A stretch of 42,529 bases of DNA from assembly GCA_021157525.1 (NCBI GenBank), contig JAGGWK010000055.1, forward strand, positions 1 to 42,529, read 5' to 3'. This document shows positions 1-42,529 of the stretch, in pieces. Source of the DNA: Candidatus Cloacimonadota bacterium. GTDB taxonomy: Bacteria > Cloacimonadota > Cloacimonadia > Cloacimonadales > TCS61. A model generated the notes under the pieces. It was not told the origin of the DNA and searched no databases. It saw only the letters and a program-made list of their open reading frames with translations. The position numbers and the translations under genes were made by a program. Numbering within the stretch: position 1 is the stretch's first letter; every line of letters starts with the position of its first letter.

Positions 1-125
1 AAAAACAGTTTTTGGATTAAACAATAGCAACTGATATAGTAGCATTATCAATGTTGTTAGTATAAAAAGATATCTACTTGACTCAGTAATATTTTCAAAG
101 AAAAGTAATTAAAGGAGATTAAGAA

Positions 126-1343
126 ATGATAGAAGAAAAATATACGCAATTGTTTTTATCCCACCAAGTAAGAGGGATAACAACAATAGATGATACACAC
201 AAATTAGCAAATATTCAAAGACAAATTAAAATTATGAAAAGAACAATATTATTTGTAGTATTAGTATTATTTACCAACCTAATTATTGCTCAAGAACATA
301 AAGAATATTATAATGACGGTACCTTAAAAGTAGAAGGCCAATATGATGAAGGGTTTCAATCAGGAGAATGGAAAAATTATTATGAAGATGGACAACTGAA
401 AAGTATTGGCAATTATGAGAGTTATGGAGGGACAGAGAATGGAGATTGGGAATACTATTACGAAAATGGACAATTAAAAAGCATAGGGAACTTTATAAGT
501 GGCTTGCGAATTTCCGAATGGAAATACTATCATAGGAATGGTAAATTAGAAAGTAATGGTAGTTATGAATATGGAGAGGTAAAAGCTGGTGAATGGATTT
601 ACTATGATGATGAAGCAGGAATTATAAAAACGGAATTATGGGATGACGGAAAACTAATTGAGACGAAAACACCTTCTAAAGAAGTAGAAGAATTCAGTGA
701 ATATTATGATAATGGTCAATTAAAAGTAATTGGAAATACAAGAAATGGGCTACAAATAGGTGAATGGAAATCCTATTATGAGAATGGGCAATTAGGTGAT
801 ATTGTCACCTTCAGTAATGGATTAAGGCATGGTTTAGCGAAAGGTTTTTATGAAAACGGACAATTACGCGCTGTTGTGAATTTTGAAAATGGAAATGAAA
901 CAGGAGAAGGTAAAGAGTTTCACGAAAATGGGCAAGTAGCAAGTTTTGGGAAATTTGAAAATGGAACTAGAACAGGAGAATGGAAATATTATCACGAAAA
1001 TGGTCAATTAACGGCCATTGGGAAATATGAAAATGGAAAAGATGCTGGCGAATGGAAATACTATTATGAAAATGGCCAATTAAAAGCTATTGAGAAATGG
1101 GAAAATGATGTCCGATTAGGAGAATGGAAATTCTATCACGAAAATGGTCAATTAAGTCTTGTCATGAAATGGGAAAATGGAGTTGCAGCAGGAGAATGGA
1201 AAGAGTATTATGAAAATGGTCAATTAAGTCTTGTTAAAGAATTTGATGAATTTGGAATGTATGCTGGAGAATGGAAATACTATGATGAAAATGGAAAATT
1301 AACAAATACTGAAACTTATATTGAAGGCGTAAAACAAGAATAA
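126..1343 (+). CDS. YwqK/MORN_2 repeat protein, probably exported
   Basis: A 405-residue protein made almost entirely of about 14 repeats of roughly 23 residues of the form GEWKYYYENGQLKAIGKYENG-like (MORN_2, the repeat of 'YwqK family antitoxin' proteins). These repeats form beta-hairpin surfaces; no catalytic residues are visible and the function is unknown. The start is ambiguous. ATG 126 has a strong ribosome site (AAAGGAG, 111-117, 8 nt away). However, residue 37 (ATG 234, no ribosome site) begins a textbook signal peptide (MKRTILFVVLVLFTNLIIAQ), which would give a 369-residue exported protein. I keep 126 because of the ribosome site. The gene is clearly AT-rich compared with everything after 3 kb and lies beside an integron-like cassette, so horizontal acquisition is likely. 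Repeat proteins of this family are common in FCB genomes. The family name does not prove an antitoxin role, and no partner toxin is seen. Confidence 0.85.
   Translation: MIEEKYTQLFLSHQVRGITTIDDTHKLANIQRQIKIMKRTILFVVLVLFTNLIIAQEHKEYYNDGTLKVEGQYDEGFQSGEWKNYYEDGQLKSIGNYESYGGTENGDWEYYYENGQLKSIGNFISGLRISEWKYYHRNGKLESNGSYEYGEVKAGEWIYYDDEAGIIKTELWDDGKLIETKTPSKEVEEFSEYYDNGQLKVIGNTRNGLQIGEWKSYYENGQLGDIVTFSNGLRHGLAKGFYENGQLRAVVNFENGNETGEGKEFHENGQVASFGKFENGTRTGEWKYYHENGQLTAIGKYENGKDAGEWKYYYENGQLKAIEKWENDVRLGEWKFYHENGQLSLVMKWENGVAAGEWKEYYENGQLSLVKEFDEFGMYAGEWKYYDENGKLTNTETYIEGVKQE
700..1310 (+). repeat. Intragenic tandem repeats (about 69 bp period)
   Basis: The DNA of the YwqK-type gene repeats with a period close to 69 bp. 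The most uniform copies are between about 960 and 1250, where the string GAATGGAAATACTATTATGA and the string GAAAATGGTCAATTAA recur nearly unchanged. Low divergence between copies suggests recent unit duplication or gene conversion, so copy number may vary between strains. Confidence 0.7.
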
Positions 1344-1446
1344 CATTTGCTGACAATACATAAGCGACATTAAAATGACTGCTTATACAGAGCGTTGAAT
1401 AAACTGAAATATGCTTTAATTAGAGATTGATTTTTTTAAAGAATAG

Positions 1447-1571
1447 GCATAACAAGAATGCCTGCGGTTCAGTCGGGTGGTGTTTTTTGCCTGAACCTTC
1501 CGGTTCAGGGTTTTGGCTGTTCGTTTTGGCGAGATCATTCTGATCCCGCCGCATGCGCAAGACATTAGGCG
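1447..1571. other. Putative integron attC-like recombination site (long, structured)
   Basis: A stretch of about 125 bases rich in inverted repeats. An outer stem pairs 1460-1467 with 1549-1556 (7 of 8). Inside are a perfect 8-bp hairpin with a TTCC loop (1490-1497 with 1502-1509) and a 9-of-10 hairpin (1528-1537 with 1541-1550). The right end reads ACATTAGGC, one base off the attC core GTTRRRY. The left end GCATAAC is one base off RYYYAAC. The last 12 bases of the junction (TTAGGCGTTATT, 1565-1576) recur in perfect inverse complement directly after the stop codon of the next gene. Size and folding resemble attC sites, but neither core box matches fully, so it may be decayed or only a look-alike. 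Confidence 0.45.
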
Positions 1572-1592
1572 TTATTAAAATTAGGAGAAAAT

Positions 1593-2516
1593 ATGGCAAA
1601 ACCATCATTTATTTATGCTTTTGATAATTTAGGACCTGATAAATTCACAGAGTTATGTAATCTTCTACTTTCAAGCAAATTTAGAGGATATTGCGCTGGA
1701 GGAGTTGGTTCAGATGGAGGAGTTGACGGAGAACTCGATGTTAATTTAGGTTTTTGGATTCCTGAACAAGAATCACCTATAATCAATACAATAATACCCA
1801 AAAATAAAAAAGTTATATTTCAATTTAAGCATAAAACAACTGCCCGTGTAGGCCAAACCCAATCTAGGCAACAACTGATAAACCTATACGATAATCAGCA
1901 AAGTGAACTAGATAAACCTTTATTAAATAGTGATGATATTTATGCTTATGTACTTGTAACTAATGTAGAAGTCAATTCTAAATTTCGAAATAAATTTGTG
2001 ACAATCTGTAAAAATAAGAATAATAAAATTAAGCATTACCAAATAATCGGTTTAGATGATTTAGAGACTTGGGTTACAATGGAATCACAGATACGTCATA
2101 TGTTTTTCCCAACAATTTTTGGTATTCCAAGATATGATTTAAAGATAAATATATTGAGAAGTCACACATATCCAACTAATGATCTAGATAATGAGATTAA
2201 ACTTTTTACTGTTAACGTTTTAAATGTTGGAACTGTAACATCTTATATAAGTCATATTTATATAAGAGCAATTAAAAATGAAAAAAGCAATTATTTTCAA
2301 TTAGTGGAAGTTCCAGGGAGAGGTGGAATTGATTCTTTAAATCCAAAATTTGGAGCTCCATTAAAGCCTGGTCGAAAACATAGTTTCAATTATTATTTTT
2401 CAGTTATTTCGGATTTAATTAATGATGGCGAAATACCAGTTGAGATTGATGTAAGTGATGAAATTGGCAATCACTATACAGAAGAGATTGATTATGATTT
2501 CAGACAAAATATATGA
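1593..2516 (+). CDS. PD-(D/E)XK (Mrr-like) nuclease-domain protein with beta-rich C-terminus
   Basis: A 307-residue protein. The N-terminal 110 residues carry a restriction-endonuclease-fold signature: helix with E20 (FTEL), a glycine-rich turn GGVGSDGGVDGELD with D41/D45, and a strand ending Q77-F-K79, the QxK variant typical of Mrr-like nucleases. Residues 125-180 continue an alpha/beta fold. Residues about 190-307 look like an all-beta, immunoglobulin-like domain. The start has AGGAG at 1583-1587, 5 nt upstream. The gene is AT-rich, and it begins 28 nt after one copy of a 12-bp inverted repeat and stops immediately before the other, the compact layout of an integron cassette. Expected to cut or bind DNA, possibly in defence; target and partners are unknown. 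No methyltransferase gene is adjacent, so classical restriction-modification is unlikely. Confidence 0.75.
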   Translation: MAKPSFIYAFDNLGPDKFTELCNLLLSSKFRGYCAGGVGSDGGVDGELDVNLGFWIPEQESPIINTIIPKNKKVIFQFKHKTTARVGQTQSRQQLINLYDNQQSELDKPLLNSDDIYAYVLVTNVEVNSKFRNKFVTICKNKNNKIKHYQIIGLDDLETWVTMESQIRHMFFPTIFGIPRYDLKINILRSHTYPTNDLDNEIKLFTVNVLNVGTVTSYISHIYIRAIKNEKSNYFQLVEVPGRGGIDSLNPKFGAPLKPGRKHSFNYYFSVISDLINDGEIPVEIDVSDEIGNHYTEEIDYDFRQNI

Positions 2517-2522
2517 AATAAC

Positions 2523-2577
2523 GCCTAACATATCAAGAGTTTCCAGGCGTCACACATGCCGGGAAACACTGTTGAAC
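2523..2577 (+). other. Putative integron attC site
   Basis: Six bases after the nuclease stop codon. GCCTAAC (2523-2529) fits the attC R'' box RYYYAAC and GTTGAAC (2571-2577) fits the R' box GTTRRRY. Between them is an imperfect hairpin: 2539-2548 pairs with 2558-2567 in 9 of 10 positions with a 9-base loop. Total length 55 bp, near the short end of known attC sites. The preceding 12 bases (2517-2528) are the exact inverse complement of 1565-1576. No integrase gene is in the window, so mobility cannot be claimed. Confidence 0.5.
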
Positions 2578-3015
2578 AAGCGCGCAATGTAATTGGTTAT
2601 TTGAGGAGTGCTTTGGGTTAATGGAATCTATTAATGAGAGAATCACGCACAAACGAACATTTTCCCGATCCACTTTTCACTATTTTGCTTTCACTACTCA
2701 CCGGTATTGCCAAATACTTTTTCATCAGCGTAATTCACCGCTGTTACATTCGGGTTTCATCACTTTTTGGGCATAGTTCCACTCTTTGCGTAAATGCTGC
2801 ATTCAGGCAAATCGGGCTCCATCTTAGTTTGATGAAACCCAACTTTGGTTTTGCTGTACCAATTTCAACTGCCATTTTGTACCATTTTCAAATGCCACTA
2901 ATACATGTGCACCTGCGGTTGGGTTGCTTGGTTTGTTATTTGTACCCTTCGCTGCTTAATCTCATTGCGCCTTGGCGATCCTGGCGGTAAAAGAAGCATT
3001 AAACAGTATTGCAAT
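2578..3015. other. Gene-poor interval after the cassette
   Basis: About 440 bases in which I find no credible gene. A plus-strand open frame at 2634-2990 has Cys/His/Leu-rich, non-protein-like composition and no ribosome site. On the minus strand an open stretch (2955 down to 2827) without a start codon translates to plausible protein text (…AHVLVAFENGTKWQLKLV…) and may be a remnant of a decayed gene. No tRNA, repeat array or insertion sequence was recognised. Confidence 0.4.
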
Positions 3016-3048
3016 TTGACCACACACCAAAGTGGGCTACTTTATAAT
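3016..3048 (+). promoter_or_regulatory. Possible promoter of the msr gene
   Basis: TTGACC at 3016-3021 and TATAAT at 3043-3048 precede the msr start by about 30 nt. The 21-base spacer is longer than the normal 16-18 (TTTATA at 3041 would give 19), so this is tentative. Confidence 0.3.
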
Positions 3049-3075
3049 TATGGCTTAAAAAGTCGGGAGAGAGAT

Positions 3076-3987
3076 ATGATTCGGGCATGTATGCTGATGA
3101 TATTACTTTTTTCATCATTATGGGGTGAGGAGGAACTCATGAACGAGGGTAAATTAACACTGGAAGAACGACGGATAATTGTCAACAAAGGCACGGAAAC
3201 ACCCTATTCCGGGGAATTCACCAACTTGAAAGCGGAGGGTCTGTACACCTGCCGTCAATGCGGAGCACCACTCTACCGCTCCTTTGATAAGTTTGATTCG
3301 CAATGCGGCTGGCCCAGCTTTGACGACGAGATCGCCGGAGCAATCTTCCGCAGTTTGGATGCAGACGGGCATCGCATTGAGATATCCTGTGCATCCTGCA
3401 AAGGCCATCTTGGCCACGTATTTAACGACGAAGGTTTTACCGACAAAAACACACGGCACTGTGTCAATTCCATTTCTCTGAATTTTATTCCCATCGAAGA
3501 GCTGGAAATCGCCTATTTTGCCGGTGGTTGTTTCTGGGGTGTGGAATTTCAGATGCAAAAAGCTGCTGGCGTACTTTCCACCCGTGTAGGCTACATGGGA
3601 GGCAAAGAAGAAAACCCTGCCTACGAGGATGTGAGCAGTCACATCACCCACCATGCCGAGACAGTGGAAGTGATCTTCGATCCGCAAAAAACCAACTTTG
3701 AGACCTTAGCAAAACTCTTTTTTGAGACTCATGATCCCACACAGCTCAACCGGCAGGGGCCCGATATAGGAGCCCAATATCGCTCGGAGATATTTTTTAA
3801 TACTCCGGCCCAAAAAGCTACCGCAGAAACGCTTATAGGCATCCTTAAAGAGAAAGGCTATGATGTAGTAACCAAGATCACCGATGCCGCATCATACCCC
3901 TTCTGGAAAGGGGAAGTCTATCACCAAAATTATTACAACCGCCGTCAATCGATGCCCTACTGCCATTTTCACATCAAGCGGTTTTAG
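3076..3987 (+). CDS. msrBA: Fused peptide methionine sulfoxide reductase MsrB-MsrA
   Basis: A bifunctional repair enzyme of 303 residues that reduces both methionine sulfoxide epimers in proteins. MsrB comes first: zinc-site pairs C59/C62 (CRQC) and C105/C108 (CASC), GHLGHVF, and the catalytic C129 in RHCVNS. MsrA follows from about residue 145 with the catalytic C152 in GGCFWG and the terminal GEVYHQNYY motif. At ATG 3076 the protein starts with a signal-peptide-like segment (MIRACMLMILLFSSLWG), suggesting export to the periplasm. ATG 3139, preceded by GAGGAGG (3127-3133), would give a cytoplasmic form without it. I chose 3076 because the hydrophobic leader is intact and has GGAGAG upstream. 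It stands alone between the accessory segment and a bidirectional terminator. Confidence 0.93.
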   Translation: MIRACMLMILLFSSLWGEEELMNEGKLTLEERRIIVNKGTETPYSGEFTNLKAEGLYTCRQCGAPLYRSFDKFDSQCGWPSFDDEIAGAIFRSLDADGHRIEISCASCKGHLGHVFNDEGFTDKNTRHCVNSISLNFIPIEELEIAYFAGGCFWGVEFQMQKAAGVLSTRVGYMGGKEENPAYEDVSSHITHHAETVEVIFDPQKTNFETLAKLFFETHDPTQLNRQGPDIGAQYRSEIFFNTPAQKATAETLIGILKEKGYDVVTKITDAASYPFWKGEVYHQNYYNRRQSMPYCHFHIKRF

Positions 3988-3999
3988 TAACCGATATGC

Positions 4000-4031
4000 A
4001 AAAAAGCCTCAGGTTTCCTGAGGCTTTTTTT
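4000..4031. terminator. Bidirectional rho-independent terminator
   Basis: Perfect 8-bp stem GCCTCAGG (4006-4013) with CCTGAGGC (4017-4024), preceded by an A-run and followed by a T-run. It serves msrBA on the plus strand and the fumarase gene on the minus strand. Confidence 0.92.
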
Positions 4032-4053
4032 CATATCCGTGCGTAACAGAGAA

Positions 4054-4899
4054 TTACAGCGTTTTTTCCAGATGCCGATGCACATGACACTGTATGTTCA
4101 CCGCCACAGGCAAGGATGCAATATGGCAGGGCATGTGCTCTATCTTCACCGCCAATGCTGTGGTTTTTCCGCCAAAACCCTGCGGCCCCACATTCAGTTG
4201 ATTGATTTTTTCCAGAAGTTCCTTTTCCAGATTTCCGTATGATTCATCGGGATGAACATCATTCAGTGGCCGCAGCAGAGCACGTTTTGCCAGAAGGGCA
4301 CATTGTTCAAAATTACCGCCGATCCCCACTCCCACAATGATAGGCGGGCAGGGGTTTCCACCGGCGTTTTTCACGGTTTTCAACACGAAATCTGTCACCC
4401 CCTCCACGCCGTCGGCAGGTTTCATCATAGCGATAGTGCTCATGTTTTCCGAGCCGCCGCCTTTGGGTGCCACTATCAGTTTGAGAGAATTCCCCGCCAC
4501 CAGGCGCAGGTGAATAATTGCCGGGGTGTTGTCGGTGGTATTTTTCCGATCAAACAGCGGATCTGCTACCATGGATTTCCGTAAAAACCCTTCTTTATAA
4601 CCCCGGCGAATCCCATCGTTGATCGCCTCTTCCAGAGTGCCTCCCAGAATTTTCACATCCTGTCCAACCTCGGCAAAAACTACAGCCACACCGGTATCCT
4701 GGCAAATGGGCATCTGCTTTTCAGCGGCCAGACGGTAATTTTCCAGCATCATTTCCAATATCTTTTTGCCCAAGGGCGAGGTTTCTGATTTCCGGGCTTT
4801 TTCGATACATTCGATCACCTGAGGATCGATATAATAATTTGCCGAAATACACATCTGGCAAACCGTATCGGCAATTTTTCCGGCTACTATCTGGCGCAT
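4054..4899 (-). CDS. fumA: Class I (Fe-S) fumarate hydratase, alpha subunit / N-terminal domain
   Basis: A 281-residue protein matching the N-terminal catalytic half of class I, oxygen-sensitive [4Fe-4S] fumarases and L-tartrate dehydratases (TtdA type). It interconverts fumarate and malate. The three expected cluster cysteines are visible: C66 (CQDTG), C184 (GNPCPP) and C200 (EQCALLAK), together with KGGGSEN (146-152) and GFGGKTTA near the C-terminus. The length fits a stand-alone alpha subunit. The beta subunit gene is not downstream, where a terminator follows, and must lie elsewhere. It is last in the minus-strand run, 13 nt after an AEC carrier gene, suggesting a shared transcript for C4-dicarboxylate uptake and use. 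Tartrate dehydratase is the main alternative; the propionate-pathway context favours fumarase. Confidence 0.88.
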   Translation of the reverse strand: MRQIVAGKIADTVCQMCISANYYIDPQVIECIEKARKSETSPLGKKILEMMLENYRLAAEKQMPICQDTGVAVVFAEVGQDVKILGGTLEEAINDGIRRGYKEGFLRKSMVADPLFDRKNTTDNTPAIIHLRLVAGNSLKLIVAPKGGGSENMSTIAMMKPADGVEGVTDFVLKTVKNAGGNPCPPIIVGVGIGGNFEQCALLAKRALLRPLNDVHPDESYGNLEKELLEKINQLNVGPQGFGGKTTALAVKIEHMPCHIASLPVAVNIQCHVHRHLEKTL

Positions 4900-4912
4900 T
4901 GTTACATCCTTG

Positions 4913-5809
4913 TTATAAAATAAACATCAACAGGGGAACGTAGATCATCCCCATAAAAAGTGAAATTGATACGAGACTGGCAGCAAAATCCTTATCCAGT
5001 TTTTCCATGGATGCAAAGACTACGGTATTGTATCCTACCGGTGCGCCAGAGCATACAATTACCAAGGTTCGCAAAGATCCATCCAGATGCAGAAGTGTGG
5101 TGATGGCAGTTCCCAATGCCAGTCCCAAGCCCATTCTCAGGGCAAAAACCACTGCCATCCTACCTGCATTTTGCATCCTTGGATGGAAGTAAAGCCCCAG
5201 AGCAAACATCACCAGAAACACCGTGGGTGTACCGATGCCCTCCAGAATACTCTGGCCGATGGCGGGAATGGAGAGGTTAAGCGCTTTTACCAGCAATCCC
5301 GCCAGCAAGCCATAGATGGGGGGCAGACGGAGAAATTTTTTCCAGTTGATGCGGGCTGTTGCGTTCTCGCCATGTTTCATGGCCACATAATAGACGAAAG
5401 TAAAGATGAGGAGGACATTGCCAAAATCGAAAATGGTGTACACCGCCAGGCCGTAGGAACCGTATTTAGCGATGATAAAGGGAAGGATGGCACCGGTGTT
5501 CATGATCATGCTACCCACCAGAAAGACGCCGCGGGTAGGACGGCTCATGGGGATGTGTCGCGCAACCAGCAAAGATGCGGCATACACCGCCATCACCACA
5601 AACATGGCGATAAAGGGTAACCAGACGAATTGCCAGCTGAGCTCCACCTGGGTAACGGCGCGAAAAACCATGGCCGGGAGAGTAACATTAAACACGATTT
5701 TCAGCAGTAAATCGCCGTCATCATGAGTAAAAAGCCGCCATTGTTTACAGGCAAAACCCAGAAAAAAGATGATCACCACCGGGGCAATCTTGATGATGAA
5801 TTCTTCCAT
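4913..5809 (-). CDS. AEC-family transporter (malate/auxin efflux carrier type)
   Basis: A 298-residue integral membrane protein with about ten hydrophobic segments arranged as two five-helix halves, separated by a short polar loop near residues 150-165. It resembles the AEC (auxin efflux carrier) family, whose bacterial members include malate and malonate permeases; GSMIMNTGAILPF and the C-terminal CSGAPVGYNTVVFA segment are typical. The substrate cannot be read from sequence. Location between the sodium-pump genes and fumarase suggests a C4-dicarboxylate. A terminator lies just upstream (5861-5892), so this gene and fumA may depend on readthrough or a promoter I cannot see. Confidence 0.82.
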   Translation of the reverse strand: MEEFIIKIAPVVIIFFLGFACKQWRLFTHDDGDLLLKIVFNVTLPAMVFRAVTQVELSWQFVWLPFIAMFVVMAVYAASLLVARHIPMSRPTRGVFLVGSMIMNTGAILPFIIAKYGSYGLAVYTIFDFGNVLLIFTFVYYVAMKHGENATARINWKKFLRLPPIYGLLAGLLVKALNLSIPAIGQSILEGIGTPTVFLVMFALGLYFHPRMQNAGRMAVVFALRMGLGLALGTAITTLLHLDGSLRTLVIVCSGAPVGYNTVVFASMEKLDKDFAASLVSISLFMGMIYVPLLMFIL

Positions 5810-5860
5810 AGCTCCTCAGAATTGACAGTTCATCCTGCGCAAATCCCATCCAGACTGGAT

Positions 5861-5892
5861 AAAAAACAGGGCGGGAAGCCAGCTGCCCACCC
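5861..5892 (-). terminator. Rho-independent terminator after the decarboxylase genes
   Basis: On the minus strand GGGTGGG (5892-5886) pairs with CCCGCCC (5875-5869) with one G-U pair, then TG and six T residues (5866-5861). It lies just after the beta-subunit gene and before the AEC carrier, and would lower expression of the last two genes. Confidence 0.7.
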
Positions 5893-5907
5893 AGTTTGTT
5901 CTATCGA

Positions 5908-7053
5908 TTAATTTCCCAAAATTCCCAGCAACACACCAGCAGCCACGGCTGAACCGATAACCCCGGCAACGTTTGGCGCCATGGCATGCATCAGCAGGAA
6001 GTTGTTTTTGTCGTATTTTCTGCCCATTCCGTGAACCACCCGAGCGCTGTCTGGCACAGCAGAAACACCGGAAGCTCCGATCATGGGATTGATTTTTTCC
6101 TTGAGGAACAGGTTCATTATTTTGGCAAAAATGACACCGGCTGCGGTGGCAATGCAGAAAGACAAGGCGCCCAATGCGAAGATCTTGATTGATCCCACGG
6201 TGAGAAATCCCTTGTTCACGCCGTCTATCATTCGTACCGCCTGAGTACTGGCGCCAACGCCGATTCCCAGCAGGATGGTGACGATATCCACAATGGCATT
6301 GCTGGCGGTTTTTGCCAGTCGGTCGGTTACGCCGCTTTCTTTCAACAGGTTACCAAAAAAGAGCATTCCCAGCAGAGCCGAAGATCCGGGTGCGATGAAA
6401 ATAGTAACCAGCGCAGCCACGATGGGAAAGATAATCTTTTCCCGTTTGGAGACCAGGCGTGGTGTTTTCATGCGGATCAGGCGCTCTTTTTTGGATGTAA
6501 GCAATTTAATAATTGGCGGCTGGATCACGGGGACCAGAGCCATGTAGGAGTATGCTGCAATGGCGATGGGGCCCAGCAGATGGGGGGCCAGCTTGGTTGA
6601 GAGGAAGATGGATGTGGGGCCGTCTGCTCCACCAATGATTCCGATAGCACCGGCTTCCATTACATTAAACCCCAACAGCAGAGAACCGATGAAGGTGGCA
6701 AATATACCAAACTGAGCCGCAGCTCCCAATAGAATTAGTTTTGGGTTTGCAATAAGGGCAGAAAAATCGGTCATTGCACCGATACCCAAAAATATCAGGG
6801 GGGGATACAATCCGAATTTCACTCCATAATACAACTGGTTGAGCACGGATCCCTCAGCGTATACGCCGTAGGCTTCGGTTCCGGGAAGATTACCCAGGAT
6901 CACCCCAAAGCCGATGGGAACCAGTAACAGAGGCTCATAATTTTTTGCGATGCCCAGATAGATGAAAATCCCACCGAACACCAGCATCACCATATAAGGC
7001 CACTGAACATGAGCAAAACCTGTGGTGGAGAAAAAGTTTAACAGTTCAGCCAT
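5908..7053 (-). CDS. mmdB: Na+-translocating decarboxylase beta subunit (MmdB/OadB/GcdB)
   Basis: The membrane subunit (381 residues) that decarboxylates carboxybiotin and exports Na+. It has about nine to ten hydrophobic segments and the family signatures GGADGPTSIFLSTKLAP near residue 140, carrying the Asp linked to Na+ transport, PPIIKLLTSKKER, and GRKYDKNNFLLMHAMAPNVAG near the C-terminus. Length matches the family (about 375-430). Its start is 3 nt after the biotin carrier stop, so the subunits are co-translated. The acyl-CoA-type carboxyltransferase in the same operon points to methylmalonyl-CoA rather than oxaloacetate as substrate. Confidence 0.95.
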   Translation of the reverse strand: MAELLNFFSTTGFAHVQWPYMVMLVFGGIFIYLGIAKNYEPLLLVPIGFGVILGNLPGTEAYGVYAEGSVLNQLYYGVKFGLYPPLIFLGIGAMTDFSALIANPKLILLGAAAQFGIFATFIGSLLLGFNVMEAGAIGIIGGADGPTSIFLSTKLAPHLLGPIAIAAYSYMALVPVIQPPIIKLLTSKKERLIRMKTPRLVSKREKIIFPIVAALVTIFIAPGSSALLGMLFFGNLLKESGVTDRLAKTASNAIVDIVTILLGIGVGASTQAVRMIDGVNKGFLTVGSIKIFALGALSFCIATAAGVIFAKIMNLFLKEKINPMIGASGVSAVPDSARVVHGMGRKYDKNNFLLMHAMAPNVAGVIGSAVAAGVLLGILGN

Positions 7054-7056
7054 AGC

Positions 7057-7488
7057 CTATACCTCTACCTCGAGCAACAGCTGACGTTCCTGCACCGAGT
7101 CTCCTTCCCGCACGTGAATTTTCTTCACGGTACCGGCGAGTGTCGAAGTAATTTCCGATTCCATTTTCATGGCTTCCAGCATCAATACGGGCTGATCCTG
7201 CTTTACCACATCTCCTTCTTTTACCAGCAACTTCAGTACCAGGCCAGGAAGAGGTGCCACTACTTCGCCAGCTCTGCCAGAAGAAGAAACCCGATGGGAT
7301 GAAGTGTTGCTGGGCATCTGAGGTTCAGAACGCTTTGGCCGCACCAACTGCACACCTTTGGGTTTGTCAATGTCGATCATCACTTTGTACTCGATGCCAT
7401 TGACTTCTACAATTGCGCTGGTTCCTTTGTACTCCACAATGTGAGCCTGATATTTATCACCATTAATACTCATTTTGTATTTTTTCAT
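7057..7488 (-). CDS. mmdC: Biotin carboxyl carrier subunit of methylmalonyl-CoA decarboxylase
   Basis: A 143-residue carrier. Residues 75-143 form a biotinyl domain with the biotinylation motif AMKM (106-109, biotin on K108) and the paired glycine GTVKK 35 residues upstream-to-downstream symmetry expected of the fold. A linker rich in Pro/Ser (51-75) joins it to an N-terminal region that probably docks to the complex. It shuttles CO2 from the carboxyltransferase to the membrane beta subunit. Three bases from mmdB and 2 from the OadG-like gene, hence one operon. A biotin ligase is needed but not in this window. Confidence 0.94.
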   Translation of the reverse strand: MKKYKMSINGDKYQAHIVEYKGTSAIVEVNGIEYKVMIDIDKPKGVQLVRPKRSEPQMPSNTSSHRVSSSGRAGEVVAPLPGLVLKLLVKEGDVVKQDQPVLMLEAMKMESEITSTLAGTVKKIHVREGDSVQERQLLLEVEV

Positions 7489-7490
7489 CT

Positions 7491-8078
7491 CTATTTACCT
7501 CGTTTCCCTTGAAAAAATTCGTTGTTGGACATGATATTTGAGGCCTTCCACATACTCAGTGGCGCTCGCCTGAAGGTAAGGAGCAGATTGTTCTGTTGCT
7601 CCACTTCCAGCTCATGCAGATAAATCGCACTCACCACAGCTACGATAGCATTGCTGCTGATGTGCTCCGCAGGCCCGGTTACAGAACCCACTGCGGTCTT
7701 CACTGTTTTCCTTCTTCTGGACGGCTTCTCTTTGGCCGTATTCAGATGTCTCAACTGATGAATAACAAAGCCCACCAGTATCAAACTGATAAAAACAATA
7801 CCAATACCTACGACCACAACACCGGCATAGAAACTCCCGATATTTTCTTCGTAGTTCTTTAATGCATCCTGAAAATCCTGCTGAGAAATCCCCTGCTCTG
7901 CTACCGTTTTATCTATGGAAATATCGGTGCGATTGAGGTTTTCTATCAGTTTCTTTACAGGAATTTCAGCTTTGCTTGCCAACTCTTTCACCGTGGCATC
8001 TCCACTGTAAACATCATGTTTTACCGCACAGAGAGAAACCGCCGACAAGAGCAGAATATAAACCAATATACGTTTCAT
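7491..8078 (-). CDS. mmdD: OadG/MmdD-type small subunit of the Na+ pump
   Basis: A 195-residue single-span protein. A signal-like hydrophobic N-terminus (1-18) and a helical extracytoplasmic region (20-80, resembling a repeated KELASKA/IDKTVAEQG motif) precede a transmembrane helix at about 83-108. Then come a basic linker (KPSRRRKTVK) and a cytoplasmic tail ending in AIYLHELEVEQQNNLLLTFRR. OadG/MmdD subunits usually have about 80-150 residues and hold the carboxyltransferase to the membrane complex through the C-terminal tail; the N-terminal helical extension is additional. Identification rests on the single helix, the tail and the position between the carboxyltransferase and biotin carrier genes. 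Sequence similarity in this family is low. Confidence 0.8.
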   Translation of the reverse strand: MKRILVYILLLSAVSLCAVKHDVYSGDATVKELASKAEIPVKKLIENLNRTDISIDKTVAEQGISQQDFQDALKNYEENIGSFYAGVVVVGIGIVFISLILVGFVIHQLRHLNTAKEKPSRRRKTVKTAVGSVTGPAEHISSNAIVAVVSAIYLHELEVEQQNNLLLTFRRAPLSMWKASNIMSNNEFFQGKRGK

Positions 8079-8087
8079 ACCGCCCTC

Positions 8088-9641
8088 CTACAGAGGTATG
8101 TTGCCATGCTTTTTGGGAGGATTCGAATCCCGCTTGGTGGCCAGCATTTCCAGAGCACGAATGATGCGGAAACGGGTTTGAGCAGGCTCGATGACGTCGT
8201 GGATATAGCCTTTTTTTGCCGCAATATAAGGATTGGCAAATTTGTTGCGATATTCATCTTCCAGCTCGGCAGTACGGGTTACTGGATCATCAGCATTCTT
8301 CACTTCATGATTGAATACGATCTCTACTGCGCCTTTGGGCCCCATCACTGCGATTTCGGCTGTTGGCCAGGCATATACCATGTCGCCGCCCATGCTGGAG
8401 CTGTTCATCACGCAGTATGCACCACCGTAAGCTTTGCGCAGGATGACGGTAATCTTGGGAACCGTTGCTTCGGCAAAAGCATAGAGAATCTTGGCGCCAT
8501 GACGGATAATGCCGTTGTGTTCCTGATTCGATCCGGGGAGATAGCCGGGAACGTCTTCCAGCACAACCAGCGGAATGTTAAAGGCGTCACAAAAGCGGAT
8601 GAAGCGGGCGGCTTTGGTGGATGCATTGATATCCAGCACACCGGCCAAAACCTTGGGTTGGTTGGCTATGATGCCCACTGTGTGGCCATTCATACGGGCA
8701 AATCCTACCACGATGTTCTGAGCATAATTGCGTGCCACTTCCAGAAATTCATTGTTGTCGGTAATGGTCCAGATAACATCCAGGATGTCGTAGGGTTTGT
8801 TGGGATGTATTGGAATAAGTTGATTAAGCTCTTCACAGCGCCGATCGACAGTGTCTGTGGGAGTTATATAGGGAGCCTCTTCCATGTTGTTTGATGGCAG
8901 ATAACTCATTAATTTCCGTATCAGAACCAGCGTCTCTTCTTCGTTTTCACTGATGAAATGGGTCACGCCACTTTTGCTGGCATGTACCATTGGCCCACCC
9001 AATTGATCGGTGGTGACGTCTTCATTGAGCACCGCCTTTACTACCTTGGGGCCAGTAACAAACATGTAGCTGGTTTCTTTGTTCATAAACACAAAGTCGG
9101 TAATGGCCGGAGAATAAACAGCTCCGCCGGCGCATGGTCCCATGATACCGGATATCTGAGGAACCACACCGGATGCTTTTACGTTACGCTGGAAAATCTC
9201 TGCATAACCGGCCAGGGCATCCACCCCTTCCTGTACCCGTGCACCACCGGAATCATTCAGTCCGATGACAGGTGCGCCCATTTTCATTGCCATATCCATC
9301 ACGCGGCAGATTTTGTCTGCATGGGTCTTAGAGAGAGAACCGCCGGTAACAGTGAAATCCTGGGCAAAAAGGTACACCATGCGGCCATTGATGGTTCCGC
9401 ATCCGGTAACCACGCCGTCGCCGGGAATCTTTGGCTTCTTATCCATACCAAAATCCTGACATCGATGCTCGACAAACATATCAAATTCTTCAAAACTATC
9501 TTCATCCAGCAAAAACTCGATGCGCTCACGAGCAGTCATCTTGCCTTTGCTGTGTTGCGCATCAATGCGCTTTTCACCGCCGCCCAAACGAGCTTTTTCC
9601 CGCTTGGCCTGCAATTCTGCTATTTTTTGTTCAATACTCAT
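8088..9641 (-). CDS. mmdA: Methylmalonyl-CoA decarboxylase carboxyltransferase (alpha) subunit
   Basis: A 517-residue acyl-CoA carboxyltransferase (crotonase-like two-domain fold, PccB/MmdA family) that moves the carboxyl group of (S)-methylmalonyl-CoA to biotin. Visible features include the N-terminal oxyanion region [30 protein letters not shown], and in the second half [21 protein letters not shown] and the AYGGAYCVM segment. Length matches PccB/MmdA proteins. The same family serves propionyl-CoA carboxylase; the adjacent Na+-pump subunits and epimerase identify it as the decarboxylase. No biotin carboxylase gene is nearby. An 82-base gap with a hairpin separates it from mce. Confidence 0.94.
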
Positions 9642-9663
9642 TTTCCCTCACTTTGTAAACGCA

Positions 9664-9698
9664 GAACCTGCGTCACGACGAATGCCGGATGCAGGTTC
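9664..9698 (-). other. Intercistronic hairpin between mce and mmdA
   Basis: Perfect 8-bp inverted repeat (9664-9671 with 9691-9698) with a 19-base loop and no T-run. It may affect mRNA processing or stability between mce and mmdA. One arm and loop overlap a GGATGCA heptamer (9687-9693). Confidence 0.45.
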
Positions 9699-9723
9699 CT
9701 AAGCGCGTATATCATCTATCTGT

Positions 9724-10128
9724 TTAATGATTTTCTTTGCACAGTTCCAGCAGGATGCCACCGGTAGATTGGGGATGCAAAAAGGCGATATCCGCACCAT
9801 GAGCACCGGGTCGTGGTGTTTTGTCTATCAGGCGAATGCCTTTTTCTTCCAATTCTTGCAGCCGTTCCTGCAGATTTGTGGTTGCCAGTGCCAGGTGATG
9901 AATTCCTTCACCTTTTTTCTCGATGAATTTTGCCACAGGGCTTTCAGTGGATGTTGGCTCCAGCAGCTCGAGGCGTACTTCTTTGCCTACCGGCAAAAAA
10001 GCTACTCTCACTTTTTGAGAAGCGACTTCTTCGATGGCTTCCACTTCCAGGCCCAGCGCATGATAAAAAGGCAGCGCTGCTTCGATACTTTTTACCGCAA
10101 TACCAATGTGGCTCACTTTTTCTATCAT
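9724..10128 (-). CDS. mce: Methylmalonyl-CoA epimerase
   Basis: A 134-residue vicinal-oxygen-chelate protein made of two beta-alpha-beta-beta-beta modules. It interconverts (R)- and (S)-methylmalonyl-CoA, linking the B12-dependent mutase (not in this window) to the decarboxylase. Metal-ligand positions are visible: H7 in SHIGIAV, H77-H78 in GIHHLAL, and E129 in GGILLELC. Length is typical (about 130-150). Its ATG overlaps the korC stop by 4 bases (ATGA), so it is translationally coupled to the oxidoreductase genes. Confidence 0.95.
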   Translation of the reverse strand: MIEKVSHIGIAVKSIEAALPFYHALGLEVEAIEEVASQKVRVAFLPVGKEVRLELLEPTSTESPVAKFIEKKGEGIHHLALATTNLQERLQELEEKGIRLIDKTPRPGAHGADIAFLHPQSTGGILLELCKENH

Positions 10129-10679
10129 TCCACCTCCAAAAAGCTGTCGGCCAGCTTAAACCCAAGTTTCATGGCATTGAGGTTGAGATCCAGATACGCA
10201 GGTTTCATCGATTTGATGATCGCTTCTTTCAGAGCAGATTCACTCACCACTTTGCTGGTGCGAACAGTAAAAGCCAGCGAAAGGATGTTGGTAGGCAACA
10301 CGCTTCCCAGTTTATCGCTTGCTATCTGTGTAAAGGGCAGATCATAGACGTCCGCCTGTACAACCGGGTAATTTTTTACGAAAGTTGTATCGATAATAAG
10401 GCTTCCACCCTCTTTCAGGTTCGACACGAATTTATCGCAGGATTCCTGAGTAAGGCAGAGAAGGATGTCAAAATACTGAGCTTCGGGATAGTAGATATCC
10501 TCGCTACTGACGATAACATCGGCACGGGACGCACCCCCGCGGGATGCAGCTCCATAGCTCTGAGTCTGAGTTACGTTTATCCCCTCGATACAGGCGGCAT
10601 TAGCCAGAATGATTCCGGCGGTAATTAATCCCTGACCACCACTTCCGCTGAGACGAATTTCTTTATACATCTTTTCCAT
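10125..10679 (-). CDS. korC: 2-oxoacid:ferredoxin oxidoreductase gamma subunit (KorC)
   Basis: A 184-residue gamma domain of the pyruvate/2-oxoacid:ferredoxin oxidoreductase family. The N-terminal GSGGQGLITAG and QTQSYGAASRGGASRADV motifs bind the CoA and phosphate moiety in this family. It begins on the last base of the korB stop codon (TAATG), so its translation depends on korB. With KorA, KorB and KorD it makes a four-subunit enzyme that oxidises a 2-oxoacid plus CoA to an acyl-CoA, CO2 and reduced ferredoxin. The neighbouring methylmalonyl-CoA genes favour 2-oxoglutarate to succinyl-CoA; 2-oxobutyrate or branched-chain 2-oxoacids remain possible. Confidence 0.92.
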   Translation of the reverse strand: MEKMYKEIRLSGSGGQGLITAGIILANAACIEGINVTQTQSYGAASRGGASRADVIVSSEDIYYPEAQYFDILLCLTQESCDKFVSNLKEGGSLIIDTTFVKNYPVVQADVYDLPFTQIASDKLGSVLPTNILSLAFTVRTSKVVSESALKEAIIKSMKPAYLDLNLNAMKLGFKLADSFLEVE

Positions 10680-11521
10680 TATTCAGCCTCTTCTTTTTTC
10701 TGTAAGGATGCCACAAGATTTGCGTATTTTTCGGTATATTCGGGTTTGTCGATATTTACCAACACGCCACGGGGATAGAATTTTTCCTTTTCCTCGTCGG
10801 GAAGTGCTTCAAATACCGCCAGAGGTTTCGATTCTTCCTTCATTGTTCTCATCATACTGGAAGCATCGCCACGCTTATTCAGGCGACCGAAAATCACCGG
10901 ACATGCAGCAATTACTTCGATAAGGGAAAAGCCTTTGTGCTCAAAGCCCATTCGAACGTAATTCTGGATTTCCATAGCATGATATGCAGTGGTACGAGCA
11001 ACAAAGGTAGCACCAGCCCCGATGGCCAGATCACAGATATCAAAGGTGTTATCGATATTACCATAGGGCATGGTTGTGGCCTTGGCTCCAGCAGGAGTTG
11101 TCGGAGAATACTGGCCCCCAGTCATTCCGTAAATGTTGTTGTTTATCAGGATGACCGTAATGTCGATATTTCTGCGAGCTGCATGGATGAGGTGATTCCC
11201 ACCAATTGCCGTTGCATCGCCGTCACCAGTGATCACACAGACATTAAGCTCGGGTTTGAACATCTTTACACCGGTTGCATGAGGTATAGCGCGACCGTGC
11301 AATGTGTGAGCCGTATTAAAATCGACATATACGGGCATACGGCTGGAACAGCCGATCCCGGAGATCATGGCTACACTGTCTTTTTCGTAGCCCATTTCAT
11401 CGATGGCGCGAATCACACCACCCAGAACGATACCGTTACTGCATCCAGGACACCATACGTGGGGGAAACTCTTGTTATGACGCAGATATTTATGAATCTG
11501 TTTTTGAGGTATCTTTTTCAT
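10679..11521 (-). CDS. korB: 2-oxoacid:ferredoxin oxidoreductase beta subunit (KorB, TPP-binding)
   Basis: A 280-residue thiamine-diphosphate-binding subunit. Visible: the Fe-S-proximal WCPGCSNG near residue 23, GIGCSSRMP, ATGVKMFKPEL, and the TPP/Mg2+ motif GDGDATAIGGNH followed by NNNIYGMTGGQYSPTTP. Length and motifs are those of the KorB/VorA beta family. Its ATG shares a base with the korA stop (TAATG), so the subunits are tightly coupled. Confidence 0.94.
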   Translation of the reverse strand: MKKIPQKQIHKYLRHNKSFPHVWCPGCSNGIVLGGVIRAIDEMGYEKDSVAMISGIGCSSRMPVYVDFNTAHTLHGRAIPHATGVKMFKPELNVCVITGDGDATAIGGNHLIHAARRNIDITVILINNNIYGMTGGQYSPTTPAGAKATTMPYGNIDNTFDICDLAIGAGATFVARTTAYHAMEIQNYVRMGFEHKGFSLIEVIAACPVIFGRLNKRGDASSMMRTMKEESKPLAVFEALPDEEKEKFYPRGVLVNIDKPEYTEKYANLVASLQKKEEAE

Positions 11522-12672
11522 TAGTGTACCTCCTTCATGGCATTGATAATTTCTTGAGGCGTAATCAGTTCACCTGTGTTTTTCTGAACTTCCACAATCT
11601 TACGGGTTTTGCGATGTCCCAGCACGCGCTTGAGCTCCAATGAAAGCTGTCCCTGATTGAGCTCTGGCACGATAATGCCTTTTACATCAGAGAGGTATTG
11701 TTTCACCAATTCATCGGGGAAAGGCCAAATAGTAAGAGGCCTCAGGAGACCCACTTTTTTGCCTTTGGCCCGCAATGCTACCACTACTTTCTTGGCAGCC
11801 CGGGCAGTGATGCCCGCTGCAAAGATCGCGATCCGTGCATCTTCCATGGCAATGGCTTCTACCTGCACCAGATCATCGGTGTGATGCACTATCTTGTTGC
11901 GCAGATTATCCATCATGCGGGCAACTTCGTCAGGACGAGTAGTGGGGAAGCCGTGAGCATCATGGGCCAAGCCAGTAACGTGGAAACGGTATCCTTCGCC
12001 AAAGCTGGCCAGGGGTGAGATGTATTTTGGATTTTCGGGATAATGTTTGTACCATTCCGGGGGTAGGGTAGGCTGGATGCGATGGATAATTTTAACCTGA
12101 GAAAGGTCGGGAAGCACCACAGGCTCACGCATATGACCCAAGCATGCATCGGAGAAGAGGGTAACACAGGTACGGTATTTTTCGGCCAGGTTTACCGCGC
12201 GGATGGTAAGCTCATAGCTTTCCAGCACAGAATCGGGATACAGAGCGATAGCGGGAGCATCGCCGTGGCTTCCCCAACGGGCCTGCATGATATCTGATTG
12301 TGATGGGTCGGTGGGAAGACCAGTACTGGGGCCGCCACGCATAACGTTTACAACAACGCAGGGAGCTTCGATCATCTTGGCAAAGCCAATGCCTTCCTGC
12401 ATCAATGAAAAACCAGGTCCGCTGGTAGCGGTCATTGCCTTGGCACCAGCCAGGGATGCACCAACTACCGATGCGATACTGGCAATCTCATCTTCCATCT
12501 GGATAAATTTTCCGCCCCGTTTGGGCAGTTCGCGGGCCATAATCTCGGCCACTTCTGTGGATGGGGTGATGGGGTATCCACCAAAGAAATTTACTCCGGC
12601 TGCCAAAGCCCCATAACTGATAGCTTCGTTACCCTGCATCAAAACTGCTTTTACTTTCTTTTTCTTAGCCAT
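11521..12672 (-). CDS. korA: 2-oxoacid:ferredoxin oxidoreductase alpha subunit (KorA)
   Basis: A 383-residue alpha subunit. It contains the pyrimidine-binding domain of the family (GNEAISYGALAAGVNFFGGYPITPSTEV, MEDEIASIASVVGASLAG, TSGPGFSLM) and the domain II region (about residues 265-350) with the GLLRPLTIWPFP motif. It binds the 2-oxoacid together with KorB's thiamine diphosphate. The string RGGPSTGLPTDPSQSD is a hallmark of 2-oxoglutarate/2-oxoisovalerate members. It lies 9 nt after korD. Confidence 0.94.
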   Translation of the reverse strand: MAKKKKVKAVLMQGNEAISYGALAAGVNFFGGYPITPSTEVAEIMARELPKRGGKFIQMEDEIASIASVVGASLAGAKAMTATSGPGFSLMQEGIGFAKMIEAPCVVVNVMRGGPSTGLPTDPSQSDIMQARWGSHGDAPAIALYPDSVLESYELTIRAVNLAEKYRTCVTLFSDACLGHMREPVVLPDLSQVKIIHRIQPTLPPEWYKHYPENPKYISPLASFGEGYRFHVTGLAHDAHGFPTTRPDEVARMMDNLRNKIVHHTDDLVQVEAIAMEDARIAIFAAGITARAAKKVVVALRAKGKKVGLLRPLTIWPFPDELVKQYLSDVKGIIVPELNQGQLSLELKRVLGHRKTRKIVEVQKNTGELITPQEIINAMKEVH

Positions 12673-12681
12673 TTCTCCTCC

Positions 12682-12981
12682 CTACCTTTTTGCGCCGGTG
12701 ATAGCAAAGTCCGGACAAAGGCGGTCACAGGTTTCACAATGAATACATTTTTCCGGGGCTTTTACATAGGGCGATCCGTCCATTTTGCGTCCCAGGGTAC
12801 CTGTGGGACAAAAGGCAACACAAATACCACATTTCTTGCACCAGTCATGATAAATATACACTGGACTGGAATTGTAGTCGCCTTCGGTTTTGACTTCATT
12901 TACTTCAACTTGCATCTTTACCGTCGAATCTTCGCCGGAAAGAATTTGGCCGTCTCGGTGTTTTTCAGCCTTATCAGGCAT
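12682..12981 (-). CDS. korD: 2-oxoacid:ferredoxin oxidoreductase delta subunit (KorD, 2[4Fe-4S] ferredoxin)
   Basis: A 99-residue ferredoxin-type subunit with two complete CxxCxxCxxxC sets: C48, C51, C54, C58 and C79, C82, C85, C89. It receives electrons from the KorB thiamine site and passes them to soluble ferredoxin. The 45-residue N-terminal part before the first cluster is polar and of unknown role. It is the first gene of the kor set; GGAGG lies 5-6 nt before its ATG, and the stop codon of a 39-codon small ORF overlaps its start. Confidence 0.93.
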   Translation of the reverse strand: MPDKAEKHRDGQILSGEDSTVKMQVEVNEVKTEGDYNSSPVYIYHDWCKKCGICVAFCPTGTLGRKMDGSPYVKAPEKCIHCETCDRLCPDFAITGAKR

Positions 12982-13093
12982 AGTAGTCCTCCGATACTTT
13001 TTGTTTATTTTGAGCTTTTAATTCTATTAAGCAGAGTGGGGTACGTAGGAAAAATCCGGTACCTTCAAGGGAGTCACAATCTTGTTGATCCAT
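12974..13093 (-). CDS. Small ORF (39 residues) between uvrB and korD
   Basis: A short frame, MDQQDCDSLEGTGFFLRTPL followed by CLIELKAQNKQKVSEDYYA, with no family that I recognise. Support for translation: GAGGAG (13107-13102), inside the last codons of uvrB, lies 8 nt before its ATG; the ATG is 5 nt beyond the uvrB stop; and its TGA overlaps the korD start by 8 bases. This layout would couple uvrB, this ORF and korD. It has two cysteines and no membrane segment or signal peptide. It could be a leader peptide that sets korDABC expression, a small subunit, or a chance frame. Confidence 0.45.
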   Translation of the reverse strand: MDQQDCDSLEGTGFFLRTPLCLIELKAQNKQKVSEDYYA

Positions 13094-13098
13094 CTTTT

Positions 13099-15108
13099 TT
13101 ACTCCTCAGCAGTCAGTTCATCGAACTCAAACAGACGATCTCGCAACTCGGCAGCTCGTTCAAAATCCAGAGCTGAGGCAGCGGCATGCATCTCCTTTTC
13201 CAGAAGAACCCGAATGTTATTGTGCTCGGTTAAATCCAGGAATTCCCTGAATTTCTCTTTCCTCGGGATGGCTGCTTTATTCCCCTTTTCTTTATAACCT
13301 TCGGCCACACTTGTAGCAGCCATGATGTCGTCAATATTTTTCTGAATCGACTTCGGGACGATGTTATGCTCTTTGTTGAAGGCCAGTTGCTTCTCTCGGC
13401 GGCGGTTGGTTTCGCTGATGGTCTCTTCCATCGCATCGGTGATGTGATCGGCATAAAAAATCACCGTACCATCTACATTCCGCGCCGCCCGCCCAGCCGT
13501 TTGGATAAGGGAACGTGCGGAGCGTAAAAACCCTGCTTTATCGGCATCAAGGATAGCTACCAATGACACCTCGGGAAGGTCCAATCCCTCTCGCAGCAGA
13601 TTGATTCCCACCAACACATCAAATTTTCCCAGCCGCAGATCCCGGATGATCTTGGCACGCTCGATGGTCTTTACCTCGCTGTGAAGATAGCGGGCTTTCA
13701 CGCCAGCTTTGGTAAGATACTGAGTGAGGTCTTCAGACATGCGCTTGGTGAGAGTTGTTACCAGAACCCGTTCCTTTTTCGGTACCCGTTTGCGAATCTG
13801 CTCCAGTAAATCATCCACCTGAGTAGCGATGGGTTTTACCTCAATTTTAGGATCCAGAAGACCGGTGGGCCGAATAACCTGTTCCACAAATACACCATTG
13901 GTTTGCGCCATTTCATAGGCTGCCGGTGTGGCTGAAACATACACCACTTGGTGTACTTTCTTTTCAAATTCATCAAATTTCAGCGGCCGGTTATCAAAGG
14001 CTGACGGCAGCCGGAACCCATATTCCACCAGATTTTTCTTGCGAGTATAATCGCCGCCATACATGGCATGAATCTGAGGAATCGTGACGTGGGATTCATC
14101 GATGACCATCAGAAAATCTTTGGGGAAATAATCGATGAGACAATAGGGCGGATCACCCGCTTTGGCGCCGGTAAGATGTCGTGAATAGTTCTCGATGCCG
14201 GAACAATGTCCCAGCTCTTTGAGCATCTCCAGATCAAAGCTGGTTCGTTGATCAATCCGTTGTGCTTCGATATATCGTTCATTTTTCTCAAAAAACGTAA
14301 CCCGTTGCCGCAGCTCTTCCCGGATGGAATCCACCGCCCTTTTAAGCATTTTTTTAGTGGTGATAAAGTGATTTGCCGGGTAAATGGGATATTCGGTCAC
14401 CTCTTCCAACACATGGTTATCCAAAGGATTTATGCGGCTGATACGCTCGATTTCGTCGCCAAAAAATTCCACGCGTATCGAGTGCTCCATATAGGCCGGA
14501 TAAATATCTACCGTATCCCCCTGAACCCGAAAAGCACCCCGCTCGAAAGCGATATCGTTACGGCCATAATGGATTTTTACCAACTGTCTGAGTAACGCAT
14601 CCCGCTCTATTTCCTGCCCCACGGCAATACGCAGATGGGCTTTGCGATACTCTTCCGGCACACCCAGGCCATAGATGCAACTTACCGATGCCACGATAAT
14701 CACATCCCGCCGCTCCATTAAACTCATGGTGGCATGAAGACGCAACTTTTCTATCTGTGCATTGATGTCGGAGTCTTTTTCGATGTAGATATCCCGGCCG
14801 GGTATGTAGGCTTCCGGCTGATAATAATCGTAGTAACTGATGAAGTATTCCACCGCATTATGGGGGAAAAGGAGCTTCATCTCGCTATAAAGCTGCGCTG
14901 CCAGGGTCTTGTTATGAGAGATTATCAGGGTTGGTTTTTGCACTCGAGCTATCACATTGGCTATAGAAAAAGTCTTCCCGGAGCCGGTGATGCCGAGTAA
15001 CGTCTGATGCGCCACTCCCGCTTCGATGCCCTGCACAAGCTCTTCAATGGCTTGTGGCTGATCGCCTCTCGGCGAATACTTCGAGACCAACCTGAATTTT
15101 TCTATCAT
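13099..15108 (-). CDS. uvrB: UvrABC system protein B (excision repair helicase)
   Basis: A full-length 669-residue UvrB, the damage-verification subunit of nucleotide excision repair. It has Walker [10 protein letters not shown] near residue 40, the beta-hairpin region [17 protein letters not shown], the DESHVTIPQ Walker B box near residue 335, helicase motifs [18 protein letters not shown] and QTAGRAARN, and a C-terminal UVR domain ([14 protein letters not shown]) that contacts UvrC. It is the first gene of the long minus-strand run, divergent from the alkyltransferase-like gene, a second DNA-repair gene. Confidence 0.98.
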
Positions 15109-15337
15109 CAGGACAGCGAATTTTTGCCGATAAAACTGGCAACATTTTTATAACTATTTAGAAAAAAAGTTTCTCAAACAGTGGGAGTTTTTTGGGGAAA
15201 GGAAAAATCACCCTTCAAAAGGCATGTGTGAAGGCGTGGAAAACCAAATTGTACAGCCCGAAATACGTCAAGGCCAAAATCAGCTTTTTTATTGACTTCT
15301 CTCCCACCCCGCCCTCTCTCTTTCGGCAGGAGGCAAC
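15109..15337. other. Divergent intergenic region between uvrB and the alkyltransferase-like gene
   Basis: About 230 bases carrying the control sequences of both genes. On the uvrB side, TTGAGA and TATAAA-like boxes can be placed, but with a 19-base spacer. On the other side TTGACT near 15292 has no clear -10 box. No SOS box (CTG-N10-CAG) was recognised. Confidence 0.3.
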
Positions 15338-15637
15338 ATGAGCGAACTTTACGAAGCAATTTATCACCACGTAAGATGCATCCCTGCCGGATACGTAAGC
15401 ACCTATGGCGCCATCGCACGTCTTGTAGGATGCAATCCCCGGGTGGTGGGCTACGCCATGCACACTGTCGGGCCAGATGACGATATCCCGTGGCACCGGG
15501 TAATAAACAGTCGTGGCAAGATCAGCATCGCCGATGACCAGATGCAGCGCCAATTGTTGGAAGCCGAGGGAGTTCGGTTCTCCAGCACCGGAATTATCTC
15601 ACTTTCGCTCTATGGCTGGCACTTTGAGCAGGAATAG
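15338..15637 (+). CDS. Alkyltransferase-like protein (ATL; MGMT family without active-site Cys)
   Basis: A 99-residue protein matching the DNA-binding domain of O6-alkylguanine-DNA alkyltransferase. The helix-turn-helix STYGAIARLVGCNPRVVGYAM and the former active-site motif are clear, but the motif reads PWHRV: Trp52 replaces the catalytic Cys of PCHRV. This is the signature of ATL proteins, which bind O6-alkylguanine without repairing it and pass it to nucleotide excision repair. GGAGG is 5 nt upstream of the start. It sits divergent from uvrB, fitting that pathway link. Confidence 0.92.
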   Translation: MSELYEAIYHHVRCIPAGYVSTYGAIARLVGCNPRVVGYAMHTVGPDDDIPWHRVINSRGKISIADDQMQRQLLEAEGVRFSSTGIISLSLYGWHFEQE

Positions 15638-15708
15638 CGTAAGAAGTTTTTATTGACCGCATCCAGCCAGGGTAAAAATGTCTCAACCAAAAAAAATAGG
15701 AGAGATAT

Positions 15709-18102
15709 ATGAAACAGAGGGAATCGACATTTCACCTGCCTCCTGTCTTTGAAGGCAAATACAAACATTTTATTTATATCGGCCTGTTGTTTATTATCTT
15801 AGCCATCACATTTTTTAAGATGGGATTTATGGGGTACGAGCCTACCGCCAGCGATACAATCCAGTGGCGGGCAGCGGCGCAATCGATGAAGGCCTACAAC
15901 GAAACCCACCACGACCAGGCGCTGTGGAATCCAAGTATCTTTAGCGGGATGCCGGGATACCTCACCTCCTTTGGTTCTAAATACCCTTTCATAAATACCC
16001 TGCGCAAGTACACAGACCACCTCATGAATTGGCGGGTTTTCCTGCTTTTCACCGCTGGTCTGGGGATGTACCTGTTGATGATTCACTTGGGATTTGAGCC
16101 TTACATCGCCTTTGCCAGTGCTTTGGGTTTTGCCCTTTCCACCCATTTTCTGGGGCTTATCGAGATCGGCCACAACAGCAAATTCAAAGCCATCATTTAT
16201 CTCCCCTGGGTGATGTTTTCCCTGCTGTACCTCAAAGAACGCAAAAGCCTGCTTTCCCTTGGATTGCTCAGTCTGTTTCTCATCGGGCAACTCCGGGAAA
16301 ATCACCCGCAAATCTCCTACTACACCTTCATGGTTATCGGCGTGTACTGGATTTTCAGTCTCATTTGGGCGATTAAAGACAAAAAAATCGGGAGCTTTCT
16401 GGGCTTCACCGGGATGCTGGCTCTGGGTATTATCATCGCCGCTGTGGCGGTAGCTCAACCCTACCTCAGTACTTTGGAGTATAGCGAATACACTATCCGT
16501 GGCGGAGCATCAGGTCTGGATGCAAGCTATGCTACCGGCTGGTCGTTTCATCCTCTGGAGCTTTTATCTCTTATCGTGCCCAATTTCTTCGGCGGCGTAT
16601 CCCCCTATTATTGGGGATGGATGCCCTTCCAGCAAGTGTCTCCCTACATGGGAATTATCATTCTGTTGCTGGCCATCACAGCCGTGATCTACAGTCGCAA
16701 GCGTATGGTGCATTTCCTCATCGCAATGTCCCTCATTTCTATTTTCATCGCTTTTGGCCGCCACCTCCCCATTCTCTCAAACCTGCTGCTGGCCTATCTG
16801 CCAGGATTCAATAAATTCCGCATCCCCTCCATGATGATGCTGGTTGTTGCCTTTTGCACCGTGATTCTGGCCGGTTACGGGATGCGTGAAATTTTGCATC
16901 GCAAAGAGCAAAAAGACCTGAAGATGGAATCCTTTGCCCGCATCGGACTCTATGTGGGAAGCGCTATGCTACTGCTTTTTCTGGCAGGACACGGCATCTT
17001 TGGCTCTCTCCCGTTGATGCATTCTGCCGATGCCAGCAGATACAATCCTGGCCAGCTGCGTTCCCTCAAAGGGATACGGCTTGATATGCTGGTGAAAGAT
17101 GGCATCATGGCCGCTCTATGGATCATTGCCTTCTTTGGCATCCTGATGCTGTTTATGAAAAACAAGCTAAAGCAGTCAGCCTTTATCGCTTTGATACTGG
17201 TTTCTATAGCCATTGACCTTCTCATTGTTGACGGCCGGTTTTTGCAAAACCTCAAGCCAAAACAGATTATCGCCCAAAACTACAAAAAGACCCAGACCGA
17301 CACCTTCCTGCTGAAGGACACGGAAGAATTCCGCATCTATCCATTAGGACGAGAATTTGGTCAAAATCGCTGGAGCTATTACCATCAGTCTATCGGCGGA
17401 TATCATGCGGCCAAACTGAAACGCTATCAGGAAATCATTGAGCACTGCCTCAACGCAGAATTCCGCAACCGCATCCCGATAAATTGGAATATCGTGAATA
17501 TGCTCAATGCCAAATATGTGATTTTCAACCAGAAAATTCCTCTGGAAAATCTGCAATACGTCAATTATGACGATCGGGAAAAACTCACCACCTACAAAAA
17601 TCTCGAATATCTACCCCGAGCCTGGTTTGTAAAAAACATTGAAGTGATCGGGGAAAAGCACGCCATCTGGAACCGGCTGAACGATATACGGTTCAATCCG
17701 GCAAATACCGCCATCGTGGAAGAAGAAATCCCATCGGTGTTTGCGCCTACAGCATCCAGTGTGAGAGCCAAAACCCGGGACATCCATCATATGGAAATCC
17801 TTGCGGAAACCGATACCACCAGCTTTCTGGTGATCAGTGAGGTCTATTATCCTGCCGGATGGAAGGCCACAATTGACGATCAACCAACTCAGATTTACCC
17901 CACCAATTACATTCTTCGGGGCATCGTTGTTCCCCCCGGAAAGCACGTGATCAAGCTCACCTTTGCTCCGGAAGTTTATCGCCTCAGCCTCATCCTCAGC
18001 GCTACGGGGCTTATCATCACGCTGCTGCTGCTGATAGTTGGCGGCATCCTGTATTACCGCAAAAATTACAGAAACGAGATAGAATATGTTATCAAGGGGT
18101 GA
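15709..18102 (+). CDS. YfhO-family polytopic membrane protein (GT-C-like)
   Basis: A 797-residue integral membrane protein. It has about 12-13 hydrophobic helices across residues 22-520, a long extracytoplasmic domain (about 520-760) and a final helix near 765-785. The arrangement, the loop ASDTIQWRAAA and WNPSIFSGMPGYLTS, and the C-terminal domain ending in SEVYYPAGWKATIDDQP with a PPGKHVIKLTF turn match the YfhO/DUF-type family of putative lipid-linked sugar transferases (GT-C fold). It probably adds sugars to surface polymers or lipids; substrate unknown. Start supported by AGGAG 7 nt upstream. The next gene (RsmI-like) begins 17 nt before its stop. Confidence 0.88.
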   Translation: MKQRESTFHLPPVFEGKYKHFIYIGLLFIILAITFFKMGFMGYEPTASDTIQWRAAAQSMKAYNETHHDQALWNPSIFSGMPGYLTSFGSKYPFINTLRKYTDHLMNWRVFLLFTAGLGMYLLMIHLGFEPYIAFASALGFALSTHFLGLIEIGHNSKFKAIIYLPWVMFSLLYLKERKSLLSLGLLSLFLIGQLRENHPQISYYTFMVIGVYWIFSLIWAIKDKKIGSFLGFTGMLALGIIIAAVAVAQPYLSTLEYSEYTIRGGASGLDASYATGWSFHPLELLSLIVPNFFGGVSPYYWGWMPFQQVSPYMGIIILLLAITAVIYSRKRMVHFLIAMSLISIFIAFGRHLPILSNLLLAYLPGFNKFRIPSMMMLVVAFCTVILAGYGMREILHRKEQKDLKMESFARIGLYVGSAMLLLFLAGHGIFGSLPLMHSADASRYNPGQLRSLKGIRLDMLVKDGIMAALWIIAFFGILMLFMKNKLKQSAFIALILVSIAIDLLIVDGRFLQNLKPKQIIAQNYKKTQTDTFLLKDTEEFRIYPLGREFGQNRWSYYHQSIGGYHAAKLKRYQEIIEHCLNAEFRNRIPINWNIVNMLNAKYVIFNQKIPLENLQYVNYDDREKLTTYKNLEYLPRAWFVKNIEVIGEKHAIWNRLNDIRFNPANTAIVEEEIPSVFAPTASSVRAKTRDIHHMEILAETDTTSFLVISEVYYPAGWKATIDDQPTQIYPTNYILRGIVVPPGKHVIKLTFAPEVYRLSLILSATGLIITLLLLIVGGILYYRKNYRNEIEYVIKG

Positions 18103-18781
18103 GCTTTACGTTGTAGCCACCCATATCGGGAATCTCGGAGACATCACGCTGCGGGCGCTGGAGGTGCTGAAATCGGTGGATTTCGTGATTTGTGAAGAGT
18201 ACAAAATGGGCAGTAAATTGCTGAATCAATATCAGATACGAAAGCCTCTGGAACAGCTGAACGAACATAACGAAGACACCCGAACCCTGCATCTGCTTCA
18301 GCGAATTCAGGGAGGAGAATCGGCGGCCCTCATCAGCGATGCAGGCACACCGCTCTTTGCCGATCCGGGCCAACAACTGGTATGGCAATGTCATCAGCAG
18401 GGGCTCACCGTGGTACCGGTGCCCGGTGCTTCGTCCATCATGGCAGCGCTGATGGGCAGTGGTATCATCACCGACGGATTTCTTTTTTACGGTTTTTTGC
18501 CGGCCAACAAAGATGAACGTCGCAGTGCTCTCAGGCGGTTACCCGATGGCTTTGACATCATTTTTTTAGAAGCTCCGTACCGGCTGCCGCAATTTTTGCG
18601 AGATATGAAAAAGAACCTGGGGAAAAACCGCCATGCCGTGGTAGCTTACAAGCTCACCCAACCCGAAGAGAAGTTTTTTTGGGGAACCTTGGAAGAAATT
18701 GATATCATGACGGAGGGACTGGCAAAGGGTGAATTTGTCTTCATCTTGAAAAAGTCCGATTTTCAGAAGAAAAGACGGTAA
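18086..18781 (+). CDS. rsmI: RsmI-like SAM-dependent methyltransferase (short form)
   Basis: A 231-residue member of the tetrapyrrole-methylase fold family. It resembles RsmI, which 2'-O-methylates C1402 of 16S rRNA. Seen: YVVATHIGNLGDITLRALEVL at the N-terminus, EEYKMGSKLLNQYQI, ISDAGTPLFADPG near residue 90, and VPGASSIMAALMGSG. Two departures from typical RsmI: His replaces Pro in the usual ATPIGNLGD motif, and the protein lacks about 50 C-terminal residues (the usual extra domain). It may therefore be a paralogue with a different target. It overlaps the YfhO gene by 17 nt and lies 3 nt before the lipid kinase gene. Confidence 0.82.
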   Translation: MLSRGELYVVATHIGNLGDITLRALEVLKSVDFVICEEYKMGSKLLNQYQIRKPLEQLNEHNEDTRTLHLLQRIQGGESAALISDAGTPLFADPGQQLVWQCHQQGLTVVPVPGASSIMAALMGSGIITDGFLFYGFLPANKDERRSALRRLPDGFDIIFLEAPYRLPQFLRDMKKNLGKNRHAVVAYKLTQPEEKFFWGTLEEIDIMTEGLAKGEFVFILKKSDFQKKRR

Positions 18782-18784
18782 AAG

Positions 18785-19708
18785 ATGAATCGAGACAGAT
18801 GGTTCTTTGTGGTCAATTCCACGGCTGGTCGCGGCAAAGCCGGACGCAAGATCACCGACATGCTTAGCACTCTCAACGGTCTGGATATTCCCTTTGAGAT
18901 AGAAATTACCAAAGCTCCGAAACATGCTATCCAGCTCACCAAAGATGCCATCCTCCATCGGGGATTTCGTCATATCGTGGCAGTGGGAGGTGACGGTACC
19001 CTCAACGAAGTGGTCAATGGCATCATGAATTCGGGTAAAAATGACGAAGTAAAATTGGCGCTGTTCCCCGAAGGCGGCGGCAATGATTTCGCAAAATATT
19101 TTCATCTCTCTCCCAGCATTCATCGGGATGTGGAATTGCTTGTACGCAAAGATGTCATTACCATCGATGTGGGAGTGGTAAATGGCTATCATTTCATCAA
19201 TTCTCTGGGTATCGGCTTCGATGCCGTTGTGGCGAATCACGCCAACCGCATCAAATACATAAACGGCCTTCCCCGCTACACTCTGGCGGTTTTGCAATCC
19301 CTCTTTACCATGCGTCACTTTCCGGTCTCTTTTCATCTGGATGGCACTCTTCATCAAACCCATCTGCTGATGTTGAGCGTGGGTAACGGGCGGTTTTGCG
19401 GTGGTGGCTATCAGCTAACGCCGGATGCCAGGCTGGATGATGGATTGTTGGACATCTGCCTGATAAAAGACATCTCTTTACTGCGGCTGCTACAGATAAT
19501 TCCCAAAGCCTTAAAAGGTACTCACACACGGGAACCTGAAGTGGAAATGCTACGAGGAAAAGAACTGCAGATCAGCTCATCCCTGCCGCTTCCCCTCTAT
19601 TTTGATGGCGAACTTCCCCAAAATATGGATCGCAAAAATATCACTCTGGGGATACAGCACAACGCAATCCAGCTTATCTGCGATGCATCCAGCCTCCCAA
19701 AAAGTTAA
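18785..19708 (+). CDS. Diacylglycerol/lipid kinase family protein (DagK/YegS-like)
   Basis: A 307-residue two-domain lipid kinase. The N-terminal nucleotide-binding domain has NSTAGRGKAGR and the catalytic loop GGDGTLNEVVNG near residue 62, followed by FPEGGGNDFAKYF. The C-terminal beta-sandwich has GNGRFCGGGYQLTPDARLDDGLLD, the usual family signature. It phosphorylates diacylglycerol or a related lipid; exact substrate unknown. It follows the rsmI-like gene by 3 nt in a likely operon. Its stop lies 1 nt from the stop of convergent argS, with no terminator between them. Confidence 0.93.
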   Translation: MNRDRWFFVVNSTAGRGKAGRKITDMLSTLNGLDIPFEIEITKAPKHAIQLTKDAILHRGFRHIVAVGGDGTLNEVVNGIMNSGKNDEVKLALFPEGGGNDFAKYFHLSPSIHRDVELLVRKDVITIDVGVVNGYHFINSLGIGFDAVVANHANRIKYINGLPRYTLAVLQSLFTMRHFPVSFHLDGTLHQTHLLMLSVGNGRFCGGGYQLTPDARLDDGLLDICLIKDISLLRLLQIIPKALKGTHTREPEVEMLRGKELQISSSLPLPLYFDGELPQNMDRKNITLGIQHNAIQLICDASSLPKS

Positions 19709-19709
19709 G

Positions 19710-21386
19710 CTACATTTCCTCCAGGACGTCTATACCAAGGAGGTACAAAGCGCGTCCCAACACGCTGCGGAACTGCGTAACCAAAGCCAGCCGCTGAGGT
19801 TCCAGATGACTGCGCAACACCGGGCATTCGTGGAAAAACTGGTTAAAAGCCTGACATAATTCGGTGGCATACACCGCCAACAGCGATGGCATGAGCCCTT
19901 TGGCACTGGTCGCAACAACCTCTGGGAAGCGGGACAAATGTTTGAGAAGCCTGGCTTCAAAGGGGTTTGCATCCCAGCCTGAAATCTCCGGAGTCACCGT
20001 AGCCTTGCGCAGGATGGACGCTGCACGAGCGTAGCTATAAAGCAGGTACGGGCCGGTATCGCCTTCAAATCGAATCGCTTCACTGGGATTGAACAGCATA
20101 TTTTTCGTGGTCTCGGTTTTCAGCAATTGATACTTGATTGCTGCAAGAGCCACCACCAATCCCCGCCGCTGAATCTCCTCTTCCGGCAAAGTCTGACGGA
20201 GTCGAATTTCCTGAGCGGCCAACTGCGTTGTTGATGCGATAAGGTCGTCGGCATCGACCACCGTTCCTTCCCGGGATTTCATCTTTCCCTCGGGCAATTC
20301 CACCATGCCATAGGAAAGATGACGAATGCCGGCAGCACACTGAGCACCGCTCATTTCCAGCAATTTTTTCAGCACCTTAAAGTGATAATCCTGTTCATTT
20401 CCCACCACATAAATCGATTCATCGTAGGCAAATTTCTCCTTTTTCAGATGGGCAAGATAGACGTCTTGCACGATGTACACCGAGGTTCCATCGGAGCGCA
20501 GAAGCACTTTTTCATCCAGGCCGGATGCAGAGAGGTCGGCGATCACAGCGCCATCTTCCCGGATAGTAAATAAGCCTTTTTTCACGCCATCCATAATGAT
20601 AGCCCGACCCTGCGAGTAAATATTGCTTTCGTAAAAGGCTGTATCAAAGGCGGTGCCAAAACGGGCGAAGGTTTCTTCAAAACCTTCAAAAGCCCAGCGG
20701 TTCATGGTTTGCCAAAGGCTTCGCACAGCGGGGTCTTCTGCCTCCCAGGATGCCAGCATTGCCTGAGCCTGCTCTTCCAGTTGTGGGTTTTCCGCCAGTT
20801 TCCTGGCAAAGAGCACATAGAAATTCCCCACAAAGTGGTCGGATTTTATGCCCAGGCTTTGGGGTGTGGCCCCCTGACCATAGAGTTGGTAAGCCAGCAT
20901 CGATTTGCAGATGTGCACCCCCCGATCGTTGAAAATGCAGGTTTTTGTGATGCGGTTCCCCTGGAAATCCAGCAATCGCGCCACACTTTCGCCGATGGCC
21001 ATATTGCGCAAGTGACCAAGGTGCAGGGGTTTGTTGGTATTTGGCGAGCAATACTCCACCACCACAGAACGTCCTGTGGGCGGCAGTGGCGCATCCAGAG
21101 ATGTCGAGAGAACGGTTTCGCTGAGATAATGTCGATTGATAAAAAGATTCAGGTATCCGCCTACGGCGGCAACTTTGGCAAACAGGGGATGATACTGTAA
21201 TTTTGCGGCAAAATCAGCAGCGATAGCTTGGGGGCTTTTTTTCAGCACCCGGGCAAAGGAAAAGCAGGGCAGGGAAAGGTCTCCCAGCTGTTCGTCAGGA
21301 GGGGTTTCCAACATCTGAGCCAATGTCTCGGCATCGGCAACATCACTCATATAGTGTGCCAGGACGGCGTTGATCTCTTTTTTCAT
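19710..21386 (-). CDS. argS: Arginyl-tRNA synthetase
   Basis: A full-length (558-residue) class I synthetase that charges tRNA-Arg. It has an N-terminal additional domain (1-90), a HIGH-type motif HLGHLRN after SPNTNKPLHLGHLRNMAIGE near residue 115, a KMSKS-like KMKSREG near residue 373, and a C-terminal DALR anticodon-binding domain with HECPVL. Single gene on the minus strand, divergent from the DUF4097 gene. The ends of argS and the lipid kinase gene abut. Confidence 0.97.
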   Translation of the reverse strand: MKKEINAVLAHYMSDVADAETLAQMLETPPDEQLGDLSLPCFSFARVLKKSPQAIAADFAAKLQYHPLFAKVAAVGGYLNLFINRHYLSETVLSTSLDAPLPPTGRSVVVEYCSPNTNKPLHLGHLRNMAIGESVARLLDFQGNRITKTCIFNDRGVHICKSMLAYQLYGQGATPQSLGIKSDHFVGNFYVLFARKLAENPQLEEQAQAMLASWEAEDPAVRSLWQTMNRWAFEGFEETFARFGTAFDTAFYESNIYSQGRAIIMDGVKKGLFTIREDGAVIADLSASGLDEKVLLRSDGTSVYIVQDVYLAHLKKEKFAYDESIYVVGNEQDYHFKVLKKLLEMSGAQCAAGIRHLSYGMVELPEGKMKSREGTVVDADDLIASTTQLAAQEIRLRQTLPEEEIQRRGLVVALAAIKYQLLKTETTKNMLFNPSEAIRFEGDTGPYLLYSYARAASILRKATVTPEISGWDANPFEARLLKHLSRFPEVVATSAKGLMPSLLAVYATELCQAFNQFFHECPVLRSHLEPQRLALVTQFRSVLGRALYLLGIDVLEEM

Positions 21387-21670
21387 GGCATCCTCATTTT
21401 CTATTCAATGGAGCCACTTTTTTTTTCACACCTCAAGATGCAACAGATTTTGTTGTTCATCCATCGATAGCAGTGTGATTTCCGGTGGTTTGTGCTGTTA
21501 TCAAAAGGATAACGAAGGCAGGGGGAGATTATCGAAGTAATAACTCTGCGGGGGATACATGTATGCATCCATAAAAGATAAACCGCTATCTGGAAGCAAC
21601 ATACAAAACAATGTAACTATTGGCACCGCCTTTGCATTATATTTGTGGCGTAAAGAAGCAGGAGGAGAAA
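21387..21670. other. Divergent intergenic region argS / DUF4097 gene
   Basis: 284 bases with no gene. It holds a hairpin GTTATC-AAAAG-GATAAC near 21497, a 10-bp perfect palindrome ATACATGTAT (21555-21564) that runs into a GGATGCA-type heptamer (21564-21570), and an AT-rich TTATATTTG stretch near 21636 that could be part of the plus-strand promoter. The palindrome could be an operator; nothing in sequence shows which protein would bind it. Confidence 0.3.
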
Positions 21671-22549
21671 ATGAAAACGGTGTTGATCTCATTTTTAGCA
21701 ATTTGCGCTATAGGAATATTGGCCATGAGCAAGAACGGACCACAGTTGACCAAGAGTGAAGATGTCAATGAAAACACCATAAAAGATGTGGCTGGCCGCA
21801 CGCTGAACATATCAAATCGCAATGGCAGTATTTATATTTCGGGATGGGACAAAGATTTCATCCAGTATGTTTTCACAAAGTCAACAAATTATGGCCTTGA
21901 TGAACTGAGCAAGGTAACGGTAGAGATCGACAAAAATCAGAAGTCCATAGACATCTCCGTCAGGCCGAAGAACAATATGGTGCGGGTGTCGGTAAAGATG
22001 GAGCTCCGTGTTCCGATGAATCTTCTTCTGGGCTCCATCACTACGACAAATGGCAGCATTGAGCTGAGTCAGAGCCTGGGCAATACCACGTTGAATACAT
22101 CCAATGGTAAGATAATCGCAACAGATCATCAGGGCAGCATATCAGCTCACAGTTCAAATGGCCGTATCGAGCTTACCAATGTGAGTAATTCGGTAACCGC
22201 AAAAACATCCAATGGCAAGATTATTCTCTCAAATATCCCCGCCATCACCATGGCGCGTACATCAAACGGCTCGATATATGCCGAGGTTATGCAGATGAAA
22301 GAAGATGCCGTTTTTGCATCCAGCAATGGCTCGATCACGTTAGTCGTTAACGAAGACATTAATGCAGAAATAGATGCTCACACGTCAAACAGCAAAATCG
22401 TTATTGATGGCCTTGATGTGCGAGTAGAAACCCTTTCCCGTAGTACCTTCAAGGGAAGAATTGGCAGAGGAGGCCCCACTCTCTCGGCCAGAACTTCCAA
22501 CGGGAAAATCAAGATGGAAGCGCTTCCCCACACAGGCGAGCTCTTCTAA
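21671..22549 (+). CDS. DUF4097-family beta-repeat protein, exported
   Basis: A 292-residue protein starting with a hydrophobic signal-like segment (MKTVLISFLAICAIGILAMS). The rest is a right-handed beta-helix-like array in which the motif T/S-S-N-G-K/S-I recurs at about 20-residue intervals (NRNGSIYI, TTNGSIEL, TSNGKIIA, SSNGRIEL, TSNGKIIL, TSNGSIYA, SSNGSITL, TSNGKIKM), typical of DUF4097 (putative adhesin-like) proteins. The role is unknown; related proteins occur near envelope-stress regulators. An upstream in-frame ATG at 21620 exists, but AGGAGGAG directly before 21671 and the signal peptide decide the start. A strong terminator follows, so it is a single-gene unit. Confidence 0.88.
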   Translation: MKTVLISFLAICAIGILAMSKNGPQLTKSEDVNENTIKDVAGRTLNISNRNGSIYISGWDKDFIQYVFTKSTNYGLDELSKVTVEIDKNQKSIDISVRPKNNMVRVSVKMELRVPMNLLLGSITTTNGSIELSQSLGNTTLNTSNGKIIATDHQGSISAHSSNGRIELTNVSNSVTAKTSNGKIILSNIPAITMARTSNGSIYAEVMQMKEDAVFASSNGSITLVVNEDINAEIDAHTSNSKIVIDGLDVRVETLSRSTFKGRIGRGGPTLSARTSNGKIKMEALPHTGELF

Positions 22550-22572
22550 CCCTCCCGTTCCCCCTTATGTTG

Positions 22573-22599
22573 GATGCGGATCTTCGGATCCGCATTTTT
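22573..22599 (+). terminator. Rho-independent terminator with UUCG tetraloop
   Basis: Perfect 9-bp stem (22573-22581 with 22586-22594) closed by the very stable C(UUCG)G tetraloop and followed by six T residues. It ends the DUF4097 transcript. Confidence 0.95.
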
Positions 22600-22658
22600 T
22601 ATGGGAAAAAGTACTAGACACCAAGGAGCAAAGCCACAAGCCTACCACTGGAGGAAGT

Positions 22659-23045
22659 ATGAAAAAACTGATAGATTATGCCAAAGACGCTGCCAAAATG
22701 GCTTATGCACCCTATTCTCAGTTTGCGGTAGGGGCCGCCCTGGAGAGCACCTCAGGCCGCATTTTTACCGGATGCAATGTAGAAAATGCATCCTATGGAC
22801 TTACCAACTGTGCCGAGCGAACGGCGATTTTCAAAGCGGTTTCCGAAGGGGAAAGAACCTTTCGGCGCATGGCCATCTGGGTAGATAGTGACACTCTCTT
22901 TACCCCCTGCGGCGCCTGCCGTCAGGTGATCAGCGAATTTAGTGATGATCTGGAAATCATCATTTATTCTCGCAACGAAGAGCTGCACACCACTATCGCC
23001 GAACTGTTACCACATTCCTTCTCTCTGCACAAAGATCACAGCTGA
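22659..23045 (+). CDS. cdd: Cytidine deaminase
   Basis: A 128-residue homotetramer-type cytidine deaminase that converts cytidine and deoxycytidine to uridine forms (pyrimidine salvage). Zinc and catalytic residues are visible: C51 and E53 in CAERTA, C84 and C87 in PCGACRQV, and the substrate-binding FTGCNVENASYG. An open frame continues upstream to 22461, but GGAGGAAG just before ATG 22659 and the family length fix this start. It follows the DUF4097 terminator and precedes trxB by 73 bases. Confidence 0.97.
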   Translation: MKKLIDYAKDAAKMAYAPYSQFAVGAALESTSGRIFTGCNVENASYGLTNCAERTAIFKAVSEGERTFRRMAIWVDSDTLFTPCGACRQVISEFSDDLEIIIYSRNEELHTTIAELLPHSFSLHKDHS

Positions 23046-23059
23046 TAATAATACCGGAG

Positions 23060-23087
23060 TTGCCCAGAAAGAAAATCCGGCTATATT
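23060..23087 (+). promoter_or_regulatory. Putative sigma70-type promoter of trxB
   Basis: TTGCCC (23060-23065) and TATATT (23082-23087) are separated by 16 bases and lie 31 nt before the trxB start. GGAGG precedes that start. Confidence 0.5.
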
Positions 23088-23118
23088 AGCAGGAAAGATA
23101 TTAGCATGGAGGATTTAA

Positions 23119-24084
23119 ATGGAATATGATGTTGCCATCATTGGTGCAGGGCCAGCCGGACTGAGTGCAGCTATTTACGCTGCCCGGGGCGGACTGAAAA
23201 CCGTCGTTTTTGAAAACGCTCTGGTGGGTGGCCAGATCGTTGTTACCCAAGATGTAGAAAATTATCCCGGATTTGAAGAGTCTGTTTCTGGCTATGATAT
23301 TACCGAAAAGATGCACACGCAGGCAAAGAAGTTTGATGCAGAATTTCGGACTGAAGAAGTCAAAGCAATCGGCCTGGAAGGATTTTGCAAGATAATTGAA
23401 ACCAACAAAAATACCTATCGGGCCAAATCGGTGATCCTCGCAACCGGAGCACATCCTCGCAAATTACAGGTACCCGGGGAAGAACGGCTGACTGGCCGTG
23501 GCGTATCCTATTGCGCCACCTGTGACGGCGCACTTTACAGAGGAAAAACCGTAGCAGTCATCGGCGGTGGAGATTCGGCAGTAGAAGAGGCGTTGTTTCT
23601 CACCCGTTTTGCAAAAAAAGTTTATATCATTCACAGACGCAACGAATTACGTGCTGTTCAGATTGCCCAGCAACGGGCCTTTGCCAATGACAAGATTGAG
23701 ATTATCTGGGATTCGGTAATTCAGGATATATCGGGCACAGATGCGGTGGAGTCCATTACTCTCTTTAATCGTACCACCGAGACTGTCTCGAAGCTGGATG
23801 TCGATGGTGTTTTTATCTATGTAGGCATCATCCCAAACAACGGATTGCTCAAATCCCGCGTACCCTGCGATGATCAGGGATTTATCTTCACCGATGAAAC
23901 CTGCCACACCAATATCCCGGGAATTTATGCAGCTGGTGACATTATCCACAAGGTATTGCGTCAGGTAGTTACTGCCGTTGCCGACGGTGCAATTGCCGCC
24001 TTTTCTGCGGAAAAATGGATCGTAGAAAACGAGGCCCAATTCATTGATACAAATCTCACTATCGACTCCCTTCCAGAGGCATAA
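23119..24084 (+). CDS. trxB: Thioredoxin reductase
   Basis: A 321-residue low-molecular-weight thioredoxin reductase using NADPH and FAD to reduce thioredoxin. It has FAD-binding [12 protein letters not shown] (residues 9-20), the redox pair CATC (C132, C135), the NADPH motif [10 protein letters not shown] near 150-159, HRRNELRA, and the C-terminal FAD motif GIYAAGDI. Length is as expected. It may support the methionine sulfoxide reductase at 3076, but the genes are not linked. Ends at a strong bidirectional terminator. Confidence 0.97.
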
Positions 24085-24116
24085 AAAAAAGGTGCCCGAA
24101 GGCACCTGATCTTTTT
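24083..24116. terminator. Bidirectional terminator (trxB / mre operon)
   Basis: 7-bp stem AGGTGCC (24090-24096) with GGCACCT (24101-24107), with A8 on the left and T5 on the right. Read on the minus strand the loop is C-UUCG-G followed by eight T residues, so it is the stronger terminator for the cell-shape operon. It also ends trxB. Confidence 0.92.
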
Positions 24117-24117
24117 G

Positions 24118-24148
24118 GCCGATTCGTTCAGGATCGGCTATTTTTTTT
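24118..24148 (+). terminator. Second terminator after trxB, overlapping the end of a minus-strand gene
   Basis: GCCGAT (24118-24123) pairs with ATCGGC (24133-24138) across a 9-base loop, followed by TA and eight T residues. It overlaps the last codons of the small minus-strand gene ending at 24138. Confidence 0.65.
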
Positions 24149-24404
24149 CATAATCCGTGATTAATACACCTTCTACATAGAGGTATTTCGGCGATTCCGG
24201 GGAGCCGGTTTTTTTGATTTTATCAATATCCCCGTCCTCTTCTATGCGCCATATTTCCCATGAATCACCTTGACCATCAACGCAGAAAGTAAGCTTCTTG
24301 TTGATGAAATCCTCCACAATAAACTGTATCGAAGTCAGAGGTCCTGCTTTTGTAACCGGAACACTGAATCTTTTGTGTTCGTAGGTATAGAGACTCTTTT
24401 TCAT
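24138..24404 (-). CDS. Small protein of unknown function at end of mre operon
   Basis: An 88-residue, mostly hydrophilic protein with alternating beta-type sequence (FSVPVTKAGPLTSIQFIVED, LTFCVDGQGDSWEIWRIEED). It lacks a signal peptide or membrane helix and belongs to no family that I recognise. AGGA precedes the start, which is 14 nt after the lipoprotein gene, so it is the last gene of the cell-shape transcript. Cytoplasmic location is likely. Its composition is like its neighbours' and does not suggest recent transfer. Confidence 0.7.
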   Translation of the reverse strand: MKKSLYTYEHKRFSVPVTKAGPLTSIQFIVEDFINKKLTFCVDGQGDSWEIWRIEEDGDIDKIKKTGSPESPKYLYVEGVLITDYEKK

Positions 24405-24418
24405 TTTTCCTATCCGTC

Positions 24419-24991
24419 CTATTTTTTGAATTTGTACACTTGATTACAGGTGACATCGTCCAGCCAATAATCTTCCTTTCCGGCTGGAATTGTGATTATT
24501 ACACGTCCAAACATCGCATTGGGCTTGAGAAAGCCGGCGGTTACCGAAACCTCTTTCCACTGTGTGTCTGGCACAAATTTCTCTGTGAATTTGTTAATTT
24601 TCTTCCCTGCACTGTTAAATCCCCAAAACCGAACTGTCACCGGTGCGTTGCCGGTGCCGTCTGTGCGAACAAACGCCCGCAGCAGATAGACATCATGGGT
24701 AGAGACCAAAAAGGCATCAGAAACGATATCCACCGGCTTATCTGGATGCAGGATATGCAGGCACCGAGGCTGATCGTGGCCATCAGTCTGTTGCCACTGC
24801 ACCACACCTTCCGGCTGATCGTACACATACCAATGAGGTGGCAATGCTGTTTTTTGAGGAATTCCCACTTCAAAGGAACCGTTGAAAACCAGATCAGGGT
24901 TTCCAACAGTATCTTCCACGCTGTATCTGGGCACAGTATTAAAACTGCAACCAAGTACCAAAAGAGCTAATAATTCGCCTACTCGTTTCAT
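24419..24991 (-). CDS. Predicted lipoprotein with galactose-binding-like (CBM-type) domain
   Basis: A 190-residue protein starting MKRVGELLALLVLGCSFN: a signal peptide with lipobox LVLGC, so lipidation at Cys15 is expected. The mature part has the start of a jelly-roll carbohydrate-binding-like domain (NPDLVFNGSFEVG, then HILHPDKPVDIVSD, and the terminal YWLDDVTC) of the kind used to bind sugars or cell-wall material. I chose 24991 because it begins the signal peptide and lies 4 nt after the rodA stop; an upstream in-frame ATG at 25018 would overlap rodA. It may anchor to or sense the envelope in the shape operon; this is inference. Confidence 0.78.
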   Translation of the reverse strand: MKRVGELLALLVLGCSFNTVPRYSVEDTVGNPDLVFNGSFEVGIPQKTALPPHWYVYDQPEGVVQWQQTDGHDQPRCLHILHPDKPVDIVSDAFLVSTHDVYLLRAFVRTDGTGNAPVTVRFWGFNSAGKKINKFTEKFVPDTQWKEVSVTAGFLKPNAMFGRVIITIPAGKEDYWLDDVTCNQVYKFKK

Positions 24992-24995
24992 CTTT

Positions 24996-26204
24996 CTACC
25001 CAAAAATACTTCGTTCATTGATGAGCTTCAACACGAATCCAACCGCCATCACGTTGATCAGCAGATTTGATCCACCATAACTGATAAAGGGGAGCGGAAT
25101 CCCTGTAGTAGGAACTACACCCAGATTCATACCCACATTTACAAAGATCTGAAAGGCCAGGTACGTCACAATTCCAATGGAAGCAAAATAGGTTTCATTC
25201 CTTTTTAACTTCCTGATGCTTCGAACAAGGCTAAACAGAAACAAAAAAAACAACGTCAAAACAATTAGGCAACCAAAAAAGCCAAATTCTTCACCAATTA
25301 CAGAAAAAATAAAATCCGTGTGGTGTTCTGGCAGGAATTTGAGGTTCTTTTGAGTGCCCATCAAAAACCCTTTTCCCCAAAGTCCACCCGACCCGATGGC
25401 GATCTTCGATTGAATGATTTGATACCCCGCACCAAAGGGATCTCGCATGGGATCGATGAAGGTAAGTATCCGATTTTGTTGATATTCCTTGAGACCGTGC
25501 CAGATCACCGGCGATATCAGCGCCACAAAAGTATTGAATACACCGATAAACATCATGGTCACCCAGCCGAGACGCTGGTTGTATAAATACCATAATAACA
25601 GCGCCAGCAACACCAAAAAGATGGGGAGGGAAAATGAGGCCACAATGCTGATGAGAGGGCTGAGGAAAATCACGATATAAAACTTAGGTAAGGGCCCTGC
25701 CATCAGAATTGCAAACAGGCTTACGAACAGGGTGAGTGATGTCCCCAGATCTGGCTCAATAAGAATGAGTAACGCCGGAATCGTGACCACCAGCAGAGAA
25801 CTGTAGATCATCTGCCAGTCACTTTGATGCGGTCGGGACAACAACTTTGCCGTTAGAAGGATGGTTACCAGTTTCGCCAGCTCAGAAGGCTGGAAATTGG
25901 CAAATCCCATCCCGATCCAGCGGTGAGAGCCTTTGATCTGCGGCAAAAACAGCACTAACACCAGCATCAGCACCGTCAGCACGTAGCCGGGAACGATGAG
26001 TACATCCAGAACTTGCCGGGGAATGCGCACAATGATATACAGCATGATGAGAGAAATAAATATCCAGAAAATCTGCCGTATATAAAAATTCTCGGTAGTG
26101 ATTTCATCGCCAATTTTGGTAGTGGATGCCGTGTAGATAGAAAATACACCCACCAACAAAAGGATGATCAGCAGCACCAGAGCGCTCCAGTTGAAATTTT
26201 TCAT
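24996..26204 (-). CDS. rodA: Rod-shape protein RodA (SEDS peptidoglycan polymerase)
   Basis: A 402-residue membrane protein with ten or so transmembrane helices. It is the SEDS glycosyltransferase that polymerises lipid II in the elongation complex. Characteristic segments include KGSHRWIGMGFANFQPSELAKL, LIEPDLGTSL, the GAGYQIIQSKIAIGSGGLWGKGF loop with LPEHHTDFIFSVIGEE, and TGIPLPFISYGGSN. Its start overlaps the PBP2 stop by four bases (ATGA), so it is made together with its cognate transpeptidase. Confidence 0.97.
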   Translation of the reverse strand: MKNFNWSALVLLIILLLVGVFSIYTASTTKIGDEITTENFYIRQIFWIFISLIMLYIIVRIPRQVLDVLIVPGYVLTVLMLVLVLFLPQIKGSHRWIGMGFANFQPSELAKLVTILLTAKLLSRPHQSDWQMIYSSLLVVTIPALLILIEPDLGTSLTLFVSLFAILMAGPLPKFYIVIFLSPLISIVASFSLPIFLVLLALLLWYLYNQRLGWVTMMFIGVFNTFVALISPVIWHGLKEYQQNRILTFIDPMRDPFGAGYQIIQSKIAIGSGGLWGKGFLMGTQKNLKFLPEHHTDFIFSVIGEEFGFFGCLIVLTLFFLFLFSLVRSIRKLKRNETYFASIGIVTYLAFQIFVNVGMNLGVVPTTGIPLPFISYGGSNLLINVMAVGFVLKLINERSIFG

Positions 26205-27967
26205 TTTCCCGCCTTCGGATGTTTCAGATCATTGTAGAAAGTGACGATTTCCCGGGCAATCGGTGCAGCCACCCTGCCACCTCCGCCACCATTTTCCAAA
26301 AACACGGTGAATGAGATTTCCGGTTCTTCCCAGGATGCATACCCGCTGAACCACGCATGAGATTCTTCCCCCATATGATTTTCTGCCGAGCCGGTTTTAC
26401 CATAGACGTCCACTCCGGGAACCTTGGCTGCACCGCCGGTGCCATGTAATCCATTCACGGTTTTGTACAGTGCATCCTGAATAAGCTCCAGGTTTTGTCG
26501 ATGCAACGGTAAATCTTTGAATTCCGGCTGATACAGTTTTACCTGATCTTTGGTGATGGTTTTTTGCAACAGGTGCGGCCGTATCCACACACCATCATGG
26601 GCTAAAGCATTGAAATAAGCACACATCTGCAGAGGCGTTACCAGAAGCTCTCCCTGGCCGATTGACATGTTTATCTTTAATCCCAGAATGCTCACATGCT
26701 TTCCATAATTATCCCGATACCATTGGTGAGTAGGGTAAAAACCCTTCCGCTCCCCAATGAGATCAACTCCGGTGGGAAGGGTGACGAAATTGGCTTTGGT
26801 AAAGTCCCGCATCTGATCCAGGGTAAAATTGGTGGATAGGTCATAGAAAAAAACATCGCAGGAATATTTCAGGGCATCGGTTACATTTAAAAAGCCATGA
26901 CCCCGGTGATTCCAGCATTTGAAAAATCGGTTTCCCACCTGCAACCCTCCTACACACTCGGCCAGCTTGGTCTGAGAATCGATCACCTGCATCTCCAGTC
27001 CAAGGGTAGCGGTAATCGGTTTGAAGATGGATCCGGGAGGATAGGTACCATGGATAATCCGGTCCAGCATGGGTTTGTTTTCATCCTGCATCAGACTATT
27101 CCAATCTTCCACACTGATGCCGGTAACAAACATGTTGGGATCAAAATCCGGTTTACTCACATAGGCCAGGATGCCTCCAGTCTGCGCATCCATCACCACT
27201 ACTGCGCCGTTGAGGTTTTTGGGGAAAATCTCTTCAACATATTGTTGTAACCTGTTATCTATGGTGAGGATAAGGTTAGCTCCGTGGGCAGGCTCCTTGC
27301 GCAAATTGTAGTGGAGGAATTTCAGATTTTTCCCTTTGGCATCCACCTGCAAAAGTTCGTAGCCAGGGGTTCCGCTCAACGCTGTTTCATAGAATTTTTC
27401 CAGTCCGGTTTTCCCTATATGGCTGTTTATTGTGTAGTGGGAATTATCATTGTTTTTCAGTTCTTCTGGGTTAATTTTGCCCACGTATCCGGAAAAATGG
27501 TTGGGATACCGATAGTTGCGAATGGTTTCATTGCGGAAGGAAAGGGATGGGAAATAATTGAGTTTTTCAGCCACTCTCACCCGTTTTTCGTAAGAGATGT
27601 TTTCTACCAGCAACACGTCATGATACAGTCTGTACCGATTGTTTATGATGATACGGCTCACCTCTTCCAGAGGTACATCAAATTCCTTACTCACAAAATC
27701 CGCCACTCGCTCTTTATCCTTTATCAGTCCGGGGCGAAGATAGAGATTAAAGGAGGGAACATTGAGCACAATGGGTCGATAATTGCAGTCAAAAATCTCA
27801 CCCCGCACCGAGGGAATGGTTTTGATCCGCACGAAATTTTGTTGGGAAACGACTTGATAAAAAGAGCCTTTGACTATCTGTAAACGCACCAGAGCCAGGA
27901 GCAATATGAGGAAAAGCAGCGTTATTGCTACCGTTAAAATGGTGCTGAAAGTAGAGCGTTTAAACAT
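26201..27967 (-). CDS. mrdA: Penicillin-binding protein 2 (MrdA), elongasome transpeptidase
   Basis: A 588-residue class B PBP that crosslinks lateral-wall peptidoglycan. It has an N-terminal transmembrane anchor (about 8-30), the pedestal domain with RGEIFDCNYRPI, and the transpeptidase domain with SxxK in PPGSIFKP near residue 315, an SxN-equivalent SCD in KYSCDVFF, and KTG in YGKTGSAEN near residue 527. Its start overlaps the mreD end by 8 bases, and its own end overlaps rodA. Together these form the RodA-PBP2 pair. Confidence 0.97.
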   Translation of the reverse strand: MFKRSTFSTILTVAITLLFLILLLALVRLQIVKGSFYQVVSQQNFVRIKTIPSVRGEIFDCNYRPIVLNVPSFNLYLRPGLIKDKERVADFVSKEFDVPLEEVSRIIINNRYRLYHDVLLVENISYEKRVRVAEKLNYFPSLSFRNETIRNYRYPNHFSGYVGKINPEELKNNDNSHYTINSHIGKTGLEKFYETALSGTPGYELLQVDAKGKNLKFLHYNLRKEPAHGANLILTIDNRLQQYVEEIFPKNLNGAVVVMDAQTGGILAYVSKPDFDPNMFVTGISVEDWNSLMQDENKPMLDRIIHGTYPPGSIFKPITATLGLEMQVIDSQTKLAECVGGLQVGNRFFKCWNHRGHGFLNVTDALKYSCDVFFYDLSTNFTLDQMRDFTKANFVTLPTGVDLIGERKGFYPTHQWYRDNYGKHVSILGLKINMSIGQGELLVTPLQMCAYFNALAHDGVWIRPHLLQKTITKDQVKLYQPEFKDLPLHRQNLELIQDALYKTVNGLHGTGGAAKVPGVDVYGKTGSAENHMGEESHAWFSGYASWEEPEISFTVFLENGGGGGRVAAPIAREIVTFYNDLKHPKAGK

Positions 27968-28445
27968 CTATGGAAAGCCGAAGCTTGTCGATAACCAGTA
28001 GCAGATAGACGCCGATAATGGTTATGCATGAATTGTATAAAACCGCAAAGAGAGCGGGGGTAACCAGCTCTTTCCAATGAGACGAAGCTAACAGAAAATA
28101 GAGTATCATCAAAAGATAGTAAAGGCCATTGAGCATGATAAGGCTCAGCGCCACGATGGCGAATTTGTGTTTGTTTATGCTCCGATGCACCAACTGCACC
28201 AAGAGGGCTATCAGCAAAAATGAAAATGTGTGCCAGCCCATCTGCAGTGGCGTGGTAAGATCGTAGGCGATGCCCAAAAAAAAGATGATAGAATATGCAG
28301 CAGAAGGGGCTGTGCTGATGATAAGATAGACCACAAAGGGCAAAAGCAGCTCCGGCATAACCCGCCACAAAGTGAGAGATGGCGCAATGAGAACCTGCAC
28401 ATAGAGGGCTACAATAGCCCATATCGCCATCTTCACCGTGCGCAT
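27960..28445 (-). CDS. mreD: Rod-shape-determining protein MreD
   Basis: A 161-residue membrane protein with about five hydrophobic helices, matching the short, poorly conserved MreD family of the elongasome. Identification rests on size, topology and position between mreC and PBP2. I chose ATG 28445, which overlaps the stop of the preceding CofE-like gene (TGATG); a GTG at 28466 would add seven residues. Confidence 0.85.
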   Translation of the reverse strand: MRTVKMAIWAIVALYVQVLIAPSLTLWRVMPELLLPFVVYLIISTAPSAAYSIIFFLGIAYDLTTPLQMGWHTFSFLLIALLVQLVHRSINKHKFAIVALSLIMLNGLYYLLMILYFLLASSHWKELVTPALFAVLYNSCITIIGVYLLLVIDKLRLSIDV

Positions 28446-29107
28446 CACACTTCTCGCAAGATGCACAAAGGGGTGAGCTCAGCACCTTGTCCCTGAGGAT
28501 TGTCTTTCATGGCAGCCTCCAGCAGCGCTGCATCAATTCCCCTGCTACCACCGATCATCCAGCTGCCACCGATATCGTTGATATCCATCACCGCCACCTC
28601 ATGGCCCAGGGCATCGGCTATCCGTTGCGCCTCTTTTCCCGGATGCAGAGGCCCTTTTATCACGCAGGATTCATAGGGCGGCACCGGTGATGTGCTGGCG
28701 GCATCCACCAGAGCGGCCTGCATCCCGGCTACCCGATAAAAATCGCCCTTACGCCCCACCAATTTACCCAGAGCGCCAGCGGCAGCAGCGAGCAAAATGC
28801 GGCATGAACCAACTTCATCGATAGCACATTGCATGCTGGTAGGAGCCCGAAGTCCAATCCCGTATTTTACATTGGCAACAAAGCGCCACAGGATCGAGGC
28901 CAGAAAACCTACTTTGATCTGGCTCACCGGAATGGCTCGTCCCTGGGTGATTGCCAGGGGGCTTTCGCTGACAGTAACAATATCACCGGGGAGCAGATGG
29001 GGTGTGCAAAAGGTTTTGGCAATTTCTGCCATATCGTCATCAGGGGTGAGGATGGAAGTCTTCACCGGGATGCGTAGATAGGTTTTTCCCTGAACGTTAA
29101 TCGTCAT
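28445..29107 (-). CDS. CofE-like protein (F420-0:gamma-glutamyl ligase family)
   Basis: A 220-residue protein resembling the CofE family (amide ligases that add L-glutamate to coenzyme F420-0 with GTP). The match is seen in the N-terminal YLRIPVKTSILTPDDD, the segment LPGDIVTVSESPLAITQGRAIP, and the nucleotide-binding GLRAPTSMQCAIDEVG and AAAAGALGKLVGRKGDFY. The C-terminal part has DINDIGGSW. No other F420 gene is in the window, and it lies between mreC and mreD with 11-nt and 1-nt overlaps, so it is cotranslated with shape proteins. It may join amino acids to an envelope substrate; this is inference. Start 29107 overlaps the end of mreC. Confidence 0.75.
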   Translation of the reverse strand: MTINVQGKTYLRIPVKTSILTPDDDMAEIAKTFCTPHLLPGDIVTVSESPLAITQGRAIPVSQIKVGFLASILWRFVANVKYGIGLRAPTSMQCAIDEVGSCRILLAAAAGALGKLVGRKGDFYRVAGMQAALVDAASTSPVPPYESCVIKGPLHPGKEAQRIADALGHEVAVMDINDIGGSWMIGGSRGIDAALLEAAMKDNPQGQGAELTPLCILREV

Positions 29108-29879
29108 AGGTTTCTGTTTCATAGCTGGTATCCTTATGATAATGCAAGACAATCACCTGGTCGAGCATTGCAGTATTTGCGTGAGGAACTATCGTAGCCT
29201 GGATGTGCAATTCGTCAGATGCATCCCGTAACTGGCTTACAACCCCAACAGGGAAGTTTTTTGGGAAAACGGTAGAAAGTTCGCTGGTAACAATTTCATC
29301 ACCCACATTTATATCGGCGCCCAAACGGAGCAAATTCATGGTTATAGTGCCGTTGATATCACACTCCAGCAATCCCTGAAGATGATTTTTTTTAACCATG
29401 ACAGCCAATTTAAATTTTCGGTGAGACAGGGGCATAACGATGGCGTAGTTGGAGGATGTGGAGATAACTTTCCCCACAATCCCGCTACTGGATATCACGG
29501 GGAAATCAATTTCAACTCCATGCTTTTTGCCACGATTGATGATGAACGAACGATCATCCAGCCCCCCCCGGTAGGATACGATGTCGGCGATGGTAAATTC
29601 ATAACCTTCTCCTACATCTTCCATAGAGAGAGCTTGCTGTTTGTCGTAGCTATTTTGTAATTGTTGTAGTTGAATCGTTTTGACGGACAACTCTTCCCGC
29701 AATTTCCAGTTGTTTGCCTGTATTTCCCCCAGATCCTTTATCAGCTTGAGAGAGCTGATAAAGGGAAGGTAGATAGATTTACTGAGAAACTGAGCTTTGC
29801 GTAACCGCTGTTCAGTACTGCCAAAAAGAAGAATCAAAGCGATAATAATATAGAGTATAAATAAACTTCTATCTCTCAC
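29097..29879 (-). CDS. mreC: Rod-shape-determining protein MreC
   Basis: A 260-residue periplasmic scaffold of the elongasome. It starts with a transmembrane helix (about 6-22), then a coiled coil (about 45-82) and a two-lobed beta domain with VSYRGGLDDRSFIINRGKKHGVE and SSGIVGKVISTSSNYAIVMPL. Start is GTG, 1 nt after the mreB stop. It links MreB inside the cell to PBP2 outside. Confidence 0.95.
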   Translation of the reverse strand: MRDRSLFILYIIIALILLFGSTEQRLRKAQFLSKSIYLPFISSLKLIKDLGEIQANNWKLREELSVKTIQLQQLQNSYDKQQALSMEDVGEGYEFTIADIVSYRGGLDDRSFIINRGKKHGVEIDFPVISSSGIVGKVISTSSNYAIVMPLSHRKFKLAVMVKKNHLQGLLECDINGTITMNLLRLGADINVGDEIVTSELSTVFPKNFPVGVVSQLRDASDELHIQATIVPHANTAMLDQVIVLHYHKDTSYETETYDD

Positions 29880-29880
29880 C

Positions 29881-30918
29881 TTACTCTTCTACTTTGCGTA
29901 ATAAAACTTCCCGGTATTGTTCGATATTGTCCAAAACCAGGCCACAACCTTTTAAAACGCAGGTAAGAGGCTCGGGCATCACATGCACAGGAAGATCCAC
30001 TGTCTCCCTCAATTTACGATCCAATCCCTTCAGTTGAGCTCCGCCTCCAGTCAGGATGATACCACGTTCGGCGATATCTGCTGCCAATTCCGGAGCTGTT
30101 TTTTCAAAGAGCCGCTTCACCGCATCAATCATCTGTATCACAGTTTCATTCAAAGCTTCACGAATTTCTTCGGATGAGACCTCCACCGTGATGGGATAGC
30201 CGGTGATAATGTCACGTCCCCGCACTTCCATCTTCAGCTCATTTTCCAGAGCAAAAGCTGAACCGATGGCCATCTTGATGCGTTCGGCAGTTTGAATACC
30301 GACATAAATATTGTTGCGTTTCCGCAGATAGGTTACAATCGCGCTGTCCATCTTGTCTCCCCCCACACGGATGGAGCTATGGACAACAATATGAGAAAGG
30401 GAGATGATGGCGATTTCGGTGGTTCCGCCGCCGATATCCATCACCAGGTTACCCTGGGGTTTGTGGATGGGTAAGTCGGCACCAAGGGCTGCCGCAATCG
30501 GCTCGGAAATGAGATGAACTTCCCGTGCTCCAGCACTTAATGCGCTGTCTCGCACCGCACGTTTTTCCACTTCGGTAATACCCGAGGGCACACACACCAG
30601 CACCCGTGGCTTGATGAACAATCTTTTTTTCTGGGCGCGGAAAATCAGGTTACGCAACATCATTTCCGTTACATGAAAATCGGCTATTACACCGTCTTGC
30701 AATGGTTTGATGGTACGAACCTCTTCCGGATTTTTACCCAGCATATCTTTGGCGTCTGCGCCAATGGCAATAATCTTTTTGGTTTCCCGGGATATGGCAA
30801 CAACCGAAGGCTCATCGATGACAATGCCAATACCCTTTCTATATACTAATGTGTTTGCGGTTCCCAAATCTATCGCAATATCATTAGAAAACATCCCAAA
30901 CATCTCATTTAGAAACAT
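29881..30918 (-). CDS. mreB: Rod-shape-determining protein MreB (actin-like)
   Basis: A 345-residue bacterial actin homologue that positions the wall-synthesis machinery. Phosphate-binding loop DLGTANTLVY near residue 17, VCVPSGITEVEKRAVRDSA, the second phosphate loop MDIGGGTTEIAIISL near residue 163, and adenosine-motif GIILTGGGAQLKGL near residue 290. First gene of the cell-shape operon; length and all ATPase motifs are intact. Confidence 0.98.
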   Translation of the reverse strand: MFLNEMFGMFSNDIAIDLGTANTLVYRKGIGIVIDEPSVVAISRETKKIIAIGADAKDMLGKNPEEVRTIKPLQDGVIADFHVTEMMLRNLIFRAQKKRLFIKPRVLVCVPSGITEVEKRAVRDSALSAGAREVHLISEPIAAALGADLPIHKPQGNLVMDIGGGTTEIAIISLSHIVVHSSIRVGGDKMDSAIVTYLRKRNNIYVGIQTAERIKMAIGSAFALENELKMEVRGRDIITGYPITVEVSSEEIREALNETVIQMIDAVKRLFEKTAPELAADIAERGIILTGGGAQLKGLDRKLRETVDLPVHVMPEPLTCVLKGCGLVLDNIEQYREVLLRKVEE

Positions 30919-30942
30919 TTTGCCTCCAAACAGTTTACAAAA

Positions 30943-30971
30943 ACAAATCGAAATATGCTTTTTGCTGTCAA
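30943..30971 (-). promoter_or_regulatory. Putative promoter of the mre operon
   Basis: A perfect -35 box TTGACA (30971-30966) lies 17 bases from ATTTGT (30948-30943), a weak -10 equivalent, about 25 nt before the mreB start. TTGAC-type boxes also precede msrBA, the YfhO gene and the TonB receptor gene. Confidence 0.45.
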
Positions 30972-31043
30972 GGGGTTTATTCTCAAATTTTTAAATGATG
31001 ACGTAAGAAAAAAGTGCTCAATAAAAATTAACTTAATGCATCA

Positions 31044-33149
31044 TCACGCCATGAAGAGTTTTTCTCCTTTGATAAAATTTGTAAAATAGGTTTTCCCTAT
31101 AGCAGCGTGACGGTCCTCAGTGAAATCTGCATCCTGAGAAACGATATCCATAGCGATACTCCGGGCTATCCGCAAAAGCTCCTGATCACGAATGATATTG
31201 GCATGTTTGAACCCCGGTATCCCGCTCTGTTCTGTGCCAAAAAACTCTCCCGGCCCTCGGAGCTCCAGGTCTTTCTCTGCTATCACAAATCCGTCATTTG
31301 TGCTCACCATGGTGTGCAGCCGTACCCGTGCTTCATTGCTCAATGGCGGATGGGCAATGAGATAACAGAAGGATTGCGCCGAACCGCGCCCCACTCTTCC
31401 CCGTAACTGATGCAACTGGCTCAGGCCAAAACGTTCGGCGTGCTCTATCAGCATCACGCTGGCATTAGGCACATCTATCCCGACCTCTATCACGGTGGTG
31501 CTCACCAGTACGGAAATTTCTCCCTCTTTAAATCGACGCATGATCACGTCTTTTTCTTCCTGCTTCATGCGGCCGTGAAGCAATGCGCAGGAAAATTCCG
31601 GGAACTCCTGCACCGAAACATGCTCATACACCGATGTCGCATCCACCAGATCCATTTTTTCCGATTCCTCGATGAGAGGACAAACGATGTACACTTGACG
31701 TCCCCTTTTCAGCTCTCTGCGCACTTCGCCATAGGTAAGATTGTTTTTGTTGCTGTTGCGCCAGATGGTTTCCACAGGCCTGCGGCCAGGAGGCAGTTCA
31801 TCAAGGATGCTCATATCCAGGTCGCCGTAAACGGTAAGAGCCAGGGAGCGAGGTATGGGGGTGGCAGAGAGATAGAGCACGTCCGGATGACGGCCGGAGC
31901 GGGTGAGCAATGCCCGCTGCTCCACCCCGAAGCGATGCTGTTCATCGATAGCAACAAAGCCCAGGTCGTGAAAAATCACATCCTTCTGGATGAGAGCGTG
32001 GGTGCCGATGATGATGTTTACATCTCCCGCCGCAATATCTTTGATCATCTGACGTTTTCCCCGATAGCTACCGCCCTTCAGCAATCCGATATTGATTTCC
32101 GGCTGCCCTTCCAGCAACGCGCTGATGCTACGCATGTGTTGATCTGCTAAAATTTCCGTAGGCGCCATCAGTACCGCCTGATAGCCATTCTCTATGGCCA
32201 GAAGCATAGCAAAAACCGTTACGATGGTTTTGCCGGAACCCACATCTCCCTGCAGCAATCGGTTCATTTGCGAAGGAGATGTCATATCGCCGACGATCTC
32301 CCGAATCACCTTCTTCTGAGCGGAGGTAAGGGTAAAGGGAAGCTGTTGCTTGAGCACAGTAGTGTAGGTTCTCTTCAACTCAAAGTTGATTCCCTCAGAC
32401 CCTCTGTGGTGATGTCGCATACATCGGGCAAGCATCAGTTGATTGTAAAAAAGTTCTTCAAAGGCAAACCGTTTTCTGGTGCTTTCGATCAGGGAAATAT
32501 CCTGACCAAAATGCATGATTTGCAGTCCTTTGTATCGGGATGGAAACCCAAATTTCTCCAGCAAATAGCTCGGCAACGTCTCTTCCACAGCTTCGGCATA
32601 CAACGAAAAGGCCCGATACACAAGGGTTCGCATCAGGTTCATGGAGATTTTTTCGGTGAGAGGATAGACCGGAAGCACTTGGCGATTATGCCAAAAGGAT
32701 GGCGTATCATCCGAATTTTTATCCAAAATTTCCAGTTCCGGATGCACGATTTGAAAGGAACCTCGGTAGGTAGTAACTGAGCCGCTCACCCACACCAGGC
32801 ATCCTGCATGAAGCTGCTCCTGTAACCAGGCGCCAAAGTGAAACCACGTGCAATAGAGGGCATCCGTGCCATCGGTGAGGGTTACGTTGAGCTGAGATCG
32901 GTTGGCGTTGAGACGTCGCTTCTCTACCGACGTTACCCGGCCCACAAAGCTGTTTTGCTTACCGGGAATCAAGTCTGCCACCCGGGAGCTGCGGTTGCGC
33001 ACAATGTAGTCTCGAGGAAAAAACTCCATCAGGTCCCCCAAAGTTTTTATCCCCAGTTTACCCAGCAGACGAGACCGAAATTCACCTACTCCTTTGAGAT
33101 ATTTGATATCACTTTGTAGCGGGTTGTGTTGTTTTTGTGCATCCATCAT
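31044..33149 (-). CDS. recG: ATP-dependent DNA helicase RecG
   Basis: A full-length 701-residue RecG, which regresses stalled replication forks and processes Holliday junctions. It has an N-terminal wedge/OB region (to about 260; TSVEKRRLNANRSQLNVTLTDG), Walker A GDVGSGKT near residue 302, DEQH box with FGVEQR, ATPIPRSLALTVYGDLDMS, and motif VI QLRGRVGRG. It is the last gene of a minus-strand group beginning with feoA-feoC, 47 bases after feoC. Confidence 0.97.
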   Translation of the reverse strand: MMDAQKQHNPLQSDIKYLKGVGEFRSRLLGKLGIKTLGDLMEFFPRDYIVRNRSSRVADLIPGKQNSFVGRVTSVEKRRLNANRSQLNVTLTDGTDALYCTWFHFGAWLQEQLHAGCLVWVSGSVTTYRGSFQIVHPELEILDKNSDDTPSFWHNRQVLPVYPLTEKISMNLMRTLVYRAFSLYAEAVEETLPSYLLEKFGFPSRYKGLQIMHFGQDISLIESTRKRFAFEELFYNQLMLARCMRHHHRGSEGINFELKRTYTTVLKQQLPFTLTSAQKKVIREIVGDMTSPSQMNRLLQGDVGSGKTIVTVFAMLLAIENGYQAVLMAPTEILADQHMRSISALLEGQPEINIGLLKGGSYRGKRQMIKDIAAGDVNIIIGTHALIQKDVIFHDLGFVAIDEQHRFGVEQRALLTRSGRHPDVLYLSATPIPRSLALTVYGDLDMSILDELPPGRRPVETIWRNSNKNNLTYGEVRRELKRGRQVYIVCPLIEESEKMDLVDATSVYEHVSVQEFPEFSCALLHGRMKQEEKDVIMRRFKEGEISVLVSTTVIEVGIDVPNASVMLIEHAERFGLSQLHQLRGRVGRGSAQSFCYLIAHPPLSNEARVRLHTMVSTNDGFVIAEKDLELRGPGEFFGTEQSGIPGFKHANIIRDQELLRIARSIAMDIVSQDADFTEDRHAAIGKTYFTNFIKGEKLFMA

Positions 33150-33196
33150 GCAGTCCTCTTAACAAAAAGCGGCTACAAACGTCAAGAAGTAAGGTG

Positions 33197-33421
33197 TTAT
33201 TTTTTAAGGGTAAAAAGCTCTTTTTGGCTGGCAAAGCTGCAGCTGCCACAATGTCCGCTACAACCGCTGCACGCACTCACTACCGGCTGGATGCGTTCTT
33301 TTCTCACCAACTGCTCAAGCATTGCATCCATGGCTGGTTTATCCACCCCGAAGTGTACAGCCAGATCCACCGAGCTTATGGTGATCCGCTGATTAAACAG
33401 CGCCAAGATTTCCCGTAGCAT
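33197..33421 (-). CDS. feoC: FeoC-like small winged-helix protein
   Basis: A 74-residue protein with a winged-helix N-terminus (residues 1-48: helix-turn-helix ITISSVDLAVHFGVDKPAMDAM) and a cysteine cluster C51-x2-C54-x3-C58-x2-C61, as in FeoC, which stabilises or regulates the FeoB ferrous-iron channel and may bind an Fe-S cluster. Its ATG overlaps the feoA stop (TAATG). No feoB gene is present here, so it may act with a distant FeoB or mainly as a regulator. Confidence 0.8.
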   Translation of the reverse strand: MLREILALFNQRITISSVDLAVHFGVDKPAMDAMLEQLVRKERIQPVVSACSGCSGHCGSCSFASQKELFTLKK

Positions 33422-33714
33422 TATTTTATCAGGATGCGGGTAGCCAGCACCCGAGGTATGATATAGCGGGCATCACCCACGCCAATCACAATGTTGGGTT
33501 CGGAACGATCGTTTTTCTGCACCGTTACCACACCCCCCACGTACACGCCCATTTCCATGGTCTTTCTATCAGGATTCGATATTATTATATAGCGCTGCTG
33601 TTCAGATGCGTCATTGAGAGACATCCCGCCTGCTGCACGGCAATTGCATTGACGATGATGACCTTGCACACCGCATCTGCCGGAGCCTCTGCCTTTTCTT
33701 CCAAAACCAAACAT
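33421..33714 (-). CDS. feoA: FeoA-domain protein with Cys/His-rich N-terminus
   Basis: A 97-residue protein. The C-terminal half (about 40-97) is a FeoA (SH3-like) domain: MEMGVYVGGVVTVQKND, EPNIVIGVGDARYIIPRVLATRIL. The N-terminal third is Gly/Arg-rich with C14, H19, H20, C23, C25, which could bind a metal and is not part of normal FeoA (about 75 residues). I chose ATG 33714, preceded by GAGGA, over an upstream in-frame ATG at 33789. A Fur-box-like sequence lies 42 nt upstream, so iron control is plausible. Confidence 0.8.
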   Translation of the reverse strand: MFGFGRKGRGSGRCGVQGHHRQCNCRAAGGMSLNDASEQQRYIIISNPDRKTMEMGVYVGGVVTVQKNDRSEPNIVIGVGDARYIIPRVLATRILIK

Positions 33715-33755
33715 ATATTCCTCACTTACTTCAAAACCTATCTCGATATATTCGA

Positions 33756-33774
33756 AATGCAAATAATTCTCAAT
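33756..33774 (-). promoter_or_regulatory. Putative Fur box upstream of feoA
   Basis: 19-bp sequence AATGCAAATAATTCTCAAT (plus strand) in 9-1-9 arrangement. The right half is exactly the Fur half-site ATTCTCAAT and the left half matches its inverse at 6 of 9 positions. It lies 42-60 nt before the feoA start. Confidence 0.45.
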
Positions 33775-33789
33775 TGCAATGTGTGTCAA

Positions 33790-34024
33790 GACAGATTATC
33801 TGCTCAGGACGCCGTAAGTGGGCAGATCACCCGCTGCAGATGCGTTTTTGCAGACATCTATCCGAGGTAATTACTTCATCAGCAGCAAGCTGAGGGCCTT
33901 TATCACCATACATCCCATCAGACCATACAGGCTGTCGTGATCTTTGCAATAAGTGCGGTTGGTGGCTTTGTTAATTCCACCGGATCTGCTTCGCTGAACA
34001 TTTGAAAGATAGAAAACGTCTGAA
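33790..34024. other. Intergenic region upstream of feoA
   Basis: About 235 bases between the feoA leader and the terminator of the TonB receptor gene. No supported gene. On the minus strand an open frame without a start codon runs from the terminator to a stop at 33873-33871; I could not support it as a gene. No RNA gene was recognised. Confidence 0.3.
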
Positions 34025-34052
34025 CAAAAAAGGCGGGGTGAAGAACCCCGCC
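34025..34052 (-). terminator. Rho-independent terminator of the TonB receptor gene
   Basis: 8-bp GC-rich stem (34045-34052 with 34032-34039) with a 5-base loop, followed on the minus strand by seven T residues (34031-34025). It lies 21 bases after the receptor stop. Confidence 0.93.
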
Positions 34053-34072
34053 TGTGTTTATAGTGGATTGTC

Positions 34073-36868
34073 TTAGAATTTTACTTCAGCGGTAAGGAAG
34101 GCGTTGAACAGAGGAGCAGGTGTTACATACATGTATTTCTCTCCATTCAAGTCATCATTACGGCCGTAATCGGAAGTGTAATAGGCGCGGAGGTAATTAT
34201 CTTCGCGGTTATTGATGTTTTTCAGGTCAAGGCGGATAGATGCATCTTTTCCACCCAGCTTGAAGTAATATCCCATGTCGGCATTGAGTGCAAAGAAATA
34301 GGGCAGCTTGGAGCTGACTTCTTCGCCCAGTTCACCATCAAAGGGATCTGCATTATCCAGGGTATAGGTATTGGTGTAAGTGCCATAATACTCATCCCAG
34401 TAGTTTGCAGAGAGACCGATGCGGAGATTTCCGTCCATAGGCAGTTCTTTGAAGGTATAGCCGAGGGCGCCAGAAACCATTTGCTCGGGAGCGTAGGGAA
34501 CTACTTTGTCCACAATGTTTGAAGCATCCTGACCAAAGATCTGATCTACATTCATATCATCCCAACGATTTTTAGCGATGGTTGCGGAGACATTTGCATC
34601 CACATTTCCCATCAGCATATTGGCGGCTATCTCTACACCCTGATGGATGGCTTTACCAGCGTTTACGGTGAGGTATTCACCATTTTGCTGTAAAGAGCTT
34701 TCGATTTTGTCTTCATAGGCTGTGTTGTAGTAGTTGGCGGTAATGTTCCAGCCCATGCCGGCATAACCAAGACCGACTTCCCAGGTAGTAGCTGTTTCAG
34801 GATCCAGCTCTTCTACATGAGTTACACCCAGAGAATCCACGTATGTCTGGTTGGCATCGGGACCACCACTGCGGCTGTACCAGTCTGTCATCCGTGGCTC
34901 TTTTTTGGCGATAGAGTAGTTAGCCAACACATTGAGATATTGGGTGATGTTGTAGTTAATCCCGAATTTCGGAGAGAAAAAGTTGAAGGTTTTTTCATAA
35001 TCAGAATCTTCAAATTTCAGGGTACCATCACTGTTTTTCATATTTTTGGTGGCATATACATAGTTATCGGTAAATACCCCCTTCTGGAAGTCGAAGATAC
35101 GGATGGGGTTTTCATCCACTTCTGAGTGATAGCTGGCGAACTGGCCGTCTGCCATCACCGTCATACCTTCGATAGGTTTTACATTAAGGCGCAGGAAAGC
35201 AGAGCCGTTGATAACAGTACCGCAGTAATTATAGCGATCTTGCACTTGGTCGTACACGCCGCCATTATAACGATAGTTAAGACTTTGAGCACGGTGAAGT
35301 GCTTTCCAGTAACGAGCTTCTCCACCAACAACTACCTTCAGCATGGGATTTACTTCATGATCGAAGTAGGTGTTGAATCCAAACTGTTTGTGGTTGTTCA
35401 TAGAATCGTTTTGCCATGAGTGGTTATAATCTCTGTTAATGATGTCGTAGCCGTAGTCAATGAGAGAACCATTGAAATAAACGCTGTCGATCACCGTGGG
35501 ATCTGTTTCATTCCAGAAGATTTCTATGCCGTCAAGCTCGATGCCTTCTTGCATCGCATAATTGTAGGCATGGCGTCCGAAGTATTTGTTATCGGTATAA
35601 TCACTCAGAGGCGCATTATACACTTTACCGGTGTTGACGTCGAACTTATCGTTTCTGAGGTATTTACCGCCACCATCACCACGGGTAACGAAGAAATTTG
35701 TCAACAACAGCGAGCTGTCGTTGATCTTCCATTCGTCCCGGATTGAGAGCTGTGGTTTGTTGTAATAATTTTCCTGCTCGGGATTGTTATTGCGGTTGTA
35801 GTTACGTCCCAGAGCATTTTCCAGCTTCATATCGGTAGTGGTACGCATCTGGTTGTGCCATTGAGGAGCAACGATGAGGCTGGTATTTACCTTGTGGTTT
35901 CCCCAGACGTTTTGCACTTCTGCGCCGAAGGAATAGCCATCATAGCGAGAACCGATGTTGTAGGAATCTCCCACTTTACGTTCGACCATCAGGCTGTAGT
36001 TCAGCTTGCCATCATACATGATGCCAGACTGATAGCGCAGCATGAAATTATAGTTCCACGGTGCGAAATCCACCATGTTGCCTTTACCGTCGGCTACTTC
36101 GTCCTGCACTGAGAATGTACCAGCGGACGAGCGAGCCGTCCAGCCTTTGTCGGGGTCTACGCCAGCGCCGATGGTTTCGATATTGATAGATCCGCCAAAA
36201 GCGCCGGATCCATAGAGAGAAGAGCCGGCACCCCGCTGAACCTGTACCGATTTCACGTTGGATGAAAGACCGGTCCAGTTGCTCCAGTACACCTGTTGGC
36301 TTTCAGGATCATTTACCGGAATACCGTTAATCAGGATTTGAACCTTATCCTGGTCAAATCCACGGACTTTCAGTTCGCCTTCGCCCAATCCACCAGTGGT
36401 TGAGAAGAGGCCGGGAACACCTTCGAGCAACTGTGGCACGTCGTCTGTGGTGTATCTATTTGCAATTTTTTCTTGAGATATATCGGTGAATGCAATGGGC
36501 GTTTCCCGTTGTACAGCCCGTGTTGCGCTTACAGAAACGCCACCCAGCTGAATTGCTTCGATATCCATAACGAAATTAACAACAGCAGTTTCATCTGCCT
36601 TAACCATAACGGTTTTGCTGGCAGTTTTAAATCCCATAAGACGAACGGTGACAACTACTTCGCCTTCCTGGACATCTTTGAAAATGAAGGTACCATCTTT
36701 TTTGGTATACGTACCAGTCTTCGAATCATCCAGAAACACCGAAGCATTAGCCAGGGCTTCACCGGTAGATGCAACCTTTACCTTTCCAGCGATTTTGCCA
36801 TTGGCGGCTAAGAGGGTAAAGGGGAGCACCATAGCGAAGACGACAAGCAACAGGACTACTTTTTTCAT
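34073..36868 (-). CDS. TonB-dependent outer-membrane receptor with carboxypeptidase-D-like domain
   Basis: A 931-residue outer-membrane transporter. A signal peptide (residues 1-22, MKKVVLLLVVFAMVLPFTLL) is followed by a CarboxypepD_reg-like beta domain (about 24-100), the segment GGVSVSATR (about 109-117), the plug (about 120-235, with LLEGVPGLFS, VRGFDQDKVQILINGIPVND and VQVQRGAGSSLYGSGAFGGSINIET) and a barrel ending in the expected terminal Phe (AFLTAEVKF). GGAGGAA lies just before ATG 36868; a frame start at 36898 would spoil the signal peptide. No SusD-like partner is adjacent, so polysaccharide (SusC-type) uptake is less likely. Its ligand could be a metal chelate, cofactor or peptide and is unknown. 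Confidence 0.93.
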   Translation of the reverse strand: MKKVVLLLVVFAMVLPFTLLAANGKIAGKVKVASTGEALANASVFLDDSKTGTYTKKDGTFIFKDVQEGEVVVTVRLMGFKTASKTVMVKADETAVVNFVMDIEAIQLGGVSVSATRAVQRETPIAFTDISQEKIANRYTTDDVPQLLEGVPGLFSTTGGLGEGELKVRGFDQDKVQILINGIPVNDPESQQVYWSNWTGLSSNVKSVQVQRGAGSSLYGSGAFGGSINIETIGAGVDPDKGWTARSSAGTFSVQDEVADGKGNMVDFAPWNYNFMLRYQSGIMYDGKLNYSLMVERKVGDSYNIGSRYDGYSFGAEVQNVWGNHKVNTSLIVAPQWHNQMRTTTDMKLENALGRNYNRNNNPEQENYYNKPQLSIRDEWKINDSSLLLTNFFVTRGDGGGKYLRNDKFDVNTGKVYNAPLSDYTDNKYFGRHAYNYAMQEGIELDGIEIFWNETDPTVIDSVYFNGSLIDYGYDIINRDYNHSWQNDSMNNHKQFGFNTYFDHEVNPMLKVVVGGEARYWKALHRAQSLNYRYNGGVYDQVQDRYNYCGTVINGSAFLRLNVKPIEGMTVMADGQFASYHSEVDENPIRIFDFQKGVFTDNYVYATKNMKNSDGTLKFEDSDYEKTFNFFSPKFGINYNITQYLNVLANYSIAKKEPRMTDWYSRSGGPDANQTYVDSLGVTHVEELDPETATTWEVGLGYAGMGWNITANYYNTAYEDKIESSLQQNGEYLTVNAGKAIHQGVEIAANMLMGNVDANVSATIAKNRWDDMNVDQIFGQDASNIVDKVVPYAPEQMVSGALGYTFKELPMDGNLRIGLSANYWDEYYGTYTNTYTLDNADPFDGELGEEVSSKLPYFFALNADMGYYFKLGGKDASIRLDLKNINNREDNYLRAYYTSDYGRNDDLNGEKYMYVTPAPLFNAFLTAEVKF

Positions 36869-36929
36869 AAAAGTTCCTCCGTTTTTTATTTCCCACACGG
36901 GCTATACCGAAAACGTTTTTTTTACTTGT

Positions 36930-36974
36930 GACCTGTCAAGTACAAATTAACAGAGGTTTTAATCGTAACAGGTC
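36930..36974 (-). promoter_or_regulatory. Possible promoter and operator of the TonB receptor gene
   Basis: TTGACA on the minus strand (36939-36934), a perfect -35 box, overlaps the arm ACAGGTC (36936-36930) of a 7-bp inverted repeat whose other arm GACCTGT lies at 36974-36968. Arms are 31 bases apart. A repressor using both arms would cover the -35 box. The -10 box is not clear. Confidence 0.3.
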
Positions 36975-37008
36975 CACGATTGAGGAAAATTCATTTTAAT
37001 CACTATTT

Positions 37009-37788
37009 CTAAAAGGTTTGCAAATGAGAAAGATACTGTTTGCGGATATCTTCGGGAGTAAGATTAGTCTTAAAATTGTAGAGGGCTTTTTTCCATGAGC
37101 CATGCATGGGATTTGGCAAAATGATGAATCGGTTACCAAAATCATCTCGGTGTTCATCCACCAGCGCGCTCCGCTCTGCCACCGATGCCTTGCCGGCATC
37201 GATAAAGTCCACAAGATTATCTCCCAAAAGCAGCACCACATCATAGTCTGCCATGATACGCTGGCGGCGAGGTTCTTTGCTGGAGGTGTTGGTCTTCATC
37301 AGCACATGAGCCGAATCGGCATTGGGGAAGCCCAATTTTCGCAGATTACGAATAGTGCCCTCTGCACCCCGGGTGCGGCGATTGGTTACATAAAAGATGG
37401 TTACTCCTTTTGATGCTGCGTAGGTGGTGAATTTCAATGCACCGGGGATGGCCAAACCACGGGCGCTGTCTATCCAGGCATAAAAATCATCGGGATAGTG
37501 TTGCTTCACCAAAATTTCTTTGGCATTATAAAAGGTATTGTTCAGCACCGTTTCATCAATATCGGCAATGATGGCCAGAGGCTTGCTGTGGGGCCGGGTA
37601 AGGGATGCATCCAGACGAAGATGTGCCAGATTGTAGGCTTGGTGCGCCAAGGCTTGATACTCTGCCGAAGTCTGGGTCCATAAAACTGAAAGCAGCATCG
37701 ATTCATCATTGAGTGGGGTCGCCTGAGGTGCCGGGGTTGTGCATCCGACAATGATCAGGGAAATAAGGATAAACCACAGATTCTTCAT
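37009..37788 (-). CDS. e(P4)-family 5'-nucleotidase / acid phosphatase lipoprotein
   Basis: A 259-residue HAD-superfamily (class C) phosphatase. It starts with a lipoprotein signal ending in LIIVGC (lipidated Cys16). The catalytic DxDxT motif is D76-I-D78-E-T80 (ADIDETVLNN), followed by FYVTNRR (motif II) and LLLGDNLVDF (motif III). Family members such as Haemophilus e(P4) dephosphorylate NMN, FMN, PLP and other nucleotides at the cell surface so that the base part can be taken up. Its ATG overlaps the stop of the PPOX-family gene, so the two are co-translated. The TonB receptor gene follows on the same strand after about 140 bases. Confidence 0.93.
   Translation of the reverse strand: MKNLWFILISLIIVGCTTPAPQATPLNDESMLLSVLWTQTSAEYQALAHQAYNLAHLRLDASLTRPHSKPLAIIADIDETVLNNTFYNAKEILVKQHYPDDFYAWIDSARGLAIPGALKFTTYAASKGVTIFYVTNRRTRGAEGTIRNLRKLGFPNADSAHVLMKTNTSSKEPRRQRIMADYDVVLLLGDNLVDFIDAGKASVAERSALVDEHRDDFGNRFIILPNPMHGSWKKALYNFKTNLTPEDIRKQYLSHLQTF
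37603..37612. repeat. Palindromic pair of the GGATGCA heptamer
   Basis: GGATGCATCC, where the abundant heptamer GGATGCA (37603-37609) overlaps its own inverse (37606-37612). It is inside the phosphatase gene, and about 38 copies of the heptamer are scattered from 3390 to 42182. Confidence 0.6.
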
Positions 37789-38243
37789 AGGAGATTCTCC
37801 TTTGCCGATATTCTTTCCAGCGGCACTTTGATAATGGTAACGTTTTCCAGAACTTCGTTGGGAAAGCTGAATCCACGGCCGGCGAAGTGATGCAACAGGA
37901 TGTCGAGCCCCTCTTGCTTCGCTGCCGGGTCATCCACAAATTGTGCTTTGCCGGTGGCCACGACGCTGCGATATTGCATGGACCAGGTATCGGGTGCACC
38001 GCTGAGTATCACTTGGGTATCACAGGCAAGCTGGATGCATACCCGTGGATTTTTCCGTAGAACTTCCAGCTTGTGGCCGCTGCCTGCACTGTGGAAATAA
38101 AAGCAGTTATCCCGATATCCGTAGTTCATCCATACGCCATAGGGCTGAGAATCATCGCACATGCTTACAGTACAATATTCTGCCGTTTCTATGATTTCTT
38201 CGATAGCCTTGGGATCAGTGACTTCTCTGTCCGTTCTTCTCAT
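37785..38243 (-). CDS. PPOX-class flavin-binding protein (NimA-like pyridoxamine 5'-phosphate oxidase fold)
   Basis: A 152-residue split-barrel protein. MRRTDREVTDPKAIEEIIE at the N-terminus followed by YGVWMNYGY, YFHSAGSGHKLEVLRKNPRVCIQL and QYRSVVATGKAQFV is the usual pattern of NimA-like FMN-binding reductases in this fold. Exact substrate unknown. GGAGG 8 nt before ATG 38243 fixes the start; the frame continues upstream to 38684, but that portion overlaps queD on the other strand. It is coupled to the e(P4)-type phosphatase (ATGA overlap), which may act on FMN or PLP; a link through vitamin cofactors is possible. Confidence 0.87.
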   Translation of the reverse strand: MRRTDREVTDPKAIEEIIETAEYCTVSMCDDSQPYGVWMNYGYRDNCFYFHSAGSGHKLEVLRKNPRVCIQLACDTQVILSGAPDTWSMQYRSVVATGKAQFVDDPAAKQEGLDILLHHFAGRGFSFPNEVLENVTIIKVPLERISAKENLL

Positions 38244-38381
38244 ATACAATACCTCCGCATCCACTGATGTGGGCGGGCAGAGTGATGTCAAGAAGCAAAT
38301 GGCTCGTAGCCCTGCGCCAAAATCCTTTACAATTTTAAGAGGTTCATTTCTTTGAACCGATAAGAACATAGAGGAGTATTT

Positions 38382-38750
38382 ATGTATAAATTGAATGTGA
38401 CATCGCAGTTTTCTGCTGCCCATCAACTGAAGGGCTATGAGGGAGCTTGCAAGAACCTGCATGGACATAATTGGAAAGTACGGGTAGGCATCCTGTGCGA
38501 AAAAACCGATGATATCGGCATGACAATCGATTTTGGCATCGTGAAGGAAATCATGGAAAATATCCTGGCAAAGCTGGATCATTCCCTGTTGAACGACCAT
38601 GACTGTTTTGCCGAAGAAAATCCCACTTCCGAAAACATCGCTCAATACCTGTATGTCCAGTTTAAAAGCCGTCTGACAGAGCAAAATTGCCAGGTCGCCG
38701 ATGTGGAAGTGTGGGAATCTGATCGTTCATCAATGGTCTATTTTGAATAA
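38382..38750 (+). CDS. queD: 6-carboxy-5,6,7,8-tetrahydropterin synthase
   Basis: A 122-residue QueD/PTPS-I family enzyme converting 7,8-dihydroneopterin triphosphate to 6-carboxytetrahydropterin in queuosine (7-deazaguanine) synthesis. Zinc ligands H14 (SAAHQL), H27 and H29 (LHGHNW) and catalytic C23 (CKNLHGH) are seen. GAGGAG lies 5 nt before the ATG. It is first in a plus-strand group; engB begins on the last base of its stop (TAATG). A short hairpin (GGTTCA/TGAACC, about 38340-38357) precedes it but does not fit a preQ1 riboswitch. Confidence 0.95.
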   Translation: MYKLNVTSQFSAAHQLKGYEGACKNLHGHNWKVRVGILCEKTDDIGMTIDFGIVKEIMENILAKLDHSLLNDHDCFAEENPTSENIAQYLYVQFKSRLTEQNCQVADVEVWESDRSSMVYFE

Positions 38751-39376
38751 TGCGTTTCGTTGAATCCCGCTTTGTAACAAGTGCTACGAAACCCAGCCAA
38801 TATCCGGCTTCTGCCTTTGTGGATTTCGCCTTTGTGGGCAAATCCAACGTGGGAAAATCATCGATGATAAACACACTTTTGCAGCGGAAAATGATAGCAA
38901 AAGTGAGTAGAACTCCCGGCAAAACGCGACTGATCAACTTTTTTGAAGTGCGTTTTAAAGAGGACATCACGGAGGAAACCGGCTTTTTGAATGTGGTTGA
39001 TTTGCCCGGTTATGGCTATGCCAAGGTAAGTAAAACCGAGCGGGATGCCTGGCGCACAATGTTATCACGTTATTTTGAAACCCGGGAAAACCTGGGTGGT
39101 GTGGTGGTGTTGGTGGATATTCGCCACAAAGCCGACACCAAAGACCTGATGATGCTGGAGCTGGTGCAACAATTTTCCATCCCATATCTGGTGGTGGCTA
39201 CAAAATCCGATAAAATCGGGAAATCCAAAATCCCTTCCTATATAAAACACCTGAGTAATGGGCTCTCCCTTCCTGCCGACCATATTCTCCCCTTCTCTGC
39301 TCTGCACAAAAGCGGCGTGGAAAAGGTGATGAACTGGTTTTATCAGCAACTTCTTACGGCGGGAAATCCATCGTAG
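38750..39376 (+). CDS. engB: Ribosome biogenesis GTP-binding protein EngB (YsxC/YihA)
   Basis: A 208-residue small GTPase needed for late 50S subunit assembly. G1 GKSNVGKSS near residue 30, G3 DLPGYGYAKVSK near residue 85, G4 TKSDK near residue 150 and the SRTPGKTRLINFF switch region are intact. Length is normal. It starts on the queD stop codon (TAATG), so the two are translationally coupled. Confidence 0.97.
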   Translation: MRFVESRFVTSATKPSQYPASAFVDFAFVGKSNVGKSSMINTLLQRKMIAKVSRTPGKTRLINFFEVRFKEDITEETGFLNVVDLPGYGYAKVSKTERDAWRTMLSRYFETRENLGGVVVLVDIRHKADTKDLMMLELVQQFSIPYLVVATKSDKIGKSKIPSYIKHLSNGLSLPADHILPFSALHKSGVEKVMNWFYQQLLTAGNPS

Positions 39377-39395
39377 CAGAAACAAAAGAGGTACA

Positions 39396-41252
39396 ATGCT
39401 TGAATCCATAACAAAACCGCAAGATATTAAAAAGCTCAAGTTAGCCCAATTGATAGAATTGGCTGCCGATGTGCGCAAACGGATAATCGAGGTAACGGCA
39501 AAAAACGGGGGGCACGTAGCACCCAGCCTGGGAACCACCGATCTTACCGTGGCACTGCTCAAAGTCTTCAATCCAAAAACCGACCGCATCGTGTGGGATG
39601 TGGGACATCAAAGCTATGCCTATAAAATTCTCACCGAGCGCAACGAACGCTTTGACACATTACGTCAATTCAATGGCATCAGTGGCTTTAATAATATCCA
39701 TGAAAGTGAATATGACGCCTTTGGAGTGGGCCATGCCAGCACATCAATCTCCGCAGCCCTGGGCATCAAAACTGCCAGGGACCTGCAAGAGCGCAACGGC
39801 CGGGTAGTGGCCATCATTGGCGACGGAGCCCTCACCAGCGGGCTCTCTTTTGAAGGTTTAAATAATACCGGCCACCTGCAACCAAACATGATCGTGATCC
39901 TGAACGACAATAACATGTCTATCTCCCGCAATGTTGGTGCATTACAGAAATACCTCACAAACATCCTGGTGAGCCACTCTTATAATACCCTCAAAGAAAA
40001 AATCTGGGCGTTCATTCACCGTTTTCCATCTCGCTATCGCCGGCGCCTCATCGCCATGGCCCAAAAATTTGAAGAAAACATCATAAACTCCTTCGTTCCC
40101 AATGTGATTTTTGAAGATCTGGGCTTTAAATATGTCGGCCCGGTAGATGGCCATGATATCGGCCACTTGATCACGTTATTGAACAAGGTAAAACGCAATA
40201 TGGTGGGTCCGGTTCTCATTCACCTGGTTACCACCAAAGGCAAAGGCTACGATTTTGCAGAGGACGACGCATCCAAATTTCATGGCCTGGGACCTTACGA
40301 AATTCAGACCGGTAAATGTGTGAAAAAATCCGGCATCAGTTACTCCAAAGTCTTTGGCGATACACTGTGTAAACTGGCCAGAGATAATTCTTCCATCGTG
40401 GCCATTACCGCCGCCATGTCCATCGGCACCGGGCTGGATGGCTTTGCCAAAGAGTTCAGCTCACGGTTCTTTGATGTAGGCATCGCCGAAGGACATGCCG
40501 TCACTTTTGCAGCCGGATTGGCTACCCAGGGGATCAAACCCTTTGTGGCAATCTACTCCACTTTTTTGCAACGCTCTCTGGATCAGGTGATTCATGATGT
40601 TGCGCTGCAGGAGCTCCCGGTAGTCTTTTGCCTGGATCGGGCCGGCCTTGTAGGGGAGGATGGCGCGACGCATCATGGGGTTTTCGATCTTTCCTACCTC
40701 AGCTTCATTCCCGGGTTAATCCTTATGGCTCCCTCAGATGCCAATGAGCTGGAAGCTATGCTGGCTTTTTCCGCTACCTGGACGGCTGGGCCCATAGCCA
40801 TCCGGTATCCTCGTGGCACCGCCCGTTTCTCTGATGCATCCCACCCGCCAATAGAAATAGGAAAATCAGTGATCACCCAACCTCATGGGAATGTCGCCTT
40901 TCTGGGCCTGGGAAACGGCTACAACATGGCCTTTGATGTGGCACAGAAACTACAGGAGTCCCATCCCGATACTCCCATAAAACTCGTGGATATGCGCTTT
41001 GCAAAACCGCTGGATTCCGCATTGCTGGATGATCTGCGTGGTACAACCCGCATCATTTTTACCTTCGAGGAAAATAGCGTATTGGGTGGATTTGGGGCGA
41101 GTATCTGTCATTATTTTTCTCAGGATGCCATTCCGGTAATTACCTTCGGCATCCCCGATAGCTTTGTGCCCCACGGAGACATGCCAACGCTATACCGCTC
41201 CATCGGTTTCTCTGCCGATGCCCTCGCAGCAAAAGTAGCCGAGCATCTCTGA
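39396..41252 (+). CDS. dxs: 1-deoxy-D-xylulose-5-phosphate synthase
   Basis: A 618-residue thiamine-diphosphate enzyme making DXP from pyruvate and glyceraldehyde 3-phosphate, the first step of the MEP isoprenoid pathway. N-terminal HVAPSLGTTDLTVALL and DVGHQSYAYKIL, the TPP motif GDGALTSGLSFEGLNN near residue 145, the second domain GIAEGHAVTFAAGLA with DRAGLVGEDGATHHG, and the C-terminal transketolase domain are all present. AGAGG lies 5 nt before the start; mnmE starts 3 nt after its end. Confidence 0.97.
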   Translation: MLESITKPQDIKKLKLAQLIELAADVRKRIIEVTAKNGGHVAPSLGTTDLTVALLKVFNPKTDRIVWDVGHQSYAYKILTERNERFDTLRQFNGISGFNNIHESEYDAFGVGHASTSISAALGIKTARDLQERNGRVVAIIGDGALTSGLSFEGLNNTGHLQPNMIVILNDNNMSISRNVGALQKYLTNILVSHSYNTLKEKIWAFIHRFPSRYRRRLIAMAQKFEENIINSFVPNVIFEDLGFKYVGPVDGHDIGHLITLLNKVKRNMVGPVLIHLVTTKGKGYDFAEDDASKFHGLGPYEIQTGKCVKKSGISYSKVFGDTLCKLARDNSSIVAITAAMSIGTGLDGFAKEFSSRFFDVGIAEGHAVTFAAGLATQGIKPFVAIYSTFLQRSLDQVIHDVALQELPVVFCLDRAGLVGEDGATHHGVFDLSYLSFIPGLILMAPSDANELEAMLAFSATWTAGPIAIRYPRGTARFSDASHPPIEIGKSVITQPHGNVAFLGLGNGYNMAFDVAQKLQESHPDTPIKLVDMRFAKPLDSALLDDLRGTTRIIFTFEENSVLGGFGASICHYFSQDAIPVITFGIPDSFVPHGDMPTLYRSIGFSADALAAKVAEHL

Positions 41253-41255
41253 TCT

Positions 41256-42529
41256 ATGAACTATAGCCACGATACCATAGCGGCAGTTTCGTCACCTGCC
41301 GGTATCGGTGCGGTGGGCCTGATCCGTGTGAGCGGAGAAAAGGCCATCGATGCCGTGAACACCATATTCCGTGGACATGACCTCCACAAAGCAACACCGC
41401 GGAAAGCACTTTTTGGCACCATCGTCAATGGCGGTGATACCGTGGATGAGGTGTTGGTGATTTGCTTCCGAAGTCCCGCCAGCTATACCGGTGAAGATCT
41501 GGTGGAAATTTCCTGCCACGGTAACCCCTTCATTTTGCAGCAGATTCTCACCCTGCTTCTGCAACAGGTTCGTATGGCCGAGGCGGGGGAATTTACCCAA
41601 CGGGCTTTTTTAAATAACAAGATGGATCTTACCCGGGCCGAAGCAGTGGGAGACCTGTTGGCCGCCACCACCAGACGGGCACATTTTGCCGCCATCCAGC
41701 AGATGGAAGGCAGCCTCTACGACCGCATAAAAGGCTACCTGGATCGCCTGACCCGCATCCGCAGCGAGGTGGAGTTGGAGATCGATTTTGTGGAGCAGGG
41801 ACTTGATGAAATGGACCCTTCACACTTGGTGGCAGATATCCGGGCATTGCAGAGAGATTTGCAACACCTGGCCGCAACCGCCGAAGACGGTATGATCATC
41901 AAAGATGGCTTGAAGGTGAGTTTGGTGGGTGCTCCCAATGTGGGAAAATCCAGTATTTTTAATGCCATGCTCCAAAGCGAGCGGGCCATCGTCACCCCCA
42001 TCCCCGGCACCACGCGGGATTATCTGGAAGAGGCGATTTCCCTGGATGGCTATCTGTTACGCATCTTTGATACCGCTGGCCTGCACACCTCTGATGATGC
42101 TGTTGAACAGATCGGGATTTCCCGCTCCTATGACATTATCAGCCAAAGCAACTTGGTGCTATTCATTACCACGAATGCATCCTGGCAACCGGAATACCGC
42201 TCCCTGGCTACCCGAATTGACCAACAGAAAATCATCAAAGTACTCAATAAAGCCGACACCTTTTCTCCCGAAGAATTGCAACTATTTGCCAAGGAAGGAT
42301 TTATCCTCTGCTCTACCTTGGCCGAAGACGGTCTGGCTCAACTCAAGGACGAATTGCGCAGACGGGTGGCTGTGGATGACGCCGAAATCGCCGATGGAAT
42401 GCTGAATAATAGTCGTCAACGAGCGGCGGTAAATCGTTCTATCGCCTCATTGGAAAAGGCACTTACCTCTGCCGAAGCAGCTCTGGGATACGAATTTACG
42501 GCTTTTGATCTGCAGGAAGCCAGCCGTGG
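41256..42529 (+). CDS. mnmE: tRNA modification GTPase MnmE (cut by window end)
   Basis: The first 424 residues of MnmE, which with MnmG adds the carboxymethylaminomethyl (or related) group to the wobble uridine of certain tRNAs. The N-terminal folate-binding domain (DTIAAVSSPAGIGAVGLIRVSG, ASYTGEDLVEISCHG) is followed by the helical domain and an inserted GTPase domain with G1 GAPNVGKSS near residue 227, IPGTTRDY, DTAGLH and NKAD. The window ends within the last helices, before the C-terminal CxGK motif. It starts 3 nt after dxs, in the same likely operon. Confidence 0.96.
   Translation, partial: MNYSHDTIAAVSSPAGIGAVGLIRVSGEKAIDAVNTIFRGHDLHKATPRKALFGTIVNGGDTVDEVLVICFRSPASYTGEDLVEISCHGNPFILQQILTLLLQQVRMAEAGEFTQRAFLNNKMDLTRAEAVGDLLAATTRRAHFAAIQQMEGSLYDRIKGYLDRLTRIRSEVELEIDFVEQGLDEMDPSHLVADIRALQRDLQHLAATAEDGMIIKDGLKVSLVGAPNVGKSSIFNAMLQSERAIVTPIPGTTRDYLEEAISLDGYLLRIFDTAGLHTSDDAVEQIGISRSYDIISQSNLVLFITTNASWQPEYRSLATRIDQQKIIKVLNKADTFSPEELQLFAKEGFILCSTLAEDGLAQLKDELRRRVAVDDAEIADGMLNNSRQRAAVNRSIASLEKALTSAEAALGYEFTAFDLQEASR

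Follow-up and report, generated by a model that had tools for sequence, protein, structure and literature searches.

Arrays of mostly single-gene cassettes are known from chromosomal integrons, for example the superintegron of Vibrio cholerae with its VCR sites. The Cloacimonadota arrays described here resemble these systems in this organization, in folded imperfect-palindrome sites, in complementary outer boxes, in a fixed insertion site at the array base and in a cargo rich in unknown and defence genes. They differ in the recombinase, which lacks the insertion of IntI and has an N-terminal extension, in the R' core, which is ATT and not GTT, and in the attI-like site, which is located 3' of the recombinase gene. 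The pdif sites are short double-stranded XerC/XerD sites between modules and are not known to have a platform, an attI or a folded site of ~120 bp. In the Xer-dependent pdif modules of Acinetobacter plasmids, gene modules are likewise moved by non-IntI tyrosine recombinases (PMC6449649). Treponema integrons possess a true IntI and GTT-type sites, unlike the Cloacimonadota arrays (PMC3607928). AAC and GTT are the sole conserved bases of attC (PMC2727003). A literature search, with subscription journals and preprints outside its coverage, found no report linking integrons with Cloacimonadota.

The window, i.e. the whole analysed stretch of 42,529 nucleotides, contains one attC-like site and one split cassette; the contig stops before any platform. 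It is quite probable that the nuclease gene of this stretch is a cassette in an integron-like array with folded AAC...CATTA sites, a non-IntI recombinase and an attI-like site. The following features were assigned:

234 to 1343, plus strand: gene for a secreted MORN_2-repeat protein (PF07661, 8e-51), carried by the preceding cassette
1442 to 1453, plus strand: R''-like box AATAGGCATAAC of the preceding cassette, with TAAC at 1450-1453, the same position as TAAC in 111/120 repeats
1450 to 1567, plus strand: attC-like site A, TAAC ... CATTA (model R2, E 9.4e-30), multi-copy in Cloacimonadota, with covarying stems
1565 to 1576, plus strand: 5' end TTAGGCGTTATT of the nuclease cassette, perfect complement of 2517-2528
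1593 to 2516, plus strand: cassette gene, 307 aa, probable PD-(D/E)XK-type nuclease by motif and secondary-structure order only
2517 to 2529, plus strand: R''-like box AATAACGCCTAAC of the nuclease cassette, with 12-bp pairing to 1565-1576 and TAAC as in the repeat family
2530 to 2630 (right limit approximate), minus strand: remnant of an IS91-family ori end, hairpin and CTGTTGAACAAGC, at TAAC^; aligns with three full elements

The gene is bracketed by TTAGGCGTTATT (1565-1576) and its perfect inverse AATAACGCCTAA (2517-2528). Its ATG (1593) follows the 12-bp arm after 28 nt, and its stop (2516) is separated from the 3' arm by 0 nt. GCCTAAC is found at 2523-2529 and GTTGAAC at 2571-2577, with a hairpin between them. 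The inverted repeats, the gene spacing and the boxes had been reported in a preliminary description, and on re-check every coordinate was correct. Within 1-3100 this is the sole end pairing of at least 10 bp, and it was equalled by one of 2000 dinucleotide shuffles. The matching ends agree with the proposal that the gene is packaged as a cassette, which extends from 1565 to 2529. The repeat protein before the nuclease gene had been suspected to be a cassette as well, and the MORN_2 gene indeed represents the preceding one. That cassette begins left of the contig edge, and its predicted 5' end is TTATGCCTATT; the gene appears to start at 234, not 126, judging by the signal-peptide-like MKRTILFVVLVLF. 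The crossover of site A would lie between A1564 and T1565.

Two further observations concern the surroundings. At 111-205, a leader with the hairpin TTTTTATCCC...GGGATAACAA shows 89% identity to L089:6952-7046, directly after a tyrosine recombinase gene, and 73% identity to L055:6580-6463, within an array. A 118-aa ORF at 2634-2990, with the IS91 remnant on one side and the msrAB gene on the other, has no Pfam match and is probably decayed sequence.

The 307-aa protein contains the motif GGVDGELDV ... IFQFKHK. From this motif and the predicted strand order alone, it is probably a PD-(D/E)XK-type nuclease. No match was detected in Pfam, NCBIfam, PADLOC, plasmids, phages, viral contigs or 58 relatives, and no noteworthy match in the PDB. 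The single-sequence AlphaFold model had a mean pLDDT of 36 (low confidence), and its secondary structure alone was read.

Window positions 1446-1570 are one copy of a folded repeat of ~120 bp. BLAST searches had revealed the family before the covariance model R2 existed: positions 1440-1580, used as DNA query, matched 25 of 59 genomes including its own, with three matches there, up to 14 copies per genome and a frequent spacing of 0.8-1.5 kb. R2, which superseded a first structure model with 17 pairs (R1), detected the family in 45 of 123 Cloacimonadota genomes. It was built from 38 copies, and the upstream element of the window, scoring 106 bits (E about 9e-30), was among the training sequences. 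Named records with the repeat are Candidatus Cloacimonadota, including Ca. Tenebribacter, and an Rfam scan of 1-3200 gave no family matches. In the own genome, four clear attC-like sites and a weak one were found with R2. The copies are ~43 to 136 bp long, short and long forms being mixed within arrays, and share the layout N8-TAAC at the start and CATTA-N8 at the end. TAAC is present in 111 of 120 repeats, CATTA in 109 and CGTTA in two. Nine stem pairs have changed on both sides, and 49 covarying cells were counted compared with 18.5 in shuffles (0/500). The upstream site, which had been described as a larger folded element with degenerate core boxes, is an attC-type site and a member of this repeat family; the family deviates from the attC consensus in having CATTA in place of the GTT core.

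Folding of the bottom strand had been recommended as a check. The upstream element folds with z = -3.2 on the bottom and -2.5 on the top strand, and all 36 sites reconstructed in circular form fold at z < -2 (mean -4.7). The bottom strand is energetically favoured in 23 of these 36, i.e. there is no clear preference. In the model structure, one side of the outer stem carries a bulged base. When the bottom strand is folded, the A of CATTA permits a T.G wobble, as opposed to an A.C mismatch in the top strand, and we hypothesize that this asymmetry of the ATT core could help strand choice.

Four stretches in viral contigs showed the pattern and none was supported by R2; exact-pattern matches in genome contigs beyond Cloacimonadota were mostly due to chance. 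Among the non-Cloacimonadota scanned, one Neomarinimicrobiota MAG and one Atribacteria MAG only had a high R2 score. The Neomarinimicrobiota MAG contains the recombinase, with no recognisable attI-like site after it. In three genera, attC-like sites ending in CTTCTTG and not CATTA were observed (L051:919-1060, L274:8536-8662, L278:9234-9352), possibly distal array ends or secondary insertion sites.

The outer boxes define the unit of the arrays. Complementarity links the 3' N8 of each repeat to the 5' N8 of its successor rather than to its own 5' N8: pairing of at least 5 bp was found for 65% of 60 neighbour pairs, compared with 2% of random pairs and 3% within one site. Thus, the unit is TTA-N8 ... 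gene ... N8'-TAAC-repeat, and the attC is split between neighbours as in integron arrays. Most of the 43 cassettes analysed contain one ORF, few contain two or more, and the main ORF has the orientation of the site in 42 of them. The medians are 94.5% coding sequence, 34 nt before the start and 20 nt after the stop. The nuclease unit, with 28 nt before the gene, none after it and ends of 12 bp, fits this logic. The cargo comprises restriction-modification, AbiE-like, TIR, GmrSD-like and DUF4365 proteins as well as secreted proteins with C-terminal sorting tails. A search for more cassettes in relatives had been suggested; one-gene units were found there between consecutive repeats.

Searches of 123 genomes gave a non-IntI tyrosine recombinase in 22, and 18 of these also carry attC-like repeats (Fisher 2.3e-6); a strict attI-B pattern was detected in 17 genomes, all with repeats (17/17; Fisher 3.7e-9), these association tests being inflated by shared ancestry among the genomes. 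Neither recombinase nor attI-B was detected at the thresholds used in 20 of the 45 repeat-bearing genomes; the genomes are almost all fragmented metagenome assemblies. A conserved attI-like site follows ~75-130 bp downstream of the recombinase stop codon. It occurs in two forms, type A ending in ...ATATG^TTA and type B in CGGGGAYACANNCATTA, and the bases past the junction are typical cassette starts. At 14 loci the end of the first cassette matches a downstream R'' box, with 9-12 bp in 13 of them and 8 bp in L302. The recombinase gene is transcribed towards the array. Type B platforms have one intact enzyme, type A platforms an intact rec2 behind a rec1 from which catalytic residues have been lost.

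Comparison of platforms revealed similarities of 70-77% over 2-4 kb. Most of it ends near the cassette junction: counted from there, the last similar position is +3 in G033/G029, +4 in G033/G105, +30 in G033/G034 and -28 in G029/G105. Between G033 and G029 it spans a chromosomal gene, rec1, rec2 and the attI-like site. Several attI copies within G022 are 94-98% alike up to +3 and then unrelated. In the same genome, at least five attI-B sites (L323-L327) were observed with ~55-95 bp conserved, no recombinase upstream and a different first cassette start at each; platforms may multiply as such deleted derivatives.

The platform recombinases lack an insertion of ~42 columns that IntI proteins from this phylum possess. 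They are not part of the IntI clade, and their scores of 181-224 bits stay below the IntI cut-off of 265. The type B enzyme and rec2 of type A retain Arg, His-x-x-Arg, His and Tyr. In rec1, Ser/Thr replaces Arg I in seven of eight proteins, and Thr/Ser and Lys replace His and Arg II in all eight. Judged by these residues, rec1 should be a conserved but catalytically dead partner, presumably an accessory subunit. The N-terminal extension comprises ~85 residues, and its fold was predicted with fair confidence. A HARP domain was matched weakly in six of 16 members (best E 0.011), which is a lead only. XerA and the integron integrase IntI4 are the nearest solved structures.

For the own genome, the expectation that the cassettes lie without a nearby integrase was borne out: neither IntI above the cut-off nor an intact platform recombinase was found. 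Three attI-B sites and two internally deleted recombinase remnants (contigs C47 and C54) are present. The remnant of C47 (136 aa) consists of the start and the end of a type B enzyme, with ~200 residues missing between them; that of C54, a fusion shorter still, precedes an attI-B site by 111 bp. Both have a common 272-bp leader at 95%. Because of these deletion remnants and a last attC split by an IS91-type sequence, the own array is probably a relic, unless an assembly gap hides an intact copy of the recombinase.

The sequence that splits this attC was traced to full elements elsewhere. L088 (G023), L099 (G031) and L284 (G009) also contain the hairpin and CTGTTGAACAAGC that stand at 2530-2581 of the window. 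In these three loci the hairpin end follows an IS91-family transposase gene (NF033538; L088 scores 387.6 bits, cut-off 125), which is itself preceded by a tyrosine recombinase gene. The opposite end is GTTGAACTAAGCTGC in all three. The attC-like repeat, at TAAC^AA, was the only place where the full elements (L088:1798-3806, L099:197-2205, L284:88-2094) were detected. The window aligns with their ori ends over ~100 bp, with a score exceeding every shuffle, and all four aligned ori ends abut TAAC on the site strand. With the IS91 family these elements share the transposase NF033538, the hairpin ori end 3' of it and a short fixed target; they differ in the tyrosine recombinase gene and in being found only at TAAC^AA of the attC-like repeat. 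A precedent for attC-targeting insertion sequences exists in the IS1111-attC elements. The IS91 transposase is absent from the window, which holds an end remnant only. From the alignments we conclude that an IS91-type element entered the attC of the nuclease cassette at TAAC^AA and decayed later. The R'' box at 2517-2529 alone remains of this attC.

The 3' site (site B) had been taken for an attC in the preliminary description. The part of it that is cassette sequence is limited to the first 13 bases (2517-2529); the hairpin and GTTGAAC form the IS91-family ori end, and site B as a second attC lineage was abandoned after comparison with the IS91 ori ends. A true short attC of such a lineage (GCCTAAC ... 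GTTGAAC) would agree with the pattern RYYYAAC/GTTRRRY and with the 13-bp R''/R' pairing that a circle would give, and the element after site B in L088 has cassette-like ends, too. It is nevertheless very improbable, since the hairpin, CTGTTGAAyAAGC and ~30 bp more recur at the three IS91-family ori ends with unrelated flanks, and the joined flanks of each element restore an intact TAAC-AA(G/A)C, the start of an attC-like repeat. The perfect 12-bp inverted ends without a transposase also resemble a non-autonomous transposon with terminal inverted repeats. We give this reading hardly any credence, as the arm sequence varies between cassettes and sits at the edge of the attC-like repeat, and the pairing is that of neighbouring sites.

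An ordinary chromosomal integron, now an integrase-less attC cluster, is the more serious competitor, and still an unlikely one. IntI would have built the arrays, CATTA would be a harmless variant of GTT and the recombinases would be bystanders. Full IntI proteins do occur in the phylum, above the cut-off in seven of 125 genomes, five of them with repeats (Fisher 0.06, with the inflation stated above); in G033, canonical and CATTA sites follow a frameshifted intI, two family members have the core CGTTA, and according to NCBIfam and PDB IntI is one of the platform recombinase's closest relatives. However, 40 of the 45 repeat-bearing genomes lack IntI, its association is weak compared with those of the platform recombinase and attI-B, and the array base is a conserved site behind a non-IntI recombinase, with first cassettes whose ends match a downstream R'' box. 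An IntI-type integron, as implied by the attC layout first proposed, is therefore not favoured; since the arrays are associated with a recombinase other than IntI and the core of their sites departs from GTT, the array, which appears to work like an integron, is yet not classed as one.

Two loci with IntI were noted in addition. L097:1-1053 (G033:C175) contains the frameshifted IntI, a canonical-looking attC cassette and then CATTA-type arrays on the same contig; from this proximity, IntI may also act on CATTA sites. In L264 (G080:C59), read by eye, a true IntI lies beside apparent beta-lactamase and nucleotidyltransferase cassettes, and the locus may represent either a mobile integron or a contig from contamination.

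In the integron-like array favoured here, the two ends of a cassette are complementary to one another, as expected of an excised circle. The platform recombinase would recognise the attC-like site as a folded single strand. Cassettes would be joined at A/G^TTA to the attI-like site, and each would retain its own TTA-N8 end. On balance, we lean towards a second, IntI-independent class of integron, in which an N-extended (weakly HARP-like) recombinase, accompanied in one form by a dead paralogue, takes up gene cassettes at folded attC-type sites whose core is ATT.

Definitions of integrons, and searches for them, rely on IntI and on the GTT core of attC, and a system with neither could escape such searches. 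Cassette capture may have a second form that uses another recombinase and a slightly modified recombination site. If this is true, recombination of folded single-stranded sites would be possible without the IntI insertion, and the arrays would offer a natural comparison for the evolution of strand choice and site recognition. Because their cargo includes restriction-modification, AbiE-like, TIR and secreted proteins, the arrays may provide this uncultured phylum with a store of genes for defence and for the cell surface.

Follow-up and report, generated by a model that had tools for sequence, protein, structure and literature searches.

What might a protein resembling F420-0:gamma-glutamyl ligase (CofE) do in the middle of a rod-shape operon? 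The question is raised by a contig of a Candidatus Cloacimonadota bacterium, analysed here over a stretch of 42,529 nt (the window), where a gene of this kind lies between mreC and mreD. The preliminary description of the locus had proposed a repurposed amide ligase that works either on an envelope or peptidoglycan-linked substrate, or on a cofactor needed in step with growth. We followed the gene through related and distant genomes, compared the predicted structure of its product with that of CofE and weighed the roles that the protein may fulfil.

Gene organization of the locus

The CofE-like ORF, originally delimited as 28445-29107 on the minus strand within an mreBCD-PBP2-rodA operon, is indeed present, and Pfam matches bear out all of its neighbours: mreB lies upstream, followed by the mreC-CofEL-mreD module and, downstream, by the PBP2 gene and rodA (Table 1). 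The encoded protein, termed here CofEL, is the sole match to PF01996 (F420_ligase) in the 2.23-Mb genome and a marginal one, with 26.5 bits against a gathering cut-off of 25.

Table 1. Coordinates of CofEL and the surrounding mre operon in the window
Feature	Coordinates	Strand	Basis or remark
rodA (SEDS glycosyltransferase)	24996..26204	-	PF01098, 306.5 bits
PBP2 (class B penicillin-binding protein)	26201..27967	-	PF00905 and PF03717
mreD	27960..28445	-	PF04093, 35.8 bits; ATG 28445
CofEL, CofE-like (PF01996) protein, 225 aa	28445..29122	-	Pfam; predicted start ATG 29122
mreC, overlapping the CofEL start	29097..29879	-	PF04085, 120.8 bits
Putative Shine-Dalgarno-like AAGGAT	29130..29135	-	7 nt before ATG 29122, within the end of mreC
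mreB	29881..30918	-	PF06723, 461.6 bits

We consider ATG 29122 a more likely start of CofEL than position 29107, because it is preceded by the Shine-Dalgarno-like motif and gives an N-terminus matching that of the relatives, in which extra residues before the RIPxKT motif are usual. With this start CofEL and mreC overlap by 26 nt, while the 11 nt reported earlier apply only to the start at 29107 and a product of 220 aa, as mreC ends at 29097. The overlap with mreD stands at 1 nt, between its ATG and the stop codon of CofEL, GTG 28466 being an alternative mreD start. Downstream of rodA, the window encodes a lipoprotein-like ORF of 199 aa (24419-25018) with no Pfam match; an ORF of this type, of about 200 aa, is also found 3' of rodA in some relatives (L113, L115, L116, and L118).

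Conservation in Cloacimonadota

We searched 99 genomes, i.e., the genome of origin and its relatives in the order, which place the window's group in Cloacimonadota, and found CofEL to be encoded in 80 of them, with 51–76% identity in the relatives. The linkage with mre genes is conserved through the phylum, as the mreC-CofEL-mreD/PBP2 order is intact in 62 out of 67 named Cloacimonadota contigs. Of the other five, one is consistent with this order at the contig edge, three carry CofEL elsewhere (L086, L092, and L100) and one (L087) retains only the downstream half. The median identity of CofEL amounts to 66% vs. 40% for mreC and 32% for mreD. Its presence in most genomes, the persistent gene order and conservation surpassing that of mreC and mreD argue that CofEL is not a chance ORF.

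The association with the operon is not obligatory. In six loci (L112 and L114–L118) mreC and mreD occur without CofEL between them, and several Cloacimonadota have an mreBCD-PBP2-rodA operon that does not include CofEL. In three genomes (G062, G065, and G083) CofEL and mreB are found on separate contigs, in agreement with the relocated loci. Intact mreC-mreD pairs lacking CofEL led us to reject the idea that it is strictly required for mreBCD. The Rod system can do without CofEL, which is not a core part of the elongasome, since some members of the phylum keep the mre operon without it and at least three carry it elsewhere.

Two genomes of one family (f7: G045 and G053, 91 and 82% complete, respectively) yielded neither an MreB orthologue nor CofEL, and have possibly lost the whole Rod operon; as both genes belong to one operon, their joint absence was not taken as evidence. 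A second MreB, 53% identical and interrupted by a single in-frame TAA or TAG, is encoded in two related genomes (G031:C130 and G039:C104). Two loci labelled Armatimonadetes and Desulfuromonas (L034 and L108) are of the Cloacimonadota and WOR-3 type, respectively, and their labels or bins look wrong.

Gene context in other phyla

Members of the CofEL family were detected in 57 of 147 genomes of the phylum to which the WOR-3 genome G103 belongs. In a sample of 20 loci from this phylum, the gene of the lipid II flippase MurJ is positioned no more than two genes away from CofEL in ten, and a class A PBP (PBP1A) gene adjoins it in two. MurJ is likewise the neighbour of CofEL in WOR-3 loci L103–L106, L109, and L110 of our first scan (L109 and L270 of the 20-locus sample are one and the same stretch) and in Phycisphaerae locus L102. 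The arrangements in these two groups vary and include divergent genes, MurJ-ScpB-CofEL on the same strand, CofEL followed by MurJ, and CofEL opposite the PBP gene. In four loci (L273, L274, L107, and L108) CofEL lies directly 3' of scpB, a gene of chromosome condensation.

In Bacillota (the phylum of G108), 167 of 398 genomes encode the family. We examined 90 neighbourhoods, taken mostly from the better-scoring matches. CofEL is fused to an Amidase_3 domain in seven of the 90, a share that does not represent a random estimate, as some fusions were chosen for their length, and an Amidase_3 protein is encoded within two ORFs in 23. SpoVB-like flippases (TIGR02900, 349–372 bits, slightly below the cut-off of 372.3) are encoded within two ORFs in 11 loci, which include all seven fusions. 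Altogether, 34 of the 90 loci show at least one of these wall-related features (fusion, Amidase_3 or SpoVB-like neighbour) and 56 show none. Amidase matches are enriched near CofEL (26/345) vs. farther positions in the same loci (5/543), with an odds ratio of 8.8 in a test that ignores shared ancestry.

The amidase motifs DPGHGG (DAGHGG in one case), EK, SxH, and VE are present in all seven fusions. The model of a fusion protein (pLDDT 73.5) comprises an AMIN-like domain, an amidase and a CofE fold; it matches E. coli AmiC (4BIN) with an E-value of 5e-19 over 347 columns, and its C-terminal part matches A. fulgidus CofE (2PHN) with 7e-7. The fusion thus resembles AmiC/CwlD-type amidases in its AMIN-like and Amidase_3 part, but differs from them by the C-terminal CofE-like domain and by having no visible signal peptide. 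As the AMIN-like domain of the model has its first strand starting at residue 3, leaving no room for a signal peptide, the fusion is probably cytoplasmic. In one Clostridia group (L165, L166, L173, and L174) the amidase-like neighbour of CofEL is degenerate and has lost all four motifs. Another Bacillota protein (L159:5145-6545, 466 aa) carries the CofEL domain behind TPR repeats and forms a long branch in the tree.

In a FastTree phylogeny, rooted only at the midpoint, the sequences of Cloacimonadota, WOR-3, Sumerlaeota, and Phycisphaerae group in one clade (support of 96), located beside a clade with nearly all of the amidase-linked Bacillota proteins. Since the arrangements differ between lineages (divergent, convergent, same-strand, and fused), one inherited gene order does not account for the wall linkages.

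Predicted fold and conserved residues

The AF2 model of CofEL, built from 45 natural sequences, reached a mean pLDDT of 90.7. A Foldseek search with this model retrieved structures of A. fulgidus CofE with E-values between 2e-9 and 3e-7 and no other structure below 0.001, while in VIA-align it superimposes on 2PHN with a Z-score of 16.4 (181 residues aligned, 18% identity), the next unrelated protein scoring 5.3. Judging from the model, CofEL has the CofE fold. Sequence searches of the PDB with either the CofEL protein or the 45-member profile gave only weak matches to cytidine deaminases, which we regard as due to chance.

For residue-level comparison, a profile of 135 CofEL-family members was aligned with 11 CofE/FbiB sequences: A. 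fulgidus CofE and ten CofE or FbiB proteins from plasmid records, several of which are encoded beside cofC, cofD or npdG. The match is of high probability (97, E-value 1e-10). D135 of CofEL falls on CofE D109 and D178 on D150, which we take to be the metal ligands of A. fulgidus CofE, and the C-terminal GQ...P...R loop is kept. The partner of D150 is not certain and could be either D175 or D178, as the profile alignment contains a gap between the two; an earlier and weak alignment to a single CofE sequence (probability 13) paired it with D175. D135 and D178 are invariant in 83 proteins, and neither the metal-binding aspartates nor the GQ...P...R loop vary among Cloacimonadota and close relatives. 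In turn, CofE Ser40, Ser44, Lys45, and Glu47 correspond to Glu48, Ala52, Ile53, and Gln55 in the profile alignment. The handling of nucleotide by CofEL may thus differ, given that Lys45 and Glu47 are replaced by Ile and Gln.

The F420 side diverges further. The F420 contacts of CofE comprise a domain-swapped hairpin and Arg234, the latter stacked on the ring of the cofactor (PMC10861534). The CofEL family is shorter by about 28 residues between CofE positions 159 and 207, and we infer from the alignment that what it lacks there is the hairpin that contacts F420. The family ends at CofE position 221, and is therefore devoid of Arg234. As regards the substrate residues of CofE raised in the preliminary description, those for metal and a part of the nucleotide side are kept, while the segments aligned with the F420-binding parts are gone. 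Overall, CofEL is like A. fulgidus CofE (2PHN, 7ULD) in its predicted fold, the pair of metal aspartates and, in part, the N- and C-terminal nucleotide-side loops, and differs from it in low identity, substitutions, the missing parts, its wall-gene neighbours and a genome without CofD or CofH.

Putative role in peptidoglycan metabolism

Among the substrates put forward initially, the MurJ, SpoVB, PBP1A, and amidase neighbours favour peptidoglycan over a free cofactor. In our view, CofEL represents an undescribed relative of CofE, with a probable role in peptidoglycan metabolism suggested by its sequence and gene context. Our searches of the open-access literature for CofE in connection with mreC/mreD and for F420 ligases in connection with peptidoglycan amidases returned nothing on this family. 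The gene neighbours give CofEL a new role that can be tested, and the fusion with an amidase points to a candidate chemistry. Our preferred reading, that the protein is specifically a repurposed CofE-fold amide ligase, cytoplasmic, dependent on nucleotide and metal and recruited to peptidoglycan metabolism, appears to us about evenly balanced between true and false.

CofE transfers glutamate onto a lactyl carboxylate via an acyl phosphate, with formation of an amide, while N-acetylmuramoyl-L-alanine amidase cleaves the lactyl-alanine amide of MurNAc. By analogy, CofEL would most likely activate a carboxylate of a peptidoglycan precursor or a recycled muropeptide as acyl phosphate, and would then couple this group to an amino acid or peptide. 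In keeping with such a role, CofEL genes lie next to the Rod machinery in Cloacimonadota, next to those of lipid II flippases in the WOR-3 and Phycisphaerae loci, and next to, or fused with, an amidase gene in Bacillota. Since CofE makes a lactyl amide and the amidase cuts that of MurNAc, amidase and CofEL may together exchange or put back the substituent of the MurNAc lactyl carboxylate in recycling or precursor editing, which is clearly the weaker guess; the presence of both activities in one polypeptide beside a lipid flippase suggests that muropeptides or precursors are recycled or edited. A bolder proposal, which we hold to be unlikely, is that CofEL founds a new class of amide ligases for peptidoglycan, without kinship to the Mur ligases, which, together with the cytoplasmic amidase in Bacillota, would rebuild or exchange the MurNAc lactyl amide, or add a stem amino acid, before export of the precursor by the flippase, and which would constitute an undescribed route of wall modification or recycling in Cloacimonadota. 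If the peptidoglycan reading is right, wall biology would gain a non-Mur amide ligase, and in a phylum that is largely uncultured the chemistry of the wall would become open to direct tests.

Amide ligation through an acyl phosphate, as proposed here for wall precursors or recycled peptides, is also the chemistry of Mur ligases and Mpl, whose fold is unrelated. We rejected the possibility that CofEL stands in for a missing Mur ligase: MurC (527 bits), MurD (405 bits), a MurE-MurF fusion, MurG, and MraY are all encoded in the genome, and hence no Mur step is missing. MurE and MurF form one ORF of 927 aa in the dcw cluster (L258:10226-13009, contig C71; NF008896, 806 bits). A likeness by description can be drawn with QimC of Streptococcus pyogenes, also an F420-0:gamma-glutamyl-ligase-like protein encoded in a cell-wall modification operon (PMC13059722), although that operon is teichoic-acid-like, while CofEL accompanies Rod or MurJ genes.

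Alternative roles

The main rival is glutamylation of dihydropteroate or folates by CofEL as a FolC2-type ligase, the linkage with wall genes being incidental. There is precedent for it among COG1478 proteins, which can substitute for FolC: CT611 of Chlamydia, a CofE homologue found, like CofEL, without F420 genes, complements an E. coli folC mutant (PMC1971073), and folC2 of L. reuteri appears to be needed for a folate product (PMC5061717). Folate genes are also located within five ORFs of CofEL in 9/90 Bacillota loci; pabABC adjoins it in L162 and fhs in L161 and L171. Such a role thus retains some plausibility through this precedent and the minority of Bacillota copies near folate genes. 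Yet, by description, CT611 makes up for the absence of FolC and is encoded among folate genes, whereas the genome of CofEL already encodes a canonical FolC (TIGR01499, 367 bits; cut-off 162.65) and its clade has no adjoining folate genes. Outside the Bacillota survey, a folate gene of the tested set was found near CofEL in only one of 100 loci, and wall genes adjoin most. The window itself contains only a PTPS/QueD-like match (38409-38729, tblastn E-value 5e-19), about 10 kb from CofEL. On balance, we find the folate explanation unlikely.

Instead of acting as a ligase, CofEL could also sense nucleotides and adjust the Rod complex and flippases as a regulator or scaffold. The tight overlap with mreC and mreD, which suggests coupled translation, the replacement of CofE Lys45 and Glu47, and neighbours that are mainly membrane machines would all agree with it. 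Nevertheless, the invariant metal aspartates and GQ...P...R loop fit catalysis, and fusion with an amidase that keeps its motifs points the same way, making a purely regulatory function improbable.

We see equally little likelihood in a third explanation, in which CofEL adds glutamate to a different small molecule or a cofactor that the cell supplies in step with growth. CofE-type chemistry does serve more than one molecule (F420 and folate), more than half of the Bacillota copies have no adjoining wall gene, and PgsB and PgsC of poly-gamma-glutamate synthesis are encoded side by side in the same genome, both above cut-offs (L259:1498-3106, own contig C21). Against this stand the amidase fusion and the wall-gene neighbours that recur in separate lineages.

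Finally, a genuine CofE of F420 synthesis with unrecognised pathway partners, to which the PF01996 score barely over cut-off and the modelled CofE fold might still point, is strongly disfavoured and barely credible, given the negative searches for CofD and CofH, the failure of CofE equivalog models to match the window protein and the missing tail that would align with the F420-contacting Arg234. CofD (TIGR01819) has no match in the genome of origin or in 19 relatives, and CofH (TIGR03551) has none in the former and none above cut-off in the latter, in accord with the preliminary description, which had noticed no F420 gene in the window. In ten CofEL-bearing genomes of other phyla both proteins are without a match above cut-off as well, and a role in F420 synthesis was rejected. 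The equivalog models TIGR01916 and NF009809 leave the CofEL of the window unmatched at E-values up to 1, and give its Bacillota relatives 14–21 bits, where the cut-offs are 180.65 and 274. Since Pfam scores CofEL-type proteins as F420-0:glutamate ligases, such annotation would wrongly suggest F420 metabolism. Three of the ten genomes from other phyla gave CofH-like matches of 286–340 bits, perhaps MqnE/MqnC.
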